49,005 nucleotides of DNA from an uncultured Lachnospiraceae bacterium. Lineage in GTDB: Bacteria; Bacillota; Clostridia; Lachnospirales; Lachnospiraceae. The stretch lies in NCBI GenBank assembly GCA_947626965.1, contig CANQUH010000009.1, forward strand, positions 1-49,005. The letters are read 5' to 3'. Position numbers and translations under genes: made by a program. Each line of letters begins with the position of its first letter. Within the stretch, counting starts at the first letter, position 1. Shown here one piece after another: positions 1 to 49,005 of this stretch. Under the pieces are notes generated by a model. That model saw only the letters and a program-made list of their open reading frames with translations, did not search any database and had not been told where the DNA came from.

Positions 1-1
1 G

Positions 2-61
2 TTTGTCATCATGCAGAAATTCTACGTGGAAGGAATCACCGGCGGAGCAGTCAAAGGCTGA
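2..61 (+). CDS. C-terminal end of a carbohydrate ABC transporter permease (partial)
   Basis: Frame 2 reads 19 codons from the window edge to a TGA stop, ending in QKFYVEGITGGAVKG. This is the typical C-terminus of MalG/CUT1-family sugar permeases (family knowledge: QKYFVxGxxxGAVKG), the inner-membrane subunit of a binding-protein-dependent sugar importer. The rest of the gene lies outside the window. Its position just before a GH53 galactanase suggests uptake of galacto-oligosaccharides, which is inference. It is very short, so the call rests on one recognisable tail motif. Confidence 0.8.
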   Translation, partial: FVIMQKFYVEGITGGAVKG

Positions 62-210
62 TGTGCGCTCCGTGAGAATATGCAGGGGTTCGGAGCTGAC
101 CAAAGAAGAAATGAGAGAGTTCTGCCTGTTGGGAAATGTCTTCTGAGGCAGCTTCGGATCCCATACTGAGACTCGTACGCGGGTCTTGAACAGGAAAGAG
201 GATATCAGAC

Positions 211-2049
211 ATGGAACAGTTTATTCTGAATATAGTACACCGCCCGGAAATGGTGCCCGAGTACGCGGAGAAGGTGACTGGGCACGGCCAGGCGGAGGAT
301 ATCGGACGTAAGGCTCTGCTGAGGGAGAGCCTTGATATTTTTAAAACGCAGCAGGAAATAGCTCATAAGAACGGTCTGAAAACGACGATTCAAATGACAT
401 ACGCGAGTCTTTTCAATGATGAAGCGGTTGCGATCGCAAAAGCGTATCATGAGGAATTCGGGGATGAGATTGCGCTCTCCCTGCTTGGTCTGCCATGCAA
501 AGAATTCCGCGAAAAATATAAGACGAAGGATTTCTGCATCTGGATGTTCTCGATGGAGGACAAAAAGGCTATTGTGCAGGATGTTTTTGAGAAGTTCTAT
601 CAGCGGTTTGGATTTTATCCGGAATCAACCGGTTCTTATTATATGGACGCGGAGCTGACAAATTATATTAAAGAAAGATATCCGTCTGTGAAATGCGCCG
701 TAGCGACATGCTGGGAGGAAGGGCCGAAAGCCTACCACACCTGCAACAACAGCTGGTACACGTTTCTGGACGGCGGTCCATGGGCTCCGTGGATTCCTTC
801 GAAAGCGAACACGCATGCTCCGGCTGCGGATGAGTCGGAGGACTCGGGGATCGTTGCGATCCCGCATCTGAGCCGTGATCTGATCGCGTGTTACGACGGA
901 AACGGCTCTAATTTTGGCACGCATCCGCAGAATGTCCTGAGAGGCATGATCTACGATTCAGAAACGTGGGAATATCCATATCTTTACAACCTGATCGATC
1001 AGTACCGTCATCAGGCGGAATTTAACAACGGCTATGCCTATAACATGATGTTTGTAGGGCCTGGCTGGATGAATAAGATGGGCCGCTGGGAGGCGCCGTA
1101 TGAGCTGCTGAAGAAATCCTATGAGGACGGCTGCGCTTACTATGGAAAGCTGAAAAGAGAAGGCAGGCTGACCGACATGACAATGAGCGAGTTCGCGGAT
1201 TTTTATCGCGGGAAGAAATCCTACACGGAACCGGAGTGCGCGCTGTGGAGAGATATTCTCTACGGAAGCAAAAAGCAGCTCTTCTGGTACTGCGATCCGT
1301 ATATGCGCGTCTGCGTCAACATGGACCAGGGCGGCGCGATCGTGGATCTGCGCCCGTATGTGGCAAAGCTGGAGCGGCCGGTCGGCATAGGCACGCCGCA
1401 TGTGCAGGACGCGAGTTATCCGTTTCTGATCCAGGAGAAATACCGCGCCGGTTATTTTACACATTACGCAGGCGAGGGAACGATCCGCAGCGCGAAACTC
1501 TGTCACGGCGGGGAAGAAGTTGATCTGTGCCTCTGCAGGACGAAAGCGCATTTCTCACAGAAAGGCCGCGACCGTATCCTGACGCTCGATCCGGTGGAGA
1601 TTGTGTTTGAAGATTTGAAGATTACGCTCCAGACAGTGCATACCTTTACGGAAGGATCCTCCGAAATTCGGACGGAGCGCCGTATCCTGAGCATGAGTGA
1701 TCCGGACGCGGATGTGACGATCAATGAGTACATGGTCGGATGCTACGGCACGACAGAATATCCGGAGGACATGACTTCCCTGACGCTCTCGGCAGTAAAG
1801 GGAGAGGAGAAAACGGAGCTTTCCTACGAATACAAATGCCGGGAAGCGTCCGTTTTGGATGCCGATTGTGTGAGCTGCACGCTTCCTCCGATCCATACCC
1901 GGGTGTCCATGACCTGCGAGGGGCGGGAGAAAACGGGATATTTCAGGGAAGGTTATGTGTTCAGCCCGATGTTTACGCTGGGGTATACCGGCAAACTGTG
2001 CGATAAGGAGGTCTTTGCGACATGTCTCAGTCTCGAAAAGGCAGATTAA
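211..2049 (+). CDS. Uncharacterised 612-residue protein, possibly DUF3863-like
   Basis: Complete ORF without signal peptide or membrane segment, so probably cytoplasmic. The start ATG follows an AAGAGGA purine stretch about 9 bases upstream. The first ~340 residues have the feel of a NodB/GH57-like barrel (ESTGSYYMDAELTNYIKE, PSKANTHAPAAD). The last ~250 residues look like a beta-rich domain. The middle segment recalls DUF3863-type proteins of gut bacteria, but I cannot confirm that. It sits between a sugar permease tail and a GH53 enzyme, so a role in glycan degradation is likely. The catalytic residues are not identified. The end overlaps the next gene by 28 bases, which suggests translational coupling. 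Confidence 0.75.
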   Translation: MEQFILNIVHRPEMVPEYAEKVTGHGQAEDIGRKALLRESLDIFKTQQEIAHKNGLKTTIQMTYASLFNDEAVAIAKAYHEEFGDEIALSLLGLPCKEFREKYKTKDFCIWMFSMEDKKAIVQDVFEKFYQRFGFYPESTGSYYMDAELTNYIKERYPSVKCAVATCWEEGPKAYHTCNNSWYTFLDGGPWAPWIPSKANTHAPAADESEDSGIVAIPHLSRDLIACYDGNGSNFGTHPQNVLRGMIYDSETWEYPYLYNLIDQYRHQAEFNNGYAYNMMFVGPGWMNKMGRWEAPYELLKKSYEDGCAYYGKLKREGRLTDMTMSEFADFYRGKKSYTEPECALWRDILYGSKKQLFWYCDPYMRVCVNMDQGGAIVDLRPYVAKLERPVGIGTPHVQDASYPFLIQEKYRAGYFTHYAGEGTIRSAKLCHGGEEVDLCLCRTKAHFSQKGRDRILTLDPVEIVFEDLKITLQTVHTFTEGSSEIRTERRILSMSDPDADVTINEYMVGCYGTTEYPEDMTSLTLSAVKGEEKTELSYEYKCREASVLDADCVSCTLPPIHTRVSMTCEGREKTGYFREGYVFSPMFTLGYTGKLCDKEVFATCLSLEKAD

Positions 2050-2246
2050 ATTACCGGTGTCCATCGTGCTTTATGCGCGATCTGGATCTGGACATGTTTT
2101 ACGATGCTGAAAAAGGCGAGTACTACTGCATCCGTTGCCAGTATACCGGCACGGAGCAGGATGTTCTGGAGAAAAATCAGATGGCGCGGTTCCGGTACAG
2201 GGACATGATGAAAAGATTTACGGATTTTGAAGATTTCAGTCAGTGA
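2022..2246 (+). CDS. Small zinc-ribbon protein
   Basis: Encodes 74 residues. A CPSC pair near residues 14-17 and a CIRC pair near 36-39 form a four-cysteine zinc ribbon, followed by a charged helical tail. It begins inside the end of the preceding gene (28-base overlap, different frame), with AAGGAGG at about 2005-2012 as a good ribosome binding site. Function unknown; such proteins bind nucleic acid or act as small adaptors. The overlap indicates one transcript with the 612-residue protein. Confidence 0.65.
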   Translation: MSQSRKGRLNYRCPSCFMRDLDLDMFYDAEKGEYYCIRCQYTGTEQDVLEKNQMARFRYRDMMKRFTDFEDFSQ

Positions 2247-2318
2247 CCGGCGCGAACTTTTGAAGACCAGGAAACAAACGACAGCGCTGCCTGAATGCGG
2301 ACAGAACAGGAGATTGTG

Positions 2319-3545
2319 ATGATTAAAGGAATGGATCTCTCCACACTCGCGGAGGTGGAGCGCTGCGGCGGCCGGTTTTACGACAAAGGCCGTCCCGGCG
2401 ATGCGATGGATATTTTGATAAAGTACGGAATGAACATGGTACGCCTCCGGCTGTGGAATGACCCGTTTGATGAAGCGGGACATTCCTACGGGGCAGGCGG
2501 CAATGACATTGAGACAGTGCTTGCTCTGGCAAGGCGGGCGAAGGAAAAAGGCTGTTCCTGGCTGCTCGACTTTCATTACAGTGATTTCTGGGCCGATCCG
2601 GGTAAGCAGACCACGCCGAAAGCCTGGAGGAAACTGGACGCCGAAGGCTTGGAGCATGCGGTTTATGAGTACACAGCCTCCGTGCTGCAGCGATGCAGGG
2701 AAGAGGATCTGCTTCCGGCGATTGCGGCTATCGGAAATGAACTTACCAACGGACTGCTCTGGCCGTACGGCAAAGTTCCGGAGTACGGAAATATTGCCCG
2801 TTTTGTCAGCGCCGGGATACGGGCGGTCGGAGATATAAATGCAGCCATCTGTCGGGAAAGACCGGGTGTCCGGAGCCTGACAGAAATGACTGACGCAGAC
2901 CGGCGCCGGGAATCAGCCAAAGTCCCGGAAGAAGCGGCGGAAGTACGGAATCAGGAGCTTCCCGCGGTCCGCACGATGATCCATCTCGATAACGGCGGGA
3001 ATCGTGAACTGTACCGCGGCTGGTTTTCCAGGTATTTTGAGAACGGCGGTCTGGATTTTGACTATATCGGCCTCTCCTATTATCCGTTCTGGCACGGGAC
3101 GCCGGACATGCTCCGCGCAAATCTGGAAGAACTTGCGGAACGCTTTGGGAAGAAGATGTTTGTAGCAGAAGTCTCAATGGGATATACGCTGCAGGATTAC
3201 CAGTCATATGAAAAGCTGGACGACAAACAGAGAAACGGCATGGCCGCAACTCCGGAGCTTTCAGCAAGAGTCGGGTATCCGATGACGCCGTTTGGGCAGG
3301 CCAGATTCATGAAAGATATCATGGAGATCATACGGGATGTGCCGGATGGACTGGGCGCCGGTTTTTGCTACTGGGAACCGGCGTGGATTCCCGTTCCTGG
3401 CAGCGAGTGGGCGACGGAACAGGGGCGCGCGTATGTCGGAGAGACAAACCGCGCCGGAGGAAACGAATGGGCGAACCAGGCCTTGTTTGATTACGATGGA
3501 AATGTGCTTCCGGCGCTTGAAGTGATTCGGGATTTTGAGGGATGA
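2319..3545 (+). CDS. Arabinogalactan endo-beta-1,4-galactanase (GH53)
   Basis: Glycoside hydrolase family 53, cleaving internal beta-1,4-galactosyl bonds of type I galactans. The 408-residue (beta/alpha)8 barrel starts MIKGMDLSTL. The acid/base glutamate lies in AIGNELTNG (E141) and the nucleophile in VAEVSMGYT (E284). The ATG at 2319 is chosen because AGGAG (2308-2312) is 6 bases upstream; an in-frame ATG at 2295 has no such site. There is no signal peptide, so the enzyme is probably intracellular and acts on imported oligosaccharides. This fits the adjacent sugar permease. An extra stretch near residues 180-215, rich in Arg and Glu, interrupts the barrel relative to what I expect for the family. 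Confidence 0.93.
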   Translation: MIKGMDLSTLAEVERCGGRFYDKGRPGDAMDILIKYGMNMVRLRLWNDPFDEAGHSYGAGGNDIETVLALARRAKEKGCSWLLDFHYSDFWADPGKQTTPKAWRKLDAEGLEHAVYEYTASVLQRCREEDLLPAIAAIGNELTNGLLWPYGKVPEYGNIARFVSAGIRAVGDINAAICRERPGVRSLTEMTDADRRRESAKVPEEAAEVRNQELPAVRTMIHLDNGGNRELYRGWFSRYFENGGLDFDYIGLSYYPFWHGTPDMLRANLEELAERFGKKMFVAEVSMGYTLQDYQSYEKLDDKQRNGMAATPELSARVGYPMTPFGQARFMKDIMEIIRDVPDGLGAGFCYWEPAWIPVPGSEWATEQGRAYVGETNRAGGNEWANQALFDYDGNVLPALEVIRDFEG

Positions 3546-3625
3546 AAGAAGACAGTATTACTGTACCCGGATCATGAAAGATGCGGGAGACAGGCAGGGA
3601 TACCGGAGATACAGGAGGAGCGGTT

Positions 3626-4414
3626 ATGGTACAAACGGGACGACGAAACATACACTGGAATCTGCCGGCCATATCAGCGGACGGACTCAAAAATTTTGCA
3701 TGCGTTGTGATGCTGATTCAGACGATCGGTATTGCGGTGATCGAGCATGGTGTTATTCATCTGGAAAATTATACGCAGCAGGAGCTGTCGCTTGCGCTGG
3801 CTGAAGATGCCGATCTGATGGTGATGGCGGGCGTCGGCTCCGTCATGCAGCTGATCGGGGGAATGGCGCTTCCGCTGTTTGCCTTTCTTCTTGTGGAAGG
3901 GTTCCGTCATACTTCTAGTTACAGAAAGTACCTGCTTTCGCTGCTGTTCTTTGCTGTGATCAGCGAAGTACCCTATGATATGGCAATGAGCCGGAGCTGC
4001 CTGGATTTTTCCAGCCAGAACGCAATGTTTGCGCTGGTGATCTGTCTGCTGCTGGTTTATTTCCTGCATATGGTGGAGGGGATGAAAGGAGTTCCGGGTA
4101 TTCTGGTCCGGTTTGTACTCGTGTTTGGCGCCGTCGTCTGGGCTGCCCTGTTCCGGGCACAGTACGGACTCTGTCTGGTGCTTCTTGCGGCGGTTTTTGA
4201 GATATTTCATGACAGATCCGTGCCTAAGATGCTGCTTGGAATTCTCATCAGCCTGATGTATGTCACAGGGCCGCTGGCGTTCTATGGAATCTGGTGTTAC
4301 AGTGGGGAGCGGAAAAATAAAATTCCCAAATACGTGTATTATGCATTTTATCCGCTGCATCTGCTGGTGCTGGCGCTGATCGTAAAAATATTCTGTGTTT
4401 TCAATGGAGCATAA
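3626..4414 (+). CDS. TraX family membrane protein
   Basis: A 262-residue, highly hydrophobic protein with about seven or eight membrane segments and the C-terminal YYAFYPLHLLVLALI motif typical of the TraX family (PF05857). TraX itself acetylates F-pilin; chromosomal clostridial homologues are presumed membrane acyltransferases of unknown substrate. The ATG at 3626 is preceded by AGGAGG (3613-3618), so it is preferred over the in-frame ATG at 3581. It lies 80 bases after the GH53 gene and may be the last gene of that operon. Confidence 0.82.
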   Translation: MVQTGRRNIHWNLPAISADGLKNFACVVMLIQTIGIAVIEHGVIHLENYTQQELSLALAEDADLMVMAGVGSVMQLIGGMALPLFAFLLVEGFRHTSSYRKYLLSLLFFAVISEVPYDMAMSRSCLDFSSQNAMFALVICLLLVYFLHMVEGMKGVPGILVRFVLVFGAVVWAALFRAQYGLCLVLLAAVFEIFHDRSVPKMLLGILISLMYVTGPLAFYGIWCYSGERKNKIPKYVYYAFYPLHLLVLALIVKIFCVFNGA

Positions 4415-4420
4415 AAACAG

Positions 4421-4449
4421 TTGACAAACGACGGTTTCATTTATATACT
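4421..4449 (+). promoter_or_regulatory. Promoter of the tyrS T-box transcript
   Basis: TTGACA (4421-4426), a 17-base spacer and TATACT (4444-4449) form a near-consensus vegetative promoter directly before the T-box leader. Confidence 0.88.
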
Positions 4450-4455
4450 GGGAAA

Positions 4456-4870
4456 AAGCGACGAAGGGAACAAGTAGGAATCAGTGAAAGGCACAGAGAG
4501 CAGCCGGGCGGTGAGAGGCGCGCATGGAAACTGGTTTTGAATACATCCCGGAGCTCCGCACAGAACGGAACATACAGTACAGAGAACTGCATCTGAACGG
4601 ATTTTTCAGAGTAAGGTTCAAAGCGGCGACCGCAGAAAGCGGGTGTTCCAAGTAGGCTGCGGCGGTGTGATGACCGTTACCGACATCGGAGTATAGACAT
4701 TACAGTTCACATTTTGCGGAAGTTCTTATGACAGGAGACGCTGACCGCAGAAGGAGTGGGTAACTGTGAATGTACTCACTGAGGCAGGCAGTGTGAGCTG
4801 TCTGCGAAATAAGGTGGTAACACGGGATATGACTCTCGTCCTTATAGTAATGTAAGGCGGGAGTTTTTTA
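4456..4870 (+). ncRNA. T-box leader (tyrosine-specific) of tyrS
   Basis: The leader ends in the T-box core AAGGTGGTAACACGG (4811-4825). The TGGT within it pairs with the ACCA end of uncharged tRNA-Tyr. A GAATACA specifier-loop candidate places a UAC tyrosine codon at 4542-4544. The downstream gene is tyrS, so amino-acid identity, specifier and acceptor complement agree. Uncharged tRNA-Tyr should stabilise the antiterminator and allow readthrough into tyrS. Stem I was read by eye and not folded. Confidence 0.92.
4832..4870 (+). terminator. T-box regulated intrinsic terminator
   Basis: ACTCTCGTCCTTA pairs with TAAGGCGGGAGT across a short AT-rich loop and is followed by six Ts. It competes with the T-box antiterminator. 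Confidence 0.88.
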
Positions 4871-4896
4871 TATGCGCAGGCCCGCACATGGAAATA
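4871..4896 (+). repeat. Family 1 hairpin repeat, single terminal unit
   Basis: TATGCGCAGGCCCGCACATGG followed by AAAT begins at the last T of the T-box terminator tract. It matches the terminal partial units at 27959 and 22275. Only the left half of the hairpin is present here. It lies in the 5' untranslated region of tyrS. Confidence 0.75.
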
Positions 4897-4943
4897 AGAA
4901 GAAATCTCCCGCAGTTAAAAGAATAAGAGAGGAGAATGTGAAA

Positions 4944-6167
4944 ATGCAGATTTATGATGAACTGGTGGCAAGAGGACTGATTGCCCAGGTGACGGATGAA
5001 AAAGAAATCCGTGATCTCGTAAATAATGGAAAGGCAACGTTTTATATTGGATTTGACCCGACGGCGGACAGTCTGCATGTCGGACATTTCATGGCGCTCT
5101 GTCTGATGAAGAGACTGCAGATGGCAGGCAACAAGCCGATCGCTCTGATTGGAGGCGGCACAGCGATGATCGGAGATCCGTCCGGCCGCACGGATATGCG
5201 CCAGATGATGACGAAGGAAACGATTCAGCACAATGGAGAATGCTTTAAGAAGCAGATGAGCCGTTTCATTGACTTTTCAGACGGAAAAGCCCTGATGGTA
5301 AACAACGCGGAATGGCTTCTGGATCTGAATTATGTGGATCTTCTGCGCGAAGTGGGCGCACATTTTTCAGTCAACCGCATGCTGACGGCGGAATGTTACA
5401 AACAGAGGATGGAGCGCGGGCTGAGTTTCCTTGAGTTTAACTACATGATCATGCAGAGCTATGACTTCTACGCACTGTTCCAGAAGTACGGCTGCAACAT
5501 GCAGTTTGGAGGAGACGACCAGTGGAGCAACATGCTCGGCGGCACAGAACTGATCCGCCGCAAGCTCGGAAAGGACGCGTACGCGATGACGATCACGCTT
5601 CTGCTCAACTCGGAGGGAAAGAAGATGGGCAAGACGCAAAGCGGCGCCGTATGGCTTGACCCGAACAAGACATCTCCGTTCGATTTCTATCAGTACTGGA
5701 GAAATGTGGCCGATGCGGACGTGCTGAAATGTCTGCGGATGCTGACATTCTTGCCGCTTGAGCAGATCAGCGAGATGGAAAAGTGGGAAGGCAGCCAGCT
5801 CAACAAAGCGAAAGAGATCCTGGCATACGAGCTGACCGAGCTGGTACACGGCGAGGAAGAAGCGAAGAAGGCGCAGGATGCGGCGCACGCGCTGTTTTCA
5901 AGCGGAAACGCGGCGAATATGCCTCAGTCAGTTATTTCTGACGGAGATTTTGAGAATGGAAACATTGATATCATCTCACTGCTTCTGAAGTCCGGGCTCG
6001 TGCCGTCCCGCTCTGAAGGACGCCGTGCTGTGGAGCAGGGCGGTGTGAGCATCGACGGAGAGAAAGTCACAGACGCGAAGGCCCTGATCGCCAGGGAGAA
6101 GCTTGAAGGCGAGGGAATTGTTCTGAAACGCGGAAAGAAAAATTTCCGGAAGGTGACAGTCGGCTGA
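4944..6167 (+). CDS. tyrS: Tyrosyl-tRNA synthetase
   Basis: Charges tRNA-Tyr with tyrosine in the cytoplasm. The 407-residue class I synthetase has the HIGH-type motif HVGH at residues 45-48 and KMGKT (KMSKS-type) at 227-231. A C-terminal S4 RNA-binding domain reads [18 protein letters not shown]. The ATG at 4944 is chosen because AGAGGAG lies 9 bases upstream and the family normally starts here. An in-frame ATG at 4872 would add 24 residues encoded by the repeat element and has no ribosome binding site. Expression is controlled by the tyrosine T-box leader directly upstream. Confidence 0.97.
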
Positions 6168-6238
6168 GAGAAGAAGACAGAGCTTAGAATTGTCTGGACC
6201 GCATATAATTTAGATAAGAAATTTTTGCGGGTGATATT

Positions 6239-7099
6239 TTGCGGGATCAGGCAGATGGAAAGGAAAACAGAAATAAAAACAAAAACGGGAGAACGGAGAA
6301 AGACAGGGAGAGCGGAAATAAAAACAGCGGAAAATTTCCTGTTTCCTTTATAGAGACCGGGAAGGATGTTGTAAAATCGGTGGTATTCTGGTGTGCCGCT
6401 GTGTCGATTGCGGCCTCGGCCTGTCATATTGCAGGGGATGTGACCGCCTCTTTTGTGAAAAGCAGGGAAGCAGGGGAGGCGGAAGCTGTCCTGTCAGAAG
6501 GCGGAACCGCAGAAAAGGCGGATTTTGTTCCGGCGGAACCACTGAAAAAGACCGTCGCTCTGACGTTTGACGACGGCCCGCATCCCACCTACACAAAAAA
6601 GCTCCTGGATGGTCTGCTGGAGCGCGGTGTGAAAGCCACGTTTTTTGTGATAGGAGAAAATATTCCAGGGAATGAGGATCTGATCGCGCGGATGGAGGAG
6701 GAAGGCCATCTGATCGGAAATCACACATATGATCATGTGAAAATATGTGATATGAAAAAGGAGGATGCCTGCTATCAGGTGGAGCAGACAAGCGCCCTGG
6801 TGCGGGAGATTACCGGGCATGATACGGAATTTGTGAGACCTCCGTTCGGCGCGTGGAATCCGGATCTGGAATGCAGCTTTGTGATGATCCCTGTTTTGTG
6901 GGATGTTGACCCGCTTGACTGGACGACTTCAAATACGTCTCTGGTTGTGCAGAGAGTTGTTGAGGATGCGGACGATCAGGATATCATACTTCTGCATGAT
7001 TTTTATGAGTCGTCCGTGGACGCGGCATTGCAGATCATAGACATACTGAAAGAAGAAGGATTTGAATTTGTGACGGTGGATAAACTGATTCTGCCGTGA
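6239..7099 (+). CDS. Membrane-anchored polysaccharide deacetylase (NodB domain)
   Basis: Metal-dependent carbohydrate esterase family 4 protein, probably a peptidoglycan N-acetylglucosamine deacetylase. A basic N-terminal tail of ~43 residues is followed by one membrane segment (~residues 46-68) and an extracellular NodB domain. The catalytic motifs are all present: TFDDG (D111/D112), HTYDH (H162 and H166 as metal ligands), RPPFG, DVDPLDW and LLHD. The only start covering the membrane anchor is TTG at 6239, with GCGGGTGA just upstream, so the exact start is uncertain. Copies of its 3' end are tandemly repeated downstream at 7129-7240. Confidence 0.88.
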   Translation: MRDQADGKENRNKNKNGRTEKDRESGNKNSGKFPVSFIETGKDVVKSVVFWCAAVSIAASACHIAGDVTASFVKSREAGEAEAVLSEGGTAEKADFVPAEPLKKTVALTFDDGPHPTYTKKLLDGLLERGVKATFFVIGENIPGNEDLIARMEEEGHLIGNHTYDHVKICDMKKEDACYQVEQTSALVREITGHDTEFVRPPFGAWNPDLECSFVMIPVLWDVDPLDWTTSNTSLVVQRVVEDADDQDIILLHDFYESSVDAALQIIDILKEEGFEFVTVDKLILP

Positions 7100-7240
7100 G
7101 AATCTGGTTTCTGAGTGGGAGAGAAATAAGAAGAAAGAGGATCTGGGTTCGTGACGGCGGATAAGCTGATTCTGCCGTGAGGGGCTGATTCCTGTGCAGG
7201 GAACAGAAAAGAAATTTGTTTGTGACGATGAAGAGATGAA
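7048..7240 (+). repeat. Decayed 81-bp tandem duplication of the deacetylase 3' end
   Basis: The segment coding for EEGFEFVTVDKLILP plus stop (7048-7128) recurs 81 bases later (7129-7209) as a diverged copy still reading FVTADKLILP plus stop. A weaker third match covers about 7210-7240. Confidence 0.75.
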
Positions 7241-7322
7241 TTTTGCCAAAAGGTTCAGTCCCTGCGCAGGAAGAGAACTGCGCGGAAAACCGGGTGTGCA
7301 GATTAATGGAAAAAGGTGGATT

Positions 7323-8639
7323 ATGGATTTATTTGAATACGCAAGAAGCAGGACCATGAAAAGTGAAGCGCCGCTGGCCTCCCGGATCCGTCCCCGGACG
7401 CTGGATGAAGTTGTGGGACAGCAGCACATTGTCGGAAAAGATAAGATGCTGTACCGCGCGATTCGTGCTGATAAGCTGAGTTCGCTGATTTTTTACGGGC
7501 CGCCGGGAACCGGAAAGACGACGCTGGCGAAGGTGATCGCGAACACGACAAGCGCTGAATTCCGGCAGATCAACGCGACTGTGGCTGGAAAAAAAGATAT
7601 GGAAGAAATTGTCCGCGAAGCGAAGGACAATCTCGGCATGTATGGGAAGAAGACGATCCTGTTTGTGGATGAGATCCATCGTTTTAATAAAGGGCAGCAG
7701 GATTATCTGCTTCCGTTTGTGGAGGACGGGACGCTGATTCTGATCGGCGCAACGACGGAAAATCCGTATTTCGAGGTAAACGGCGCTCTGCTCTCCCGGT
7801 CAATCATTTTTGAACTGAAGCCGCTGGAAAAGAAGGATATTCTGACCCTGATTTACCGGGCGGTCAGCGATGAGGAACGGGGGATGGGAGCCTACAACGC
7901 GGCGATCGACGAGGACGCGGCGGATTTTCTCGCGGATATCGCGGAAGGAGACGCGCGCGCCGCGCTGAACGCGGTGGAGCTGGGCGTCCTTACAACATCT
8001 CCGGGAGCGGACGGAGTGATCCGGATTACGCTTGAGGTGGCCTCGGAATGTATCCAGAAGCGTGTGGTGCGCTATGACAAAGAGGGGGACAACCATTACG
8101 ATACGATCTCTGCATTTATCAAAAGCATGCGGGGGTCTGATCCGGATGCTGCGGTATATTATCTGGCGAGGATGCTGTATGCCGGTGAGAGTGTGACCTT
8201 TATCGCGCGCAGGATCATGATCTGTGCGTCTGAGGACGTTGGGAACGCGGATCCTCAGGCGCTGCAGGTGGCAGTAGCAGCTTCGCTTGCCGTGGAGCGG
8301 GTCGGTATGCCGGAAGCGCAGCTGATCCTTGCGCAGGCGGCCCTGTATGTGGCGACGGCTCCGAAAAGCAATTCCGGAACCAACGCGATCTATGACGCGA
8401 TGGAGGCAGTCAGGAAGAAACCAGGAGCAGTTCCGCCGCATCTGCAGGATTCTCATTACAAAGGTTCCGCGAAGCTTGGGCGGGGAATCGGATATGAGTA
8501 CGCGCATGATTTTCCGAAGCATTTTTCACATCAGCAGTATCTGCCGGATGAGTGGAAGGACGCAAAGTTCTACATTCCGTCGGAGAATGGATATGAGCAG
8601 CAGATCCGCCGCTATCTGGACTGGCTGCATGAAACGTAA
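7323..8639 (+). CDS. rarA: Replication-associated recombination protein A (AAA+ ATPase)
   Basis: RarA/MgsA family clamp-loader-like AAA+ ATPase that acts at stalled replication forks. The 438 residues include Walker A GPPGTGKTT (59-67), Walker B LFVDEIHRF, sensor 1 ATTENP, and the family C-terminal tetramerisation region (PPHLQDSHYKGSAKLGRG). The ATG at 7323 has AAAGGTGG immediately upstream and gives the usual N-terminus MDLFEYAR. An in-frame start at 7194 would add 43 residues of duplicated, non-conserved sequence and was rejected. Confidence 0.95.
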   Translation: MDLFEYARSRTMKSEAPLASRIRPRTLDEVVGQQHIVGKDKMLYRAIRADKLSSLIFYGPPGTGKTTLAKVIANTTSAEFRQINATVAGKKDMEEIVREAKDNLGMYGKKTILFVDEIHRFNKGQQDYLLPFVEDGTLILIGATTENPYFEVNGALLSRSIIFELKPLEKKDILTLIYRAVSDEERGMGAYNAAIDEDAADFLADIAEGDARAALNAVELGVLTTSPGADGVIRITLEVASECIQKRVVRYDKEGDNHYDTISAFIKSMRGSDPDAAVYYLARMLYAGESVTFIARRIMICASEDVGNADPQALQVAVAASLAVERVGMPEAQLILAQAALYVATAPKSNSGTNAIYDAMEAVRKKPGAVPPHLQDSHYKGSAKLGRGIGYEYAHDFPKHFSHQQYLPDEWKDAKFYIPSENGYEQQIRRYLDWLHET

Positions 8640-8667
8640 GTGGGGAAGGATACGCAGGCGCCTTCGT

Positions 8668-8700
8668 GAGGTGATTTTCAGGCAGAATGACCGGAAATCC
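8668..8700 (+). repeat. Family 2 palindromic repeat (degenerate copy)
   Basis: GAGGTGATTTTC, a GGCAGAATGACC centre and GGAAATCC align base for base with the better copy at 11203-11236. The stem is imperfect here. It lies 28 bases after the rarA stop. Confidence 0.6.
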
Positions 8701-8812
8701 AGAGAGTGGATCGGTACAGGTGATCCTCAGGGGAACAAATGATAACTTTAAAAAAATTACGAAGAGAAAACAGACGGGATCCACAGTCTTCCCGTTCTGA
8801 GAAGGAGAGAAC

Positions 8813-9376
8813 ATGAGTCTTCTGGAATTATTTATTCTGGCGGTCGGGTTGTCCATGGACGCGTTCGCAGTGTCCGTCTGCAAAGGTCTGGCAATGACCA
8901 GATGCAGTATGAAAAAAGCCATGATATGCGGAATCTGGTTCGGAGGATTTCAGGCGCTGATGCCGGCGGTCGGTTACGTGCTTGGCCGGCAGTTTGCGGA
9001 TTATATCACGGCGGTCGATCACTGGATCGCGTTTATCCTGCTTGCGGTCATCGGAGGGAATATGGTGCGCGAAGCCTGTTCAGGCGAGGAGGACGAGACG
9101 GACGATTCGCTGGATATAAAGACCATGTTTCTGCTTGCGGTAGCTACAAGCATTGATGCGCTCGCGGTTGGAATCACATTTGCGTTTCTGAAAGGAACAA
9201 ATATTCTGGCGGCGGTCAGTTTTATCGGAGCGATTACATTTGGCCTGTCCATGGCGGGCGTGAAGGTCGGAAATATTTTTGGAGCGCGCTATAAAACAAA
9301 AGCGGAGATCGCGGGCGGCGTGATCCTTATGCTGCTTGGTCTGAAAATACTGCTTGAACACCTGGGGATTTTGTAA
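8813..9376 (+). CDS. mntP: Manganese efflux pump MntP
   Basis: A 187-residue integral membrane protein of the MntP (DUF204) family that exports Mn(II). Six membrane segments are arranged as two related halves. The conserved acidic motifs [10 protein letters not shown] (residues ~13-22) and [10 protein letters not shown] (~105-114) hold the transport aspartates. The ATG follows GAAGGAGAG at good spacing. I looked for a yybP-ykoY manganese riboswitch in the 173-base upstream gap and did not see one; the gap holds a family 2 repeat. Confidence 0.95.
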
Positions 9377-9399
9377 ATCAGAAAATTTACAGATAAAAT
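9371..9399 (+). promoter_or_regulatory. Promoter overlapping the mntP stop codon
   Basis: TTGTAA (9371-9376), a 17-base spacer and TAAAAT (9394-9399). The -35 box contains the mntP stop codon. It would start a short transcript ending at the terminator at 9486-9525. Confidence 0.6.
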
Positions 9400-9405
9400 G
9401 ATACG

Positions 9406-9525
9406 ATCGAACGTAAATCAGACCTGCCGGAAGCAGGGGGAGACCGGCCTCTTCCGGTGGAGAAGGACATCACGGTACAAAACGACACATGATTTAAAAT
9501 CGGCATTTCATGTGTTGTTTTCTTT
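9406..9525 (+). ncRNA. Candidate small structured RNA
   Basis: Between its own promoter and an intrinsic terminator lie about 120 non-coding bases with two local hairpins: CCTGC-CGGAA-GCAGG (9422-9436) and ACCGG-CCTCTT-CCGGT (9443-9458). I could not match it to a riboswitch class or a known small RNA. It could instead be a long leader of the 9691 gene. Confidence 0.45.
9486..9525 (+). terminator. Intrinsic terminator after the candidate small RNA
   Basis: ACACATGA pairs with TCATGTGT across an AT-rich loop, followed by TGTTTTCTTTT. Confidence 0.8.
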
Positions 9526-9580
9526 TATGCGCAGGCCCGTGTAAGGAAAATCGCAGGCATACATATGGAAATCCAGCGGA
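9526..9580 (+). repeat. Family 1 hairpin repeat, internally deleted copy
   Basis: Starts directly on the terminator T-tract with ATGCGCAGGCCCGTGTAAGG, as in the full copy at 44091. It then jumps to the right-end sequence TCGCAGGCATACATATGG. The central hairpin arms are missing, so it looks like a deletion derivative. Confidence 0.7.
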
Positions 9581-9633
9581 ATTTTTTGTGGTATAAAAAT
9601 TTTTAGAGAAAATATGCAGAAAGTGCTTCAAAG

Positions 9634-9664
9634 TGACCGGGATGTGACCGGGACAGGATATAAT
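9634..9664 (+). promoter_or_regulatory. SARP-like direct repeats and -10 box of the BTAD regulator operon
   Basis: Two identical heptamers TGACCGG (9634-9640 and 9645-9651) are spaced 11 bases apart and lie 7 bases upstream of a perfect TATAAT (9659-9664). No recognisable -35 box is present. This is the layout of SARP-family activator sites (established for ActII-ORF4/DnrI), and the operon encodes a BTAD protein, so autoactivation is inferred. Confidence 0.6.
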
Positions 9665-9690
9665 GCAGAAAAAAGACAGGCAGAAAATTT

Positions 9691-9891
9691 ATGAATACAG
9701 AAAAAGAGAAAAAACAGACTTTTGTCGTGGAAATCATAGATCACCAAAGATATACCTGGCAGGGACAGATCCACTGGCTTCAGGGAGATAAAAAGGTATC
9801 TTTTCGCAGCGTAATGGAACTGCTGCATCTTATGGATTCAGTGTTCACTAAAGAAGATGACGATCACCTGCAGGAAAATGGACAGGTATGA
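9691..9891 (+). CDS. Hypothetical 66-residue protein before the BTAD regulator
   Basis: A short protein with a beta-rich core (FVVEIIDHQRYTWQGQIHWL) and a helical end (SVMELLHLMDSV). Clostridial BTAD operons often carry such small partners, but I do not recognise the family with certainty. It starts 27 bases after the -10 box, with a weak AGG 10 bases before the ATG. Its 3' end overlaps the regulator ORF by 35 bases. Confidence 0.6.
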   Translation: MNTEKEKKQTFVVEIIDHQRYTWQGQIHWLQGDKKVSFRSVMELLHLMDSVFTKEDDDHLQENGQV

Positions 9892-11164
9892 CAAAGGCGG
9901 AGTAAAAGCGAGGGCAAAGAAAGTGCTGAAAGCAACAATATTTGGAAGATTTTCTTTGACAAATGGAACAGTTACCCTCAGGGAAGAGGATATTCAGTCA
10001 AACAAGCTGGTGCAGGTGCTGGTGTACATGATCAGTCACAGAGACATAACTGTAACAAGAAACAGGCTGAGTGAACAATTCTGGTCGGACAATTCAAAAA
10101 ATCCGGAAAGCGCTCTGAAAAATCTGATGTATCGTCTTCGGAACATGCTGAAGATAATGGGGCCGGAAGAGTATATCTGCACAAAGTCGGGAGGATACAG
10201 GTGGAATCCGGAGATTCCTGTTGAGACGGATTATGAGCAGCTTGAAGAAATCAGCGGAGAAATAAAAAAACAGCCGGACGGTCCGGCCAGAAAAGAACTT
10301 TGCCGGAAACTGATCGCCTGTTACCGGGGAGAAATTTCAGCCAAACTGGCCTGTGAATTATGGCTGCAGCCTCAGATTATCCAATATCAGACTGCGTATC
10401 TAAACACATCAAAAATTTTATGTGATATATATGAGCGGGAGAGCGAATGGGAAGAACTGGAAAAACTCTGCCGGAAAGTTGTAGAGCAGGAACCTCTGGA
10501 TGAGGATATCCAGAGCTGGCTTGTCAAAAGCCTGCAGAAGCAGAAGAAATATGATCAGGCGCTGTCTCAGTATGAGAGCGCAAAGAAACAGTTTTATAAG
10601 AATCTCGGAATAGGAATGCCGGAAAAACTTCAGGAGATCTTTCAGGAAGTTGTCACAGGCAGCAGGATGCAGATTACGAATATCTCTGGTATTATGAAGG
10701 AAGCGGTTGAAAAGGAAGAACCGAGTGGAGTATTTTTCTGCGATTATCAGATATTCCGGCAGATTTACCGTCTGGAGATGCGGCGTGTCGACCGGATTGG
10801 GATCTCTGAATATATACTGCTTCTGACAGTCCGGCGTGTCGGAAGTCTCTGGGAAAGAAATGTGACGGATACCGGACTGACGGAGAGCGTTGCCATACTG
10901 GAACAGGTGATAAGGGAAAACCTTCGTATGGGGGATGTAGCGGCCCGGAACGGGCCTGTGCAGTATGTGATACTGTTGTCGGCGTGTTCCTATGAAGCGG
11001 GGATGCTGGTAATAAAAAGGATTCAAAAGAATTTTCTGAAAAAAGTGAAATATCGGAAAGTAGAACTGGAGTATGAGCTGGAAGAAGTTTCTTTCCAGTG
11101 GGAGGACCAGGAGAAAAGGGAAGAGCAGGACGACAGCAGAGAACTTTACGGGTTTCCGGTATGA
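9857..11164 (+). CDS. BTAD-domain transcriptional regulator with a GGDEF-like C-terminus
   Basis: SARP-like architecture. Residues ~25-115 form an OmpR-type winged helix (TIFGRFSL ... ALKNLMYRLRNML ... TKSGGYRWN). Residues ~120-280 form the helical BTAD region (ISAKLACELW ... DEDIQSWLVKSLQKQKKYDQAL). The last ~140 residues resemble a diguanylate cyclase fold (LRMGDVAARNGPVQYVILLSA), with NGPVQY where GGDEF would be, so it is not expected to be catalytic. The start is ambiguous: ATG 9857, ATG 9878 and GTG 9923 (with GAGGG upstream) are all possible. Target genes other than itself are unknown. Confidence 0.85.
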   Translation: MTITCRKMDRYDKGGVKARAKKVLKATIFGRFSLTNGTVTLREEDIQSNKLVQVLVYMISHRDITVTRNRLSEQFWSDNSKNPESALKNLMYRLRNMLKIMGPEEYICTKSGGYRWNPEIPVETDYEQLEEISGEIKKQPDGPARKELCRKLIACYRGEISAKLACELWLQPQIIQYQTAYLNTSKILCDIYERESEWEELEKLCRKVVEQEPLDEDIQSWLVKSLQKQKKYDQALSQYESAKKQFYKNLGIGMPEKLQEIFQEVVTGSRMQITNISGIMKEAVEKEEPSGVFFCDYQIFRQIYRLEMRRVDRIGISEYILLLTVRRVGSLWERNVTDTGLTESVAILEQVIRENLRMGDVAARNGPVQYVILLSACSYEAGMLVIKRIQKNFLKKVKYRKVELEYELEEVSFQWEDQEKREEQDDSRELYGFPV

Positions 11165-11181
11165 GGTGAATTTGGATTATG

Positions 11182-11236
11182 GTTTACACCCCCATCGGGC
11201 TCGAGGTGATTTCCAGGCAGATTGCCCGGAAATCAC
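11182..11236 (+). repeat. Family 2 palindromic repeat between convergent genes
   Basis: TTTACACCCCCATCGGGCTCG leads into a perfect inverted repeat, GTGATTTCC (11206-11214) with GGAAATCAC (11228-11236). An inner GGCA/TGCC stem extends it. The left flank and stem recur, inverted, at 22348-22398. It fills the gap between the BTAD gene and ybaK and could terminate both, although T-tracts are weak. Confidence 0.75.
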
Positions 11237-11247
11237 GGGGTCTTTGC

Positions 11248-11730
11248 CTATTTTGTCAGACTGCAGAATTTTCCTTCGCAGGCCGCGGCAAGAGCGTCCG
11301 GCGCAAGCTCAATCTGCGCGCCGAGTTTTCCGCCGCTGACAATGATCTTTTCGTGACCGCGGGCCGACTCATCGATAAAGACAGGGTATGGCTTTTTCAT
11401 GCCGACGGCGGTGCAGCCGCCGCGGATGTAGCCGGTGACCTGATTGATCTCCTTGACATGAATCATGGCAAGTGATTTCTGGGCAGCTTCTCTGGCAGCT
11501 TTTTTCAGATCCAGTTCCTCGTCGATCGGGATTACAAAGACAAAGTAATTTTTGGAAGGACTTACCGTCACAAGAGTTTTGAACATTATTTCATGAGGAA
11601 ATCCCAGCAGGTCCGCGACCTGCTTCCCGTCAACAAATTCATCGCATTCGTAGGTATGTGTCTCGTACGGAATCTTCATCCGGTCGAGAATACGCATGGC
11701 GTTCGTTTTCACTTCTTTTTGTTTTGCCAT
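11248..11730 (-). CDS. ybaK: Cys-tRNA(Pro)/Cys-tRNA(Cys) deacylase, YbaK/EbsC family
   Basis: A 160-residue trans-editing enzyme that hydrolyses mischarged Cys-tRNA(Pro). Family landmarks are NAMRILDRMKIPYETHTY at the N-terminus, the active-site lysine region FKTLVT, the glycine-rich GYIRGGCTAVGMKK and the C-terminal GQRGAQIELAPDAL-like segment. AAGGAG lies just upstream of the ATG on the minus strand. It is convergent with the BTAD gene and divergent from the proline-rich protein, so it is a single-gene unit. Confidence 0.93.
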   Translation of the reverse strand: MAKQKEVKTNAMRILDRMKIPYETHTYECDEFVDGKQVADLLGFPHEIMFKTLVTVSPSKNYFVFVIPIDEELDLKKAAREAAQKSLAMIHVKEINQVTGYIRGGCTAVGMKKPYPVFIDESARGHEKIIVSGGKLGAQIELAPDALAAACEGKFCSLTK

Positions 11731-11883
11731 AAAAAATCTCCTTATTTCAAATTAAATTTTGTGGCATCATTTGACTCTCATATGTAAAACTGTACAATTT
11801 CAGATTTTACACAGAGAAAAAACATGTGTCAAGAGAGTACAGGAGGACAAAACGGGTGGGAACACATTTTAGAACCAATTCCA

Positions 11884-11889
11884 TATAAT
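11884..11889 (+). promoter_or_regulatory. Possible -10 box of the proline-rich protein gene
   Basis: A perfect TATAAT at 11884-11889 lies ~31 bases before the preferred ATG at 11920. No convincing -35 box was found, so the call is tentative. Confidence 0.4.
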
Positions 11890-11919
11890 AATTATAAACA
11901 TAAATCTGCAGGAGCTGTC

Positions 11920-13155
11920 ATGAGAGATTTTCATGTGGGAAACAAAAGCGCCGGAGGATACGCGGGAAAAGACAGGGAACATGAGTGGAATCCGTATGTG
12001 GGAGAAGAAGAACCAATCGGGGGATGCTGTGGGAAGAGCTGTGGAGAAAGTATGGAAGGGAGCAGAGATTGCGGTTTTGTGAAAGTGCCGGAATTGAGCG
12101 AAGAGGAGCAGAGAGATATAAGAGGGTGGAGCAGCCGCCGGCCGGTGCCTCCGATACCAGTGCCGGAGCGGAAAAGCCAGCCGCCGCGGCGTCCGGAGCC
12201 GAATCGCCCAAAACCAATGCCAAAGCCAGTGCCAAAGCCGGAACCGGATCGTCCAAAACCAATGCCAAGGCCGGAACCGAACCGCCCAAAGCCAGAACCA
12301 GGATGGGGAGAGAGACCGCCGCAGCGCCCGGAGTCAAATCGTCCAAAGCCGGAGCCAGGATGGGGAGAAAGACCGCCGCGGCGTCCGGAGCCGAACCGTC
12401 CAAAGCCGGAGCCAGGATGGGTGGAGAGACCGCCGCGGCGTCCGGAGCCGAACCGTCCAAAGCCGGAACCAGGATGGGGAGAGAGACCGCCGCAGCGCCC
12501 GGAGTCAAATCGTCCAAAGTCAGAGCCAAGACCGGAGCCGAGATGGGGAAAATGGTCATCAGAGCGCCTGGTTTCGGAGCCTGGATGGGGGAATCAGGTG
12601 TTCAGACGGACCGTGTCGGAACCGGAATGGGGAATCTGGGAGGAGCGGTATGATCAGGCTGTGAGATCCCCATTTGATGCACGTTTCGTGGAGATGCGAA
12701 GGGATTTGGAATCGAAGATGTCTGCTGGCGCAGACCCGAATCTTGCACGCAAGACTCGCGAACGGGTCTTGAATGGGTATGATTATGAAGATATCATTGA
12801 GGAAGAACGGCAGATGGAAAAGGATCTGCGGATGCTTCAGTCAATGTATCCGGAAGCGGTTAAAAAAATTCTTCCCTGCGTCGAGGAGATCTGCGACAGG
12901 ATGGAATATGAGGGGAGCATGATGTTTGATGAGCATCCGGATAAAATCACGATACGTCGGCTGAGTGATGAGATTTATGAACAGACAGGTGATGTGTGGC
13001 CGGAAGAACCGGTACAGGAACCGGACGGGGTCATGTCCATGCAGTATCAGGGAGATGGAAGAGGCGCCCTCGGAGAACTGATTCAGATTCTTCTGCTTCA
13101 GGAAATGTATCATCGCAGGTGCCGCCATCACAGATGCCGGCCGCATATGTTCTGA
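11920..13155 (+). CDS. Proline-rich tandem-repeat protein, conserved C-terminal domain of unknown function
   Basis: A 411-residue protein. After a short Gly/Glu-rich head, residues ~75-205 carry five or six copies of a ~20-residue repeat (PEPNRPKPEPGWGERPPRR). Next comes a helical domain (ARKTRERVLNGYDYEDII ... CDRMEYEGSMMFDEHPDK) and a Cys/His/Arg-rich tail (YHRRCRHHRCRPHMF). There is no signal peptide. The domain feels like a family conserved in Lachnospiraceae, perhaps spore-coat related, but I cannot name it. The ATG at 11920 has AGGAG 5 bases upstream and is preferred over 11824. A 38-base nested palindrome lies inside the coding region at 12732-12769. Confidence 0.75.
   Translation: MRDFHVGNKSAGGYAGKDREHEWNPYVGEEEPIGGCCGKSCGESMEGSRDCGFVKVPELSEEEQRDIRGWSSRRPVPPIPVPERKSQPPRRPEPNRPKPMPKPVPKPEPDRPKPMPRPEPNRPKPEPGWGERPPQRPESNRPKPEPGWGERPPRRPEPNRPKPEPGWVERPPRRPEPNRPKPEPGWGERPPQRPESNRPKSEPRPEPRWGKWSSERLVSEPGWGNQVFRRTVSEPEWGIWEERYDQAVRSPFDARFVEMRRDLESKMSAGADPNLARKTRERVLNGYDYEDIIEEERQMEKDLRMLQSMYPEAVKKILPCVEEICDRMEYEGSMMFDEHPDKITIRRLSDEIYEQTGDVWPEEPVQEPDGVMSMQYQGDGRGALGELIQILLLQEMYHRRCRHHRCRPHMF
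12166..12540 (+). repeat. Tandem 60-bp coding repeats (Pro/Arg-rich)
   Basis: Units encoding RPEPNRPKPEPGWGERPP recur about every 60 bases with few changes. Units at 12280, 12340, 12400 and 12460 are especially alike. Such repeats usually vary in copy number between strains. Confidence 0.85.
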
Positions 13156-13224
13156 GGAGAATCCCTGTGATCAGAATAGCGGCTTCAGAGAGAAAGAGAT
13201 GAACTGAGTTAAATAAGGTACAAA

Positions 13225-13285
13225 AAGGATATCCCTGCCAGGATAAAGAGTGTTAAACTTTAAACTCTGATTCCGGCAGGGATAT
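13225..13285 (+). terminator. Large hairpin after the proline-rich gene
   Basis: ATATCCCTGCC pairs with GGCAGGGATAT, and an inner AGAGT/ACTCT stem fills the loop. It probably stops the upstream transcript, though only a short T-run follows. Confidence 0.55.
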
Positions 13286-13290
13286 TTGAC

Positions 13291-13319
13291 TTGTCGTAAA
13301 ACAAGATGGATAGTATACT
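13291..13319 (+). promoter_or_regulatory. Promoter of the methyltransferase gene
   Basis: TTGTCG (13291-13296), a 17-base spacer and TATACT (13314-13319). The start codon follows ~54 bases later. Confidence 0.55.
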
Positions 13320-13372
13320 ACTAGGAAGGAAAGGCAGATTCTTTTTACAGACTTTTGTGAGGGCGTATAAGT

Positions 13373-14518
13373 ATGGAAAAACTGAGAGAACTTTTAGATG
13401 ATATTATGAATGAGGAACTGCGTCAGATTGTTTTGAGCGGACGAAGGGCGGAGGAGGCCTATACAAAAATAAAAATTCGTCCGGTAAAGAAGAAGGACGA
13501 GCTGATTTTTCAGGCGGCGGCATGGGATGGGAAGAAAGAGTTCCATTTCAATTACGGGAAGAAAGACATGCTTTCTCAGATACTGAACTGGATGGAGCAC
13601 GATTTCAGGCAGCTGCAGGCGGAAACGGTGACGATGACCTGCTCCGCTCTGGTGAGCAGAAAGGGGAAGGTTACGGTAAAGACAAAGAAGCGCGCAGATG
13701 TGCGGCCTGCCCCGGAACTGACGCATAATCGTGTTAAGAAGTATATTCTGGAGGAAAATATACCGGTTCCGTTTCTGGTGTATCTGGGAGTGATGACGCC
13801 GGAGGGAAAAGTAACTGCCTCGAAATATGATAAATTCCGTCAGATCAACCGCTTTCTTGAATTTATTGAGGACATCTGTCCGATGCTTCCCGCGGACAGA
13901 GAAATCAGGATGATTGATTTCGGATGTGGAAAGTCCTATCTGACATTTGCGATGTATTATTATCTGCATGAATTGAAGGGATATGATGTCAGGATTACGG
14001 GACTGGATCTGAAAGAGGATGTGATTGCGCACTGCAATGAGCTTGCCGGAAAATTCGGATATGAAAAGCTGCAGTTTTTGCAGGGAGATATTGCGCAGTA
14101 CGAGGGAGTACAGCAGGTTGATTTGGTCGTGACACTTTACGCATGCGATACGGCGACGGACTATGCGCTTGCGAAAGCGGTGGAATGGAACGCCGGAGTG
14201 ATTCTGTCGGTTCCCTGCTGTCAGCATGAGCTGAACGGGCAGATTCGCAATGAGATTCTGGAACCTGTTCTGAAGTATGGGCTGCTTAAGGAGAGGATGG
14301 CGGCTCTGATCACGGATGGTCTGCGAGCCTCCATGCTTGAGGAGTCGGGATATCAGGTTCAGGTGCTTGAGTTTATTGATATGGAGCATACACCGAAGAA
14401 TATACTGATCCGTGCGGTGAAGAAGGAAAGCGGCGGGAAAGGAAAGATGACGGAACTGAAAAAACTTATGGAGTTTCTGAATGTGTCTCCGACGCTGGGG
14501 AATCTGCTGGAGATATAA
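13373..14518 (+). CDS. SAM-dependent methyltransferase (Methyltransf_32 type)
   Basis: A 381-residue cytoplasmic protein. The N-terminal ~110 residues are a mixed alpha/beta region. The Rossmann methyltransferase begins around residue 175 with motif I IDFGCGKSYLTFAMYYYL. The acidic motif II is TGLDLKEDV, followed by VDLVVTLYACDTATDYAL and the signature SVPCCQHEL. This pattern matches PF13679 proteins, whose bacterial members lack a proven substrate (RNA is the usual guess). It is followed 33 bases later by the large membrane protein gene and may share its transcript. Confidence 0.85.
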   Translation: MEKLRELLDDIMNEELRQIVLSGRRAEEAYTKIKIRPVKKKDELIFQAAAWDGKKEFHFNYGKKDMLSQILNWMEHDFRQLQAETVTMTCSALVSRKGKVTVKTKKRADVRPAPELTHNRVKKYILEENIPVPFLVYLGVMTPEGKVTASKYDKFRQINRFLEFIEDICPMLPADREIRMIDFGCGKSYLTFAMYYYLHELKGYDVRITGLDLKEDVIAHCNELAGKFGYEKLQFLQGDIAQYEGVQQVDLVVTLYACDTATDYALAKAVEWNAGVILSVPCCQHELNGQIRNEILEPVLKYGLLKERMAALITDGLRASMLEESGYQVQVLEFIDMEHTPKNILIRAVKKESGGKGKMTELKKLMEFLNVSPTLGNLLEI

Positions 14519-14551
14519 GAGAGTTTTCATACAAAAGGGGTTGTCAGATCT

Positions 14552-17023
14552 ATGAGAAAAATATTGGTCAGAGTCAGAAAAGCAGTAGTGCATGTTTTGA
14601 TTCTTCTGGGTGTGTTCGTGATTTCGGTGTTCGCATTTGAGCGCTGGATTAATCAGGACGTTCCCAATACCGCGGAGGGAATGGAGAGCTCGTCGTTTCC
14701 TCTGATCTATATGCAGAACAACGGAGTGAGTTATAACTGCCTGCACGGGTATGCGTATGAGATGAATGTCAATTATATCAGAGATACGATTACGGTGCTT
14801 GGCAGCGATCATAAACTGGACATCCAGATTCAGCCGTTCAGTTCAAATGTTGAAAGTATTTCCTATGAAGTCCTCAGTATCGACGGAAAAGAGTCTCTGG
14901 AAAATACGAATGTAGTAAAGACCAGGACAGAGAACAGCTATATCTATACGACATTTGAAATACAGAACCGGATGCTGATGAATCAGGAATATATCCTGAA
15001 AATAAATATCAGCGCCGGAGGCCGCGCGATTTATTATTATACGCGTCTGATCCTGGAGGATGGGCTGCATCTTTCAGGATATCTGGATTTTGTGACAGGA
15101 TTTTATGAGAAATGCGTCAATAAGGCAGATCAGGAGGGACTTGGAACGTATGTGGAGCCGAACGAGACGTCAGGAACAAATGCGACGCTTGCGAAGATGG
15201 ACATCCATGATACGGTGAACCAGCTCATGTGGGGGGAACTTAATCCCCGGATTTATTACAAGCCGACACCGAGTCTTGTGGATATCAACGAGACAACGGC
15301 TTCTTTTGTGATGGAATACCGCATATCTTCCATAGGGGAGAACGAAGGAACGGATATCTTTAATGTCAGGGAATTTTACCGGCTTCGTTACACGGATACG
15401 CGTATATTCCTGCTTGATTTTACACGGACAACGGACGAGATTTTCCAGGCGGACGAGTCTGTGATCGAACCGACAGGAATCAATCTCGGCATCACGGATC
15501 TGGATGTGGAGTTTATGTTTGACGAGGAGAAGAATGTCATAGCCTTTGTGCAGGAGAATGAACTGTGGACGTACGACATTCAAAGGGACAAGATATCGAG
15601 GGTTTTCGGATTTCCGCAGTCCGAAAATATGGATTACCGTGATTTTTACAACAGAAATGATATCCGGATTCTGCGGGTGGATACGGACGGAAACGTATGG
15701 TTTGCCGTCTCCGGCTATATGAACCGGGGAAAACACGAGGGCGAAAACGGAATTGGTATTTATTATTATGAAGATGCGTCTGCGACCGTGGATGAGAGCG
15801 TGTTTATACAGACGATGGAAAGCTATGATATGCTGAAGCTGGATATCGGGACGCTCGCGTATGTCACGAAAGACGCAAACAGATGTTATGTTCTGCTTGA
15901 GGGAACCATTTACAGGGTTGATCTTCTGAATCATACTTGTAAGCGTGTGGCAGAAGGAATCATGAACGACTGTTATGTGGGGTCGGAACAGAACAGGCAT
16001 TTTTGCTGGCTGAAGGAAGGCGAGGCATATAATTCCCAGACACTGTGCGTGATTGATCTCGAGACAGAGGAGATCAGGGAAATCTCGGGAATCGGTGATG
16101 AACGGCTACGCCCGGCCGCATTTATGGGAGAAGATCTGGTCTATGGAGCTGCGCTTGCCTCGGATATTGATATCACGCATAAGGGAGCTGAAGTGTTTCC
16201 CATGTACCGCCTTGCGATTGTAAATGAAGAGGGAGCGGAGATTAAGAATTATCAGCCGGGAGATGCGTATGTCACCGGCTGGGAGCTTACGGGAAATATG
16301 CTGACGCTGCAGAGAGTAGTCCGCAAAGGAAAGGGAAAGGGTTACAAGGAAACGACAGAAGATCATATTGTGAGTACGGATGTGGAGGAAGATGTCATTT
16401 ACGGCGTCACGACACAGCAGTCTGGGGTGAAGCAGACAGAGATACTGCTTCGGTTCGGGACGACCGTCTCGGACAGAAATCCGCAGGTGGTGACAGGAAA
16501 GATCTATACAGGGAAAGATTCCGGAAACACGGAAATTCCGGTAAATGAAGATGCGGAACCTCTTTATTACGTGTATGCGGGAGGAAGCATGGACAGCCGG
16601 TTCTCTTCGGTCGGGCCGGCGATCCGGCGGGCGGATGAAGAAGTCGGCGTTGTGATCAACAACGAAAAGCAGTTTATCTGGGAGAGAGGAAACAGAAACA
16701 CTACGAGTCTGATGAAGGTGGAGAATGTGCCGCCTGCGTTCCGGACGGGAACGATGGATGTGGAAAAGCTGGAGGCGGAGCTTGGGTCGGAAGTACTGGA
16801 TCTGACTGGATGCACGCTGGATATGGTACTGTATTTTGTCAGTCAGAAGAGACCGGTTCTGGCGAATACACCACAGGGGGTTGTCACGATTGTGGGGTAT
16901 GATGAGTACAATGTGATTCTTCTGAATCCTGGCGAGGAGGAAACCTATTACGGCGGCATGCAGGACAGCACCAGTCTTTTCGAGAAGGCGGGAAATCAGT
17001 TCCTAACATATATTTCTCCATGA
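14552..17023 (+). CDS. Large membrane-anchored extracellular protein with a degenerate C39-like end
   Basis: An 823-residue protein with one N-terminal membrane segment (~residues 12-28), so most lies outside the cell. Residues ~35-170 are beta-rich. Residues ~310-640 contain repeated strand patterns suggestive of a propeller (VWFAVSGYMNRG, LWTYDIQRDKISRVFGF, GTIYRVDLLNHTCKRVAEG). The last ~130 residues look like a peptidase C39-type papain fold (CTLDMVLYFVSQKRPVLANTPQ, then VVTIVGYDEYNVILLNPG). The usual catalytic histidine position before VVxVGYD is occupied by Gly/Val, so it is probably inactive. No named family is known to me. Start ATG follows a weak GGGG. Confidence 0.75.
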   Translation: MRKILVRVRKAVVHVLILLGVFVISVFAFERWINQDVPNTAEGMESSSFPLIYMQNNGVSYNCLHGYAYEMNVNYIRDTITVLGSDHKLDIQIQPFSSNVESISYEVLSIDGKESLENTNVVKTRTENSYIYTTFEIQNRMLMNQEYILKINISAGGRAIYYYTRLILEDGLHLSGYLDFVTGFYEKCVNKADQEGLGTYVEPNETSGTNATLAKMDIHDTVNQLMWGELNPRIYYKPTPSLVDINETTASFVMEYRISSIGENEGTDIFNVREFYRLRYTDTRIFLLDFTRTTDEIFQADESVIEPTGINLGITDLDVEFMFDEEKNVIAFVQENELWTYDIQRDKISRVFGFPQSENMDYRDFYNRNDIRILRVDTDGNVWFAVSGYMNRGKHEGENGIGIYYYEDASATVDESVFIQTMESYDMLKLDIGTLAYVTKDANRCYVLLEGTIYRVDLLNHTCKRVAEGIMNDCYVGSEQNRHFCWLKEGEAYNSQTLCVIDLETEEIREISGIGDERLRPAAFMGEDLVYGAALASDIDITHKGAEVFPMYRLAIVNEEGAEIKNYQPGDAYVTGWELTGNMLTLQRVVRKGKGKGYKETTEDHIVSTDVEEDVIYGVTTQQSGVKQTEILLRFGTTVSDRNPQVVTGKIYTGKDSGNTEIPVNEDAEPLYYVYAGGSMDSRFSSVGPAIRRADEEVGVVINNEKQFIWERGNRNTTSLMKVENVPPAFRTGTMDVEKLEAELGSEVLDLTGCTLDMVLYFVSQKRPVLANTPQGVVTIVGYDEYNVILLNPGEEETYYGGMQDSTSLFEKAGNQFLTYISP

Positions 17024-17050
17024 AAAATGGTTCCTTTTCGGTGCAGTGTC

Positions 17051-17083
17051 ATGCTTTTCCATGTGGACATGGAGCGCATGACC
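17051..17083 (+). repeat. Family 4 hairpin repeat
   Basis: ATGCTTTTCCATG, a 4-base loop region and CATGGAGCGCATGACC. 28 of 33 bases are identical to 29507-29539, with most differences in the loop. Confidence 0.6.
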
Positions 17084-17193
17084 TTTCGGCCCCGGCATCA
17101 TGAAAAGAAAATTCAGCTGATCACGCATGGCGTGAGGCACAGAATGGCCGGAACCCTTCGATGGCAATATGCACAAAAATTTAGAGAGGCATA

Positions 17194-17301
17194 TGTGGAT
17201 AACTCAGGATTCAACAAAATATTCCGGAGTTATCCACAGGATTCAACAGAAGAATCAGTGATAAAATGAACTTATACACCAAGTTATCCACATTATCCAC
17301 A
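17194..17301. promoter_or_regulatory. DnaA-box cluster
   Basis: Four perfect TTATCCACA boxes occur in 108 bases: 17194-17202 (reverse strand), 17230-17238, 17284-17292 and 17293-17301. A near-match TTATACACC lies at 17272-17280. CAGGATTCAACA is also repeated (17205 and 17237 areas). No dnaA, dnaN or other origin gene is in the window, so this may be a DnaA-titrating or regulatory cluster, not the origin. The surrounding 451-base gap holds no supported gene. Confidence 0.75.
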
Positions 17302-17383
17302 TTTGTGCATGTGGACAGCTCTGTTTATATCCCGGAAGAAAAGAACGATTGTTTTGTGAAATATGTCGAATACAGGGTTTTTA

Positions 17384-17420
17384 TGCCGCAGCTAATCTCC
17401 ATATGCGGGCCTGTGCATAA
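17384..17420 (-). repeat. Family 1 hairpin repeat, single unit (reverse orientation)
   Basis: On the minus strand it reads ATGCACAGGCCCGCATATGG then AGATTAGCTGC. It starts immediately after the T-tract of the terminator of the minus-strand cell-wall gene. Confidence 0.75.
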
Positions 17421-17461
17421 AAAAGCAGCACATGGAATTTTCCACGTGCTGCTTCTTTTAT
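17421..17461 (-). terminator. Intrinsic terminator of the NlpC/P60 gene
   Basis: AAGCAGCACGTGGA pairs with TCCATGTGCTGCTT on the minus strand, followed by a T-run. T-rich flanks on both sides could make it bidirectional. Confidence 0.85.
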
Positions 17462-17474
17462 AAACAGTTATCAG

Positions 17475-18995
17475 TTAGTTCCAGTAACGTACGATCTTTA
17501 TAGGCGTATTGTAATCGTAATTTGATATCTTAATGCCGCCTGCCGGGTACGGCTGCGAATTGCTTGCATGAACAATCTTGCCGTCGCCGATATAGATTGC
17601 CACATGGCTCGCGTAATCTCCGTATCCATAGAAGATAAGATCTCCCGGTCTCATGTCTTCTTCGCTTACGGTGAAGGCCTGTGCGTAGCCCTGTTTAAGG
17701 TAAGAGCTGGAAGGACCGTGCATCTGGTCGTCAGCCACACGAAGCAGCTTGATGTTGAAGTTTGCAAATACCGTCATAACAAATCCGGAGCAGTCCGCGC
17801 CGTTTGTAAGGCTTGTCCCGCCATAAACGTAAGGATTGCCGACGTACTGCAGTGCAAAGTTTGCGATCTGTGTACCTGTGTCGTTGCCGGAGAGATGCAT
17901 GTTCGTCTCATCGGTAATGATACCGGAAGAGTTGATCGTGTACTGCTTGGAACCGACAATGATGGTTACTGAGACAGCCAGCCGCCCGTCCGGATAGAAG
18001 TAATATTTTGATCCGTTGATGGTTTGGACTCCGGTCTGCATGACGCCGTCCGGGGCAAAGTAGTATTTGCTGCCGGAGATGGTCTGCCAGCCGGTTACAA
18101 GACTGCCGTCGCTGTCATAGTAGTATTTGTTGTCGCCCTGTGTTTCCCAGCCAGTCTGTTTTGGTGTTTCTTCATTGCTGTCGCCCGGTTTTTCAGGCTC
18201 TGTGAGGACTCCGTCGGGACCGGCGTAATATTTGTTGCTGATCCAGGTGTCCGTGGCCATAATGCCTGAACTGAGAAAATAATAAAAATTTGTGCCGATC
18301 TTAACCCGCATACTCTTCGCGGCCGTGCCGTCCGGCATAAAGTAGTAGGTGTTGGAATCAATTGTCTTCAGCTTCTGTGTAACTTTCTTGCCGTTGTTGT
18401 TGAAGAAATAAACGGCATCGCCGACCGCGTTGACTCCTTTGAGGAGCGCGCCGCTGCCGGAAGCATAACAGTTGCCGCTGCAGACCCATTTGTCTTTCTG
18501 CAGGATTCCCTTGTTGTTAAAATAATAGTGATTGCCATTGTACTTGATCTTACCAGTCTGCATGATCCCGGTGGAAGGGTCGAGGTAGTAGGTTTTATCG
18601 CCGATCGTTATAAAGCCAAAAGCACAGGCTCCGCTGGACAGCAGATAGCGGTTGTCCACCCATTTGCTTTTCTGCATGACTCCGTTGTTATTCAGATAGT
18701 AGAATTTTCCGTTGGATTTGATCCATCCAGTCTGGCGGACGCCGTCCGGCGTTAAAAAATAAGTCTTACCGCTGACAGTAATCCATCCGGTCTGCATGAT
18801 ACCAGTGTTGCTGAAATAATACCAGGAACCATTGATCTGCTGCCATCCGGTCATATAACCAGGAGCAGCTTTCTGCGTGTATTTTTTTCCGGCAATTGTA
18901 TTCACCCAGGCAGCGCTGGCTGTCAGGACAGGAGAGGTAAGAGTCAAAAGCCCTGTCAGCGACAGCAGAAGCAGTAACTTTCTTTTCATATTCAT
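17475..18995 (-). CDS. Secreted cell-wall-binding NlpC/P60 endopeptidase
   Basis: A 506-residue exported peptidoglycan hydrolase. A signal peptide (~residues 1-28, ending TASAAW) is followed by about twelve choline-binding-type repeats (GWQQINGSWYYFSNTGIMQT). A Pro/Glu/Asn linker at ~265-280 splits them into two groups. The C-terminal NlpC/P60 domain has catalytic Cys402 in NGADCSGFV and histidines in SHVAIYIGDGKIVHAS. It likely cleaves D-gamma-glutamyl-diaminopimelate bonds while bound to the wall. AGGGGGAA lies 9 bases before the ATG. Promoter and terminator are both visible, so it is monocistronic. Confidence 0.92.
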   Translation of the reverse strand: MNMKRKLLLLLSLTGLLTLTSPVLTASAAWVNTIAGKKYTQKAAPGYMTGWQQINGSWYYFSNTGIMQTGWITVSGKTYFLTPDGVRQTGWIKSNGKFYYLNNNGVMQKSKWVDNRYLLSSGACAFGFITIGDKTYYLDPSTGIMQTGKIKYNGNHYYFNNKGILQKDKWVCSGNCYASGSGALLKGVNAVGDAVYFFNNNGKKVTQKLKTIDSNTYYFMPDGTAAKSMRVKIGTNFYYFLSSGIMATDTWISNKYYAGPDGVLTEPEKPGDSNEETPKQTGWETQGDNKYYYDSDGSLVTGWQTISGSKYYFAPDGVMQTGVQTINGSKYYFYPDGRLAVSVTIIVGSKQYTINSSGIITDETNMHLSGNDTGTQIANFALQYVGNPYVYGGTSLTNGADCSGFVMTVFANFNIKLLRVADDQMHGPSSSYLKQGYAQAFTVSEEDMRPGDLIFYGYGDYASHVAIYIGDGKIVHASNSQPYPAGGIKISNYDYNTPIKIVRYWN

Positions 18996-19044
18996 GTCTG
19001 AGTTCCCCCTAAATACTATTACAAAAATTTTACAGGTTATTAAA

Positions 19045-19073
19045 ATACTACCTGATAATCAAAAAAAAGTCAA
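19045..19073 (-). promoter_or_regulatory. Promoter of the NlpC/P60 gene
   Basis: On the minus strand: TTGACT (19068-19073), 17-base spacer, TAGTAT (19045-19050). Its -35 region forms an inverted repeat with TTGACT at 19127-19132 on the plus strand (AAAAAAGTCAAC with GTTGACTTTTTT). That could point towards trmB, but no good -10 follows. Confidence 0.75.
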
Positions 19074-19266
19074 CAAAGTCGGCGAAGAATTAATAATTTT
19101 AATGTCCGAAATTTTGCGCGAAAAGGTTGACTTTTTTGTGATTTCTGCGAAAATAAGGAGCAGTTCTGCACAGAAAGGGATGATGACTCCCTGTCAGCTT
19201 CAGCTCCCTGCAGAAAATGAAAAAACGAGAACATCTGTGGAAAAAGGATGAGATGGAGGAAAAAGA

Positions 19267-19914
19267 ATGAGATTGAGGAATGTTCCAGGCTCAAGGGAAG
19301 AGATTGCCCGGAGCCGGTATGTGGTGCAGGAAGATGTCATGAAAGAAAAGAGAGGACACTGGAACGAGGTGTTTGGGAATGACCATCCGCTCTATATAGA
19401 AGTGGGGATGGGAAAGGGAAAATTTATTGCCGAGCTGGCCGGCCGTCATCCCGAATATAATTTTGTCGGGATTGAAAAATACTCAAGCGTACTTGTGCGC
19501 GCTGTAAAAAAGAGGGAAGAGCAGCCAGATCTGGAGAACCTTCTGTTTCTTCGAATGGACGCGGAGGAACTGCCGGAGGTGTTCGGAACAGAGGAAGTGG
19601 CGGGAATCTATCTGAATTTTTCTGATCCGTGGCCGAAGGACCGTCATGCAAAACGCCGCCTTCCAAGCAGAGAATTTCTCGCGAGGTATGATAAGATCCT
19701 GGCAAAGGACGGCAGGGTCGAATTCAAGACAGATAACAGGGGACTGTTTGAATTTGCGCTGGAGGAGGCAAAAGAGGCAGGATGGACGCTGGAAGCCTGC
19801 ACGTTTGATCTTCACAACGATGAGGAGATGGTACAGGGAAATATCATGACAGAGTACGAAGAACGGTTTTCGGGGATGGGGCAGGCAATCTGCAAGATGG
19901 TGATCCGGCGGTGA
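19267..19914 (+). CDS. trmB: tRNA (guanine-N7-)-methyltransferase
   Basis: Makes m7G46 in tRNA. The 215 residues carry the TrmB hallmarks: motif I IEVGMGKGKFIAELA (~residues 39-53), VGIEKYSSVLVRA, the catalytic-region NFSDPWPKDRHAKRRL and FKTDNRGLFEFAL. GGAGG lies 8 bases before the ATG. An intrinsic terminator follows at 19949-19981. Confidence 0.96.
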   Translation: MRLRNVPGSREEIARSRYVVQEDVMKEKRGHWNEVFGNDHPLYIEVGMGKGKFIAELAGRHPEYNFVGIEKYSSVLVRAVKKREEQPDLENLLFLRMDAEELPEVFGTEEVAGIYLNFSDPWPKDRHAKRRLPSREFLARYDKILAKDGRVEFKTDNRGLFEFALEEAKEAGWTLEACTFDLHNDEEMVQGNIMTEYEERFSGMGQAICKMVIRR

Positions 19915-19948
19915 CAGGGAACCTTTGGATAGTACAGTCATATACTAT

Positions 19949-19982
19949 AGCAAACGACAAAAATATTTGCCGTTTGCTTTAA
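19949..19982 (+). terminator. Terminator of trmB
   Basis: AGCAAACG (19949-19956) pairs with CGTTTGCT (19971-19978), followed by TTTAAA. Confidence 0.7.
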
Positions 19983-19992
19983 ACCCTCCGGG

Positions 19993-20031
19993 GGCGCTGA
20001 ATGTCCAGCGCCGGCCGAAACGGAGTGGAGA
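19993..20031 (+). repeat. Family 3 hairpin repeat
   Basis: GGCGCTG (19993-19999) pairs with CAGCGCC (20006-20012) and is followed by GGCCGAAACGGAGTGGAGA. The same tail and a covarying stem recur at 48876-48927. Confidence 0.65.
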
Positions 20032-20053
20032 TGCGCACGAATTTGAAGCGGGG

Positions 20054-20203
20054 ATGGAGTCAGTGAGGAGAAAGATATTCGGGATGCTTGACAGAGTGAC
20101 TTCCAGGATGCAAAAGACAAATAGGAGAACGATACGGTACAGAGATTCGCTGGATGAGGTAAAAAAACAGCTTGACAGGATAGGAAGAGAAAAGAACAGA
20201 TGA
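20054..20203 (+). CDS. Possible 49-residue basic helical peptide
   Basis: The ORF starting MESVRRKIFGMLDRV is strongly helical and highly charged, as real small proteins often are. Its ribosome binding site is poor (GGGG adjacent to the ATG), and the reading frame upstream runs through the trmB terminator and a repeat. No family recognised. Otherwise the gap 19915-20359 holds only hairpins. Confidence 0.3.
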   Translation: MESVRRKIFGMLDRVTSRMQKTNRRTIRYRDSLDEVKKQLDRIGREKNR

Positions 20204-20280
20204 TGCGTAGGAAATAACAGGAGGATCTGTGAGAAAAACATGCGGAACAGCAGAAAAGCATGAATTGAAAGCTGCAGGAG

Positions 20281-20310
20281 AACAGCCGTATCTTCTCCGA
20301 TACGGCTGTT
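20281..20310. terminator. Perfect 12-bp hairpin between trmB and the AI-2E gene
   Basis: AACAGCCGTATC (20281-20292) pairs exactly with GATACGGCTGTT (20299-20310) across six bases. No long T-run follows on either strand, so it may be a barrier or RNA-stabilising hairpin. Confidence 0.55.
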
Positions 20311-20320
20311 AGTTCTGTGA

Positions 20321-20352
20321 AAAGCCTTCCATCCTTTCAGAGGGGGAAGGAC
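20321..20352 (-). terminator. Terminator of the AI-2E family gene
   Basis: On the minus strand, CCTTCCcCCT pairs with AAGGaTGGAAGG, followed by CTTTTC. Confidence 0.65.
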
Positions 20353-20359
20353 ATACCTT

Positions 20360-21724
20360 TTAGTCGTCAAACTCGTAGGAGCCAAGTGCCTCCTCGACCC
20401 GTTCTTCGGAAATATGGCGTTTATTGAGGCGGTACTGGAGATAGCGGTCGATGAGATAACTCAGTACGGCCACGACAGGCACGCCGAGGAACATGCCGAT
20501 CACTCCTGCGACGGAGTCGCCCACAATGATGGAGAAGATAATCCACAGGGGCTTGATGCCGGTGGAATTTCCGAGGATCTTCGGCCCGAGGATCAGTCCG
20601 TCAAACTGCTGGAGACAGAGAATCATGATGGCAAAGATCAGGGAATCGACCGGTTTGATGAATAGAAGGATCAGAATTCCCGGGCCTGCGCCGATGAATG
20701 GTCCGAAATAGGGGATCATATTTGTCACGCCGACAATCAGGCTGATCAGGGGGGCATAGTCCATTCCGAATGTCATCATCAGGAAGAAGCACAGCACGCC
20801 GATGATCGTGGAATCGATAAATTTTCCGACGACAAAGCTGCTGAACAGGCGGTTGCACTCCGCAAGAATCTCACGGGCGACAGGGATGTGCTTTTCCGGC
20901 ATGAACGCATAGATAATGCGCCAGCAGGAGTGCATGAGACGCCGCTTGTCATACAGCATGTAGATGGACACGATGAGCGTGATGAGCACGTTGATGATCC
21001 ACGAAGCGATCGACATGGAGACCGTGTAGATCGTCGGCACCATATTGGTGATCATTGACCGGATCGCGCGGATCAGATCAGGAATCGTATCGTTCAGAGG
21101 TTTTATGACGAAATCCCAGTTCATATCCGGGAAACGCTCCTGCAGATAAGACAGCTGTTCGAGCAGGGTGTCGTACGCATGCGGAATATAGTTTGCGAAA
21201 TCCATGGCGTTGCTGATCAGCTCAGGCACGACATACGTGATCGTAACGGAAATAAATCCAAGTACGATGAAATAGGTAATCAGTATGGAGATGATCATAT
21301 GTACCGAGTGCTTCAGCGGCAGCCTGGTCTTTTTCGTGATTTTTCCGAGCAGACGGTAAAACATATGAACCATGGGATTCAGAATGTAAGCCAGCAGAGC
21401 GCCGAATACAAACGGGCTCAGAACGGCCAGAACCTGCTGGATGATCTCTCTTGTACTTTGAAAGTCAATGATCGCCTTGATGATGGTGACCGTGATGATT
21501 GCCATGATCGCGCCGTAGATGCAGATTGTGAAGTACTGACTGTTCTTGATGAAACGCTGGCCTTCGCTTTGGTCTGCCGCGTCATTTGAAGGAGAAGAAG
21601 GGGCAGAGGCCGCGGATGCTTCAGGAACAGGGGAATAATCTTCCTTGCGGATGGTTCTGGTTTCAGGGGACGGCAGCGCTTCTTTTCTGGCAGGAACAGC
21701 GCTCGCCGAAGTTGAACGTTTCAT
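20360..21724 (-). CDS. AI-2E family transporter (permease-like, PF01594)
   Basis: A 454-residue membrane protein of the AI-2E/UPF0118 family. The first ~65 residues are a hydrophilic cytoplasmic tail rich in Ser, Ala and Glu. About eight membrane segments follow, beginning ITVTIIKAIIDF. The family signature SLIVGVTNMIPYFGPFIGAGPG lies around residues 325-350. Known members export autoinducer-2 or act as Na+/H+ antiporters, so the substrate here is open. It is transcribed alone from a good promoter with a ~115-base leader. Confidence 0.93.
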   Translation of the reverse strand: MKRSTSASAVPARKEALPSPETRTIRKEDYSPVPEASAASAPSSPSNDAADQSEGQRFIKNSQYFTICIYGAIMAIITVTIIKAIIDFQSTREIIQQVLAVLSPFVFGALLAYILNPMVHMFYRLLGKITKKTRLPLKHSVHMIISILITYFIVLGFISVTITYVVPELISNAMDFANYIPHAYDTLLEQLSYLQERFPDMNWDFVIKPLNDTIPDLIRAIRSMITNMVPTIYTVSMSIASWIINVLITLIVSIYMLYDKRRLMHSCWRIIYAFMPEKHIPVAREILAECNRLFSSFVVGKFIDSTIIGVLCFFLMMTFGMDYAPLISLIVGVTNMIPYFGPFIGAGPGILILLFIKPVDSLIFAIMILCLQQFDGLILGPKILGNSTGIKPLWIIFSIIVGDSVAGVIGMFLGVPVVAVLSYLIDRYLQYRLNKRHISEERVEEALGSYEFDD

Positions 21725-21843
21725 GTGGCAAAATCCTTTCTTAAAAATACTGATGAGTTCTGTCCCGCGGAAGGAACAGCACGATCCGGAGACTCAGTAA
21801 TTAATTGATTAAAATCTTGATTTCTTTGTTGGCTTATAAGCAT

Positions 21844-21872
21844 ATTATAGAGTGTTTTTCCATCTGTTGCAA
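21844..21872 (-). promoter_or_regulatory. Promoter of the AI-2E family gene
   Basis: On the minus strand: TTGCAA (21867-21872), 17-base spacer, TATAAT (21844-21849). The leader between it and the ATG at 21724 is AT-rich without an obvious riboswitch. Confidence 0.82.
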
Positions 21873-21977
21873 GTGAGGCAGGAATAAAATCCCTTAAATT
21901 AATCGAAAGAAAGGTACAGTTCACTCCAAAACCGGAAAAATGTTCTGATAAAAAAACAAAAAAAATGAAAACAGGGC

Positions 21978-22006
21978 TTGCAATTTAAAAAAGTTTGTAT
22001 TATAAT
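21978..22006 (+). promoter_or_regulatory. Promoter of tRNA-Lys
   Basis: TTGCAA (21978-21983), 17-base spacer, TATAAT (22001-22006), about 55 bases before the tRNA. Confidence 0.85.
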
Positions 22007-22061
22007 TCTCCATGTCGCTTGGGGAGAGCAAAACACTTAAGCGTCAGACAAATAAACAGAA

Positions 22062-22134
22062 GCGCGATTAGCTCAGTTGGTAGAGCACCTGACTCTTAAT
22101 CAGGGTGTCCAGGGTTCGAGCCCCTGATCGCGCA
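22062..22134 (+). tRNA. tRNA-Lys (anticodon CTT)
   Basis: A complete 73-base cloverleaf without encoded CCA. The acceptor GCGCGAT (22062-22068) pairs with ATCGCGC (22127-22133), with discriminator A. D-arm is AGCTCAGTTGGTAGAGC. The anticodon loop CTCTTAA sits on a CCTGA/TCAGG stem, with anticodon CTT at 22095-22097. The T-arm contains GGTTCGAGCC. It has its own promoter and terminator, so it is a single-tRNA unit. Confidence 0.97.
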
Positions 22135-22138
22135 CTCG

Positions 22139-22185
22139 AAGTACTGTTTTTGCGGACGAGAAGCCGTGGGGACGGTACTTTTTTT
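22139..22185 (+). terminator. Terminator of tRNA-Lys
   Basis: AAGTAC (22139-22144) pairs with GTACTT (22175-22180), with an inner GCGG/CCGT stem, and runs into a T-tract. Confidence 0.75.
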
Positions 22186-22345
22186 ATGCGCAGGCCTGCA
22201 TGTGGAAGTTAGCTGCTGGCGCAGCATGCAGGCCGCGCAGCGAGCAGGAAAGAAAACCGCCTCCTGCTCGATCACAGGCCCGCACATGGAAATCAGCTGC
22301 TGGCGCAGCATGCGGGGCCGTGCGGGAGAACAGGAGAGAAAAACT
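22185..22345 (+). repeat. Family 1 hairpin repeat array (two diverged units)
   Basis: TATGCG on the terminator T-tract is followed by unit 1 at 22191. Its outer stem is GGCCTGCAT/ATGCAGGCC, with inner GCTGC/GCAGC, then hairpin 2 GAGCAGGA/TCCTGCTC. Unit 2 starts 84 bases later at 22275 with outer stem GGCCCGCA/TGCGGGgCC and a decayed second hairpin. A family 2 element abuts the right end. Confidence 0.85.
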
Positions 22346-22347
22346 CG

Positions 22348-22398
22348 GGATTTCCGCACAAAACGTGCGGAAATCACCTCGAACTCGGTGGGTGTGAA
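22348..22398 (-). repeat. Family 2 palindromic repeat (inverted relative to 11182)
   Basis: GATTTCCGCAC (22349-22359) pairs perfectly with GTGCGGAAATC (22365-22375). The flank CACCTCGAACTCGGTGGGTGT matches the reverse complement of the 11182 copy. The inner stem differs but stays complementary. Confidence 0.75.
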
Positions 22399-22515
22399 TT
22401 GTGACAAACTGTCTCTTGCTCTCCTTCCTCAGCATATGCTCTGCTATCCTGCTGATGAAATCAAGAATGTATGGAATATGCCCCCGGCCGTCTCTCTTCA
22501 TTCAGGTCCACGATC

Positions 22516-22550
22516 GTTACTGGTCACGGGTGAACAGTCACTTCTTTTTT
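22516..22550 (+). terminator. Intrinsic terminator upstream of cwlD
   Basis: GTTACTG (22516-22522) pairs with CAGTCAC (22535-22541), with an inner TCAC/GTGA stem, followed by TTCTTTTTT. It insulates cwlD from readthrough. The stretch 22399-22515 shows nothing else. Confidence 0.75.
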
Positions 22551-22599
22551 GCTGTGCCGGGGCATAAAATAAGATAGAAAAACATACCGGGAGCAGTTC

Positions 22600-23604
22600 A
22601 TGAAAAATTTTATACAGTTCATATTTCGGATATTTCACCGCGAAGCTTCAGCAGAAAACAGTATATTTGAAAGTATAGATCATGAAACGGGAATAAAACT
22701 GCTTCAGTATTTCATGCTGTGTGTTCTGCTGATACTCTGTTTTATACTTCCCGGAGCGGACGTAAAAAAGAGAGCGAAGGAGAGCGCGCAGCAGCGTGTA
22801 CAGCAGGAACTGCGGGAGAGCAGTCCCGGCGGAAATGCAGACGCGTCGGCAGATTCCGGACTGAAAACAGGGATAGGGGCCGGAAACGGAAATACTGAAG
22901 CCGGAAATGGGGCCGGAAACGGAACCAGCGGTGCCGGAGCGAAAAATGGAGATGAAAACGAGAACAGCGGCAGTGGTGAAGGAGAAAGTTCTGGGGCAGG
23001 AAGTATGGCTGGCCAGAAGGGCACAATCGTGATCGACGCCGGTCACGGGGGAGATGACCCGGGCATGATCGGTCCCAGCGGGATCAATGAAAAAGTGCTG
23101 AATCTTATCTATGCAGAGAAGCTGAAGGAACTTCTTGAAGCGCAGGGATACCGGATCGTGATGACAAGGGAGACGGAGGACGGTCTGTACGATGAAGATC
23201 AGTCGAATAAAAAGGCGCAGGATATGGAGCGGCGGGTAAAGATCATTGAGGAGAACAGTCCTCTGCTGACCGTCAGTATTCATCAGAACAGTTATCCGGA
23301 CGCGTCTGTCTCTGGGCCGCAGGTGTTTTATTTCCAGCACTCTGTGGAGGCGGAAAAGCTCGCCGCCTCAATTCAGAACGCGATGAACACGGAACTGGAA
23401 ATTGGGCGGCCGCGGACGCACAAGGGAAATACATCCTATTATATATTGAAACGTTCAAGTTCTGTGACGGTGATCGTCGAGTGCGGTTTCCTGACGAATC
23501 CGCAGGAGGAGGAAAAGCTGCAGGAGGAGGAATATCAGAATCAGGTGGCGCAGGCAATCTGCGACGGTGTGCTCGCGTATCTGGAAAAAGCTTCGCAGGT
23601 GTAG
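22600..23604 (+). CDS. cwlD: N-acetylmuramoyl-L-alanine amidase (Amidase_3, CwlD type)
   Basis: Zinc amidase cleaving the MurNAc-L-Ala bond. CwlD homologues help make muramic-delta-lactam in the spore cortex. Residues ~28-48 form one membrane anchor, followed by a low-complexity Gly/Asn/Glu linker (~65-138). The catalytic domain then shows IDAGHGGDDPG (H149), the Glu ligand in NEKVLNL, SIHQNSYPD and the catalytic Glu in VIVECGFLTN. The full set of zinc ligands is present. The start follows GGGAGCAG with fair spacing. The specific CwlD role is inferred from architecture. Confidence 0.88.
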   Translation: MKNFIQFIFRIFHREASAENSIFESIDHETGIKLLQYFMLCVLLILCFILPGADVKKRAKESAQQRVQQELRESSPGGNADASADSGLKTGIGAGNGNTEAGNGAGNGTSGAGAKNGDENENSGSGEGESSGAGSMAGQKGTIVIDAGHGGDDPGMIGPSGINEKVLNLIYAEKLKELLEAQGYRIVMTRETEDGLYDEDQSNKKAQDMERRVKIIEENSPLLTVSIHQNSYPDASVSGPQVFYFQHSVEAEKLAASIQNAMNTELEIGRPRTHKGNTSYYILKRSSSVTVIVECGFLTNPQEEEKLQEEEYQNQVAQAICDGVLAYLEKASQV

Positions 23605-23728
23605 CGGCTGTCCGTGTTTTGTTCCAGAGAAAATTTCGTTACATCCCTGATTTCAGTATATTTTGTATGGGGATTCCGGAACTTGCGGCGTGAAATGATG
23701 TTTTTGTGGTATTTTGCGCCGCGGTCCC

Positions 23729-23761
23729 GGGATTTCCGGGCATCCTGCCCAAAAATTATCC
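23729..23761. repeat. Possible decayed family 2 repeat
   Basis: GGATTTCC, a perfect GGGCA-TCC-TGCCC stem, then AAAAATTATCC. It resembles the family 2 centre, but only one arm is well kept. Confidence 0.35.
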
Positions 23762-23827
23762 TGAAGGACAGGTATACATGAACAACAGGTGAGGGCCTGC
23801 CATGTGTGCGAACAGGCACCTTGCTTC

Positions 23828-23856
23828 TTTACAAATGGGGTAAAATGGATTAAAAT
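23828..23856 (+). promoter_or_regulatory. Promoter of pfkA
   Basis: TTTACA (23828-23833), 17-base spacer, TAAAAT (23851-23856). Confidence 0.7.
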
Positions 23857-23862
23857 AAAAAA

Positions 23863-23942
23863 CGACCGGATTTTCGGTCTTTCGACAAAATGACACCGTG
23901 AATAAAAGCCCCCGGTTATGCATGGAGACTGGGCTTTTATAG
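23863..23942 (+). promoter_or_regulatory. Two-hairpin leader of pfkA
   Basis: GACCG-GATTTT-CGGTC with a short T-run is followed by ATAAAAGCCC (23902-23911) pairing with GGGCTTTTAT (23931-23940). Both lie between the promoter and the ATG, so they may attenuate or stabilise the transcript. No known riboswitch was recognised. Confidence 0.5.
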
Positions 23943-23972
23943 ATACGCAGGAATAAACCATGGAGGTGCAGT

Positions 23973-24947
23973 ATGGCAAATCAAGTGAAGACAATCGGCG
24001 TACTTACGAGCGGAGGAGATGCTCCGGGCATGAACGCGGCAATCCGCGCTGTGGTGCGCAAGGCGCTGGCGCATGGATTAAAAGTAAAAGGTATTTATCA
24101 GGGATATCGCGGCCTGCTCAATGAGGAGATTGTGGATATGACGGCAAGGGACGTGTCGGATACAATCTCCAAGGGAGGTACGATTTTATATACGGCAAGG
24201 TGCTCGGAATTCCGCACACCGGAGGGACAGAACAAGGGAGCGGAGATCTGCCGCAGGCACGGGATCGACGGTCTCGTGGTTATCGGCGGGGACGGTTCTT
24301 TTGCGGGAGCCCAGCAGCTGGCTGCGCGCGGAATCAATACGATCGGTGTTCCGGGGACGATTGATCTTGATATTGCCTGTACCGAGTATACGATCGGATT
24401 TGACACAGCGGTAAATACGGCGATGGACGCGATCGACAAGGTGCGCGATACATCGACTTCTCATGAGAGATGCAGTATTATAGAGGTTATGGGGCGCAAC
24501 GCGGGCTACATTGCTCTGTGGTGCGGCATTGCGAACGGCGCTGAGGAAGTTCTGCTTCCGGAGCTTTATGACTATAACGAGCAGAAGCTGATCGATAATA
24601 TCATCGACAGCAGAAAGAAGGGCAAAAAGCATTTCATTGTGATCAATGCGGAGGGAATCGGCCATTCCACAAGTATGGCGCGCCGTATCGAGGCGGCGAC
24701 CGGCATGGAGACAAGAGCGACGATCCTTGGCTACATGCAGCGCGGCGGAAGTCCGACCTGTAAGGACAGGGTGTATGCGTCGATGATGGGAGCTTACGCG
24801 GCTGATCTGCTCGCGGAGGGAAAGACCAACCGTGTGGTAGGCTATAAAAACGGTGAGTTTACGGACTTTGATATTGACGAGGCGCTGAGCATGCAGAAAA
24901 ATATTTCTGACTATATGGTGCGTGTCAGCAGGGCGATGGCGATCTGA
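23973..24947 (+). CDS. pfkA: ATP-dependent 6-phosphofructokinase
   Basis: Phosphorylates fructose-6-phosphate, the committed step of glycolysis. The 324 residues begin with TIGVLTSGGDAPGMNAAIR and carry GGDGSFAGAQ, where the Gly after GGD indicates ATP rather than pyrophosphate use. The catalytic loop reads PGTIDLDIACTEYTIGFDTA and the substrate site EVMGRNAGYIAL. The E. coli enzyme has TIDND at the loop; here Asn is Leu, which I believe is common in related clostridia but have not checked. GGAGG lies 8 bases before the ATG. The rRNA methyltransferase gene starts 1 base after its stop. Confidence 0.95.
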   Translation: MANQVKTIGVLTSGGDAPGMNAAIRAVVRKALAHGLKVKGIYQGYRGLLNEEIVDMTARDVSDTISKGGTILYTARCSEFRTPEGQNKGAEICRRHGIDGLVVIGGDGSFAGAQQLAARGINTIGVPGTIDLDIACTEYTIGFDTAVNTAMDAIDKVRDTSTSHERCSIIEVMGRNAGYIALWCGIANGAEEVLLPELYDYNEQKLIDNIIDSRKKGKKHFIVINAEGIGHSTSMARRIEAATGMETRATILGYMQRGGSPTCKDRVYASMMGAYAADLLAEGKTNRVVGYKNGEFTDFDIDEALSMQKNISDYMVRVSRAMAI

Positions 24948-24948
24948 T

Positions 24949-25740
24949 ATGATTACAAGTACTTCAAATCAGCAGGTGAAAAATCTGATACAGCTGCAGA
25001 AAAAAGCAAAAGCGCGCAGTGAGCAGGATGTTTTTGTCGTTGAGGGAATCAAGATGTACGAAGAAGTTCCTAGGGACAGGCTGGTGCAGACAGTTGTCTC
25101 GGAGAGCTTCTGGCGTGTACACAGGGCTGATCTGGAGAAATCAGGGAAGCCGGATCCTGTGATTTTTTCGGATTCGGCTTTTATGGCCGCCGCGGATACG
25201 AGGACCCCGCAGGGAATTCTCTGCATAGTACGCCAGTACCATTACAGTCTCGGGGAGGTGTGCGCGCCCGCAAAAAAAGGCGGGGCACAGCTCCTTGTTG
25301 TGCTGGAAAATCTGCAGGATCCGGGGAATCTCGGTACGATCATAAGGACGGCGGAGGGAGCCGGAGCCACGGGAATTCTTCTCTCCGCAGGATGTGTTGA
25401 CATCTGCAATCCAAAGGTGATCCGCTCCACGATGGGCTCCATCTACCGGATGCCGTTCTGTTATGTGGACAGGCTTCCGGATACCATACGCAGTCTGAAA
25501 AACCAGGGTATTCGATTTTATGCGGCCCATCTGAAAGGGGCCGTTTCTTACGAGACGCAGGACTACACGCAGGCATGCGGATTTCTGATTGGGAATGAGA
25601 GCCGCGGGCTTTCGGATGAAGCGGCGCAGGCTTCCGATGTCTGTGTGAAGATTCCAATGTGCGGTCAGGTGGAATCCCTGAACGCGGGCGTAGCTTCGGC
25701 GGTTCTTATGTACGAGGCGGCCCGGCAGCGCAGAGTATGA
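24949..25740 (+). CDS. SpoU/TrmH-family 2'-O-ribose RNA methyltransferase
   Basis: A SPOUT-fold methyltransferase of 263 residues. An N-terminal substrate-binding domain contains VKNLIQLQKKAKARSEQDVFVVEG. The knotted catalytic domain has the three family motifs: ENLQDPGNLGTIIRTAEGAG, LIGNESRGLSDEA and IPMCGQVESLNAGVASAVLMYEA. Members modify rRNA or tRNA; RlmB-like is the closest style, but the target is not determined. The ATG at 24949 leaves a 1-base gap after pfkA, suggesting translational coupling; an in-frame GTG at 24922 lacks a ribosome site. Confidence 0.92.
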   Translation: MITSTSNQQVKNLIQLQKKAKARSEQDVFVVEGIKMYEEVPRDRLVQTVVSESFWRVHRADLEKSGKPDPVIFSDSAFMAAADTRTPQGILCIVRQYHYSLGEVCAPAKKGGAQLLVVLENLQDPGNLGTIIRTAEGAGATGILLSAGCVDICNPKVIRSTMGSIYRMPFCYVDRLPDTIRSLKNQGIRFYAAHLKGAVSYETQDYTQACGFLIGNESRGLSDEAAQASDVCVKIPMCGQVESLNAGVASAVLMYEAARQRRV

Positions 25741-25764
25741 AAATGGAAAAGATGGAAAAGCCTA

Positions 25765-25819
25765 TTGACAAAGTGCGGTAAACATATTAGAATAAACTTG
25801 TAATATTAATTAACAAGTT
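25765..25819 (+). promoter_or_regulatory. Promoter and adjacent inverted repeat before the SleB-type gene
   Basis: TTGACA (25765-25770), 17-base spacer, TAGAAT (25788-25793). Directly downstream AACTTG (25795-25800) and CAAGTT (25814-25819) form an inverted repeat over the expected start site, so an operator is likely. TTGTAATAT is also directly repeated 20 bases apart. Confidence 0.65.
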
Positions 25820-26003
25820 TGTAATATGTAAACAAAAAATTATGGCGTAATTGTGTGAAAGATTGTGACGAAATCTTACGGGAGTATGATTTGCCGAAGG
25901 AGAAGGGGGATCTGAGTTGGTTTTCCATTCGGCAGGATGGCGGCAGAATCAGGATTCTGAATGCCATAAGGGGTTGCGGCACAAATCAGAACAGGAGGCT
26001 TCT

Positions 26004-27686
26004 ATGAGAAGGAAAATAAAATATGCGGCGATATGTTCTGCGGCTGTTCTATCGTCTCTGCTGGTCGGATCTACCGCTATGGCAAGAGAAGTGCCGAAGT
26101 GGATCGCGATACGCGACAGTGAGAAAGATACAGCCTGGGAAAATCTTGCGATGACGTATGACGGAGTGCTCACAGGCGTTAATGTCCGCAAGAAAGCGAG
26201 CGCGAAGAGCAAGGTTGTCGGTTACATCTATCCGGGCTGCGCCGTATGGGTTATTGAAAAAGGTGAAAAGTGGACGCACATCTCATCCGGTGAGATCGAA
26301 GGTTTTGTTGACAATGACTACCTGCTTTACGGAGAGGATGCCCAGGGCATTGCGGAGGAATACGGATGTGCCGGAATTACGGCAAACTGGGACGGCGTGT
26401 GCGTATATGGTGCTCCGAGCGGGGATTCCGAAGTCTGGGGAGAGCTGAACACAGGAGATGATCTTGTGGTGCTCGAAGATAACGGTCACTGGCTGACGGT
26501 TGAGTACGGAGCGGACAAGGCTTACGTCTCCGAGGATGATGTACAGAGAGCATTCCTTCTGGATGCAGCGTACGGACTTGATGAAGAATACGACGGTTTT
26601 GAAAGCGAGACGGAAGAGTATTACGAAGAAGAATATAATGAGGAAGAATATTACGAGGAAGAAACCGAAGAGTACTATGAGGAAGAGACTAACGGAGAAG
26701 AAGAGTATGTAGATCCGGAGACGAGTGCCCCGGAGACAGATCCGCCGCAGACGGATGCTCCTCAGACAGAAGTACCGCCTCAGACAGAATATGTGCCGCC
26801 TCAGACCGAGTATATCCCGCCGCAGACGGAATATGTACCGCCTCAGACAGAGGCTCCTCAGACAGATCCGCCGCAGACAGATCCCGTTCAGACGGATCCG
26901 CCGGAAACAGATCCGCCGCAGACGGAGAATCCGGGCGGAAATAATGGAGGCGAGGATTCCGATCTGGGTGATGACGGCTGGTATGACGCAGATACGGATA
27001 CCTATTATGACGGAGACGGCAATGTAATTTCCCAGGGCGAAGGCGGACAGGCAGAAGCGGAAGAGACTCTTCCGGAAGAAACTGCCGCGCCGGATACGGG
27101 TGCAGGAGTGTCAGACGGCGGCTGGTATGATGCAGACACAGATACCTGGTATGATGAAAACGGCAATGTGATTTCTCAGGGTGCAGAAGGACAGGCTGAG
27201 GAAATTGCTGCTCCGGATACAGGCGCAGGTGCGTCAGATGACGGAGATGCTGCTCAAAGCGGCTGGTACGATGCGGATACAAATACCTGGTATGATGGAA
27301 ACGGCAACGTGATTTCCCAGGGCACAGAAGGACAGGGAGAAGCTGCAGATGTGAATGAAGATGACGCTGCGCTTCTGGCAGCTCTGATCTACTGTGAAGC
27401 GGGCGACCAGAGCTATGACGGAATGGCTGCCGTAGGCTCGGTTGTTGTGAACCGTATGATGGATGAAAACTTTCCTGATACAGTCAGTGATGTAATCTAT
27501 CAGAGCGGACAGTTCTCTCCGGTGGATAACGGAGCTCTTGAGAGCGCGCTTGAGAATGGTGTGCCGGCGGAGTGCTACGATGCGGCGGTTGCCGCTCTCA
27601 GCGGAGAATGCCCGGCAGGAGACGTGCTGTACTTTAATTCAGGGACGGGGGAAGGAGAGCGTATTGACGATCAGCAGTTCTACTAA
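26004..27686 (+). CDS. Secreted SleB-type cell wall hydrolase with SH3-like domains
   Basis: A 560-residue exported protein. A signal peptide (~1-26, ending STAMA) is followed by an SH3b domain (GVNVRKKASAKSKVVGYIYPG, ~52-110) and a second SH3-like region (~118-190). Then come an acidic EEEYYEEE block, a PQTE/PQTD repeat stalk (~235-310), and three modules starting GWYDADTDTxYD and ending NVISQG. The C-terminal Hydrolase_2 (SleB-like lytic transglycosylase) domain has its catalytic Glu in ALIYCEAGDQSYDG. It probably degrades peptidoglycan at the cell or spore surface. The ATG at 26004 follows AGGAGG by 5 bases; an in-frame start at 25917 was rejected. Confidence 0.88.
   Translation: MRRKIKYAAICSAAVLSSLLVGSTAMAREVPKWIAIRDSEKDTAWENLAMTYDGVLTGVNVRKKASAKSKVVGYIYPGCAVWVIEKGEKWTHISSGEIEGFVDNDYLLYGEDAQGIAEEYGCAGITANWDGVCVYGAPSGDSEVWGELNTGDDLVVLEDNGHWLTVEYGADKAYVSEDDVQRAFLLDAAYGLDEEYDGFESETEEYYEEEYNEEEYYEEETEEYYEEETNGEEEYVDPETSAPETDPPQTDAPQTEVPPQTEYVPPQTEYIPPQTEYVPPQTEAPQTDPPQTDPVQTDPPETDPPQTENPGGNNGGEDSDLGDDGWYDADTDTYYDGDGNVISQGEGGQAEAEETLPEETAAPDTGAGVSDGGWYDADTDTWYDENGNVISQGAEGQAEEIAAPDTGAGASDDGDAAQSGWYDADTNTWYDGNGNVISQGTEGQGEAADVNEDDAALLAALIYCEAGDQSYDGMAAVGSVVVNRMMDENFPDTVSDVIYQSGQFSPVDNGALESALENGVPAECYDAAVAALSGECPAGDVLYFNSGTGEGERIDDQQFY
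26710..26935 (+). repeat. Short coding repeats PQTE/PQTD
   Basis: Units coding for PPQTD, APQTE and VPPQTEY recur across about 225 bases inside the SleB-type gene and form an extended stalk. Copy number is likely variable. Confidence 0.8.
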
Positions 27687-27740
27687 AATGCGCTGAAACC
27701 TGTACAAATCAAATAAAAATCGGATCACAGGATCAGATAT

Positions 27741-27784
27741 AAAAGAATCCGGGACCTGAAGAAGGTTCCGGATTCTTACGTTTC
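27741..27784 (+). terminator. Terminator of the SleB-type gene
   Basis: AAGAATCCGGGACCT and AGGTTCCGGATTCTT form a long stem, followed by ACGTTTC and then the family 1 array. Confidence 0.8.
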
Positions 27785-27987
27785 TATGCGCAGGCCCGGG
27801 CAGGGAAACCAGCTGCTGACGCAGCACCCGGGCCGCGCGGGCGAGCAGGAGGAAAAGCCGCCTCCTACTCGATCAGGCCCGGGCAGGGAAACCAGCTGCT
27901 GACGCAGCACCCGGGCCGCGCGGGCGAGCAGGAGGAAAAGCCGCCTCCTACTCGATCACAGGCCCGCATATGGAAATCAGCTGCTTA
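27785..27987 (+). repeat. Family 1 hairpin repeat array (two identical 83-bp units plus terminal unit)
   Basis: After TATGCG come two identical 83-base units (27791-27873 and 27874-27956). The terminal partial CAGGCCCGCATATGG with AAATCAGCTGC follows at 27959-27984. Each full unit folds as hairpin 1 (outer GGCCCGGG/CCCGGGCC, inner GCTGC-TGAC-GCAGC) and hairpin 2 (GAGcAGGAGG/CCTCCTaCTC). The right end touches the stop codon of the convergent DUF4364 gene. Confidence 0.9.
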
Positions 27988-28497
27988 CAGAAGTGTTTTC
28001 ATGATATATTCATACAGAGGCTGGCATTCCCGGTTCCAGTTCAGACAAACCGCTTTTGCCTGCGCTTCATCAGGAACGCTGATTGTCAGATCGATCAAAT
28101 CCACATATTTTTCTTTTACAACACAATGAACAGAATATTCTCCTGCGGTATTTTTGTAATAATCTGCCTGGACGGAGACCTCATCTTTGAGCTTGATCTG
28201 ATTTTCCTTCATATACAGGTCAATCTCATTCAGAAAAGTTTTCGGGATACGGTTCTTAAAATAAAACAGAGTTTTTTCACCGGACGAGGTAAGGGAATAA
28301 TAGGATGTATTGCCCTTGGATTCCGTGTGCAGCAGATCTGATTCAGTCAGCTCGGAGAGAACGGTCTGCAGGGTAAAGTATGTCATATATTCTTTTCCGA
28401 GAATAAATTCCGAAATCTGGGCATTTGTAAGCGGAAACTGCACCTGGCGGAGCGTATAGAGTACAATTAATTTGTATATTGTAAGAGAGTCTGACAT
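27985..28497 (-). CDS. DUF4364 family winged-helix protein
   Basis: A 170-residue protein matching DUF4364 (PF14277). The N-terminal ~90 residues have a PadR/winged-helix-like pattern (LIVLYTLRQVQFPLTNAQISEF, TLQTVLSELTESDLL, YYSLTSSGEKTL). The remainder is an alpha/beta domain (EYSVHCVVKEKYVDLIDLTISVP). Function unknown; DNA binding is plausible from the fold. It overlaps the end of the radical SAM gene by 31 bases, with AGGAGG before the ATG, so the two are coupled. Confidence 0.85.
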   Translation of the reverse strand: MSDSLTIYKLIVLYTLRQVQFPLTNAQISEFILGKEYMTYFTLQTVLSELTESDLLHTESKGNTSYYSLTSSGEKTLFYFKNRIPKTFLNEIDLYMKENQIKLKDEVSVQADYYKNTAGEYSVHCVVKEKYVDLIDLTISVPDEAQAKAVCLNWNRECQPLYEYIMKTLL

Positions 28498-29486
28498 TCA
28501 GTGTCCTCCTTTGGATAATGTTGGCGGCAGGACGGTTTGCCGGGGAGAGTTTCCGGAGCGGAAGATTCGCGGAAAAATCTGCCCTGCCATGTTTTCTGCT
28601 GCCGGAACTGTGCGTGGATATAATTCAGGACACTTCGTTTCCGGGCGCTCCACTCGGGAGCGATCAGCAGACTGCCGGGACCGTCTCCGGTCAGACGATG
28701 CACAACGATCTCTGGAGAGAGATGTTCCACGCAGCGGATGACGAGATCGGCATATTCTTCGAGATTCATAATATAAAAACCCGTGCGGGAATAATAGTCC
28801 GCCAGGTCAGTTCCTTTCAGGATGTGAAGCATCTGGAGTTTGACTCCCTGAATATCAGACTGGTTCAGATAATCGATCGTGTCCAGCATATCCTGTTCAG
28901 TTTCACCGGGAAGGCCGAGGATTGTGTGCGCAATGACTTCAATCTGACAGCTTCTCAGTCTGGTCACGGTATCGTCAAAGCAGGAGAGAGAGTACCCGCG
29001 CCGTATGAAAGCGGCGGTGCGCTCGTGGATTGTCTGAAGTCCCAACTCGACCCACACGGGAATTTTCCGGTTCAGTCTGTCCAGCAGTGCAAGCACATCG
29101 TCAGGAATACAGTCCGGACGTGTGGCAATGGAAAGGACAGCAATATCCGGGGAGCGGATTGCCTCCGTAAAAATTTTTTCCAGATATTCGACAGGGGCGT
29201 ACGTGTTTGTGTAAGCCTGGAAATAAGCGATAAAACGGCGGACCGGGCGCTTCTGGAGAAGAAGCTTTTTTTGCTGTTCGATCTGCTCTGAGACAGAAAG
29301 GGCGGCGGAAGCCGCAAAATCGCCGGAACCTCCCTGACTGCAGAAAATACAGCCCCTGTCTCCAAGCGTTCCGTCGCGGTTGGGACAGGTCATGCCCCCG
29401 TTCAGAGCGAGCCGGTAAACTTTCTCACCGAAACGCTGCTTCATTTCGTAGTCAAGTGAATGGTATGGTTTGTCGCCCCATCGCAT
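28467..29486 (-). CDS. TIGR01212-family radical SAM protein (YhcC-like)
   Basis: A 339-residue radical SAM enzyme. The 4Fe-4S ligands are in CPNRDGTLGDRGCIFCSQGG, the longer-spaced Cys pattern of TIGR01212/YhcC. SAM-domain landmarks follow: AYFQAYTNTYAPVEYLE, SIATRPDC, WVELGLQTIHE and HTILGLPGE. The substrate is unknown. GGAGGAGGAA lies just before the ATG at 29486; the in-frame start at 29552 would cover a repeat and is rejected. Its own promoter is visible at 29554-29582. Confidence 0.93.
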   Translation of the reverse strand: MRWGDKPYHSLDYEMKQRFGEKVYRLALNGGMTCPNRDGTLGDRGCIFCSQGGSGDFAASAALSVSEQIEQQKKLLLQKRPVRRFIAYFQAYTNTYAPVEYLEKIFTEAIRSPDIAVLSIATRPDCIPDDVLALLDRLNRKIPVWVELGLQTIHERTAAFIRRGYSLSCFDDTVTRLRSCQIEVIAHTILGLPGETEQDMLDTIDYLNQSDIQGVKLQMLHILKGTDLADYYSRTGFYIMNLEEYADLVIRCVEHLSPEIVVHRLTGDGPGSLLIAPEWSARKRSVLNYIHAQFRQQKTWQGRFFRESSAPETLPGKPSCRQHYPKEDTECQTLLQYTN

Positions 29487-29506
29487 GAAATTCCTCCTCC
29501 CGGGCC

Positions 29507-29539
29507 ATGCTTTTCCATGCGTGCATGGAACGCAGGACC
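29507..29539. repeat. Family 4 hairpin repeat in the radical SAM leader
   Basis: ATGCTTTTCCATG, loop CGTG, CATGGAACGCAGGACC. TTCCATG/CATGGAA form the stem. It lies between the promoter and the ribosome binding site of the radical SAM gene. Confidence 0.6.
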
Positions 29540-29553
29540 AGCATCCTGTCATC

Positions 29554-29582
29554 AGTATAGTATATTCCAGAGGTAATTACAA
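29554..29582 (-). promoter_or_regulatory. Promoter of the radical SAM-DUF4364 operon
   Basis: On the minus strand: TTGTAA (29577-29582), 17-base spacer, TATACT (29554-29559). Confidence 0.72.
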
Positions 29583-29641
29583 GAACGAGTCGGTTTGTCG
29601 TTTGCTATAAAAACTTTAAGAAAACTATCCGGGATGATTTG

Positions 29642-29670
29642 TTGACAAAAGGACTTCAATCAACTATGCT
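29642..29670 (+). promoter_or_regulatory. Promoter of the small membrane protein-deacetylase operon
   Basis: TTGACA (29642-29647), 17-base spacer, TATGCT (29665-29670). Confidence 0.82.
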
Positions 29671-29676
29671 TAAGTA

Positions 29677-29717
29677 ATGATGCTGGGGTCAAAAGGTATT
29701 TTGCCTGGCATCATGTA
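29677..29717 (+). promoter_or_regulatory. Leader hairpin
   Basis: ATGATGC (29677-29683) pairs with GCATCAT (29709-29715), with inner CAAAA/TTTTG pairing. It begins at the predicted start site and ends ~20 bases before the ATG, so it may protect or regulate the transcript. Confidence 0.5.
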
Positions 29718-29734
29718 AATTTGGAGGTATAAAA

Positions 29735-30055
29735 ATGGACGAAAGAAAAACATCGGCGGAGCCGGAAGGACGCAGAAAAAAACCGGAAAATCCACTGCTC
29801 AAGGCAGATAATCAAAAAGATCAGAAAAAGGCGAACCAGGAAACGCGGGAACGCGCGGCATCCCGCAGAACACAGCCGGAAAATCCGCAGAAAAATGTAT
29901 ACAAACTGCGGATTCTGACGATAATACTTGTACTGCTGATCATAGCGCTGATTGCCGCTTTTGTATCTGAGATCGGGATATATGGAAACCCGGAAAACAG
30001 AACGAAGGGAAGCGGAAGCACTGCAGCTGTGTCGGTACAGATGGAACAGCTGTAA
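29735..30055 (+). CDS. Small single-pass membrane protein, unknown
   Basis: A 106-residue protein with a long, very charged N-terminal cytoplasmic part (~residues 1-56, rich in Lys, Arg, Glu and Gln). One membrane segment (ILTIILVLLIIALIAAFVSEI, ~60-80) and a short outer tail complete it. GGAGG precedes the ATG. It shares its promoter with the deacetylase-like gene 91 bases downstream, whose N-terminus has the same charged-tail-then-membrane layout. Function unknown. Confidence 0.75.
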   Translation: MDERKTSAEPEGRRKKPENPLLKADNQKDQKKANQETRERAASRRTQPENPQKNVYKLRILTIILVLLIIALIAAFVSEIGIYGNPENRTKGSGSTAAVSVQMEQL

Positions 30056-30146
30056 AAAACAGAATCTGCGCAGGCAGAAAAACAGATACAGATGAGAAAG
30101 GACCGGAGGCGGGCGGCAGCCTGGCTGGTCTGCAGGGAGAGTGCAA

Positions 30147-31598
30147 ATGGATGACAGGGAACTTATTACCAGAAAACGGCAGGAAAAGCGCAAGAGACAG
30201 GAACTGATCCTGAAAAGTGTCATTTCTCTGCTGATTCTGATTGTCATATTTTTATCCGTTGTTTTGGTTAAGGATGCTGTGATACCGGAAATTTCAGGAA
30301 GGCTGGAAGAGCAGAAAAAAGCCGAAAGGGCCGGATCAGGCAGCGGGGGATCCGCGGACGGTGCGGGTCAGGAGACGGAAAAGAAAGCGGAAGACAGCGC
30401 CGCTTTGCTTGCAAAATCGGATCTTATGGCATCCCGGTATGATTATGACGGCGCGGTTCAGTATCTGCAGTCGCAGGCGGAGTATGCGTCCAGCCAGGAG
30501 ATGCAGGATGCTGTGACGCGTTATCAGCAGCTGAAGGATACCTGTCAGTCTTATCCTCTGGATCAGATCACGCATGTGTTTTTTCACACAATGATCCGTG
30601 ATACCTCAAAAGCCTTCGACGGAGATGAGGATGAGGGCGGCTACAATCAGGTAATGACGACGATGAGTGAGTTTGCCGCTATCATGGAGAGCATGTATGA
30701 AAAAGGATACGTCATGGTCAGCCTTCATGACATGTGTATGGTGAATGAGGACGGGACTGTGTCGCGCGGGGAGATTCTTCTTCCTCCGGGTAAGATTCCC
30801 TTTGTACTGTCACAGGATGATGTGAGTTATTATCATTATATGGATGGGGATGGTTTTGCGCAGAAACTGGTCCTCGATGAGAATGGGAAGGTAAAGAACT
30901 CTTACCGCGAGGATGACGGTTCAGTCTCAATCGGAGATTATGACATGGTTCCGTGGATTGATACATTTGTCGACGAACATCCGGATTTTTCATATCACGG
31001 ACATAAGGGAGTTATTGCTCTGACCGGATACGAGGGTGTGCTCGGCTACCGCACGGATGAGGTTTACCGGACAAAGGAGCCTTCCCGCGTGACAGAATAT
31101 CAGCAGAAGTTTTTTGACGCCAATCCGGATTTTGACGAGGCAGCGTGGCAGAATGAAGTGGATCAGGCAAAAGCGGTGGCGGACGCGATGAAAGCGGAAG
31201 GATGGGAATTCGCGAGCCATACCTGGGGTCATATTTCTCCCCTTGCGAGGGGACTTGAGGCGACGAAGACGGACACAGAGCGCTGGCTGGATAATGTGGG
31301 GTCCATAGTCGGGGATACGGATATTATTATTTTCGCGTTTGGCGCGGATATTGGAAGCTGGGAACCGTATACCAGCGATAACGAGCTGTTTGCTTATTTC
31401 AAGAAAAAAGGATTTTCCATCTACTGCAATGTGGATTCTTCCCAGCACTGGGTTCAGTTCGGAGATACCTTTATGCGGCAGGGACGCCGCAATCTTGACG
31501 GCTACCGCATGTATTACAATCCGGACATGGTTTCCGATCTCTTTGACGTGAGCAGTGTCTGGGACAGCGCAAGACCGACCCCGGTGCCGGAGATGTGA
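30147..31598 (+). CDS. Membrane-anchored polysaccharide deacetylase-like protein
   Basis: A 483-residue protein. A basic N-terminal tail is followed by a membrane segment (~27-45, SVISLLILIVIFLSVVLV), a helical stretch (~90-145) and a NodB-like barrel. The barrel shows ITHVFFHTMI, the metal-site-like IPFVLSQDDVSYY and EFASHTWGHISPL. The DD and HxxxH pairs suggest a metal site as in carbohydrate esterase 4, but the order differs from classical PgdA, so activity is not certain. ATG 30147 has AGGGAG 7 bases upstream; GTG at 30141 is too close to it. The rmlB promoter overlaps its stop codon. Confidence 0.78.
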   Translation: MDDRELITRKRQEKRKRQELILKSVISLLILIVIFLSVVLVKDAVIPEISGRLEEQKKAERAGSGSGGSADGAGQETEKKAEDSAALLAKSDLMASRYDYDGAVQYLQSQAEYASSQEMQDAVTRYQQLKDTCQSYPLDQITHVFFHTMIRDTSKAFDGDEDEGGYNQVMTTMSEFAAIMESMYEKGYVMVSLHDMCMVNEDGTVSRGEILLPPGKIPFVLSQDDVSYYHYMDGDGFAQKLVLDENGKVKNSYREDDGSVSIGDYDMVPWIDTFVDEHPDFSYHGHKGVIALTGYEGVLGYRTDEVYRTKEPSRVTEYQQKFFDANPDFDEAAWQNEVDQAKAVADAMKAEGWEFASHTWGHISPLARGLEATKTDTERWLDNVGSIVGDTDIIIFAFGADIGSWEPYTSDNELFAYFKKKGFSIYCNVDSSQHWVQFGDTFMRQGRRNLDGYRMYYNPDMVSDLFDVSSVWDSARPTPVPEM

Positions 31599-31627
31599 TT
31601 GAAAAAGAATTCTTTTGATGGTATACT
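31599..31627 (+). promoter_or_regulatory. Promoter of the rmlBC-wzm-wzt operon
   Basis: TTGAAA (31599-31604), 17-base spacer, TATACT (31622-31627), immediately after the upstream stop codon. Confidence 0.82.
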
Positions 31628-31664
31628 GGTTATCGTTTGACAAAATCCTGGAGGGTAATTAACC

Positions 31665-32747
31665 ATGAGAACTTATCTTGTAACCGGCGGCGCCGGTTTT
31701 ATCGGTTCAAATTATATTCATTATATGTTTAAAAAGTATGGAGATGAGATCCGCATCATCAATGTGGACAAGCTGACCTATGCGGGCAATCTTGAGAATC
31801 TCAGAGATATTGAGAACAGAGAAAACTATACATTCATCCGCGCGGATATCTGTGACTCACCGGCGATCAACAAGATTTTTGAGGAAAATGACATAGACCG
31901 TGTCGTTCACTTTGCGGCGGAGAGTCATGTGGACCGCAGCATCCGTGACCCGGAAGTGTTTGTGAGGACAAATGTTCTCGGAACGCTCGTTATGCTGAAT
32001 GCGGCGAAAGCCGCCTGGGAGCTGCCGGACGGCACATTTAAGGAGGATAAAAAATTTCTCCACGTATCAACGGACGAGGTGTACGGCTCTCTTGAGAAAG
32101 AAGGAGAATATTTCTATGAGACGACTCCGTACGACCCGCACAGTCCGTATTCCGCAAGCAAGGCTTCCTCGGATATGCTGGTGAAGTCTTATATGGATAC
32201 ATACCGGTTTCCGGCGAACATCACGAACTGCAGCAACAACTACGGTCCGTTCCAGTTTCCCGAGAAACTGATTCCGCTGATTATCAACAACGCGCTGCAG
32301 GGAAAGAATCTGCCGGTGTATGGGGACGGCAAAAATGTGCGCGACTGGCTCTATGTGGAGGATCACGCGAAGGGAATCGACATGGTGCAGGAGAAGGGAA
32401 GACTTTTCGAGACCTACAATATCGGAGGCCACAACGAGAAGCAGAATATCCAGATTATCCATATCATTCTTGACACGCTGCGGGAGATGCTGCCGGACGA
32501 TGATCCGCGGAAAGCTCACGTCAGCGAGGATCTGATCACATATGTGACGGACCGTAAGGGTCATGACAGAAGATACGCCATCGCTCCGGACAAGATCCGC
32601 GCCGAACTTGGCTGGGAGCCGGAGACGATGTTTGAGGAAGGCATTCGCCGCACGATTAAATGGTTCTTTGAAAATGAAGAATGGATGAAGAATGTGACAA
32701 GCGGCGATTACCAGAAATACTATGAGGAAATGTATGCGCGGAGATGA
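31665..32747 (+). CDS. rmlB: dTDP-glucose 4,6-dehydratase
   Basis: Second step of dTDP-L-rhamnose synthesis: dTDP-glucose to dTDP-4-keto-6-deoxyglucose. The extended short-chain dehydrogenase has NAD motif TGGAGFIGSN (~residues 7-16), the catalytic TDE (D137/E138), and YSASK with Y162 and K166. GGAGG precedes the ATG. The length of 360 residues is normal. Only rmlB and rmlC are here; rmlA and rmlD must lie elsewhere if rhamnose is the product. Confidence 0.96.
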   Translation: MRTYLVTGGAGFIGSNYIHYMFKKYGDEIRIINVDKLTYAGNLENLRDIENRENYTFIRADICDSPAINKIFEENDIDRVVHFAAESHVDRSIRDPEVFVRTNVLGTLVMLNAAKAAWELPDGTFKEDKKFLHVSTDEVYGSLEKEGEYFYETTPYDPHSPYSASKASSDMLVKSYMDTYRFPANITNCSNNYGPFQFPEKLIPLIINNALQGKNLPVYGDGKNVRDWLYVEDHAKGIDMVQEKGRLFETYNIGGHNEKQNIQIIHIILDTLREMLPDDDPRKAHVSEDLITYVTDRKGHDRRYAIAPDKIRAELGWEPETMFEEGIRRTIKWFFENEEWMKNVTSGDYQKYYEEMYARR

Positions 32748-32761
32748 CCTCCGGAGGACGG

Positions 32762-32880
32762 ATAAAAACCGGAGCTGACATTTGCGAAGCAGAAAAATCA
32801 GAACGGGAGGTCCGCAGGACAGAAAAACCGGAGCTGACATTTGCGAAGCGGAAATATCCGGAACCGGAATCTGCGGCACA
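32762..32880 (+). repeat. 59-bp tandem duplication between rmlB and rmlC
   Basis: AAAAACCGGAGCTGACATTT, continuing GCGAAGC, occurs at 32764 and again 59 bases later at 32823. The period is not a multiple of three, so it is not a coding repeat. It lengthens the intergenic spacer. Confidence 0.8.
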
Positions 32881-32905
32881 GAGAAAAGGGGGATCGATAT
32901 ATCAA

Positions 32906-33469
32906 ATGGGAAAAATAAAAGTAGAAACATGCCAGATTGATGGTCTGAAGATCATCACTCCGACAGTATTCGGGGATGACCGCGGCTATTTTATGGAGAC
33001 ATACAATTACAATGATTTCAAAGAAGCCGGAATTGATCATGTCTTTGTACAGGACAATCAGTCCGCGTCGAAAAAGGGTGTGCTGCGCGGCCTGCATTTT
33101 CAGGGAAAACATCCGCAGGACAAGCTGGTGCGAGTGCTTTCCGGGGAAGTGTTCGACGTCGCTGTGGACTTGAGAGAGGGGTCTCCGACTTACGGACAGT
33201 GGCACGGGTGCATTCTGTCGGCGGAGAACAAAAAGCAGTTTTTTGTCCCGAAGGGATTTGCCCACGGTTTTCTTGTGCTTTCCGATTATGCAGAATTTGC
33301 TTATAAGTGCACGGATTTCTATTATCCGGATGACCAGTGCGGCATCGCGTGGAACGATCCGCAGATCGGTGTTGAGTGGCCGATCCCGGAAGGAATGGAA
33401 CCGATTCTGTCTGAGGCGGATAAACACCGTCAGACACTTGCGCAGCAGAAAGGGGACTGTGCCGGATGA
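32906..33469 (+). CDS. rmlC: dTDP-4-dehydrorhamnose 3,5-epimerase
   Basis: Third step of dTDP-L-rhamnose synthesis. The 187-residue cupin has the catalytic His in RGLHFQ (H64) and the Tyr region FAYKCTDFYYP (Y133/Y139). It also has FVPKGFAHGFLVLS. The ATG at 32906 gives the usual N-terminus; an in-frame start at 32744 would translate the duplicated spacer. AGGGGGA lies 12 bases upstream, a longer spacing than its neighbours. Its stop overlaps the start of the permease gene (ATGA). Confidence 0.95.
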   Translation: MGKIKVETCQIDGLKIITPTVFGDDRGYFMETYNYNDFKEAGIDHVFVQDNQSASKKGVLRGLHFQGKHPQDKLVRVLSGEVFDVAVDLREGSPTYGQWHGCILSAENKKQFFVPKGFAHGFLVLSDYAEFAYKCTDFYYPDDQCGIAWNDPQIGVEWPIPEGMEPILSEADKHRQTLAQQKGDCAG

Positions 33470-34284
33470 GCAGTCTGTTTACCGGGCGGGAGGAGTTCGG
33501 CAGAACCGCAAAGATGATAAAAAAGCTGGCAAAAAATGATTTCAGGACAAAATTTGCCGGTTCCTATCTTGGGATTGTCTGGGCATTTATTCAGCCTGTC
33601 GTGACCGTACTTGTGTACTGGTTCGTATTTGAGATCGGGTTCCGGAACCCGGACGCGAACAGTACGCTGAGGGTGCCGTTCCTTTTATATCTTGTGGCGG
33701 GCATTGTGCCGTGGTTCTTTTTTCAGGATTCGCTGACCGGCGGCACGAACTCCATGCTGGAATACAGTTATCTGGTGAAGAAGGTTGTGTTCCGGATCGA
33801 TATCCTGCCGCTGGTTAAGATTATTTCCGCCATGTACGTGCACGCTTTTTTTGTGTGCTTTACGGCGCTGCTGTATCTTTTGTATGGCCATTTTCCGGAT
33901 CTGTATTATATCCAGGTTTTCTATTACAGCGCAGGACTGGCGCTTCTGGTACTCGGATTATGCTATGCGACGAGCGCGGTCGTTGTGTTTTTCCGTGATC
34001 TGTCGCAGATTATCGGGATTGCGCTGCAGGTGGGCGTCTGGGTCACACCGATCATGTGGATTGCGGAGGACCGTCTGGTCAGCCACCCGGTTATACGGAC
34101 AATCCTGATGGCCAATCCGGTTTACTACGTTGTGACAGGCTACCGGGATGCGTTCATCAATAAGCGCTGGTTCTGGGAGCGGCCTCTGTGGACGCTTTAC
34201 TTCTGGTGCTTTACGGCAGGGATGCTGGTGCTTGGCCGGTGGGTGTTCGGAAGACTGAGAGTGCACTTTGCGGACGTACTGTGA
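33466..34284 (+). CDS. wzm: ABC-2 type polysaccharide export permease (Wzm/TagG type)
   Basis: A 272-residue membrane subunit with six segments. Family-typical stretches are NDFRTKFAGSYLGIVWAFIQPVV, GIVPWFFFQDSLTGGTNSMLEYSYLVKKVVF, SDLSQIIGIALQ-like FRDLSQIIGIA and the ending RLRVHFADVL. It pairs with the ATPase downstream to flip an undecaprenyl-linked glycan across the membrane. Start overlaps the rmlC stop by 4 bases. Confidence 0.93.
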   Translation: MSSLFTGREEFGRTAKMIKKLAKNDFRTKFAGSYLGIVWAFIQPVVTVLVYWFVFEIGFRNPDANSTLRVPFLLYLVAGIVPWFFFQDSLTGGTNSMLEYSYLVKKVVFRIDILPLVKIISAMYVHAFFVCFTALLYLLYGHFPDLYYIQVFYYSAGLALLVLGLCYATSAVVVFFRDLSQIIGIALQVGVWVTPIMWIAEDRLVSHPVIRTILMANPVYYVVTGYRDAFINKRWFWERPLWTLYFWCFTAGMLVLGRWVFGRLRVHFADVL

Positions 34285-34309
34285 GAATGCGTAAGCACGG
34301 AACAGTGCG

Positions 34310-34440
34310 TGGACTTTCATCCATGGTAGTGACCTGCCTCGCAGGGCATGAAAGTTTACTGTGAAAGCTCCGGACGGCGGCCATCGGCTTTCGCTCATGG
34401 TGTTGCCCGCAACGCGGGCATGCTCGTTTACTGTAAGATT
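34310..34440 (+). repeat. Two diverged ~73-bp hairpin repeats between wzm and wzt
   Basis: Copy 1 (around 34310-34365) and copy 2 (around 34380-34437) share CATGGT, a GC hairpin, GGGCATG and GTTTACTGT. The hairpin covaries: CCTGC-CTC-GCAGG in copy 1, GCCCGC-AAC-GCGGGC in copy 2. Confidence 0.7.
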
Positions 34441-34453
34441 ACGGAGGAAAGAC

Positions 34454-35875
34454 GTGGATAAGGGAACGGCGATCAGCATAGAAAATCTGTGCAAGATGTA
34501 TAAACTGTACAATAAGCCTTCAGACAGACTGAAGGAAAGTCTGGGACTCACGAAGAAAAAATGCTACCGGGAGCACTATGCGCTCTCGGATATTAGTTTT
34601 GAGATAAAAAAGGGTGAGACGGTCGGAATCATCGGCACGAACGGGGCGGGCAAATCTACGATTCTGAAGATTATCACCGGAGTGCTCAGCCCTACAAGCG
34701 GCCGCGTTGTGACAGATGGCCGGATTTCCGCGCTTCTGGAACTGGGGGCGGGCTTTAACTATGAGTATTCAGGTCTTGAAAATATTTATCTGAACGGCAC
34801 AATGATGGGATTTTCAGATGAAGAGATCGAGGCGAGGATGGATGACATTCTCTCGTTCGCGGACATCGGGGATTTTGTGCATCAGCCGGTCAAGACATAT
34901 TCCAGCGGTATGTTTGTACGGCTGGCTTTTGCTGTCGCCATCAATATTGATCCGGAGATTCTGATTGTGGACGAAGCGCTCTCGGTCGGGGACGTGTTTT
35001 TTCAGGCAAAATGCTACCGCAAATTTGAGGAATTTAAAAAGCAGGGGAAGACGATTCTCTTTGTGAGTCATGATCTTGGCAGTATCAGCAAGTACTGCGA
35101 CCGGGTTGTACTTCTGGATCATGGGACAAAGCTTGCGGAAGGTTCGCCCAAGGAGATGGTGGATCTGTACAAGCGCGTGATTGTGCATCAGGGACCGGAG
35201 GATCAGAAGAAAGGAACGGCTGTCCGTGACAGGGCAGCAGGAGACGCGGCCGGGAAGGACAGCGCGCAGGCCGGACTGCGTGCCGGCGCAGGGAAAAACG
35301 GTGCAGCGGCCAGTGAGAAGACAAGTCCGGAAAATGATGTGCAGACTGACATGCAGGAGACAGAGGAAGTCTCTGGCATCCGCTGGATTACTCCGCTTGA
35401 AATGAATCCGGGCGCGCTGGAGTACGGCGACCGCCGTGCGGAGATGACAGGTTTCTGTCTGCTGGATAAAGACGGACTTCCGACCAATGTGATTGAAAAG
35501 GGAACGGAACTGACAATGAAAGTGCGTGTGCATTACAATGAGGATATCGAAGATCCGATTTTTGCCTACACGATCAAGGATATGCGCGGGACTGAGATCA
35601 CAGGGACCAACACGATGTATGAGCGTGTCACGGTGGAGCCGCGGAAAGCGGGGCAGACCGATGTGGTTACTTATGTGCAGGAAGTAAACCTGCAGGGTGG
35701 AGAATATCTGGTTTCATTTGGACTGACAGGATACCGGGGCGGGGAGTTTGTCGTGTACCACAGGCTGTATGACGCCTGCAGCCTGACGGTGGTTTCCACA
35801 AAAAATACGGTGGGATTTTATGATATGAACGCGAAAGTGTCGGTGTCGCTGGAAGAAGACGATCAGCAGGTCTGA
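34454..35875 (+). CDS. wzt: Polysaccharide export ATPase with C-terminal Wzt-like domain
   Basis: A 473-residue ABC ATPase. Walker A is GTNGAGKST (61-69), signature YSSGMFVRLAF, Walker B ILIVDEALSVGD, H-loop FVSHD. After residue ~245 a low-complexity Ala/Gly/Glu linker leads to a beta-sandwich domain (TGFCLLDKDGLPTNVIEKGTELTMKVRVHY ... GGEYLVSFGLTGY). This matches the Wzt C-terminal carbohydrate-binding module, which in E. coli O8/O9a recognises the capped chain end. Start is GTG 34454 with GGAGG 6 bases upstream; the longer ATG start lies in the repeat region. Confidence 0.93.
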   Translation: MDKGTAISIENLCKMYKLYNKPSDRLKESLGLTKKKCYREHYALSDISFEIKKGETVGIIGTNGAGKSTILKIITGVLSPTSGRVVTDGRISALLELGAGFNYEYSGLENIYLNGTMMGFSDEEIEARMDDILSFADIGDFVHQPVKTYSSGMFVRLAFAVAINIDPEILIVDEALSVGDVFFQAKCYRKFEEFKKQGKTILFVSHDLGSISKYCDRVVLLDHGTKLAEGSPKEMVDLYKRVIVHQGPEDQKKGTAVRDRAAGDAAGKDSAQAGLRAGAGKNGAAASEKTSPENDVQTDMQETEEVSGIRWITPLEMNPGALEYGDRRAEMTGFCLLDKDGLPTNVIEKGTELTMKVRVHYNEDIEDPIFAYTIKDMRGTEITGTNTMYERVTVEPRKAGQTDVVTYVQEVNLQGGEYLVSFGLTGYRGGEFVVYHRLYDACSLTVVSTKNTVGFYDMNAKVSVSLEEDDQQV

Positions 35876-36070
35876 AGTATGGGAAGAAGCCGACGGCACG
35901 GAGATGGCGGCGGATCAGTTCTGTGGAAAGACTAAAGGATGAGAAAGAAACCGGAGCCGCGAAGATGACGGCGGGTCGGTTCTGTGAAAAGTCTGAAGAA
36001 TGGGAAGAAACCGGCTTCACGGGGATAGAAGAGGATCAGTTTTGTAAAAGATCCGAGGTATGGAGAAAAC
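35874..36070 (+). repeat. 60-61-bp tandem repeat array between wzt and the methyltransferase-kinase
   Basis: About 3.3 diverged units begin at 35874, 35934, 35995 and 36055. Translated, the units read as a 20-residue motif (EVWEEADGTEMAADQFCGKT, EEWEETGFTGIEEDQFCKRS). A one-base shift lies between units 1 and 2, and stops occur. It looks like a decayed coding repeat. Confidence 0.75.
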
Positions 36071-36111
36071 AGTGCGGCAGATAAAAAAGAGATGCGGAAT
36101 GGAGTGTTGGC

Positions 36112-38505
36112 ATGGGAGAGGAAAGCCGGATGCAGGAGACGATTGGGAAGGTAACGCTGGATTACCGGTTTTATCCGGGAGAGGATAAATACAGTGACGG
36201 CGGGATCGAGGATGAGATGCTGGAGCTGGCAAAGCTGTACGGAGGCGGCGATTACAATAAAGTGATCGCGGAGAAGAAAAGCTGGCCGATTCTGTACCAT
36301 TTTTCTCATGTGCGCAGGAATATTGTGGAATGGCTGCCGATGACCGGCCGGGAACGTGTGCTGGAGATCGGGGCCGGGCCGGGAGCAGTCACGGGAATCC
36401 TGGCCGAAAAGGCGAAAAGCGTAACCTGCATCGATCTCTCGAAAAGGCGGAGTCTGATCAACGCCTGGAGGAACCGGGATCACGGGAATATCCGGATCCT
36501 GGTCGGAAATTTTCAGGATGCGGCGAGAAGTCTGGAAGAGAAGTTTGATCTCATCACTCTGATCGGCGTGTTTGAATACGCGCAGTTCTCCATCCAGTCT
36601 CCGGATCCGTTTGTCGATTATCTGCTTGAGATCCGGCGGCTGCTGGCGCCGGGCGGCCGTCTGGTGATCGCGATCGAGAATCGTCTGGGACTCAAATACT
36701 GGGCCGGGGCGACGGAGGATCATACAGGCGTTTACTTCGAGGGGCTGGAAGGATATCCGACGACTGATTATGTGCGGACCTTCTCAAAACCGGAACTGGA
36801 AGAACTGTTTGCAAAGTGTAAGTTTGCAAAATGGAAATTTTATTATCCGTATCCGGACTACAAGCTGCCGGAATGCATCCATTCTGACCGGTATCTTCCC
36901 CGAAAAGGGGAGCTGAACCGGAATGTCCGGAATTTTGACCGCCAGAGAATGCAGGTGTTCAGCGAGGAGAAAGTGTACGATTCCCTTGCGGGGAGCGGGC
37001 TGTATCCGCTGTACGCCAATTCCTTTTTCGCAGTTTTGACAGAGGGAGACAGAGAAGAAAACATTGACTGTATTGAAGATTCTCGGAGACAAAATACCGG
37101 CCCAGCGGAAGGAGAAAACAGGACCGCCGACCGTCAGGGAGTTCCGTCAGTGATTTATTCAAAATATTCAAATGAACGGGATCAGAGGTTCCGCATCAGG
37201 ACGGATATTCTGGAGTATCAGGACGGGAGCCGCGCAGTGCGAAAGACTGCGGCGGACCCGCAGGCGAAAGAACATATCGCTTCCATCGGCAGGAAATATC
37301 AGAAACTTGCCGGAGATCTGGAAGGGACAGGAATCCGTGTGAACCGCTGCGGGATGAAGGACGGAGACATTTATCTGGAATGGCTGGAAGGCCCGACGCT
37401 GGAGGAAAAGCTGGATGAACTGCTCTTTGCGGGAAAGATGGATCAGATGATCAAAAAGATCCGGGACTATTTTTCCATGTTTGAGGACTGCGGCGAAGAG
37501 TTCAGGGAGACAGACGGGTTTATTCAGGTATTTGGGAGATGTCCGTGGAGCAAAACTGCAGATGAAAAAAAAGGACAAAGCGAAGCCGTACCGGAAAATA
37601 TACGTGCAGACGGCCGGAGGATGACAGTACTGACAGGGGCAGATGCGCAGGGAATGCCTGCGGTTTTCCCACCGCAGAGCTGCCGGAAGGTTTCGGATAT
37701 CGACATGATATTTTCCAATGTGATCTGCACAGACAAAGGGTATGAGCTGATCGATTATGAGTGGACGTTCGAATTTCCGGTGCCGGTGAAATTTCTGTTG
37801 TACCGCTGTCTCAATTACTATATTCTGGGAAATACGAGGCGGGAAGAACTGCTCGGAGAGCATGATCTTTACGCGGAATTCGGTATCACGCCGCAGGAAC
37901 GGCAGTGGTTTGACTCGATGGAATCCCGTTTTCAGAAGTATATGCTGGGAGAGTATCAGCCGGCGTGGAAACTGTATGATGTGATCTCGGAGGGAGTCAT
38001 CCAGGTGCGGCCGCTGGTACAGGAGGCATCCGCACGGGAACGAACGCAGCCGGTGAAGGTCTGGTTCGACTGCGGAGACGGATTTGGTGAGGAGAACAGC
38101 TGCCAGTACCGTCTGGCTTCCGGAATGAAAAAGAGTCTGACGATCGGGCTGCCTGCGGGGACCAGAGCGGTGAAGCTCAGCCTTGGCAGTGGGCGGAGCA
38201 TTGTGCGGATTGCAAAGCTGGAGCAGTCCGGCGGACCGCTTGCATATGAGACAGCCGGACACCGGGCGCCAAACGGGGACTATATATTTGACGATATGGA
38301 GGCGGAATTTACGATCCCGCATCTGGATCAGAACGGATATCCGGTTGAACTGACATTTTATATGGAACCTCTCGAGGGAATCCTGCGGGAGACGGTTCTT
38401 GCGCAGGACGGAAGAATCCGCTGGATGGAGCAGACGAAAGTGTGGAGACTTTACAGTAAGATAAAAAAGCGGTTTATCGGTTCTGAATCTTGCTATAATG
38501 GGTAA
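36112..38505 (+). CDS. Methyltransferase-kinase-like protein, WbdD-like
   Basis: A 797-residue protein. N-terminal class I methyltransferase at ~55-260: motif [14 protein letters not shown] at ~83, [36 protein letters not shown] kinase-like region spans ~365-565. There [17 protein letters not shown] resembles a hinge, [13 protein letters not shown] (~527-539) a DxxxxN catalytic loop and [10 protein letters not shown] (~546) a DFG-position motif. A beta-rich C-terminus covers ~610-780. In E. coli O9a, WbdD has this domain order, sits beside wzm-wzt and caps O-antigen chains by phosphorylation and methylation. I infer a chain-capping role here. Ser/Thr-rich insertions at ~320-345 and ~485-515 are linkers. 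Confidence 0.78.
38491..38499 (+). promoter_or_regulatory. Extended -10 promoter of asnS
   Basis: TGCTATAAT (38491-38499) is a perfect extended -10 element overlapping the end of the upstream gene. The -35 region is weak. Confidence 0.65.
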
Positions 38506-38558
38506 AAATGGATATAATCGAGAAAGCAGAGAATGAACAGAAAAGGAGAATGAAAAAA

Positions 38559-39947
38559 ATGGACTTTACTACTGTTAGAGAACTGTACCGCGACCGCGCG
38601 GCTTATGCCGGCAAGGAGGTTACGGTCGGAGGCTGGGTGCGCAGCATCCGTGACTCAAAGACGTTTGGATTTATCGTGCTGCATGACGGTACTTTTTTTG
38701 AGACGCTTCAGATTGTATATTCGGACAAACTGGAAAATTTTGCCGAGATATCAAAGCTGAACGTGGGCGCGGCCATCATTGTGAAGGGCGTGCTTGTGGA
38801 GACGCCGAAGGCGAAGCAGCCGTTTGAAATTCAGGCGGAGTCAGTCGAGGTGGAAGGCGCTTCCACGCCGGATTTTCCGATGCAGAAGAAACGCCACACG
38901 ATGGAATTTCTGCGTACGGTGCCGCATCTGCGCCCGAGGACAAACACGTTCCAGGCGGTATTCCGCGTGCGTTCCCTGATTGCCTACGCGATCCACAAGT
39001 TTTTCCAGGAGAGGGACTTTGTCTATGTTCACACGCCGATCATCACAGGCAGCGACTGTGAGGGCGCAGGCGAGATGTTCCAGGTGACGACGATGGATCT
39101 GGCGAATATTCCGAAGGACGACAAGGGGAATGTCGACTACACGCAGGATTTCTTCGGGAAGATGACAAACCTGACGGTCAGCGGTCAGCTTGACGTGGAA
39201 TCATTCGTGCAGGCATTCCGCAATGTTTACACATTCGGGCCGACGTTCCGCGCGGAGAATTCCAACACGGCGCGCCATGCGGCAGAGTTCTGGATGATCG
39301 AGCCAGAGATCGCGTTTGCGGATCTGAACGACGACATGAAGCTCGCGGAGGAGATGATCAAGTATATTATTTCCTATGTGCTGGAGCATGCGCCGGAGGA
39401 GATGAAGTTCTTCAATTCTTTTGTGGACAAGGGACTGCTTGACCGTCTGAACCACGTCCTGACCTCTGATTTTGGTCATGTGACCTACACGGAGGCGGTT
39501 GAGATTCTTGAGAAGAACAATGACAAATTTGAGTACAAGGTATCCTGGGGCTGCGATCTGCAGACAGAGCATGAGCGCTATCTGACAGAGCAGATCTTTA
39601 AGCGTCCGGTGTTTGTGACGGATTATCCGAAGGAGATCAAGGCTTTCTACATGAAGCAGAATGAGGACGGAAAGACTGTGGCCGCGATGGACTGCCTTGT
39701 TCCGGGAATCGGAGAGATTATCGGCGGCAGCCAGAGAGAGGATGATTTTGACAAGCTGGCGGCGCGTATCGCGGAGCTTGGGATGAAGCCGGATGATTAC
39801 CGGTATTATATGGATCTGCGCAAATACGGCACAACGCGCCACGCCGGTTTTGGTCTGGGCTTTGAGCGCTGCGTGATGTACCTCACAGGAATGTCGAATA
39901 TCCGCGACGTGATCCCTTATCCGAGAACAGTCGGAAACTGTGAGTAA
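38559..39947 (+). CDS. asnS: Asparaginyl-tRNA synthetase
   Basis: Charges tRNA-Asn. The 462-residue class IIb synthetase has an N-terminal OB-fold ([24 protein letters not shown]), motif 2 [23 protein letters not shown] and motif 3 [21 protein letters not shown]. The sequence is AsnRS-like ([12 protein letters not shown] region, ending PRTVGNCE) rather than AspRS. ATG 38559 is 10 bases after AGGAG; ATG 38550 is too close to it and 38508 too far. No T-box was seen upstream. Confidence 0.96.
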
Positions 39948-39951
39948 AGGG

Positions 39952-40006
39952 CTCCGCCGCGTTTGCACGGCTGAGTATGCGGAAAATCTTCCGGCGGAGG
40001 TTTTTC
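39952..40006 (+). terminator. Terminator of asnS
   Basis: CTCCGCCG (39952-39959) pairs with CGGCGGAG (39992-39999), followed by GTTTTTCT. Confidence 0.8.
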
Positions 40007-40159
40007 TGTATCGCGTTGGCTGCGTTCACGACCTGCAAGGGAGTGAATGGCAACCGGATCAGGACTGAGGAGCAGAGAGCTGAGCGTAAATGGTTTTGCG
40101 CTGACAAAAGTGGGACCAGAGGCCGTGTGAATAAAAGGTCAGGAAACAGGGGGTGACTG

Positions 40160-40855
40160 ATGAACAGCAGGATACTGGTTTTGGATGATGAAAAGGAAAT
40201 CGCGGAGATCATAGCGCTGTATCTGAAAAACGAGGGCTATGAAGTACAGGTCGTGGGGACGGGACGGCAGGCTCTTGCTGCGATCGAGAAGGAGCAGCCG
40301 GATCTGGCTCTGCTGGATGTGATGCTTCCGGATATCGACGGCTTTAAGGTGCTCCGGAAAATCCGGGAAAAATACCGGTTTCCGGTGATCATGCTGACGG
40401 CGAAGACGGAGGACACGGACAAGATCGAGGGGCTGACAATGGGAGCGGACGACTACATTCCCAAGCCGTTCAACCCGCTTGAGATGGTCGCGCGCGTTAA
40501 GGCGCAGCTTCGCAGAAGCACAAAGTACAATGAGCAGACCAGGCCGCAGGACAATATTCTTGATTTTGCGGGACTTGTGATGAACCGGGACACGCACGGC
40601 TGCATTTATAATGAAAAAGAACTGTCTCTGACGCCGATCGAGTTTGATATTCTCTGGCTGCTGTGTGAGAACCGGGGCAAGGTAATCAGCTCGGAGCAGC
40701 TTTTTGAGCGGATCTGGAAAGAAAAGTATTTCAAGAACAGCAACAATACCGTCATGGTGCACATCCGTCATCTGAGAGAAAAGATGGGAGATGCTCACAG
40801 GAAAAGCGATTTTATCAAGACAGTGTGGGGCGTGGGCTACAAGGTCGAGAAATAA
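40160..40855 (+). CDS. OmpR-family response regulator, VanR-like
   Basis: A 231-residue regulator. The receiver domain has acidic pair D9/D10, phospho-acceptor D53 (ALLDVMLPD) and K102 (DYIPKPF). The OmpR winged helix ends NNTVMVHIRHLREKMGD and KTVWGVGYKVEK. The C-terminal stretch SSEQLFERIWKEKYFKNSNNTVMVHIRHL is very close to enterococcal VanR. No vanHAX, vanG, vanXY or vanT gene is nearby, so it probably regulates cell-wall genes elsewhere. GGGGGTGA precedes the ATG. Partner kinase starts 15 bases later. Confidence 0.93.
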   Translation: MNSRILVLDDEKEIAEIIALYLKNEGYEVQVVGTGRQALAAIEKEQPDLALLDVMLPDIDGFKVLRKIREKYRFPVIMLTAKTEDTDKIEGLTMGADDYIPKPFNPLEMVARVKAQLRRSTKYNEQTRPQDNILDFAGLVMNRDTHGCIYNEKELSLTPIEFDILWLLCENRGKVISSEQLFERIWKEKYFKNSNNTVMVHIRHLREKMGDAHRKSDFIKTVWGVGYKVEK

Positions 40856-40870
40856 AAGGAGCGTGGGGGC

Positions 40871-42016
40871 ATGAAGAACAGTTACAGGAAACTGAAGCGT
40901 GCGATTCTGCTCCGCACGATGCTGATCACAGCGCTGACCGGGCTGATCGGATACGGGATTCTGATTCTGGTGGACGATGTCTTTCAGGATGTGTGCGCGA
41001 GACTGGTGATCCGGTTTTTTACAATGCTTGGCGCGAATTATGATATGGCAAAATATCTGTACGGACATATCTTTGTGGCGCACAAGACGCTGTTTCTGAT
41101 CGGCGGGTTCTGGCTTCTGTTTCTGGTGCTTTTCTACTTTTCGATCGGAAGGATGACGGGATATCTGAATGATATCAGTGATGAGATCGATAATATTCTG
41201 AATGCCTCGGATGAGCCGGTCACACTGGATTCGGAGCTGGAGCCGATGGCGCGGAAGCTGTCGGAGCTGAAGCTGAAACTGTCGCGCAGAGAGATGGAGG
41301 CGGCCGAGAGCGAGCAGAGAAAAAATGAGCTGGTCGTCTATCTGGCGCATGACCTGAAGACGCCGCTGACCTCGGTGATCGCCTATCTGACGATGCTCGA
41401 CGAGCACCCGGATATGGCGGTGGAGGAGCGCGCGAAGTATACGCATATCACGCTGGAGAAAGCGATCCGGCTCGGGGAACTGATCAATGAGTTTTTTGAG
41501 ATCACGCGGTTCAACCTGCAGGATATCGTTCTGGAGAAGGGACGTCTGGATCTCTCCATTCTTCTGGAACAGCTTGCGGATGAGAGCTATGGGATGCTCA
41601 GCGAGAAAAAGATGACATGCGCGGTGGATGTGGAGGAAGGCCTGATCGTATATGGCGATCCGGATAAGCTTGCGCGGGTATTTGACAACCTGCTCCGCAA
41701 TGCCGCGGCATACAGCTATGAAGGAACAGAGATTCTGATCCAGGCGAGAGGCGGAGGAGGGAATGTCACGATTGTATTTACCAATACAGGACCGCAGATA
41801 CCGCAGAAAAAGCTGGAGATGATCTTTGAGAAATTTTATCGTGTGGATGACGCACGGTCGAGCCGCACAGGAGGAGCCGGGCTGGGGCTCGCCATCGCAA
41901 GGCAGATCGTCGAGCTGCACGAGGGAACCATTACGGCAGCGAGCGACAGCAGACATACAAGGTTTATCGTCACTCTGCCGGCCGGGGAACAGGAAGATGG
42001 GACAAATCAGTATTAG
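40871..42016 (+). CDS. VanS-like sensor histidine kinase
   Basis: A 381-residue membrane kinase. Two membrane segments (~11-34 and ~73-92) flank a short ~38-residue outer loop. A HAMP-like region follows, then the H-box VVYLAHDLKTPLTSVIAYL (H160), N-box DNLLRNAAAYSYEG, G1/F/G2 boxes FEKFYRVDDARSSRTGGAGLGLAIARQIV. Order and loop size match VanS. The ligand is unknown; VanS proteins respond to glycopeptides or wall stress. It is in an operon with the upstream regulator. Confidence 0.93.
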   Translation: MKNSYRKLKRAILLRTMLITALTGLIGYGILILVDDVFQDVCARLVIRFFTMLGANYDMAKYLYGHIFVAHKTLFLIGGFWLLFLVLFYFSIGRMTGYLNDISDEIDNILNASDEPVTLDSELEPMARKLSELKLKLSRREMEAAESEQRKNELVVYLAHDLKTPLTSVIAYLTMLDEHPDMAVEERAKYTHITLEKAIRLGELINEFFEITRFNLQDIVLEKGRLDLSILLEQLADESYGMLSEKKMTCAVDVEEGLIVYGDPDKLARVFDNLLRNAAAYSYEGTEILIQARGGGGNVTIVFTNTGPQIPQKKLEMIFEKFYRVDDARSSRTGGAGLGLAIARQIVELHEGTITAASDSRHTRFIVTLPAGEQEDGTNQY

Positions 42017-42069
42017 TACAGAAAAGAAAGCCCGTCAGGACGGAGCTTTATTGTAAAGGGGGAAGTTTA

Positions 42070-42792
42070 ATGGAGGACAGCAGAAAAAAACTGCAGGAGA
42101 TCGTATCGGAGAGCAATAATATTGTATTTTTTGGAGGCGCGGGCGTGTCGACCGAAAGCGGGATCCCGGATTTCCGCAGTGTCGACGGACTGTATCATCA
42201 GAAATATGATTATCCGCCGGAGACAATCCTGAGCCACTCGTTTTTTGTTCGGAACACAAAGGAATTTTACCGTTTCTACCAGGATAAAATGCTGTGTCTC
42301 GATGCGAAGCCGAATGCAGCTCATCTGAAACTGGCTGAGATGGAGGAGAAGGGGAAGCTGAAGGCTGTGATCACGCAGAACATTGACGGACTTCACCAGA
42401 TGGCGGGCAGCAAACGGGTTCTGGAACTGCACGGGAGCGTCCACCGCAATTACTGCCAGAAATGTCACAGAGAATACGATGCAAGGTATATGCTGGAGGC
42501 GGAAGGTGTTCCGCGCTGTGAGTGCGGCGGAGTAATCAAGCCGGATGTCGTTCTGTACGAAGAAGGGCTTGATTCAAAGACGATGCAGGATTCCGTCATG
42601 TACATTTCAAAGGCGGAAGTGCTGATTATCGGAGGAACCTCCCTTGCGGTGTATCCGGCGGCCGGGCTGATCGATTATTTCCAGGGGAAACATCTCGTTG
42701 TGATCAACAAGTCTCCGACACCGAGAGACCGGTACGCGGATCTTCTGGTGCAGGGAAGCATCGGCGAGATTCTTGGAGGGATCACAGTGTAG
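42070..42792 (+). CDS. NAD-dependent protein deacylase, Sir2 family
   Basis: A 240-residue sirtuin. NAD motif FFGGAGVSTESGIPDFRS (~20-37), TQNIDGLHQMAGS, catalytic His in LELHGSVHRNYC, zinc cysteines in CQKC and CEC, VIKPDVVLYEE and GGTSLAVYPAAGL. It removes acetyl or other acyl groups from lysines using NAD. GGGGGAAG lies just before the ATG. It follows the VanS-like gene by 53 bases and may be cotranscribed. Confidence 0.95.
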   Translation: MEDSRKKLQEIVSESNNIVFFGGAGVSTESGIPDFRSVDGLYHQKYDYPPETILSHSFFVRNTKEFYRFYQDKMLCLDAKPNAAHLKLAEMEEKGKLKAVITQNIDGLHQMAGSKRVLELHGSVHRNYCQKCHREYDARYMLEAEGVPRCECGGVIKPDVVLYEEGLDSKTMQDSVMYISKAEVLIIGGTSLAVYPAAGLIDYFQGKHLVVINKSPTPRDRYADLLVQGSIGEILGGITV

Positions 42793-42928
42793 AGAAATAC
42801 GGGATCCCTGACGGGGTTACGGTGTAAATATTTGGCAGGACGCTGCCGTCTGCAGAGGTATCCGGCGGAAAACGGGAGCTGCGGACACAGACAGGTTTGG
42901 CCTGAAAGACAGGGAAGGGGTGACAGGA

Positions 42929-43939
42929 ATGAACAGCAGGAAAGTGAGAAGAAACAGAGCAGGGGACATTGTGCGCATTCTGCTGATGCTGATTGCGCTG
43001 GGAGTCTTCTGCTATTCAGGCTATATGCTGTATACTTTTTATATGGAATATAAGCGCGGATCGGACGAATATGATAATCTGGAGAGCAGCTATGCTTCCC
43101 AGGAAACAGAGGATCTGGAGGCCCTTGAGGATGCCTTTGAGAATGAGGAGGCAGCCGCGCAGGCGATTGAGGGCCGGGAAGTGGTAAATGTTGTGGAAAA
43201 GGGAGAGCCGGTTACGCTTCCGGTTATGAATAATCCGATTGATTTTGACAATCTCAAAGCTGTCAATCCTGACATCAAAGGATGGCTGAAGCTGAGCGCG
43301 GTCGATATTTCATATCCTCTGGTTCAGGGTGAGGATAATGATTATTATCTTCACAAGACGTTTGAGGGCGAGGACAACATTGCGGGATGTCTGTTCATAA
43401 ATTATGAGAATGAACCGGATTTTACGGATACGAACACGGTCGTGTACGGCCACAATATGAGGAACGGTTCGATGTTCGGCAAACTGAAGCAGTTCCGGGA
43501 AGAAGGAGTTTTTGAGAAGAGCAAGTATTTCTGGATATTTACTCCGGACCTGATCTATCAGTACCGTATCTTCTCAGGAATGGAAGTTGCCAAGACAGGA
43601 CTTACATATCAGACCAGATTCCGCGATGATGAGTATAAGGAATTCCTGAAAAAGGCGTTCGAAAATTCACTGCTGGAAAATTCCGACGTGACAGTGACGG
43701 AAGAAGACCGCGTAGTCACACTGTCTACCTGTACCGGAGATTCGGAGACAAGATTTGTCATAATCGGGAAACTTTCTCAGGTCTATGTGTCAAAGGGACA
43801 TGAGAAAAAGGCAATGAAGATTTACAAGAGACTGGAGAAAAAACGCAAAAAAGAACTGAAGCAGCAGATGGAACCGGAAACAGAACCTCCGACAGAGCCG
43901 CAGCCGGTTGTCTACGGACAGGAGATTATGCTGAACTGA
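42929..43939 (+). CDS. srtB: Class B sortase
   Basis: A 336-residue membrane-anchored transpeptidase. One N-terminal membrane segment (~14-37), an acidic Glu-rich stalk (~45-90), then the sortase domain with His175 (VVYGHNM), Cys268 (TLSTCTG) and Arg275 (TRFVIIG). A Lys/Arg-rich and Pro/Glu tail (PETEPPTEPQP) extends past the catalytic domain. Class B sortases attach specific surface proteins. No protein with an obvious sorting signal is in this window. ATG 42929 is chosen because AAGGGG lies 8 bases upstream; GTG 42920 overlaps it. Confidence 0.93.
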   Translation: MNSRKVRRNRAGDIVRILLMLIALGVFCYSGYMLYTFYMEYKRGSDEYDNLESSYASQETEDLEALEDAFENEEAAAQAIEGREVVNVVEKGEPVTLPVMNNPIDFDNLKAVNPDIKGWLKLSAVDISYPLVQGEDNDYYLHKTFEGEDNIAGCLFINYENEPDFTDTNTVVYGHNMRNGSMFGKLKQFREEGVFEKSKYFWIFTPDLIYQYRIFSGMEVAKTGLTYQTRFRDDEYKEFLKKAFENSLLENSDVTVTEEDRVVTLSTCTGDSETRFVIIGKLSQVYVSKGHEKKAMKIYKRLEKKRKKELKQQMEPETEPPTEPQPVVYGQEIMLN

Positions 43940-43965
43940 ACGGGGAGGGATTACATCGGACTGCA

Positions 43966-44003
43966 GAAAGAGGCTGTGGAAAATTGTTCACGGCTTCTTT
44001 TTT
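43966..44003 (+). terminator. Terminator of srtB
   Basis: GAAAGAGGCtGTG pairs with CACgGCtTCTTT, followed by a T-run. A second perfect hairpin GTCACAGG/CCTGTGAC lies just downstream (44006-44029). Confidence 0.78.
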
Positions 44004-44089
44004 ATGTCACAGGAAATTTCGCCCTGTGACACAAAAAGCCTCCGGCGGGATGCGCACGAGCGCGTGCATGGAAAATGCTATTCTTTGCT

Positions 44090-44206
44090 CTGCGCAGGCC
44101 CGTGTAAGGAAAACAGTTGCTGACGCAGCACACGGGCCGCGCGTGCGAGCAGGAGAAAAAACGTCTCCTGCCCGATCGCAGGTTTGCATATGGAAATTGG
44201 CTGCAG
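44090..44206 (+). repeat. Family 1 hairpin repeat (one full unit plus terminal unit)
   Basis: CTGCGCAGGCCCGTGT opens hairpin 1 (outer GGCCCGTGT/ACACGGGCC, inner GTTGC/GCAGC). Hairpin 2 is GAGCAGGAGA/TCTCCTGCcC. The terminal unit GCAGGTTTGCATATGG follows at 44178. Here the element lies ~90 bases beyond the srtB terminator and ends close to the convergent DUF2325 stop. Confidence 0.85.
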
Positions 44207-44232
44207 GCTCAGCGCAGCGTGCCCTGAATGTG

Positions 44233-44520
44233 TCAGGAAACAGCCACATGCTCTTTTAAGAGCTCCTGCAGCGCCGCGGCGCTGCTGCTGTGGCAGCGGA
44301 GAACCGGAATATTGTTTCTGCGGGCCTCCTGCAGCGTGCTGCGTACCATCTTGTGGGATACGGTATTGGTGAACAGGATAAACATGTCCGGACATCCCAG
44401 CTTTTTGCGGATTGCCCCGTTTTCTTTTGCGAAGACTTTTGCCCTGCATCCATGTTTTTTGCAGATTCCTTCATACTGACAAACCATTCCTTCATTTCCC
44501 CCAATAATTACAATACTCAT
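44233..44520 (-). CDS. DUF2325 domain protein
   Basis: A 95-residue protein of the DUF2325 family (PF10087). Opens MSIVIIGGNEGM, carries cysteine and charged residues in CKKHGCRAKVF, and has the nucleotide-fold-like FILFTNTVSHKMVRSTLQEAR. Function unknown. GGAGG lies before the ATG. Two DtxR-like operators in its promoter region suggest control by iron or manganese. Confidence 0.85.
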   Translation of the reverse strand: MSIVIIGGNEGMVCQYEGICKKHGCRAKVFAKENGAIRKKLGCPDMFILFTNTVSHKMVRSTLQEARRNNIPVLRCHSSSAAALQELLKEHVAVS

Positions 44521-44543
44521 AAACTACCTCCGTAAAAATTTAA

Positions 44544-44649
44544 GTTAGCTTAATCTAACCGTTTGTGAAAATTATATGCCCTGCCGATACAGGACAATTT
44601 TAAACATGAAATTTCAGGTACTGGCTGCTTTTGGTTAGCCAAATCTAAC
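44544..44649 (-). promoter_or_regulatory. DUF2325 promoter with two DtxR/MntR-like operators
   Basis: GTTAGCTTAATCTAAC (44544-44559) and GTTAGCCAAATCTAAC (44634-44649) differ at two bases. They resemble DtxR/IdeR half-sites (TTAGG...CCTAA type). A perfect minus-strand -10 TATAAT lies at 44571-44576, so the proximal site covers the expected transcription start, as for a repressor. Confidence 0.65.
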
Positions 44650-44697
44650 TATAAAATAACATTATATCGTTGAAATGTCAAGTTAAAAAAACATTAA

Positions 44698-44745
44698 TTG
44701 CTGCGTCAGCAGCTGATCTCCATATGCGGGCCTGCGCACTAATAG
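44698..44745 (-). repeat. Family 1 hairpin repeat, single unit (reverse orientation)
   Basis: On the minus strand: GTGCGCAGGCCCGCATATGG then AGATCAGCTGCTGACGCAGC. It lies just past the T-rich tail of the csp terminator and keeps only the inner stem of hairpin 1. Confidence 0.75.
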
Positions 44746-44773
44746 AAAGAGGGCGGAGCAACGCTCCGCCCTT
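44743..44773 (-). terminator. Terminator of the cold-shock gene
   Basis: GGGCGGAGC-GTT-GCTCCGCCC on the minus strand, followed by TCTTTCTATT. Confidence 0.85.
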
Positions 44774-44792
44774 TGGCGTATCGAAAATTTGA

Positions 44793-44993
44793 TTAAAGTT
44801 TAATTACGTTCGCAGCCTGCATTCCGCGAGCGCCTTCGGTCAAATCGTAGGAAACTGCCTGACCTTCTTCCAGGGTTTTGAATCCTTCACCCTGAATGGC
44901 TGAGAAATGAACGAATACGTCAGATCCATTCTCGCCTGTGATAAAGCCATACCCCTTCTCTGCATTGAACCACTTAACCGTGCCCTTATTCAC
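44793..44993 (-). CDS. Cold-shock protein (CspA family)
   Basis: A 66-residue single OB-fold RNA chaperone. RNP1 KGYGFITG and RNP2 VFVHFSAI are both intact. The second GTG (44993) is the likely start: AGGAGG lies 8 bases upstream and the product begins [10 protein letters not shown] as in the family. The GTG at 45002 is too close to the ribosome binding site. Its long structured leader is typical of cold-inducible csp genes. Confidence 0.95.
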
Positions 44994-45048
44994 AGCGAAC
45001 ACCTCCTGTTAAAATAAAATACGTGAAATAAGATTCCGCTTAAAAAAC

Positions 45049-45119
45049 TTCACCAGCTATTAGAGACTACAAAAGACTTCAGTCATATATATTTTTATAA
45101 TCTGTAATAGCCAGTGAAA
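45049..45119 (-). promoter_or_regulatory. Long-range stem in the csp 5' leader
   Basis: TTCACcaGCTATTA (45049-45062) and TAATAGCcaGTGAA (45106-45119) are complementary apart from a central mismatch pair, enclosing ~43 AT-rich bases. This may act as the temperature-responsive leader structure known for other csp mRNAs. Confidence 0.5.
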
Positions 45120-45150
45120 TATATAAACAATAAATCTTTTCAGTACATTT

Positions 45151-45179
45151 ATTATAGTCTCTTCTTATGAAGCTGTCAA
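45151..45179 (-). promoter_or_regulatory. Consensus promoter of the cold-shock gene
   Basis: On the minus strand: TTGACA (45174-45179), 17-base spacer, TATAAT (45151-45156). Both boxes are perfect. It gives a leader of ~150 bases. Confidence 0.9.
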
Positions 45180-45346
45180 GTGAAATACACGATTTTTTTA
45201 AGAAATACATAAAAAAAATCGTGTAAATCGAAAAAAGATAATATTACTCCAATAATTTTAATACAATATAGTTGGGGCAGAGCGCGGAAAAATATTATAT
45301 AGTATAGACAAATATAAGTCAACTGTAAATTTGATTTAATTATTAA

Positions 45347-45375
45347 TTGAACTTTCTTTCAAAGAATGATAGAAT
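45347..45375 (+). promoter_or_regulatory. Promoter of the 171-residue membrane protein gene
   Basis: TTGAAC (45347-45352), 17-base spacer, TAGAAT (45370-45375). The remaining AT-rich stretch 45180-45346 shows no further feature. Confidence 0.72.
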
Positions 45376-45408
45376 GAAATGCGATTTTATTACAGTGTGG
45401 AGGTACAT

Positions 45409-45924
45409 ATGAAAACATTTTTTTATGTTTTGCTGGCTGTTTTGATTGTCCTTGTGATTGCTCTCGTTGCTCTGTATTTCGTGGGGCGCCGCCTTCAGAG
45501 AAAACAGGAGGCGCAGCAGCAGCAGATGGAAGCGGCGAAGCAGACGGTGTCCATGCTGATCATCGATAAAAAGCGGATGCCCATAAAAGATTCAGGGCTT
45601 CCGCAGATGGTGATCGACCAGACACCTAAAATGATGCGCCGTTCCAAACTTCCGATCGTCAAGGCGAAAGTAGGTCCCAGGATTATGACGCTTATCAGCG
45701 ACGCGTCGATCTTTGACACGATTCCCGTGAAGAAGGAAGTGCGCGCGGTTGTCAGCGGTATCTACATTATGGAAGTGAAAGGTGTCCGCGGACCTCTTGA
45801 GACTCCGAAGAAGAAAAAGGGCTTTTTTGCGAAGATGAGGGACAAGGTGACAGGAAAAGCGAAGAAAGAGGCCGAGGCGGCGAAAAACGCTTCAAAAGGA
45901 AAAAAGAGAGGCGCAAAAGGCTGA
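45409..45924 (+). CDS. Single-pass membrane protein, unknown function
   Basis: A 171-residue protein. One N-terminal membrane segment (~4-24), then a charged coiled stretch (RRLQRKQEAQQQQMEAAK). A compact conserved-looking domain follows (VSMLIIDKKRMPIKDSGLPQMVIDQ ... AKVGPRIMTLISDASIFDTIPVKKEVRAVVSGIYI), and a very Lys-rich tail ends it. GGAGG precedes ATG 45409; an in-frame start at 45379 was rejected. I do not recognise the family. The basic tail suggests contact with nucleic acid or membrane phosphate. Confidence 0.75.
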   Translation: MKTFFYVLLAVLIVLVIALVALYFVGRRLQRKQEAQQQQMEAAKQTVSMLIIDKKRMPIKDSGLPQMVIDQTPKMMRRSKLPIVKAKVGPRIMTLISDASIFDTIPVKKEVRAVVSGIYIMEVKGVRGPLETPKKKKGFFAKMRDKVTGKAKKEAEAAKNASKGKKRGAKG

Positions 45925-45938
45925 TAGAGACTGACAGA

Positions 45939-45970
45939 AGGAGGCAGCGGATTCCGCTGCCTCCTGTCTA
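45939..45970. terminator. Bidirectional terminator hairpin
   Basis: AGGAGGCAGCGGA and TCCGCTGCCTCCT form a 27-base near-perfect palindrome between convergent genes. T-tracts are short. Confidence 0.72.
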
Positions 45971-47347
45971 TACCTGGTGCTGCTCTGCGCAATTAACGGT
46001 GAATTCTGCCGTCTGTTTCCTGAGCCGCCGGCTTTCTTCGAGAAGATATTCTTTTGTATTCAGATGAGGCTGCTCCAGTACTTTAAAGAGCAGGAGTTCC
46101 AGCAGATGTCCCAGTTCCGGTCCGGGTTTCATCCCGTCGCTGATCAGGTCGGTTCCTTTCAGCATCAGCTGTTTCATGGAGAGACAGTCCCCCTGCAGTT
46201 TGATTTCATTCCAGATACGGCCGACTTCTCCCAGGTAATTCAGTTTGTTCTGTATCACATCCGGATTTTGTGACAAAATATCGGCGCGTTTTACCAGCAG
46301 ATAATCATCGAACATATCAGGTCCTATGCCGAATGCCGCGATGCGTATATCCTTTGCGGAAAGCTGCGGATACAGAGAGTGATTTTTTACCAGGTTACAG
46401 ACTCTGGACAACGTATTGTTGTCGAATTTGAGCCGCTTCATGATCCGGAAAGCAATCTCCTCGCTGCGGGCGGCGTGTCCGTGAAAATGATCTCTGCCGT
46501 TTTCATCGGTCACACAGACATCTGGTTTGCCCATATCGTGAAAAAGCATTGTGAGGCGGAGAACTGCATTGGCCGGAATATTCTCCAGTGCGAGCAGGGT
46601 ATGCTCGCCGGCCGTGCAGGAATGGTGCGGATTATTCTGACTCTGCACCATGATCCGGTCAAATTCAGGCATAATGACGGATGTGATGCCTGTCTCGTAA
46701 GCGAGACGGAACCAGGAAGGATGAGGAGATACCAGAAGTTTGATAATTTCCTCACGGATTCTTTCGGCGCTGATGTGATCGAGAGAGTCTGCCATGCTGC
46801 GTATCGCTTCTCTGACATTTTCATCGATGGAAAAACCAAGCTGCCCCGCAAATCTTACTGCCCGCAGCATGCGCAGGGCATCCTCGCTGAACCGTTCCCT
46901 GGCGTTCCCGACGCATCGTATTACTTTGTCGCGAAGATCTTTCATTCCGCCAAAAATGTCCACGATTCCGGTCTCGTGCGAATAGGCCATTGCATTTATT
47001 GTAAAATCACGTCTTCGCAGGTCTTCGTGGAGACTGGAAGTAAAAGTCACTTCTTTTGGATGGCGGGAGTCCTCATAGGCTCCGTCGATCCTGTATGTGG
47101 TAACTTCACATCCTTCTCCGTTTATCATAACAGTTACCGTTCCATGTGCAATACCGGTATCAATCGTCCGCGCAAATAACCCCTTTATTTCCTGCGGCGA
47201 TGCGGACGTTGTGATATCCCAGTCCCCCGGTGTCCTGCCCAGTACGGAATCGCGGACGCAGCCGCCGACTACAAATGCCTCATATCCAGCCCCGTGAAGG
47301 ACGCTGAGGATTTTTTCCGCATGGGCAGGGATTTCCATATAGTTCAT
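45968..47347 (-). CDS. cca: CCA tRNA nucleotidyltransferase
   Basis: Adds or repairs the 3' CCA of tRNAs, needed here because the tRNA-Lys gene does not encode CCA. The 459 residues show the nucleotidyltransferase motif VVGGCVRDSVLGR, catalytic DWDIT, the RRDFTINAMAY motif, ERFSEDALRMLRAVRFAGQLGF and an HD domain (LFHDMGKP, DHFHGHAARS). AGGAGG lies 6 bases before the ATG at 47347; an in-frame start at 47386 was rejected. Confidence 0.95.
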   Translation of the reverse strand: MNYMEIPAHAEKILSVLHGAGYEAFVVGGCVRDSVLGRTPGDWDITTSASPQEIKGLFARTIDTGIAHGTVTVMINGEGCEVTTYRIDGAYEDSRHPKEVTFTSSLHEDLRRRDFTINAMAYSHETGIVDIFGGMKDLRDKVIRCVGNARERFSEDALRMLRAVRFAGQLGFSIDENVREAIRSMADSLDHISAERIREEIIKLLVSPHPSWFRLAYETGITSVIMPEFDRIMVQSQNNPHHSCTAGEHTLLALENIPANAVLRLTMLFHDMGKPDVCVTDENGRDHFHGHAARSEEIAFRIMKRLKFDNNTLSRVCNLVKNHSLYPQLSAKDIRIAAFGIGPDMFDDYLLVKRADILSQNPDVIQNKLNYLGEVGRIWNEIKLQGDCLSMKQLMLKGTDLISDGMKPGPELGHLLELLLFKVLEQPHLNTKEYLLEESRRLRKQTAEFTVNCAEQHQV

Positions 47348-47487
47348 GCTGTTCCTCCTTTCGTGCTGCCACAGTAATGTTATCATAGCATAGCTTCCGA
47401 AGGATGAAAAGGAAAAAGTTGCCGTTCGGCCACAGAGTAACCAGTAATAAGGAAAGCGTGAAAAAAATGTGTTCTGCCGGAAAAATA

Positions 47488-47517
47488 TTTACAAAGAACG
47501 CAGGAGAATGGTATAAT
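47488..47517 (+). promoter_or_regulatory. Promoter of the trigger-factor-like gene
   Basis: TTTACA (47488-47493), 18-base spacer, TATAAT (47512-47517). Confidence 0.68.
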
Positions 47518-47595
47518 ACGAACGGACTTCAACTTTTAACCGGGTATATGCGCAGGTGCCGCATAATACCAGCACGAAGAAAGGAATAGCTGACT

Positions 47596-48831
47596 ATGAA
47601 AAAGAAAATCATTATATTTTTACTTGCGGGTACTTTAGGATTCTCATTTGCGGGCAGCGGAAGTTCTATTGAAAAGACGCGAAGGCAGGAAGAAGCGAAC
47701 GAAGCGGCAGAGGATCAGACTGCAGGTTTTGAAGATATGGGAGACCTTGGGGCAGAGATAGAGACTGTTGACTGGGAAGATGAGGAACTCTATGAGACAG
47801 AGACTCCGCTTGAACCGATCAATCCGTCCGATTATCTGATCAAGGATGCGGCGGACTATGTCACGCTTGGCGACTATGCGGGGATTTCCCTGGAAAAGAC
47901 AGTTTATGAGATCACGGATGACATGGTTCAGGAACGGATTGAGGAAGATCTCGGGATGTACGCGAAGGAAGTAAAGGAGGATCGTCCTGCGCAGGAAGGG
48001 GATACGGTCTATGGAAATCTCACCTACGTAGTTCAGGGAAAGGACGAGCCATACGAAGAGGAGGACTTTTTCCTTACAATCGGATATGAAGAGTATGGCG
48101 CGGAGTTCGATGAAAAGATAACCGGCGCTTCCAGAGGGGATACGCTTGAATTTTCGATCAGCTATCCCGAGGACAGTGAGATAATGGAATGGGCCGGAAA
48201 TACGGTCGGCTTTGTTTTTCAGGTGATAGGCGTTTACAGCATGGACGTGCCCGAGTATACGGAAGAATTTGTCAAAGACACGCTTGGATATGGGTCAGTC
48301 GAGGAGTATGAAGCGTATGTCCGGGAAATGCTTGCCGGAGAGTACGAGGAATCAAGCTATGCGGATGCTGTCGATACACTTTTTGACGAGGCTGTCGCGC
48401 GTACGGAATTCAAAGAATATCCGCAGGAGCTTTACGATACATGCAGAGAGGAAATCATGGGCTTCTACACTTCTTTTGGCGGAACGGATTCGGAGGAAGA
48501 AGTGTATGATATGTTCGGCATTACGGAGGAAGATATTAATGAGGAAGTTCTCGCAACGGTAAACCGCAGGCTTCTCGTAAGCGCATACTGTCTCGCGAAT
48601 GAGATTGAGGTTACAGAGGACGAGTACGTATCTTATCTGGAAGAGAATGCGGCTCTTTACGGAGAGCCGAGCGCGGCTTCCTTTGAGAGTATTTACGGGC
48701 GCGATTCTCTTGTATGGACGATGTATGAGTCAAGATTTACCGAAGAGCTTTATGAGCAGGCTGACATTACAGAAATTCCATATGACCTGTCCATGGAGGA
48801 AGAGACAGAGGTTTATTCCCGCGAGCAATGA
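47596..48831 (+). CDS. Exported trigger-factor-like peptidyl-prolyl isomerase
   Basis: A 411-residue protein. A hydrophobic signal (KKKIIIFLLAGTLGFSFAG) precedes an acidic spacer (~25-85). An FKBP-like domain follows (~125-220: PAQEGDTVYGNLTYVVQGK, LTIGYEEYGAEFDEKITGASRGDTLEFSISYPED). The C-terminal helical part resembles the trigger factor chaperone arm (VEEYEAYVREMLAGEYEES, FKEYPQELYDTCREEIMGFY). The signal would be a lipoprotein signal if position 21 were Cys; it is Ser (AGSGSS). Likely helps fold exported proteins. The start follows AAGAAAGGAAT with fair spacing. Confidence 0.85.
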   Translation: MKKKIIIFLLAGTLGFSFAGSGSSIEKTRRQEEANEAAEDQTAGFEDMGDLGAEIETVDWEDEELYETETPLEPINPSDYLIKDAADYVTLGDYAGISLEKTVYEITDDMVQERIEEDLGMYAKEVKEDRPAQEGDTVYGNLTYVVQGKDEPYEEEDFFLTIGYEEYGAEFDEKITGASRGDTLEFSISYPEDSEIMEWAGNTVGFVFQVIGVYSMDVPEYTEEFVKDTLGYGSVEEYEAYVREMLAGEYEESSYADAVDTLFDEAVARTEFKEYPQELYDTCREEIMGFYTSFGGTDSEEEVYDMFGITEEDINEEVLATVNRRLLVSAYCLANEIEVTEDEYVSYLEENAALYGEPSAASFESIYGRDSLVWTMYESRFTEELYEQADITEIPYDLSMEEETEVYSREQ

Positions 48832-48875
48832 GGAAAATAGCCATGCTTGCATGGATATTTGACGAATGCCGCGAG

Positions 48876-48927
48876 GGTGCTGTGCGCCAGTGGCGCACGG
48901 TCAGCACCGACCGAAGCGGAGCGGAGA
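48876..48927 (+). repeat. Family 3 hairpin repeat
   Basis: GGTGCTG (48876-48882) pairs with CAGCACC (48902-48908) around an inner TGCGCC/GGCGCA stem. The tail GACCGAAGCGGAGCGGAGA matches 20013-20031 at 15 of 19 bases or better. Confidence 0.65.
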
Positions 48928-48931
48928 CCAA

Positions 48932-48999
48932 ATACCCCGCCCCTTGGGGCGTTGCAAGATTGATACCCAGTTGCTTGCAGCGGGGTCTTTGATTTGGAA
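48932..48999 (+). terminator. Terminator of the trigger-factor-like gene
   Basis: ACCCCGC pairs with GCGGGGT, with an inner TTGCAAG/CTTGCAG stem, followed by CTTTGATTT. Confidence 0.65.
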
Positions 49000-49005
49000 G
49001 AATAA

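Follow-up and report, generated by a model that had tools for sequence, protein, structure and literature searches.

Our own introns are thought to descend from self-splicing (group II) introns. The described systems closest to the repeat analyzed here are group IIC introns and the group III introns of Euglena chloroplasts. Group IIC introns are described as inserting at terminators without long exon pairing (PMC4424553) and as recognizing the 5′ splice site through a stem-loop (PMC7161350). The account of group III introns in PMC4424553 gives them a length of ∼90–120 nt, sometimes with domains I and VI alone and no domain V, and considers them dependent on a trans-acting RNA or protein. For a single Euglena chloroplast, the same source counts more than 150 introns of the group III or degenerate group II type.

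The repeat, here called family 1, was analyzed in a stretch of 49,005 nucleotides (the window) from an uncultured Lachnospiraceae bacterium whose genome assembly, G000, consists of 413 contigs and is 89% complete. Like group IIC introns, the element mostly lies directly behind intrinsic terminators, is as a rule followed by C or T at position +1 and has a domain VI-like 3′ end. In contrast to the element, which is 85 nt long and starts with GCRCAG, the four introns that we compared are ∼1.9 kb, start with GTGCG, encode a reverse transcriptase (RT)/maturase and carry domain V before domain VI, none of which is found in the element. With Euglena group III introns the element shares its size, the retained domain VI-like end, the absence of domain V and the high number. 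However, group III introns are organellar and are spliced from mRNAs, whereas the elements are bacterial, intergenic and known from DNA sequence.

Each unit is ∼85 nt in length and consists of GCRCAG, a long hairpin 1 with an inner GCTGC/GCAGC stem, a central GCGC, hairpin 2 and a terminal CGAT; most covariance-model matches are 78–90 nt long. The region 27785–27987 holds two full units and a third that is truncated on the right, and across the window, both strands taken together, there are four full copies along with several that are truncated. The features are as follows.

27745–27787, plus strand: intrinsic terminator (arms 27745–27756 and 27764–27775) and T-rich stretch ending in TAT, the insertion target, from sequence; an orthologous terminator is present in relative G007.
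27788–27873, plus strand: full unit 1, with hairpin 1 at 27788–27838, hairpin 2 at approximately 27842–27871 and 3′ end CGAT, from folding and the covariance model.
27874–27956, plus strand: full unit 2, stacked, starting CAGG right after CGAT without the terminator-side GCR.
27957–27988, plus strand: third unit, right-truncated (nhmmer match).
22188–22272, plus strand: full unit 3′ of the terminator that follows a tRNA gene (22062–22134); G007 has a like terminator without the element.
22273–22344, plus strand: degenerate second unit, followed by a family 2 repeat; the nhmmer match stops at model position 71.
44092–44176, plus strand: full unit (covariance model and nhmmer).
44177–44215, plus strand: truncated stacked unit (nhmmer).
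4874–4896, plus strand: truncated unit 3′ of a terminator; the orthologous copy in G007 is full length.
9529–9550, plus strand: truncated unit 3′ of a terminator (pattern search).
17387–17416, minus strand: truncated unit 3′ of a terminator (nhmmer).
44698–44737, minus strand: truncated unit 3′ of a terminator (nhmmer).

The original prediction of a two-hairpin repeat with this architecture is borne out by sequence, by folding and by copies throughout the genome. It had named five full units, of which those at 22191, 27791, 27874 and 44092 stand while the one at 22275 does not, its nhmmer match ending at position 71 and its hairpin 2 being degenerate. The truncated copies at 4874, 9529, 17387–17416, 44698–44737 and 44177–44215 are additions to that list, and neither the flush position behind terminators nor the likeness of hairpin 2 to domain VI had been described. 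Three units (27788, 22188 and 44092) were folded as DNA and as RNA, 27788 on both strands, and all fold below every one of 200 dinucleotide shuffles (z −4.6 to −5.6). The repeat had also been thought to match no described family. Consistent with this, no Rfam family other than tRNA reached its gathering score in the window, and a search of 27700–28050 at E≤10 returned only matches far under the family cut-offs. We likewise found no such element in bacteria in the open-licence PMC literature searched.

To count copies, we searched the host genome with short patterns and with a covariance model. When 3 or fewer mismatches were allowed, a 25-nt pattern from the head was present in at least 80+75 places (155), and a 15-nt pattern from the tail, allowed at most 1 mismatch, in 54+58 (112 among the matches listed); both reversed controls gave 0+0. 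The covariance model, built from 32 units, scored 150 of 3941 candidates and gave at least 152 genome matches at E≤1. This search, suggested along with the original prediction, found further copies in the genome and in its relatives alike. At E≤1e-4, matches are present in 17 of 41 genomes: G000, 15 of the 24 other genomes of the same genus and one genome of another family. Within the genus, the number per genome ranges from 0 (9 of the 24) to at least 110 (G000, G006 and G007). The named carriers are metagenome-assembled genomes (MAGs) labelled uncultured Lachnospiraceae and the isolates Lapin-002, Lapin-003-2 and Lapin-023, whose names presumably refer to the rabbit gut. G031, from another family of the order, contains two diverged copies (L117 and L130), both 3′ of T-tracts, which reflect either old vertical inheritance or transfer. 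Among the plasmids searched there was one weak match, from Methylobacterium, and among the phages searched there was none.

The copies from relatives allowed the structure to be assessed by covariation. Across 104 matches (100 of them distinct sequences) in 13 relatives, 25 of the 29 pairs have changed on both sides, in an alignment that was fitted to the covariance model and leans toward its structure. Within this relatives' set 93.5% of cells pair, and 367 cells have changed on both sides, compared with 112 ± 8 in shuffles. When the structure was slid along the sequence, pairing dropped to 26–48% in the two alignment sets. RNAalifold, run on the alignment of 104 matches, predicted 19 pairs, of which 18 have changed on both sides. 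The excess is weaker in a smaller first set, where 6 pairs have changed on both sides, a number equalled by 38 of 500 shuffles. The parts that are mostly conserved are the GCRCA start, an RGGA-type loop, the central GCGC and the terminal CGAT (91 of 97 units). Changes on both sides at 25 of 29 pairs thus strongly support the earlier proposal that selection keeps the pairing rather than the sequence. Mismatches do not indicate which strand folds: in one set A·C cells outnumber G·T cells (200 vs 64), an imbalance driven by three subfamily positions, and genus-wide, with two pairs left out, G·T and A·C are found 64 and 56 times (p = 0.52).

The left end of the element is flush with the 3′ side of an intrinsic terminator, comprising a hairpin, a T-tract and mostly (A/G)T at the junction. 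A hairpin ending within 14 nt together with a T-rich edge precedes 88 of 124 terminator-side units; the same test succeeded at 131 of 2480 random positions (5.3%) and in 5 of 124 and 10 of 124 right flanks. In a stricter control, a stem was found before 595 of 2462 T-rich positions ending in AT (24%), compared with 89 of the 124 units (72%). With a few stacked rows counted in, 101 of 105 left flanks have T at position −1, and 82 of the 105 have A at position −2. On the other side, the base at +1 was scored as a pyrimidine in 71 of 73 cases by script; the remaining two, L036 and L114, are cases in which the scripted end was placed at a later GAT, and inspection by eye gives T for both. In other genomes +1 is a pyrimidine in 88 of 97 units, a set that overlaps the 73 and corresponds to the 104 model matches after removal of five partial matches and of two tandem copies of L288 that are nearly identical. 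Flank repeats indicative of a target duplication are no commoner than in a permutation, and none was seen at two empty sites. A candidate EBS1-type pairing between the RRGGA loop and the target was rejected, as the loop shows no covariation with target base −2 (56 cases against 59.8 expected, n = 118).

The two empty sites come from comparison of G000 with its relatives (^ marks the junction). At the first, G006 reads TTTTAT^T without a unit where G000 has one, and the right junction is exact to about 1 base. At the second, G007 reads TTTTTTGT^C without a unit where G000 has one, and only the left junction is clear, the right end being degenerate. These empty sites show that (A/G)T is already present in the target and that the leading G is part of the element. 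The bidirectional terminator next to 27786 is shared with G006, where an element lies behind its other face, on the opposite strand. The terminator at 22186 recurs unchanged in G007, with no element behind it. At another site, G007 has one unit more than G000, and the extra unit lies on the terminator side of the old unit that both share. The element is mobile, as had been proposed in calling it a non-autonomous mobile element: relatives that share a site do not all have it there, and its insertion behavior is directly visible in these comparisons.

These comparisons also bear on whether the repeat is instead a domesticated structured RNA, or a terminator back-up serving a host function, that moved only in the past. 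Strong covariation and a position behind terminators would both be expected of such an RNA. However, relatives differ in presence at the same terminator, either strand is used, truncation is tolerated, and numbers run from 0 to at least 110 matches per genome within one genus, and we regard this explanation as very improbable. A structured RNA in the broader sense, also raised in the original prediction, may still apply.

Among 150 copies, 36 are intact on the left and truncated on the right compared with 3 truncated on the left (weak) and 2 others, although many of these loci were fetched with the head pattern, which favors left-intact copies, and some of the 36 reach position 81. Bottom-strand target-primed retroposition, a candidate drawn from this one-sided truncation, is weakened on two grounds: relative to its full-length ortholog in G007, the copy at 4874 arose by a later deletion of ∼206 nt, and retention of the terminator would by itself bias deletions rightward. 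We read truncation as decay during which the terminator is protected, given that the 4874 copy is a later deletion.

Units are frequently stacked, and the first G of the resident unit in a stack is usually gone. We recounted 31 stacked junctions by eye: 19 read GAT^CRCAG, in which the first G alone is lost, 2 read GAT^TACAG or GAT^TGCAG, 4 read CGAT^CAGG, 3 have a spacer and keep the G, and 3 are otherwise irregular. If the 3′ junction needs a pyrimidine, a new copy would join at the first pyrimidine of the resident, and its own first G would replace the old one.

Stacking is direct and not inverted, which speaks against the REP/BIME-like element that the original prediction had offered for comparison with RAYT transposases. 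REP, REPIN and BIME elements are, like this one, small, palindromic, high-copy and intergenic, and the tandem pairs would also suit a REP/BIME-type family served by a RAYT. REPs are defined by a GTAG or CGTC tag at one end and a length of 20–40 bp (PMC3733652), whereas our unit is ∼85 nt, has GCRCAG and CGAT as its two ends without either tag and follows another insertion rule. In addition, there is no RAYT among the three PF01797 matches in the 89% complete G000 assembly, which comprise one full-length IS200/IS605 TnpA and two broken pieces that resemble the same IS by eye. The proposed relationship is not supported, and a REP/BIME-type origin is extremely improbable.

The IS200/IS605 transposon itself suggests another source, in which the element is a MITE of such a Y1 transposon, moving as single-stranded DNA with hairpins at its ends and inserting 3′ of TTTAT or TTGAT, its CGAT end resembling the target. 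Palindromic MITEs derived from IS200/IS605 (presumably the elements called PATE-like) share with our element two end hairpins and the lack of a target duplication, and both the site, mostly, and the element end in AT. We searched G000 for Y1 genes, and the end hairpins of its one full TnpA/TnpB element (L009) differ from those of the repeat by eye. Nor would such a MITE be expected to obey the +1 pyrimidine rule, to cause loss of the first G on stacking or to match domain VI. Thus, a Y1-derived MITE seems unlikely.

By the criteria we tested, the element falls outside the group II introns. Its 85 nt form two helices, both of which are accounted for, leaving no domain V; no Rfam group II family reached its gathering score in the window or matched 27700–28050 at E≤10, and at this length there is no RT/maturase open reading frame. 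In place of GUGYG at the 5′ end, 118 of 124 terminator-side units have GCG or GCA before CAG, and GTG is found in 2. There is no bulged branch-point A, as an extra base stands opposite the A position and the A is usually paired or replaced: C-G accounts for 64 and C·A for 37 of 107 cases, and in the relatives' set U-A occurs 49, C-G 34, U-G 6 and C·A 7 times in 100. By sequence, no D1 is recognizable in the 5′ half, whose similarity to the four compared introns is not above that of shuffles.

The 3′ end gave a different result: the stem and 3′ strand of hairpin 2 match group II domain VI, and 96 of 97 units from relatives end in AT or AC (91 of them in CGAT), in agreement with the AY end of group II introns. 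The introns of G016 end in GAAAATCCGCCCTACTCGAT, and the same 20 terminal bases are found in 3 of 9 G016 elements. Likewise, the introns of G001 and G015 end in CCCCCTATCCGAT, as do 4 of 40 G001/G015 elements, the rarer CTATCCGAT type thus being present in introns and elements alike. Up to 17 terminal bases of the G014 intron are common to units of G000 and of G006/G007. We also matched six domain VI sequences to the elements of tabulated genomes with at least 4 elements, using all as the permutation pool. The domain VI of the own genome beat the pool in G016 (p = 0.0006, n = 9) and in G001/G015 (p = 0.0002, n = 40, with a small effect of 13.5 vs 11.4), kinship of the copies being ignored in both. 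For G014 elements the own intron gave no advantage over the pool (p = 0.96), and G000 elements are poorly matched by the domain VI of the intron found in G000. All 14 intron 3′ ends that could be read have C or T at +1, after CTACTCGAY or CTATCCGAT, and closely resemble the element ends. The introns found in the genus and the order begin with GTGCG. Introns L100, L101 and L105 sit 3′ of terminators, and L097 lies behind a family 2 palindrome; no terminator was seen in front of L099, L102 or L097.

The reading we prefer, and which we rate slightly above an even chance, is that the element is a non-autonomous miniature retroelement resembling a group II intron and mobilized in trans by group IIC machinery. 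The element works like a miniature group IIC intron that is put together like a group III intron. It would have been reduced to a 5′ hairpin and a domain-VI-like 3′ hairpin, and its RNA (or possibly folded DNA) would be taken for an intron, by way of the domain-VI-like end, by a group IIC RNP consisting of the intron-encoded RT and a catalytic core with domain V. The RNP may locate the terminator hairpin and T-tract in place of long exon pairing, as with group IIC introns. The 3′ end of the element would then be joined to a pyrimidine of the target DNA in a reaction resembling reverse splicing, with the +1 pyrimidine in the role of IBS3, and the RT would copy the element RNA into cDNA. Domain V would be supplied in trans, as is supposed for group III introns. 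A more specific version, which we hold tentatively and at somewhat less than an even chance, is that it may be a bacterial counterpart of Euglena group III introns: a parasite of group IIC introns that copies their 3′ splice-site domain, employs their RNP in trans and has reached ∼150 copies in single genomes by way of terminators. If so, the element would be a far smaller retromobile group II intron derivative than any we know of.

We infer trans-mobilization by group IIC machinery, and the distribution of candidate enzymes is the main evidence to be set against it. Among the high-copy genomes, G006 (82% complete) yields no RVT_1 match and G007 (96% complete) a single one that lacks a maturase domain; RF00029 gave one sub-threshold match in G006 and none in G007. 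The lack of a group II maturase in two high-copy genomes counts against trans-mobilization, and neither RF00029 nor RVT_1 presence tracks element copy number. MAG assembly may hide multi-copy introns in G006 and G007, although this is an excuse rather than evidence. RF00029 matches do lie at contig ends in G000 (C124, C208 and C223) and, for all four, in G016. The G000 group II intron (L097, L137, L144 and L150, on C124, C105, C223 and C208) encodes a maturase RT of 431 aa and has the domain VI end CTACTCGAC. Three of its four 3′ ends fall on contig edges, suggesting that an intron present in several copies was collapsed. G000 and G007 also encode RTs of 409 and 411 aa without a maturase domain (L098 on C20 and L108 on C92, respectively), which may be diversity-generating retroelements.

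The lack of an RVT_1 match in G006 would fit mobilization by an unrelated enzyme such as a recombinase, of the integron type or another, that works on folded single-stranded DNA, with the domain VI likeness a by-product of a shared CGAT-type end. The residual mismatches, which point to neither folding strand, fit this as well. Against it stand the up to 20 identical 3′-terminal bases within one genome and a target of the same type as that of group IIC introns, and we consider an unrelated enzyme improbable, rather more so than the Y1-derived MITE.

If the link to group II introns holds, the breakdown of introns into tiny trans-dependent elements, as in Euglena chloroplasts, would also be bacterial and testable there. 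Group II introns would then have a SINE-like partner, and the element would be a clean system for defining the minimal RNA that a group II RNP mobilizes and a living model of self-splicing introns decaying into small dependent RNAs, and it would account for many of the terminator-adjacent repeats in these genomes. Even without that link, this mobile family is uncharted, structurally covarying and high in copy number, and its target rule is unusually sharp.

Other repeats accompany family 1. Family 3, a second small palindromic repeat (TCACAGGAAATTTCGYCCTGTGA...), has 10 distinct copies in the DNA examined, at 44007–44029 in the window and at L024, L011, L043, L053, L061, L074, L086 and L181. 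Flush behind terminator T-tracts its junctions read TG^YCACAGG, with a leading G (4 of 4), and after family 1 units they read CGAT^TYACAGG, without the G (6 of 6); family 3 seems to use the same insertion system as family 1. Family 2, a third repeat (CTCGGGATTTCCGCAC..GTGCGGAAATCACCTCGA), has 8 distinct copies in the DNA examined, at 22344–22382 in the window and at L097, L073, L012, L189, L191, L086 and L211. Two of its copies follow truncated family 1 units, and the one at L097 has a group II intron just downstream. Elsewhere in the window, 12181–12555 consists of tandem 57-bp repeats that are 80–87% alike and probably coding, and short tandem duplications of 81 and 59 bp are found at 7050–7211 and 32764–32881, respectively.
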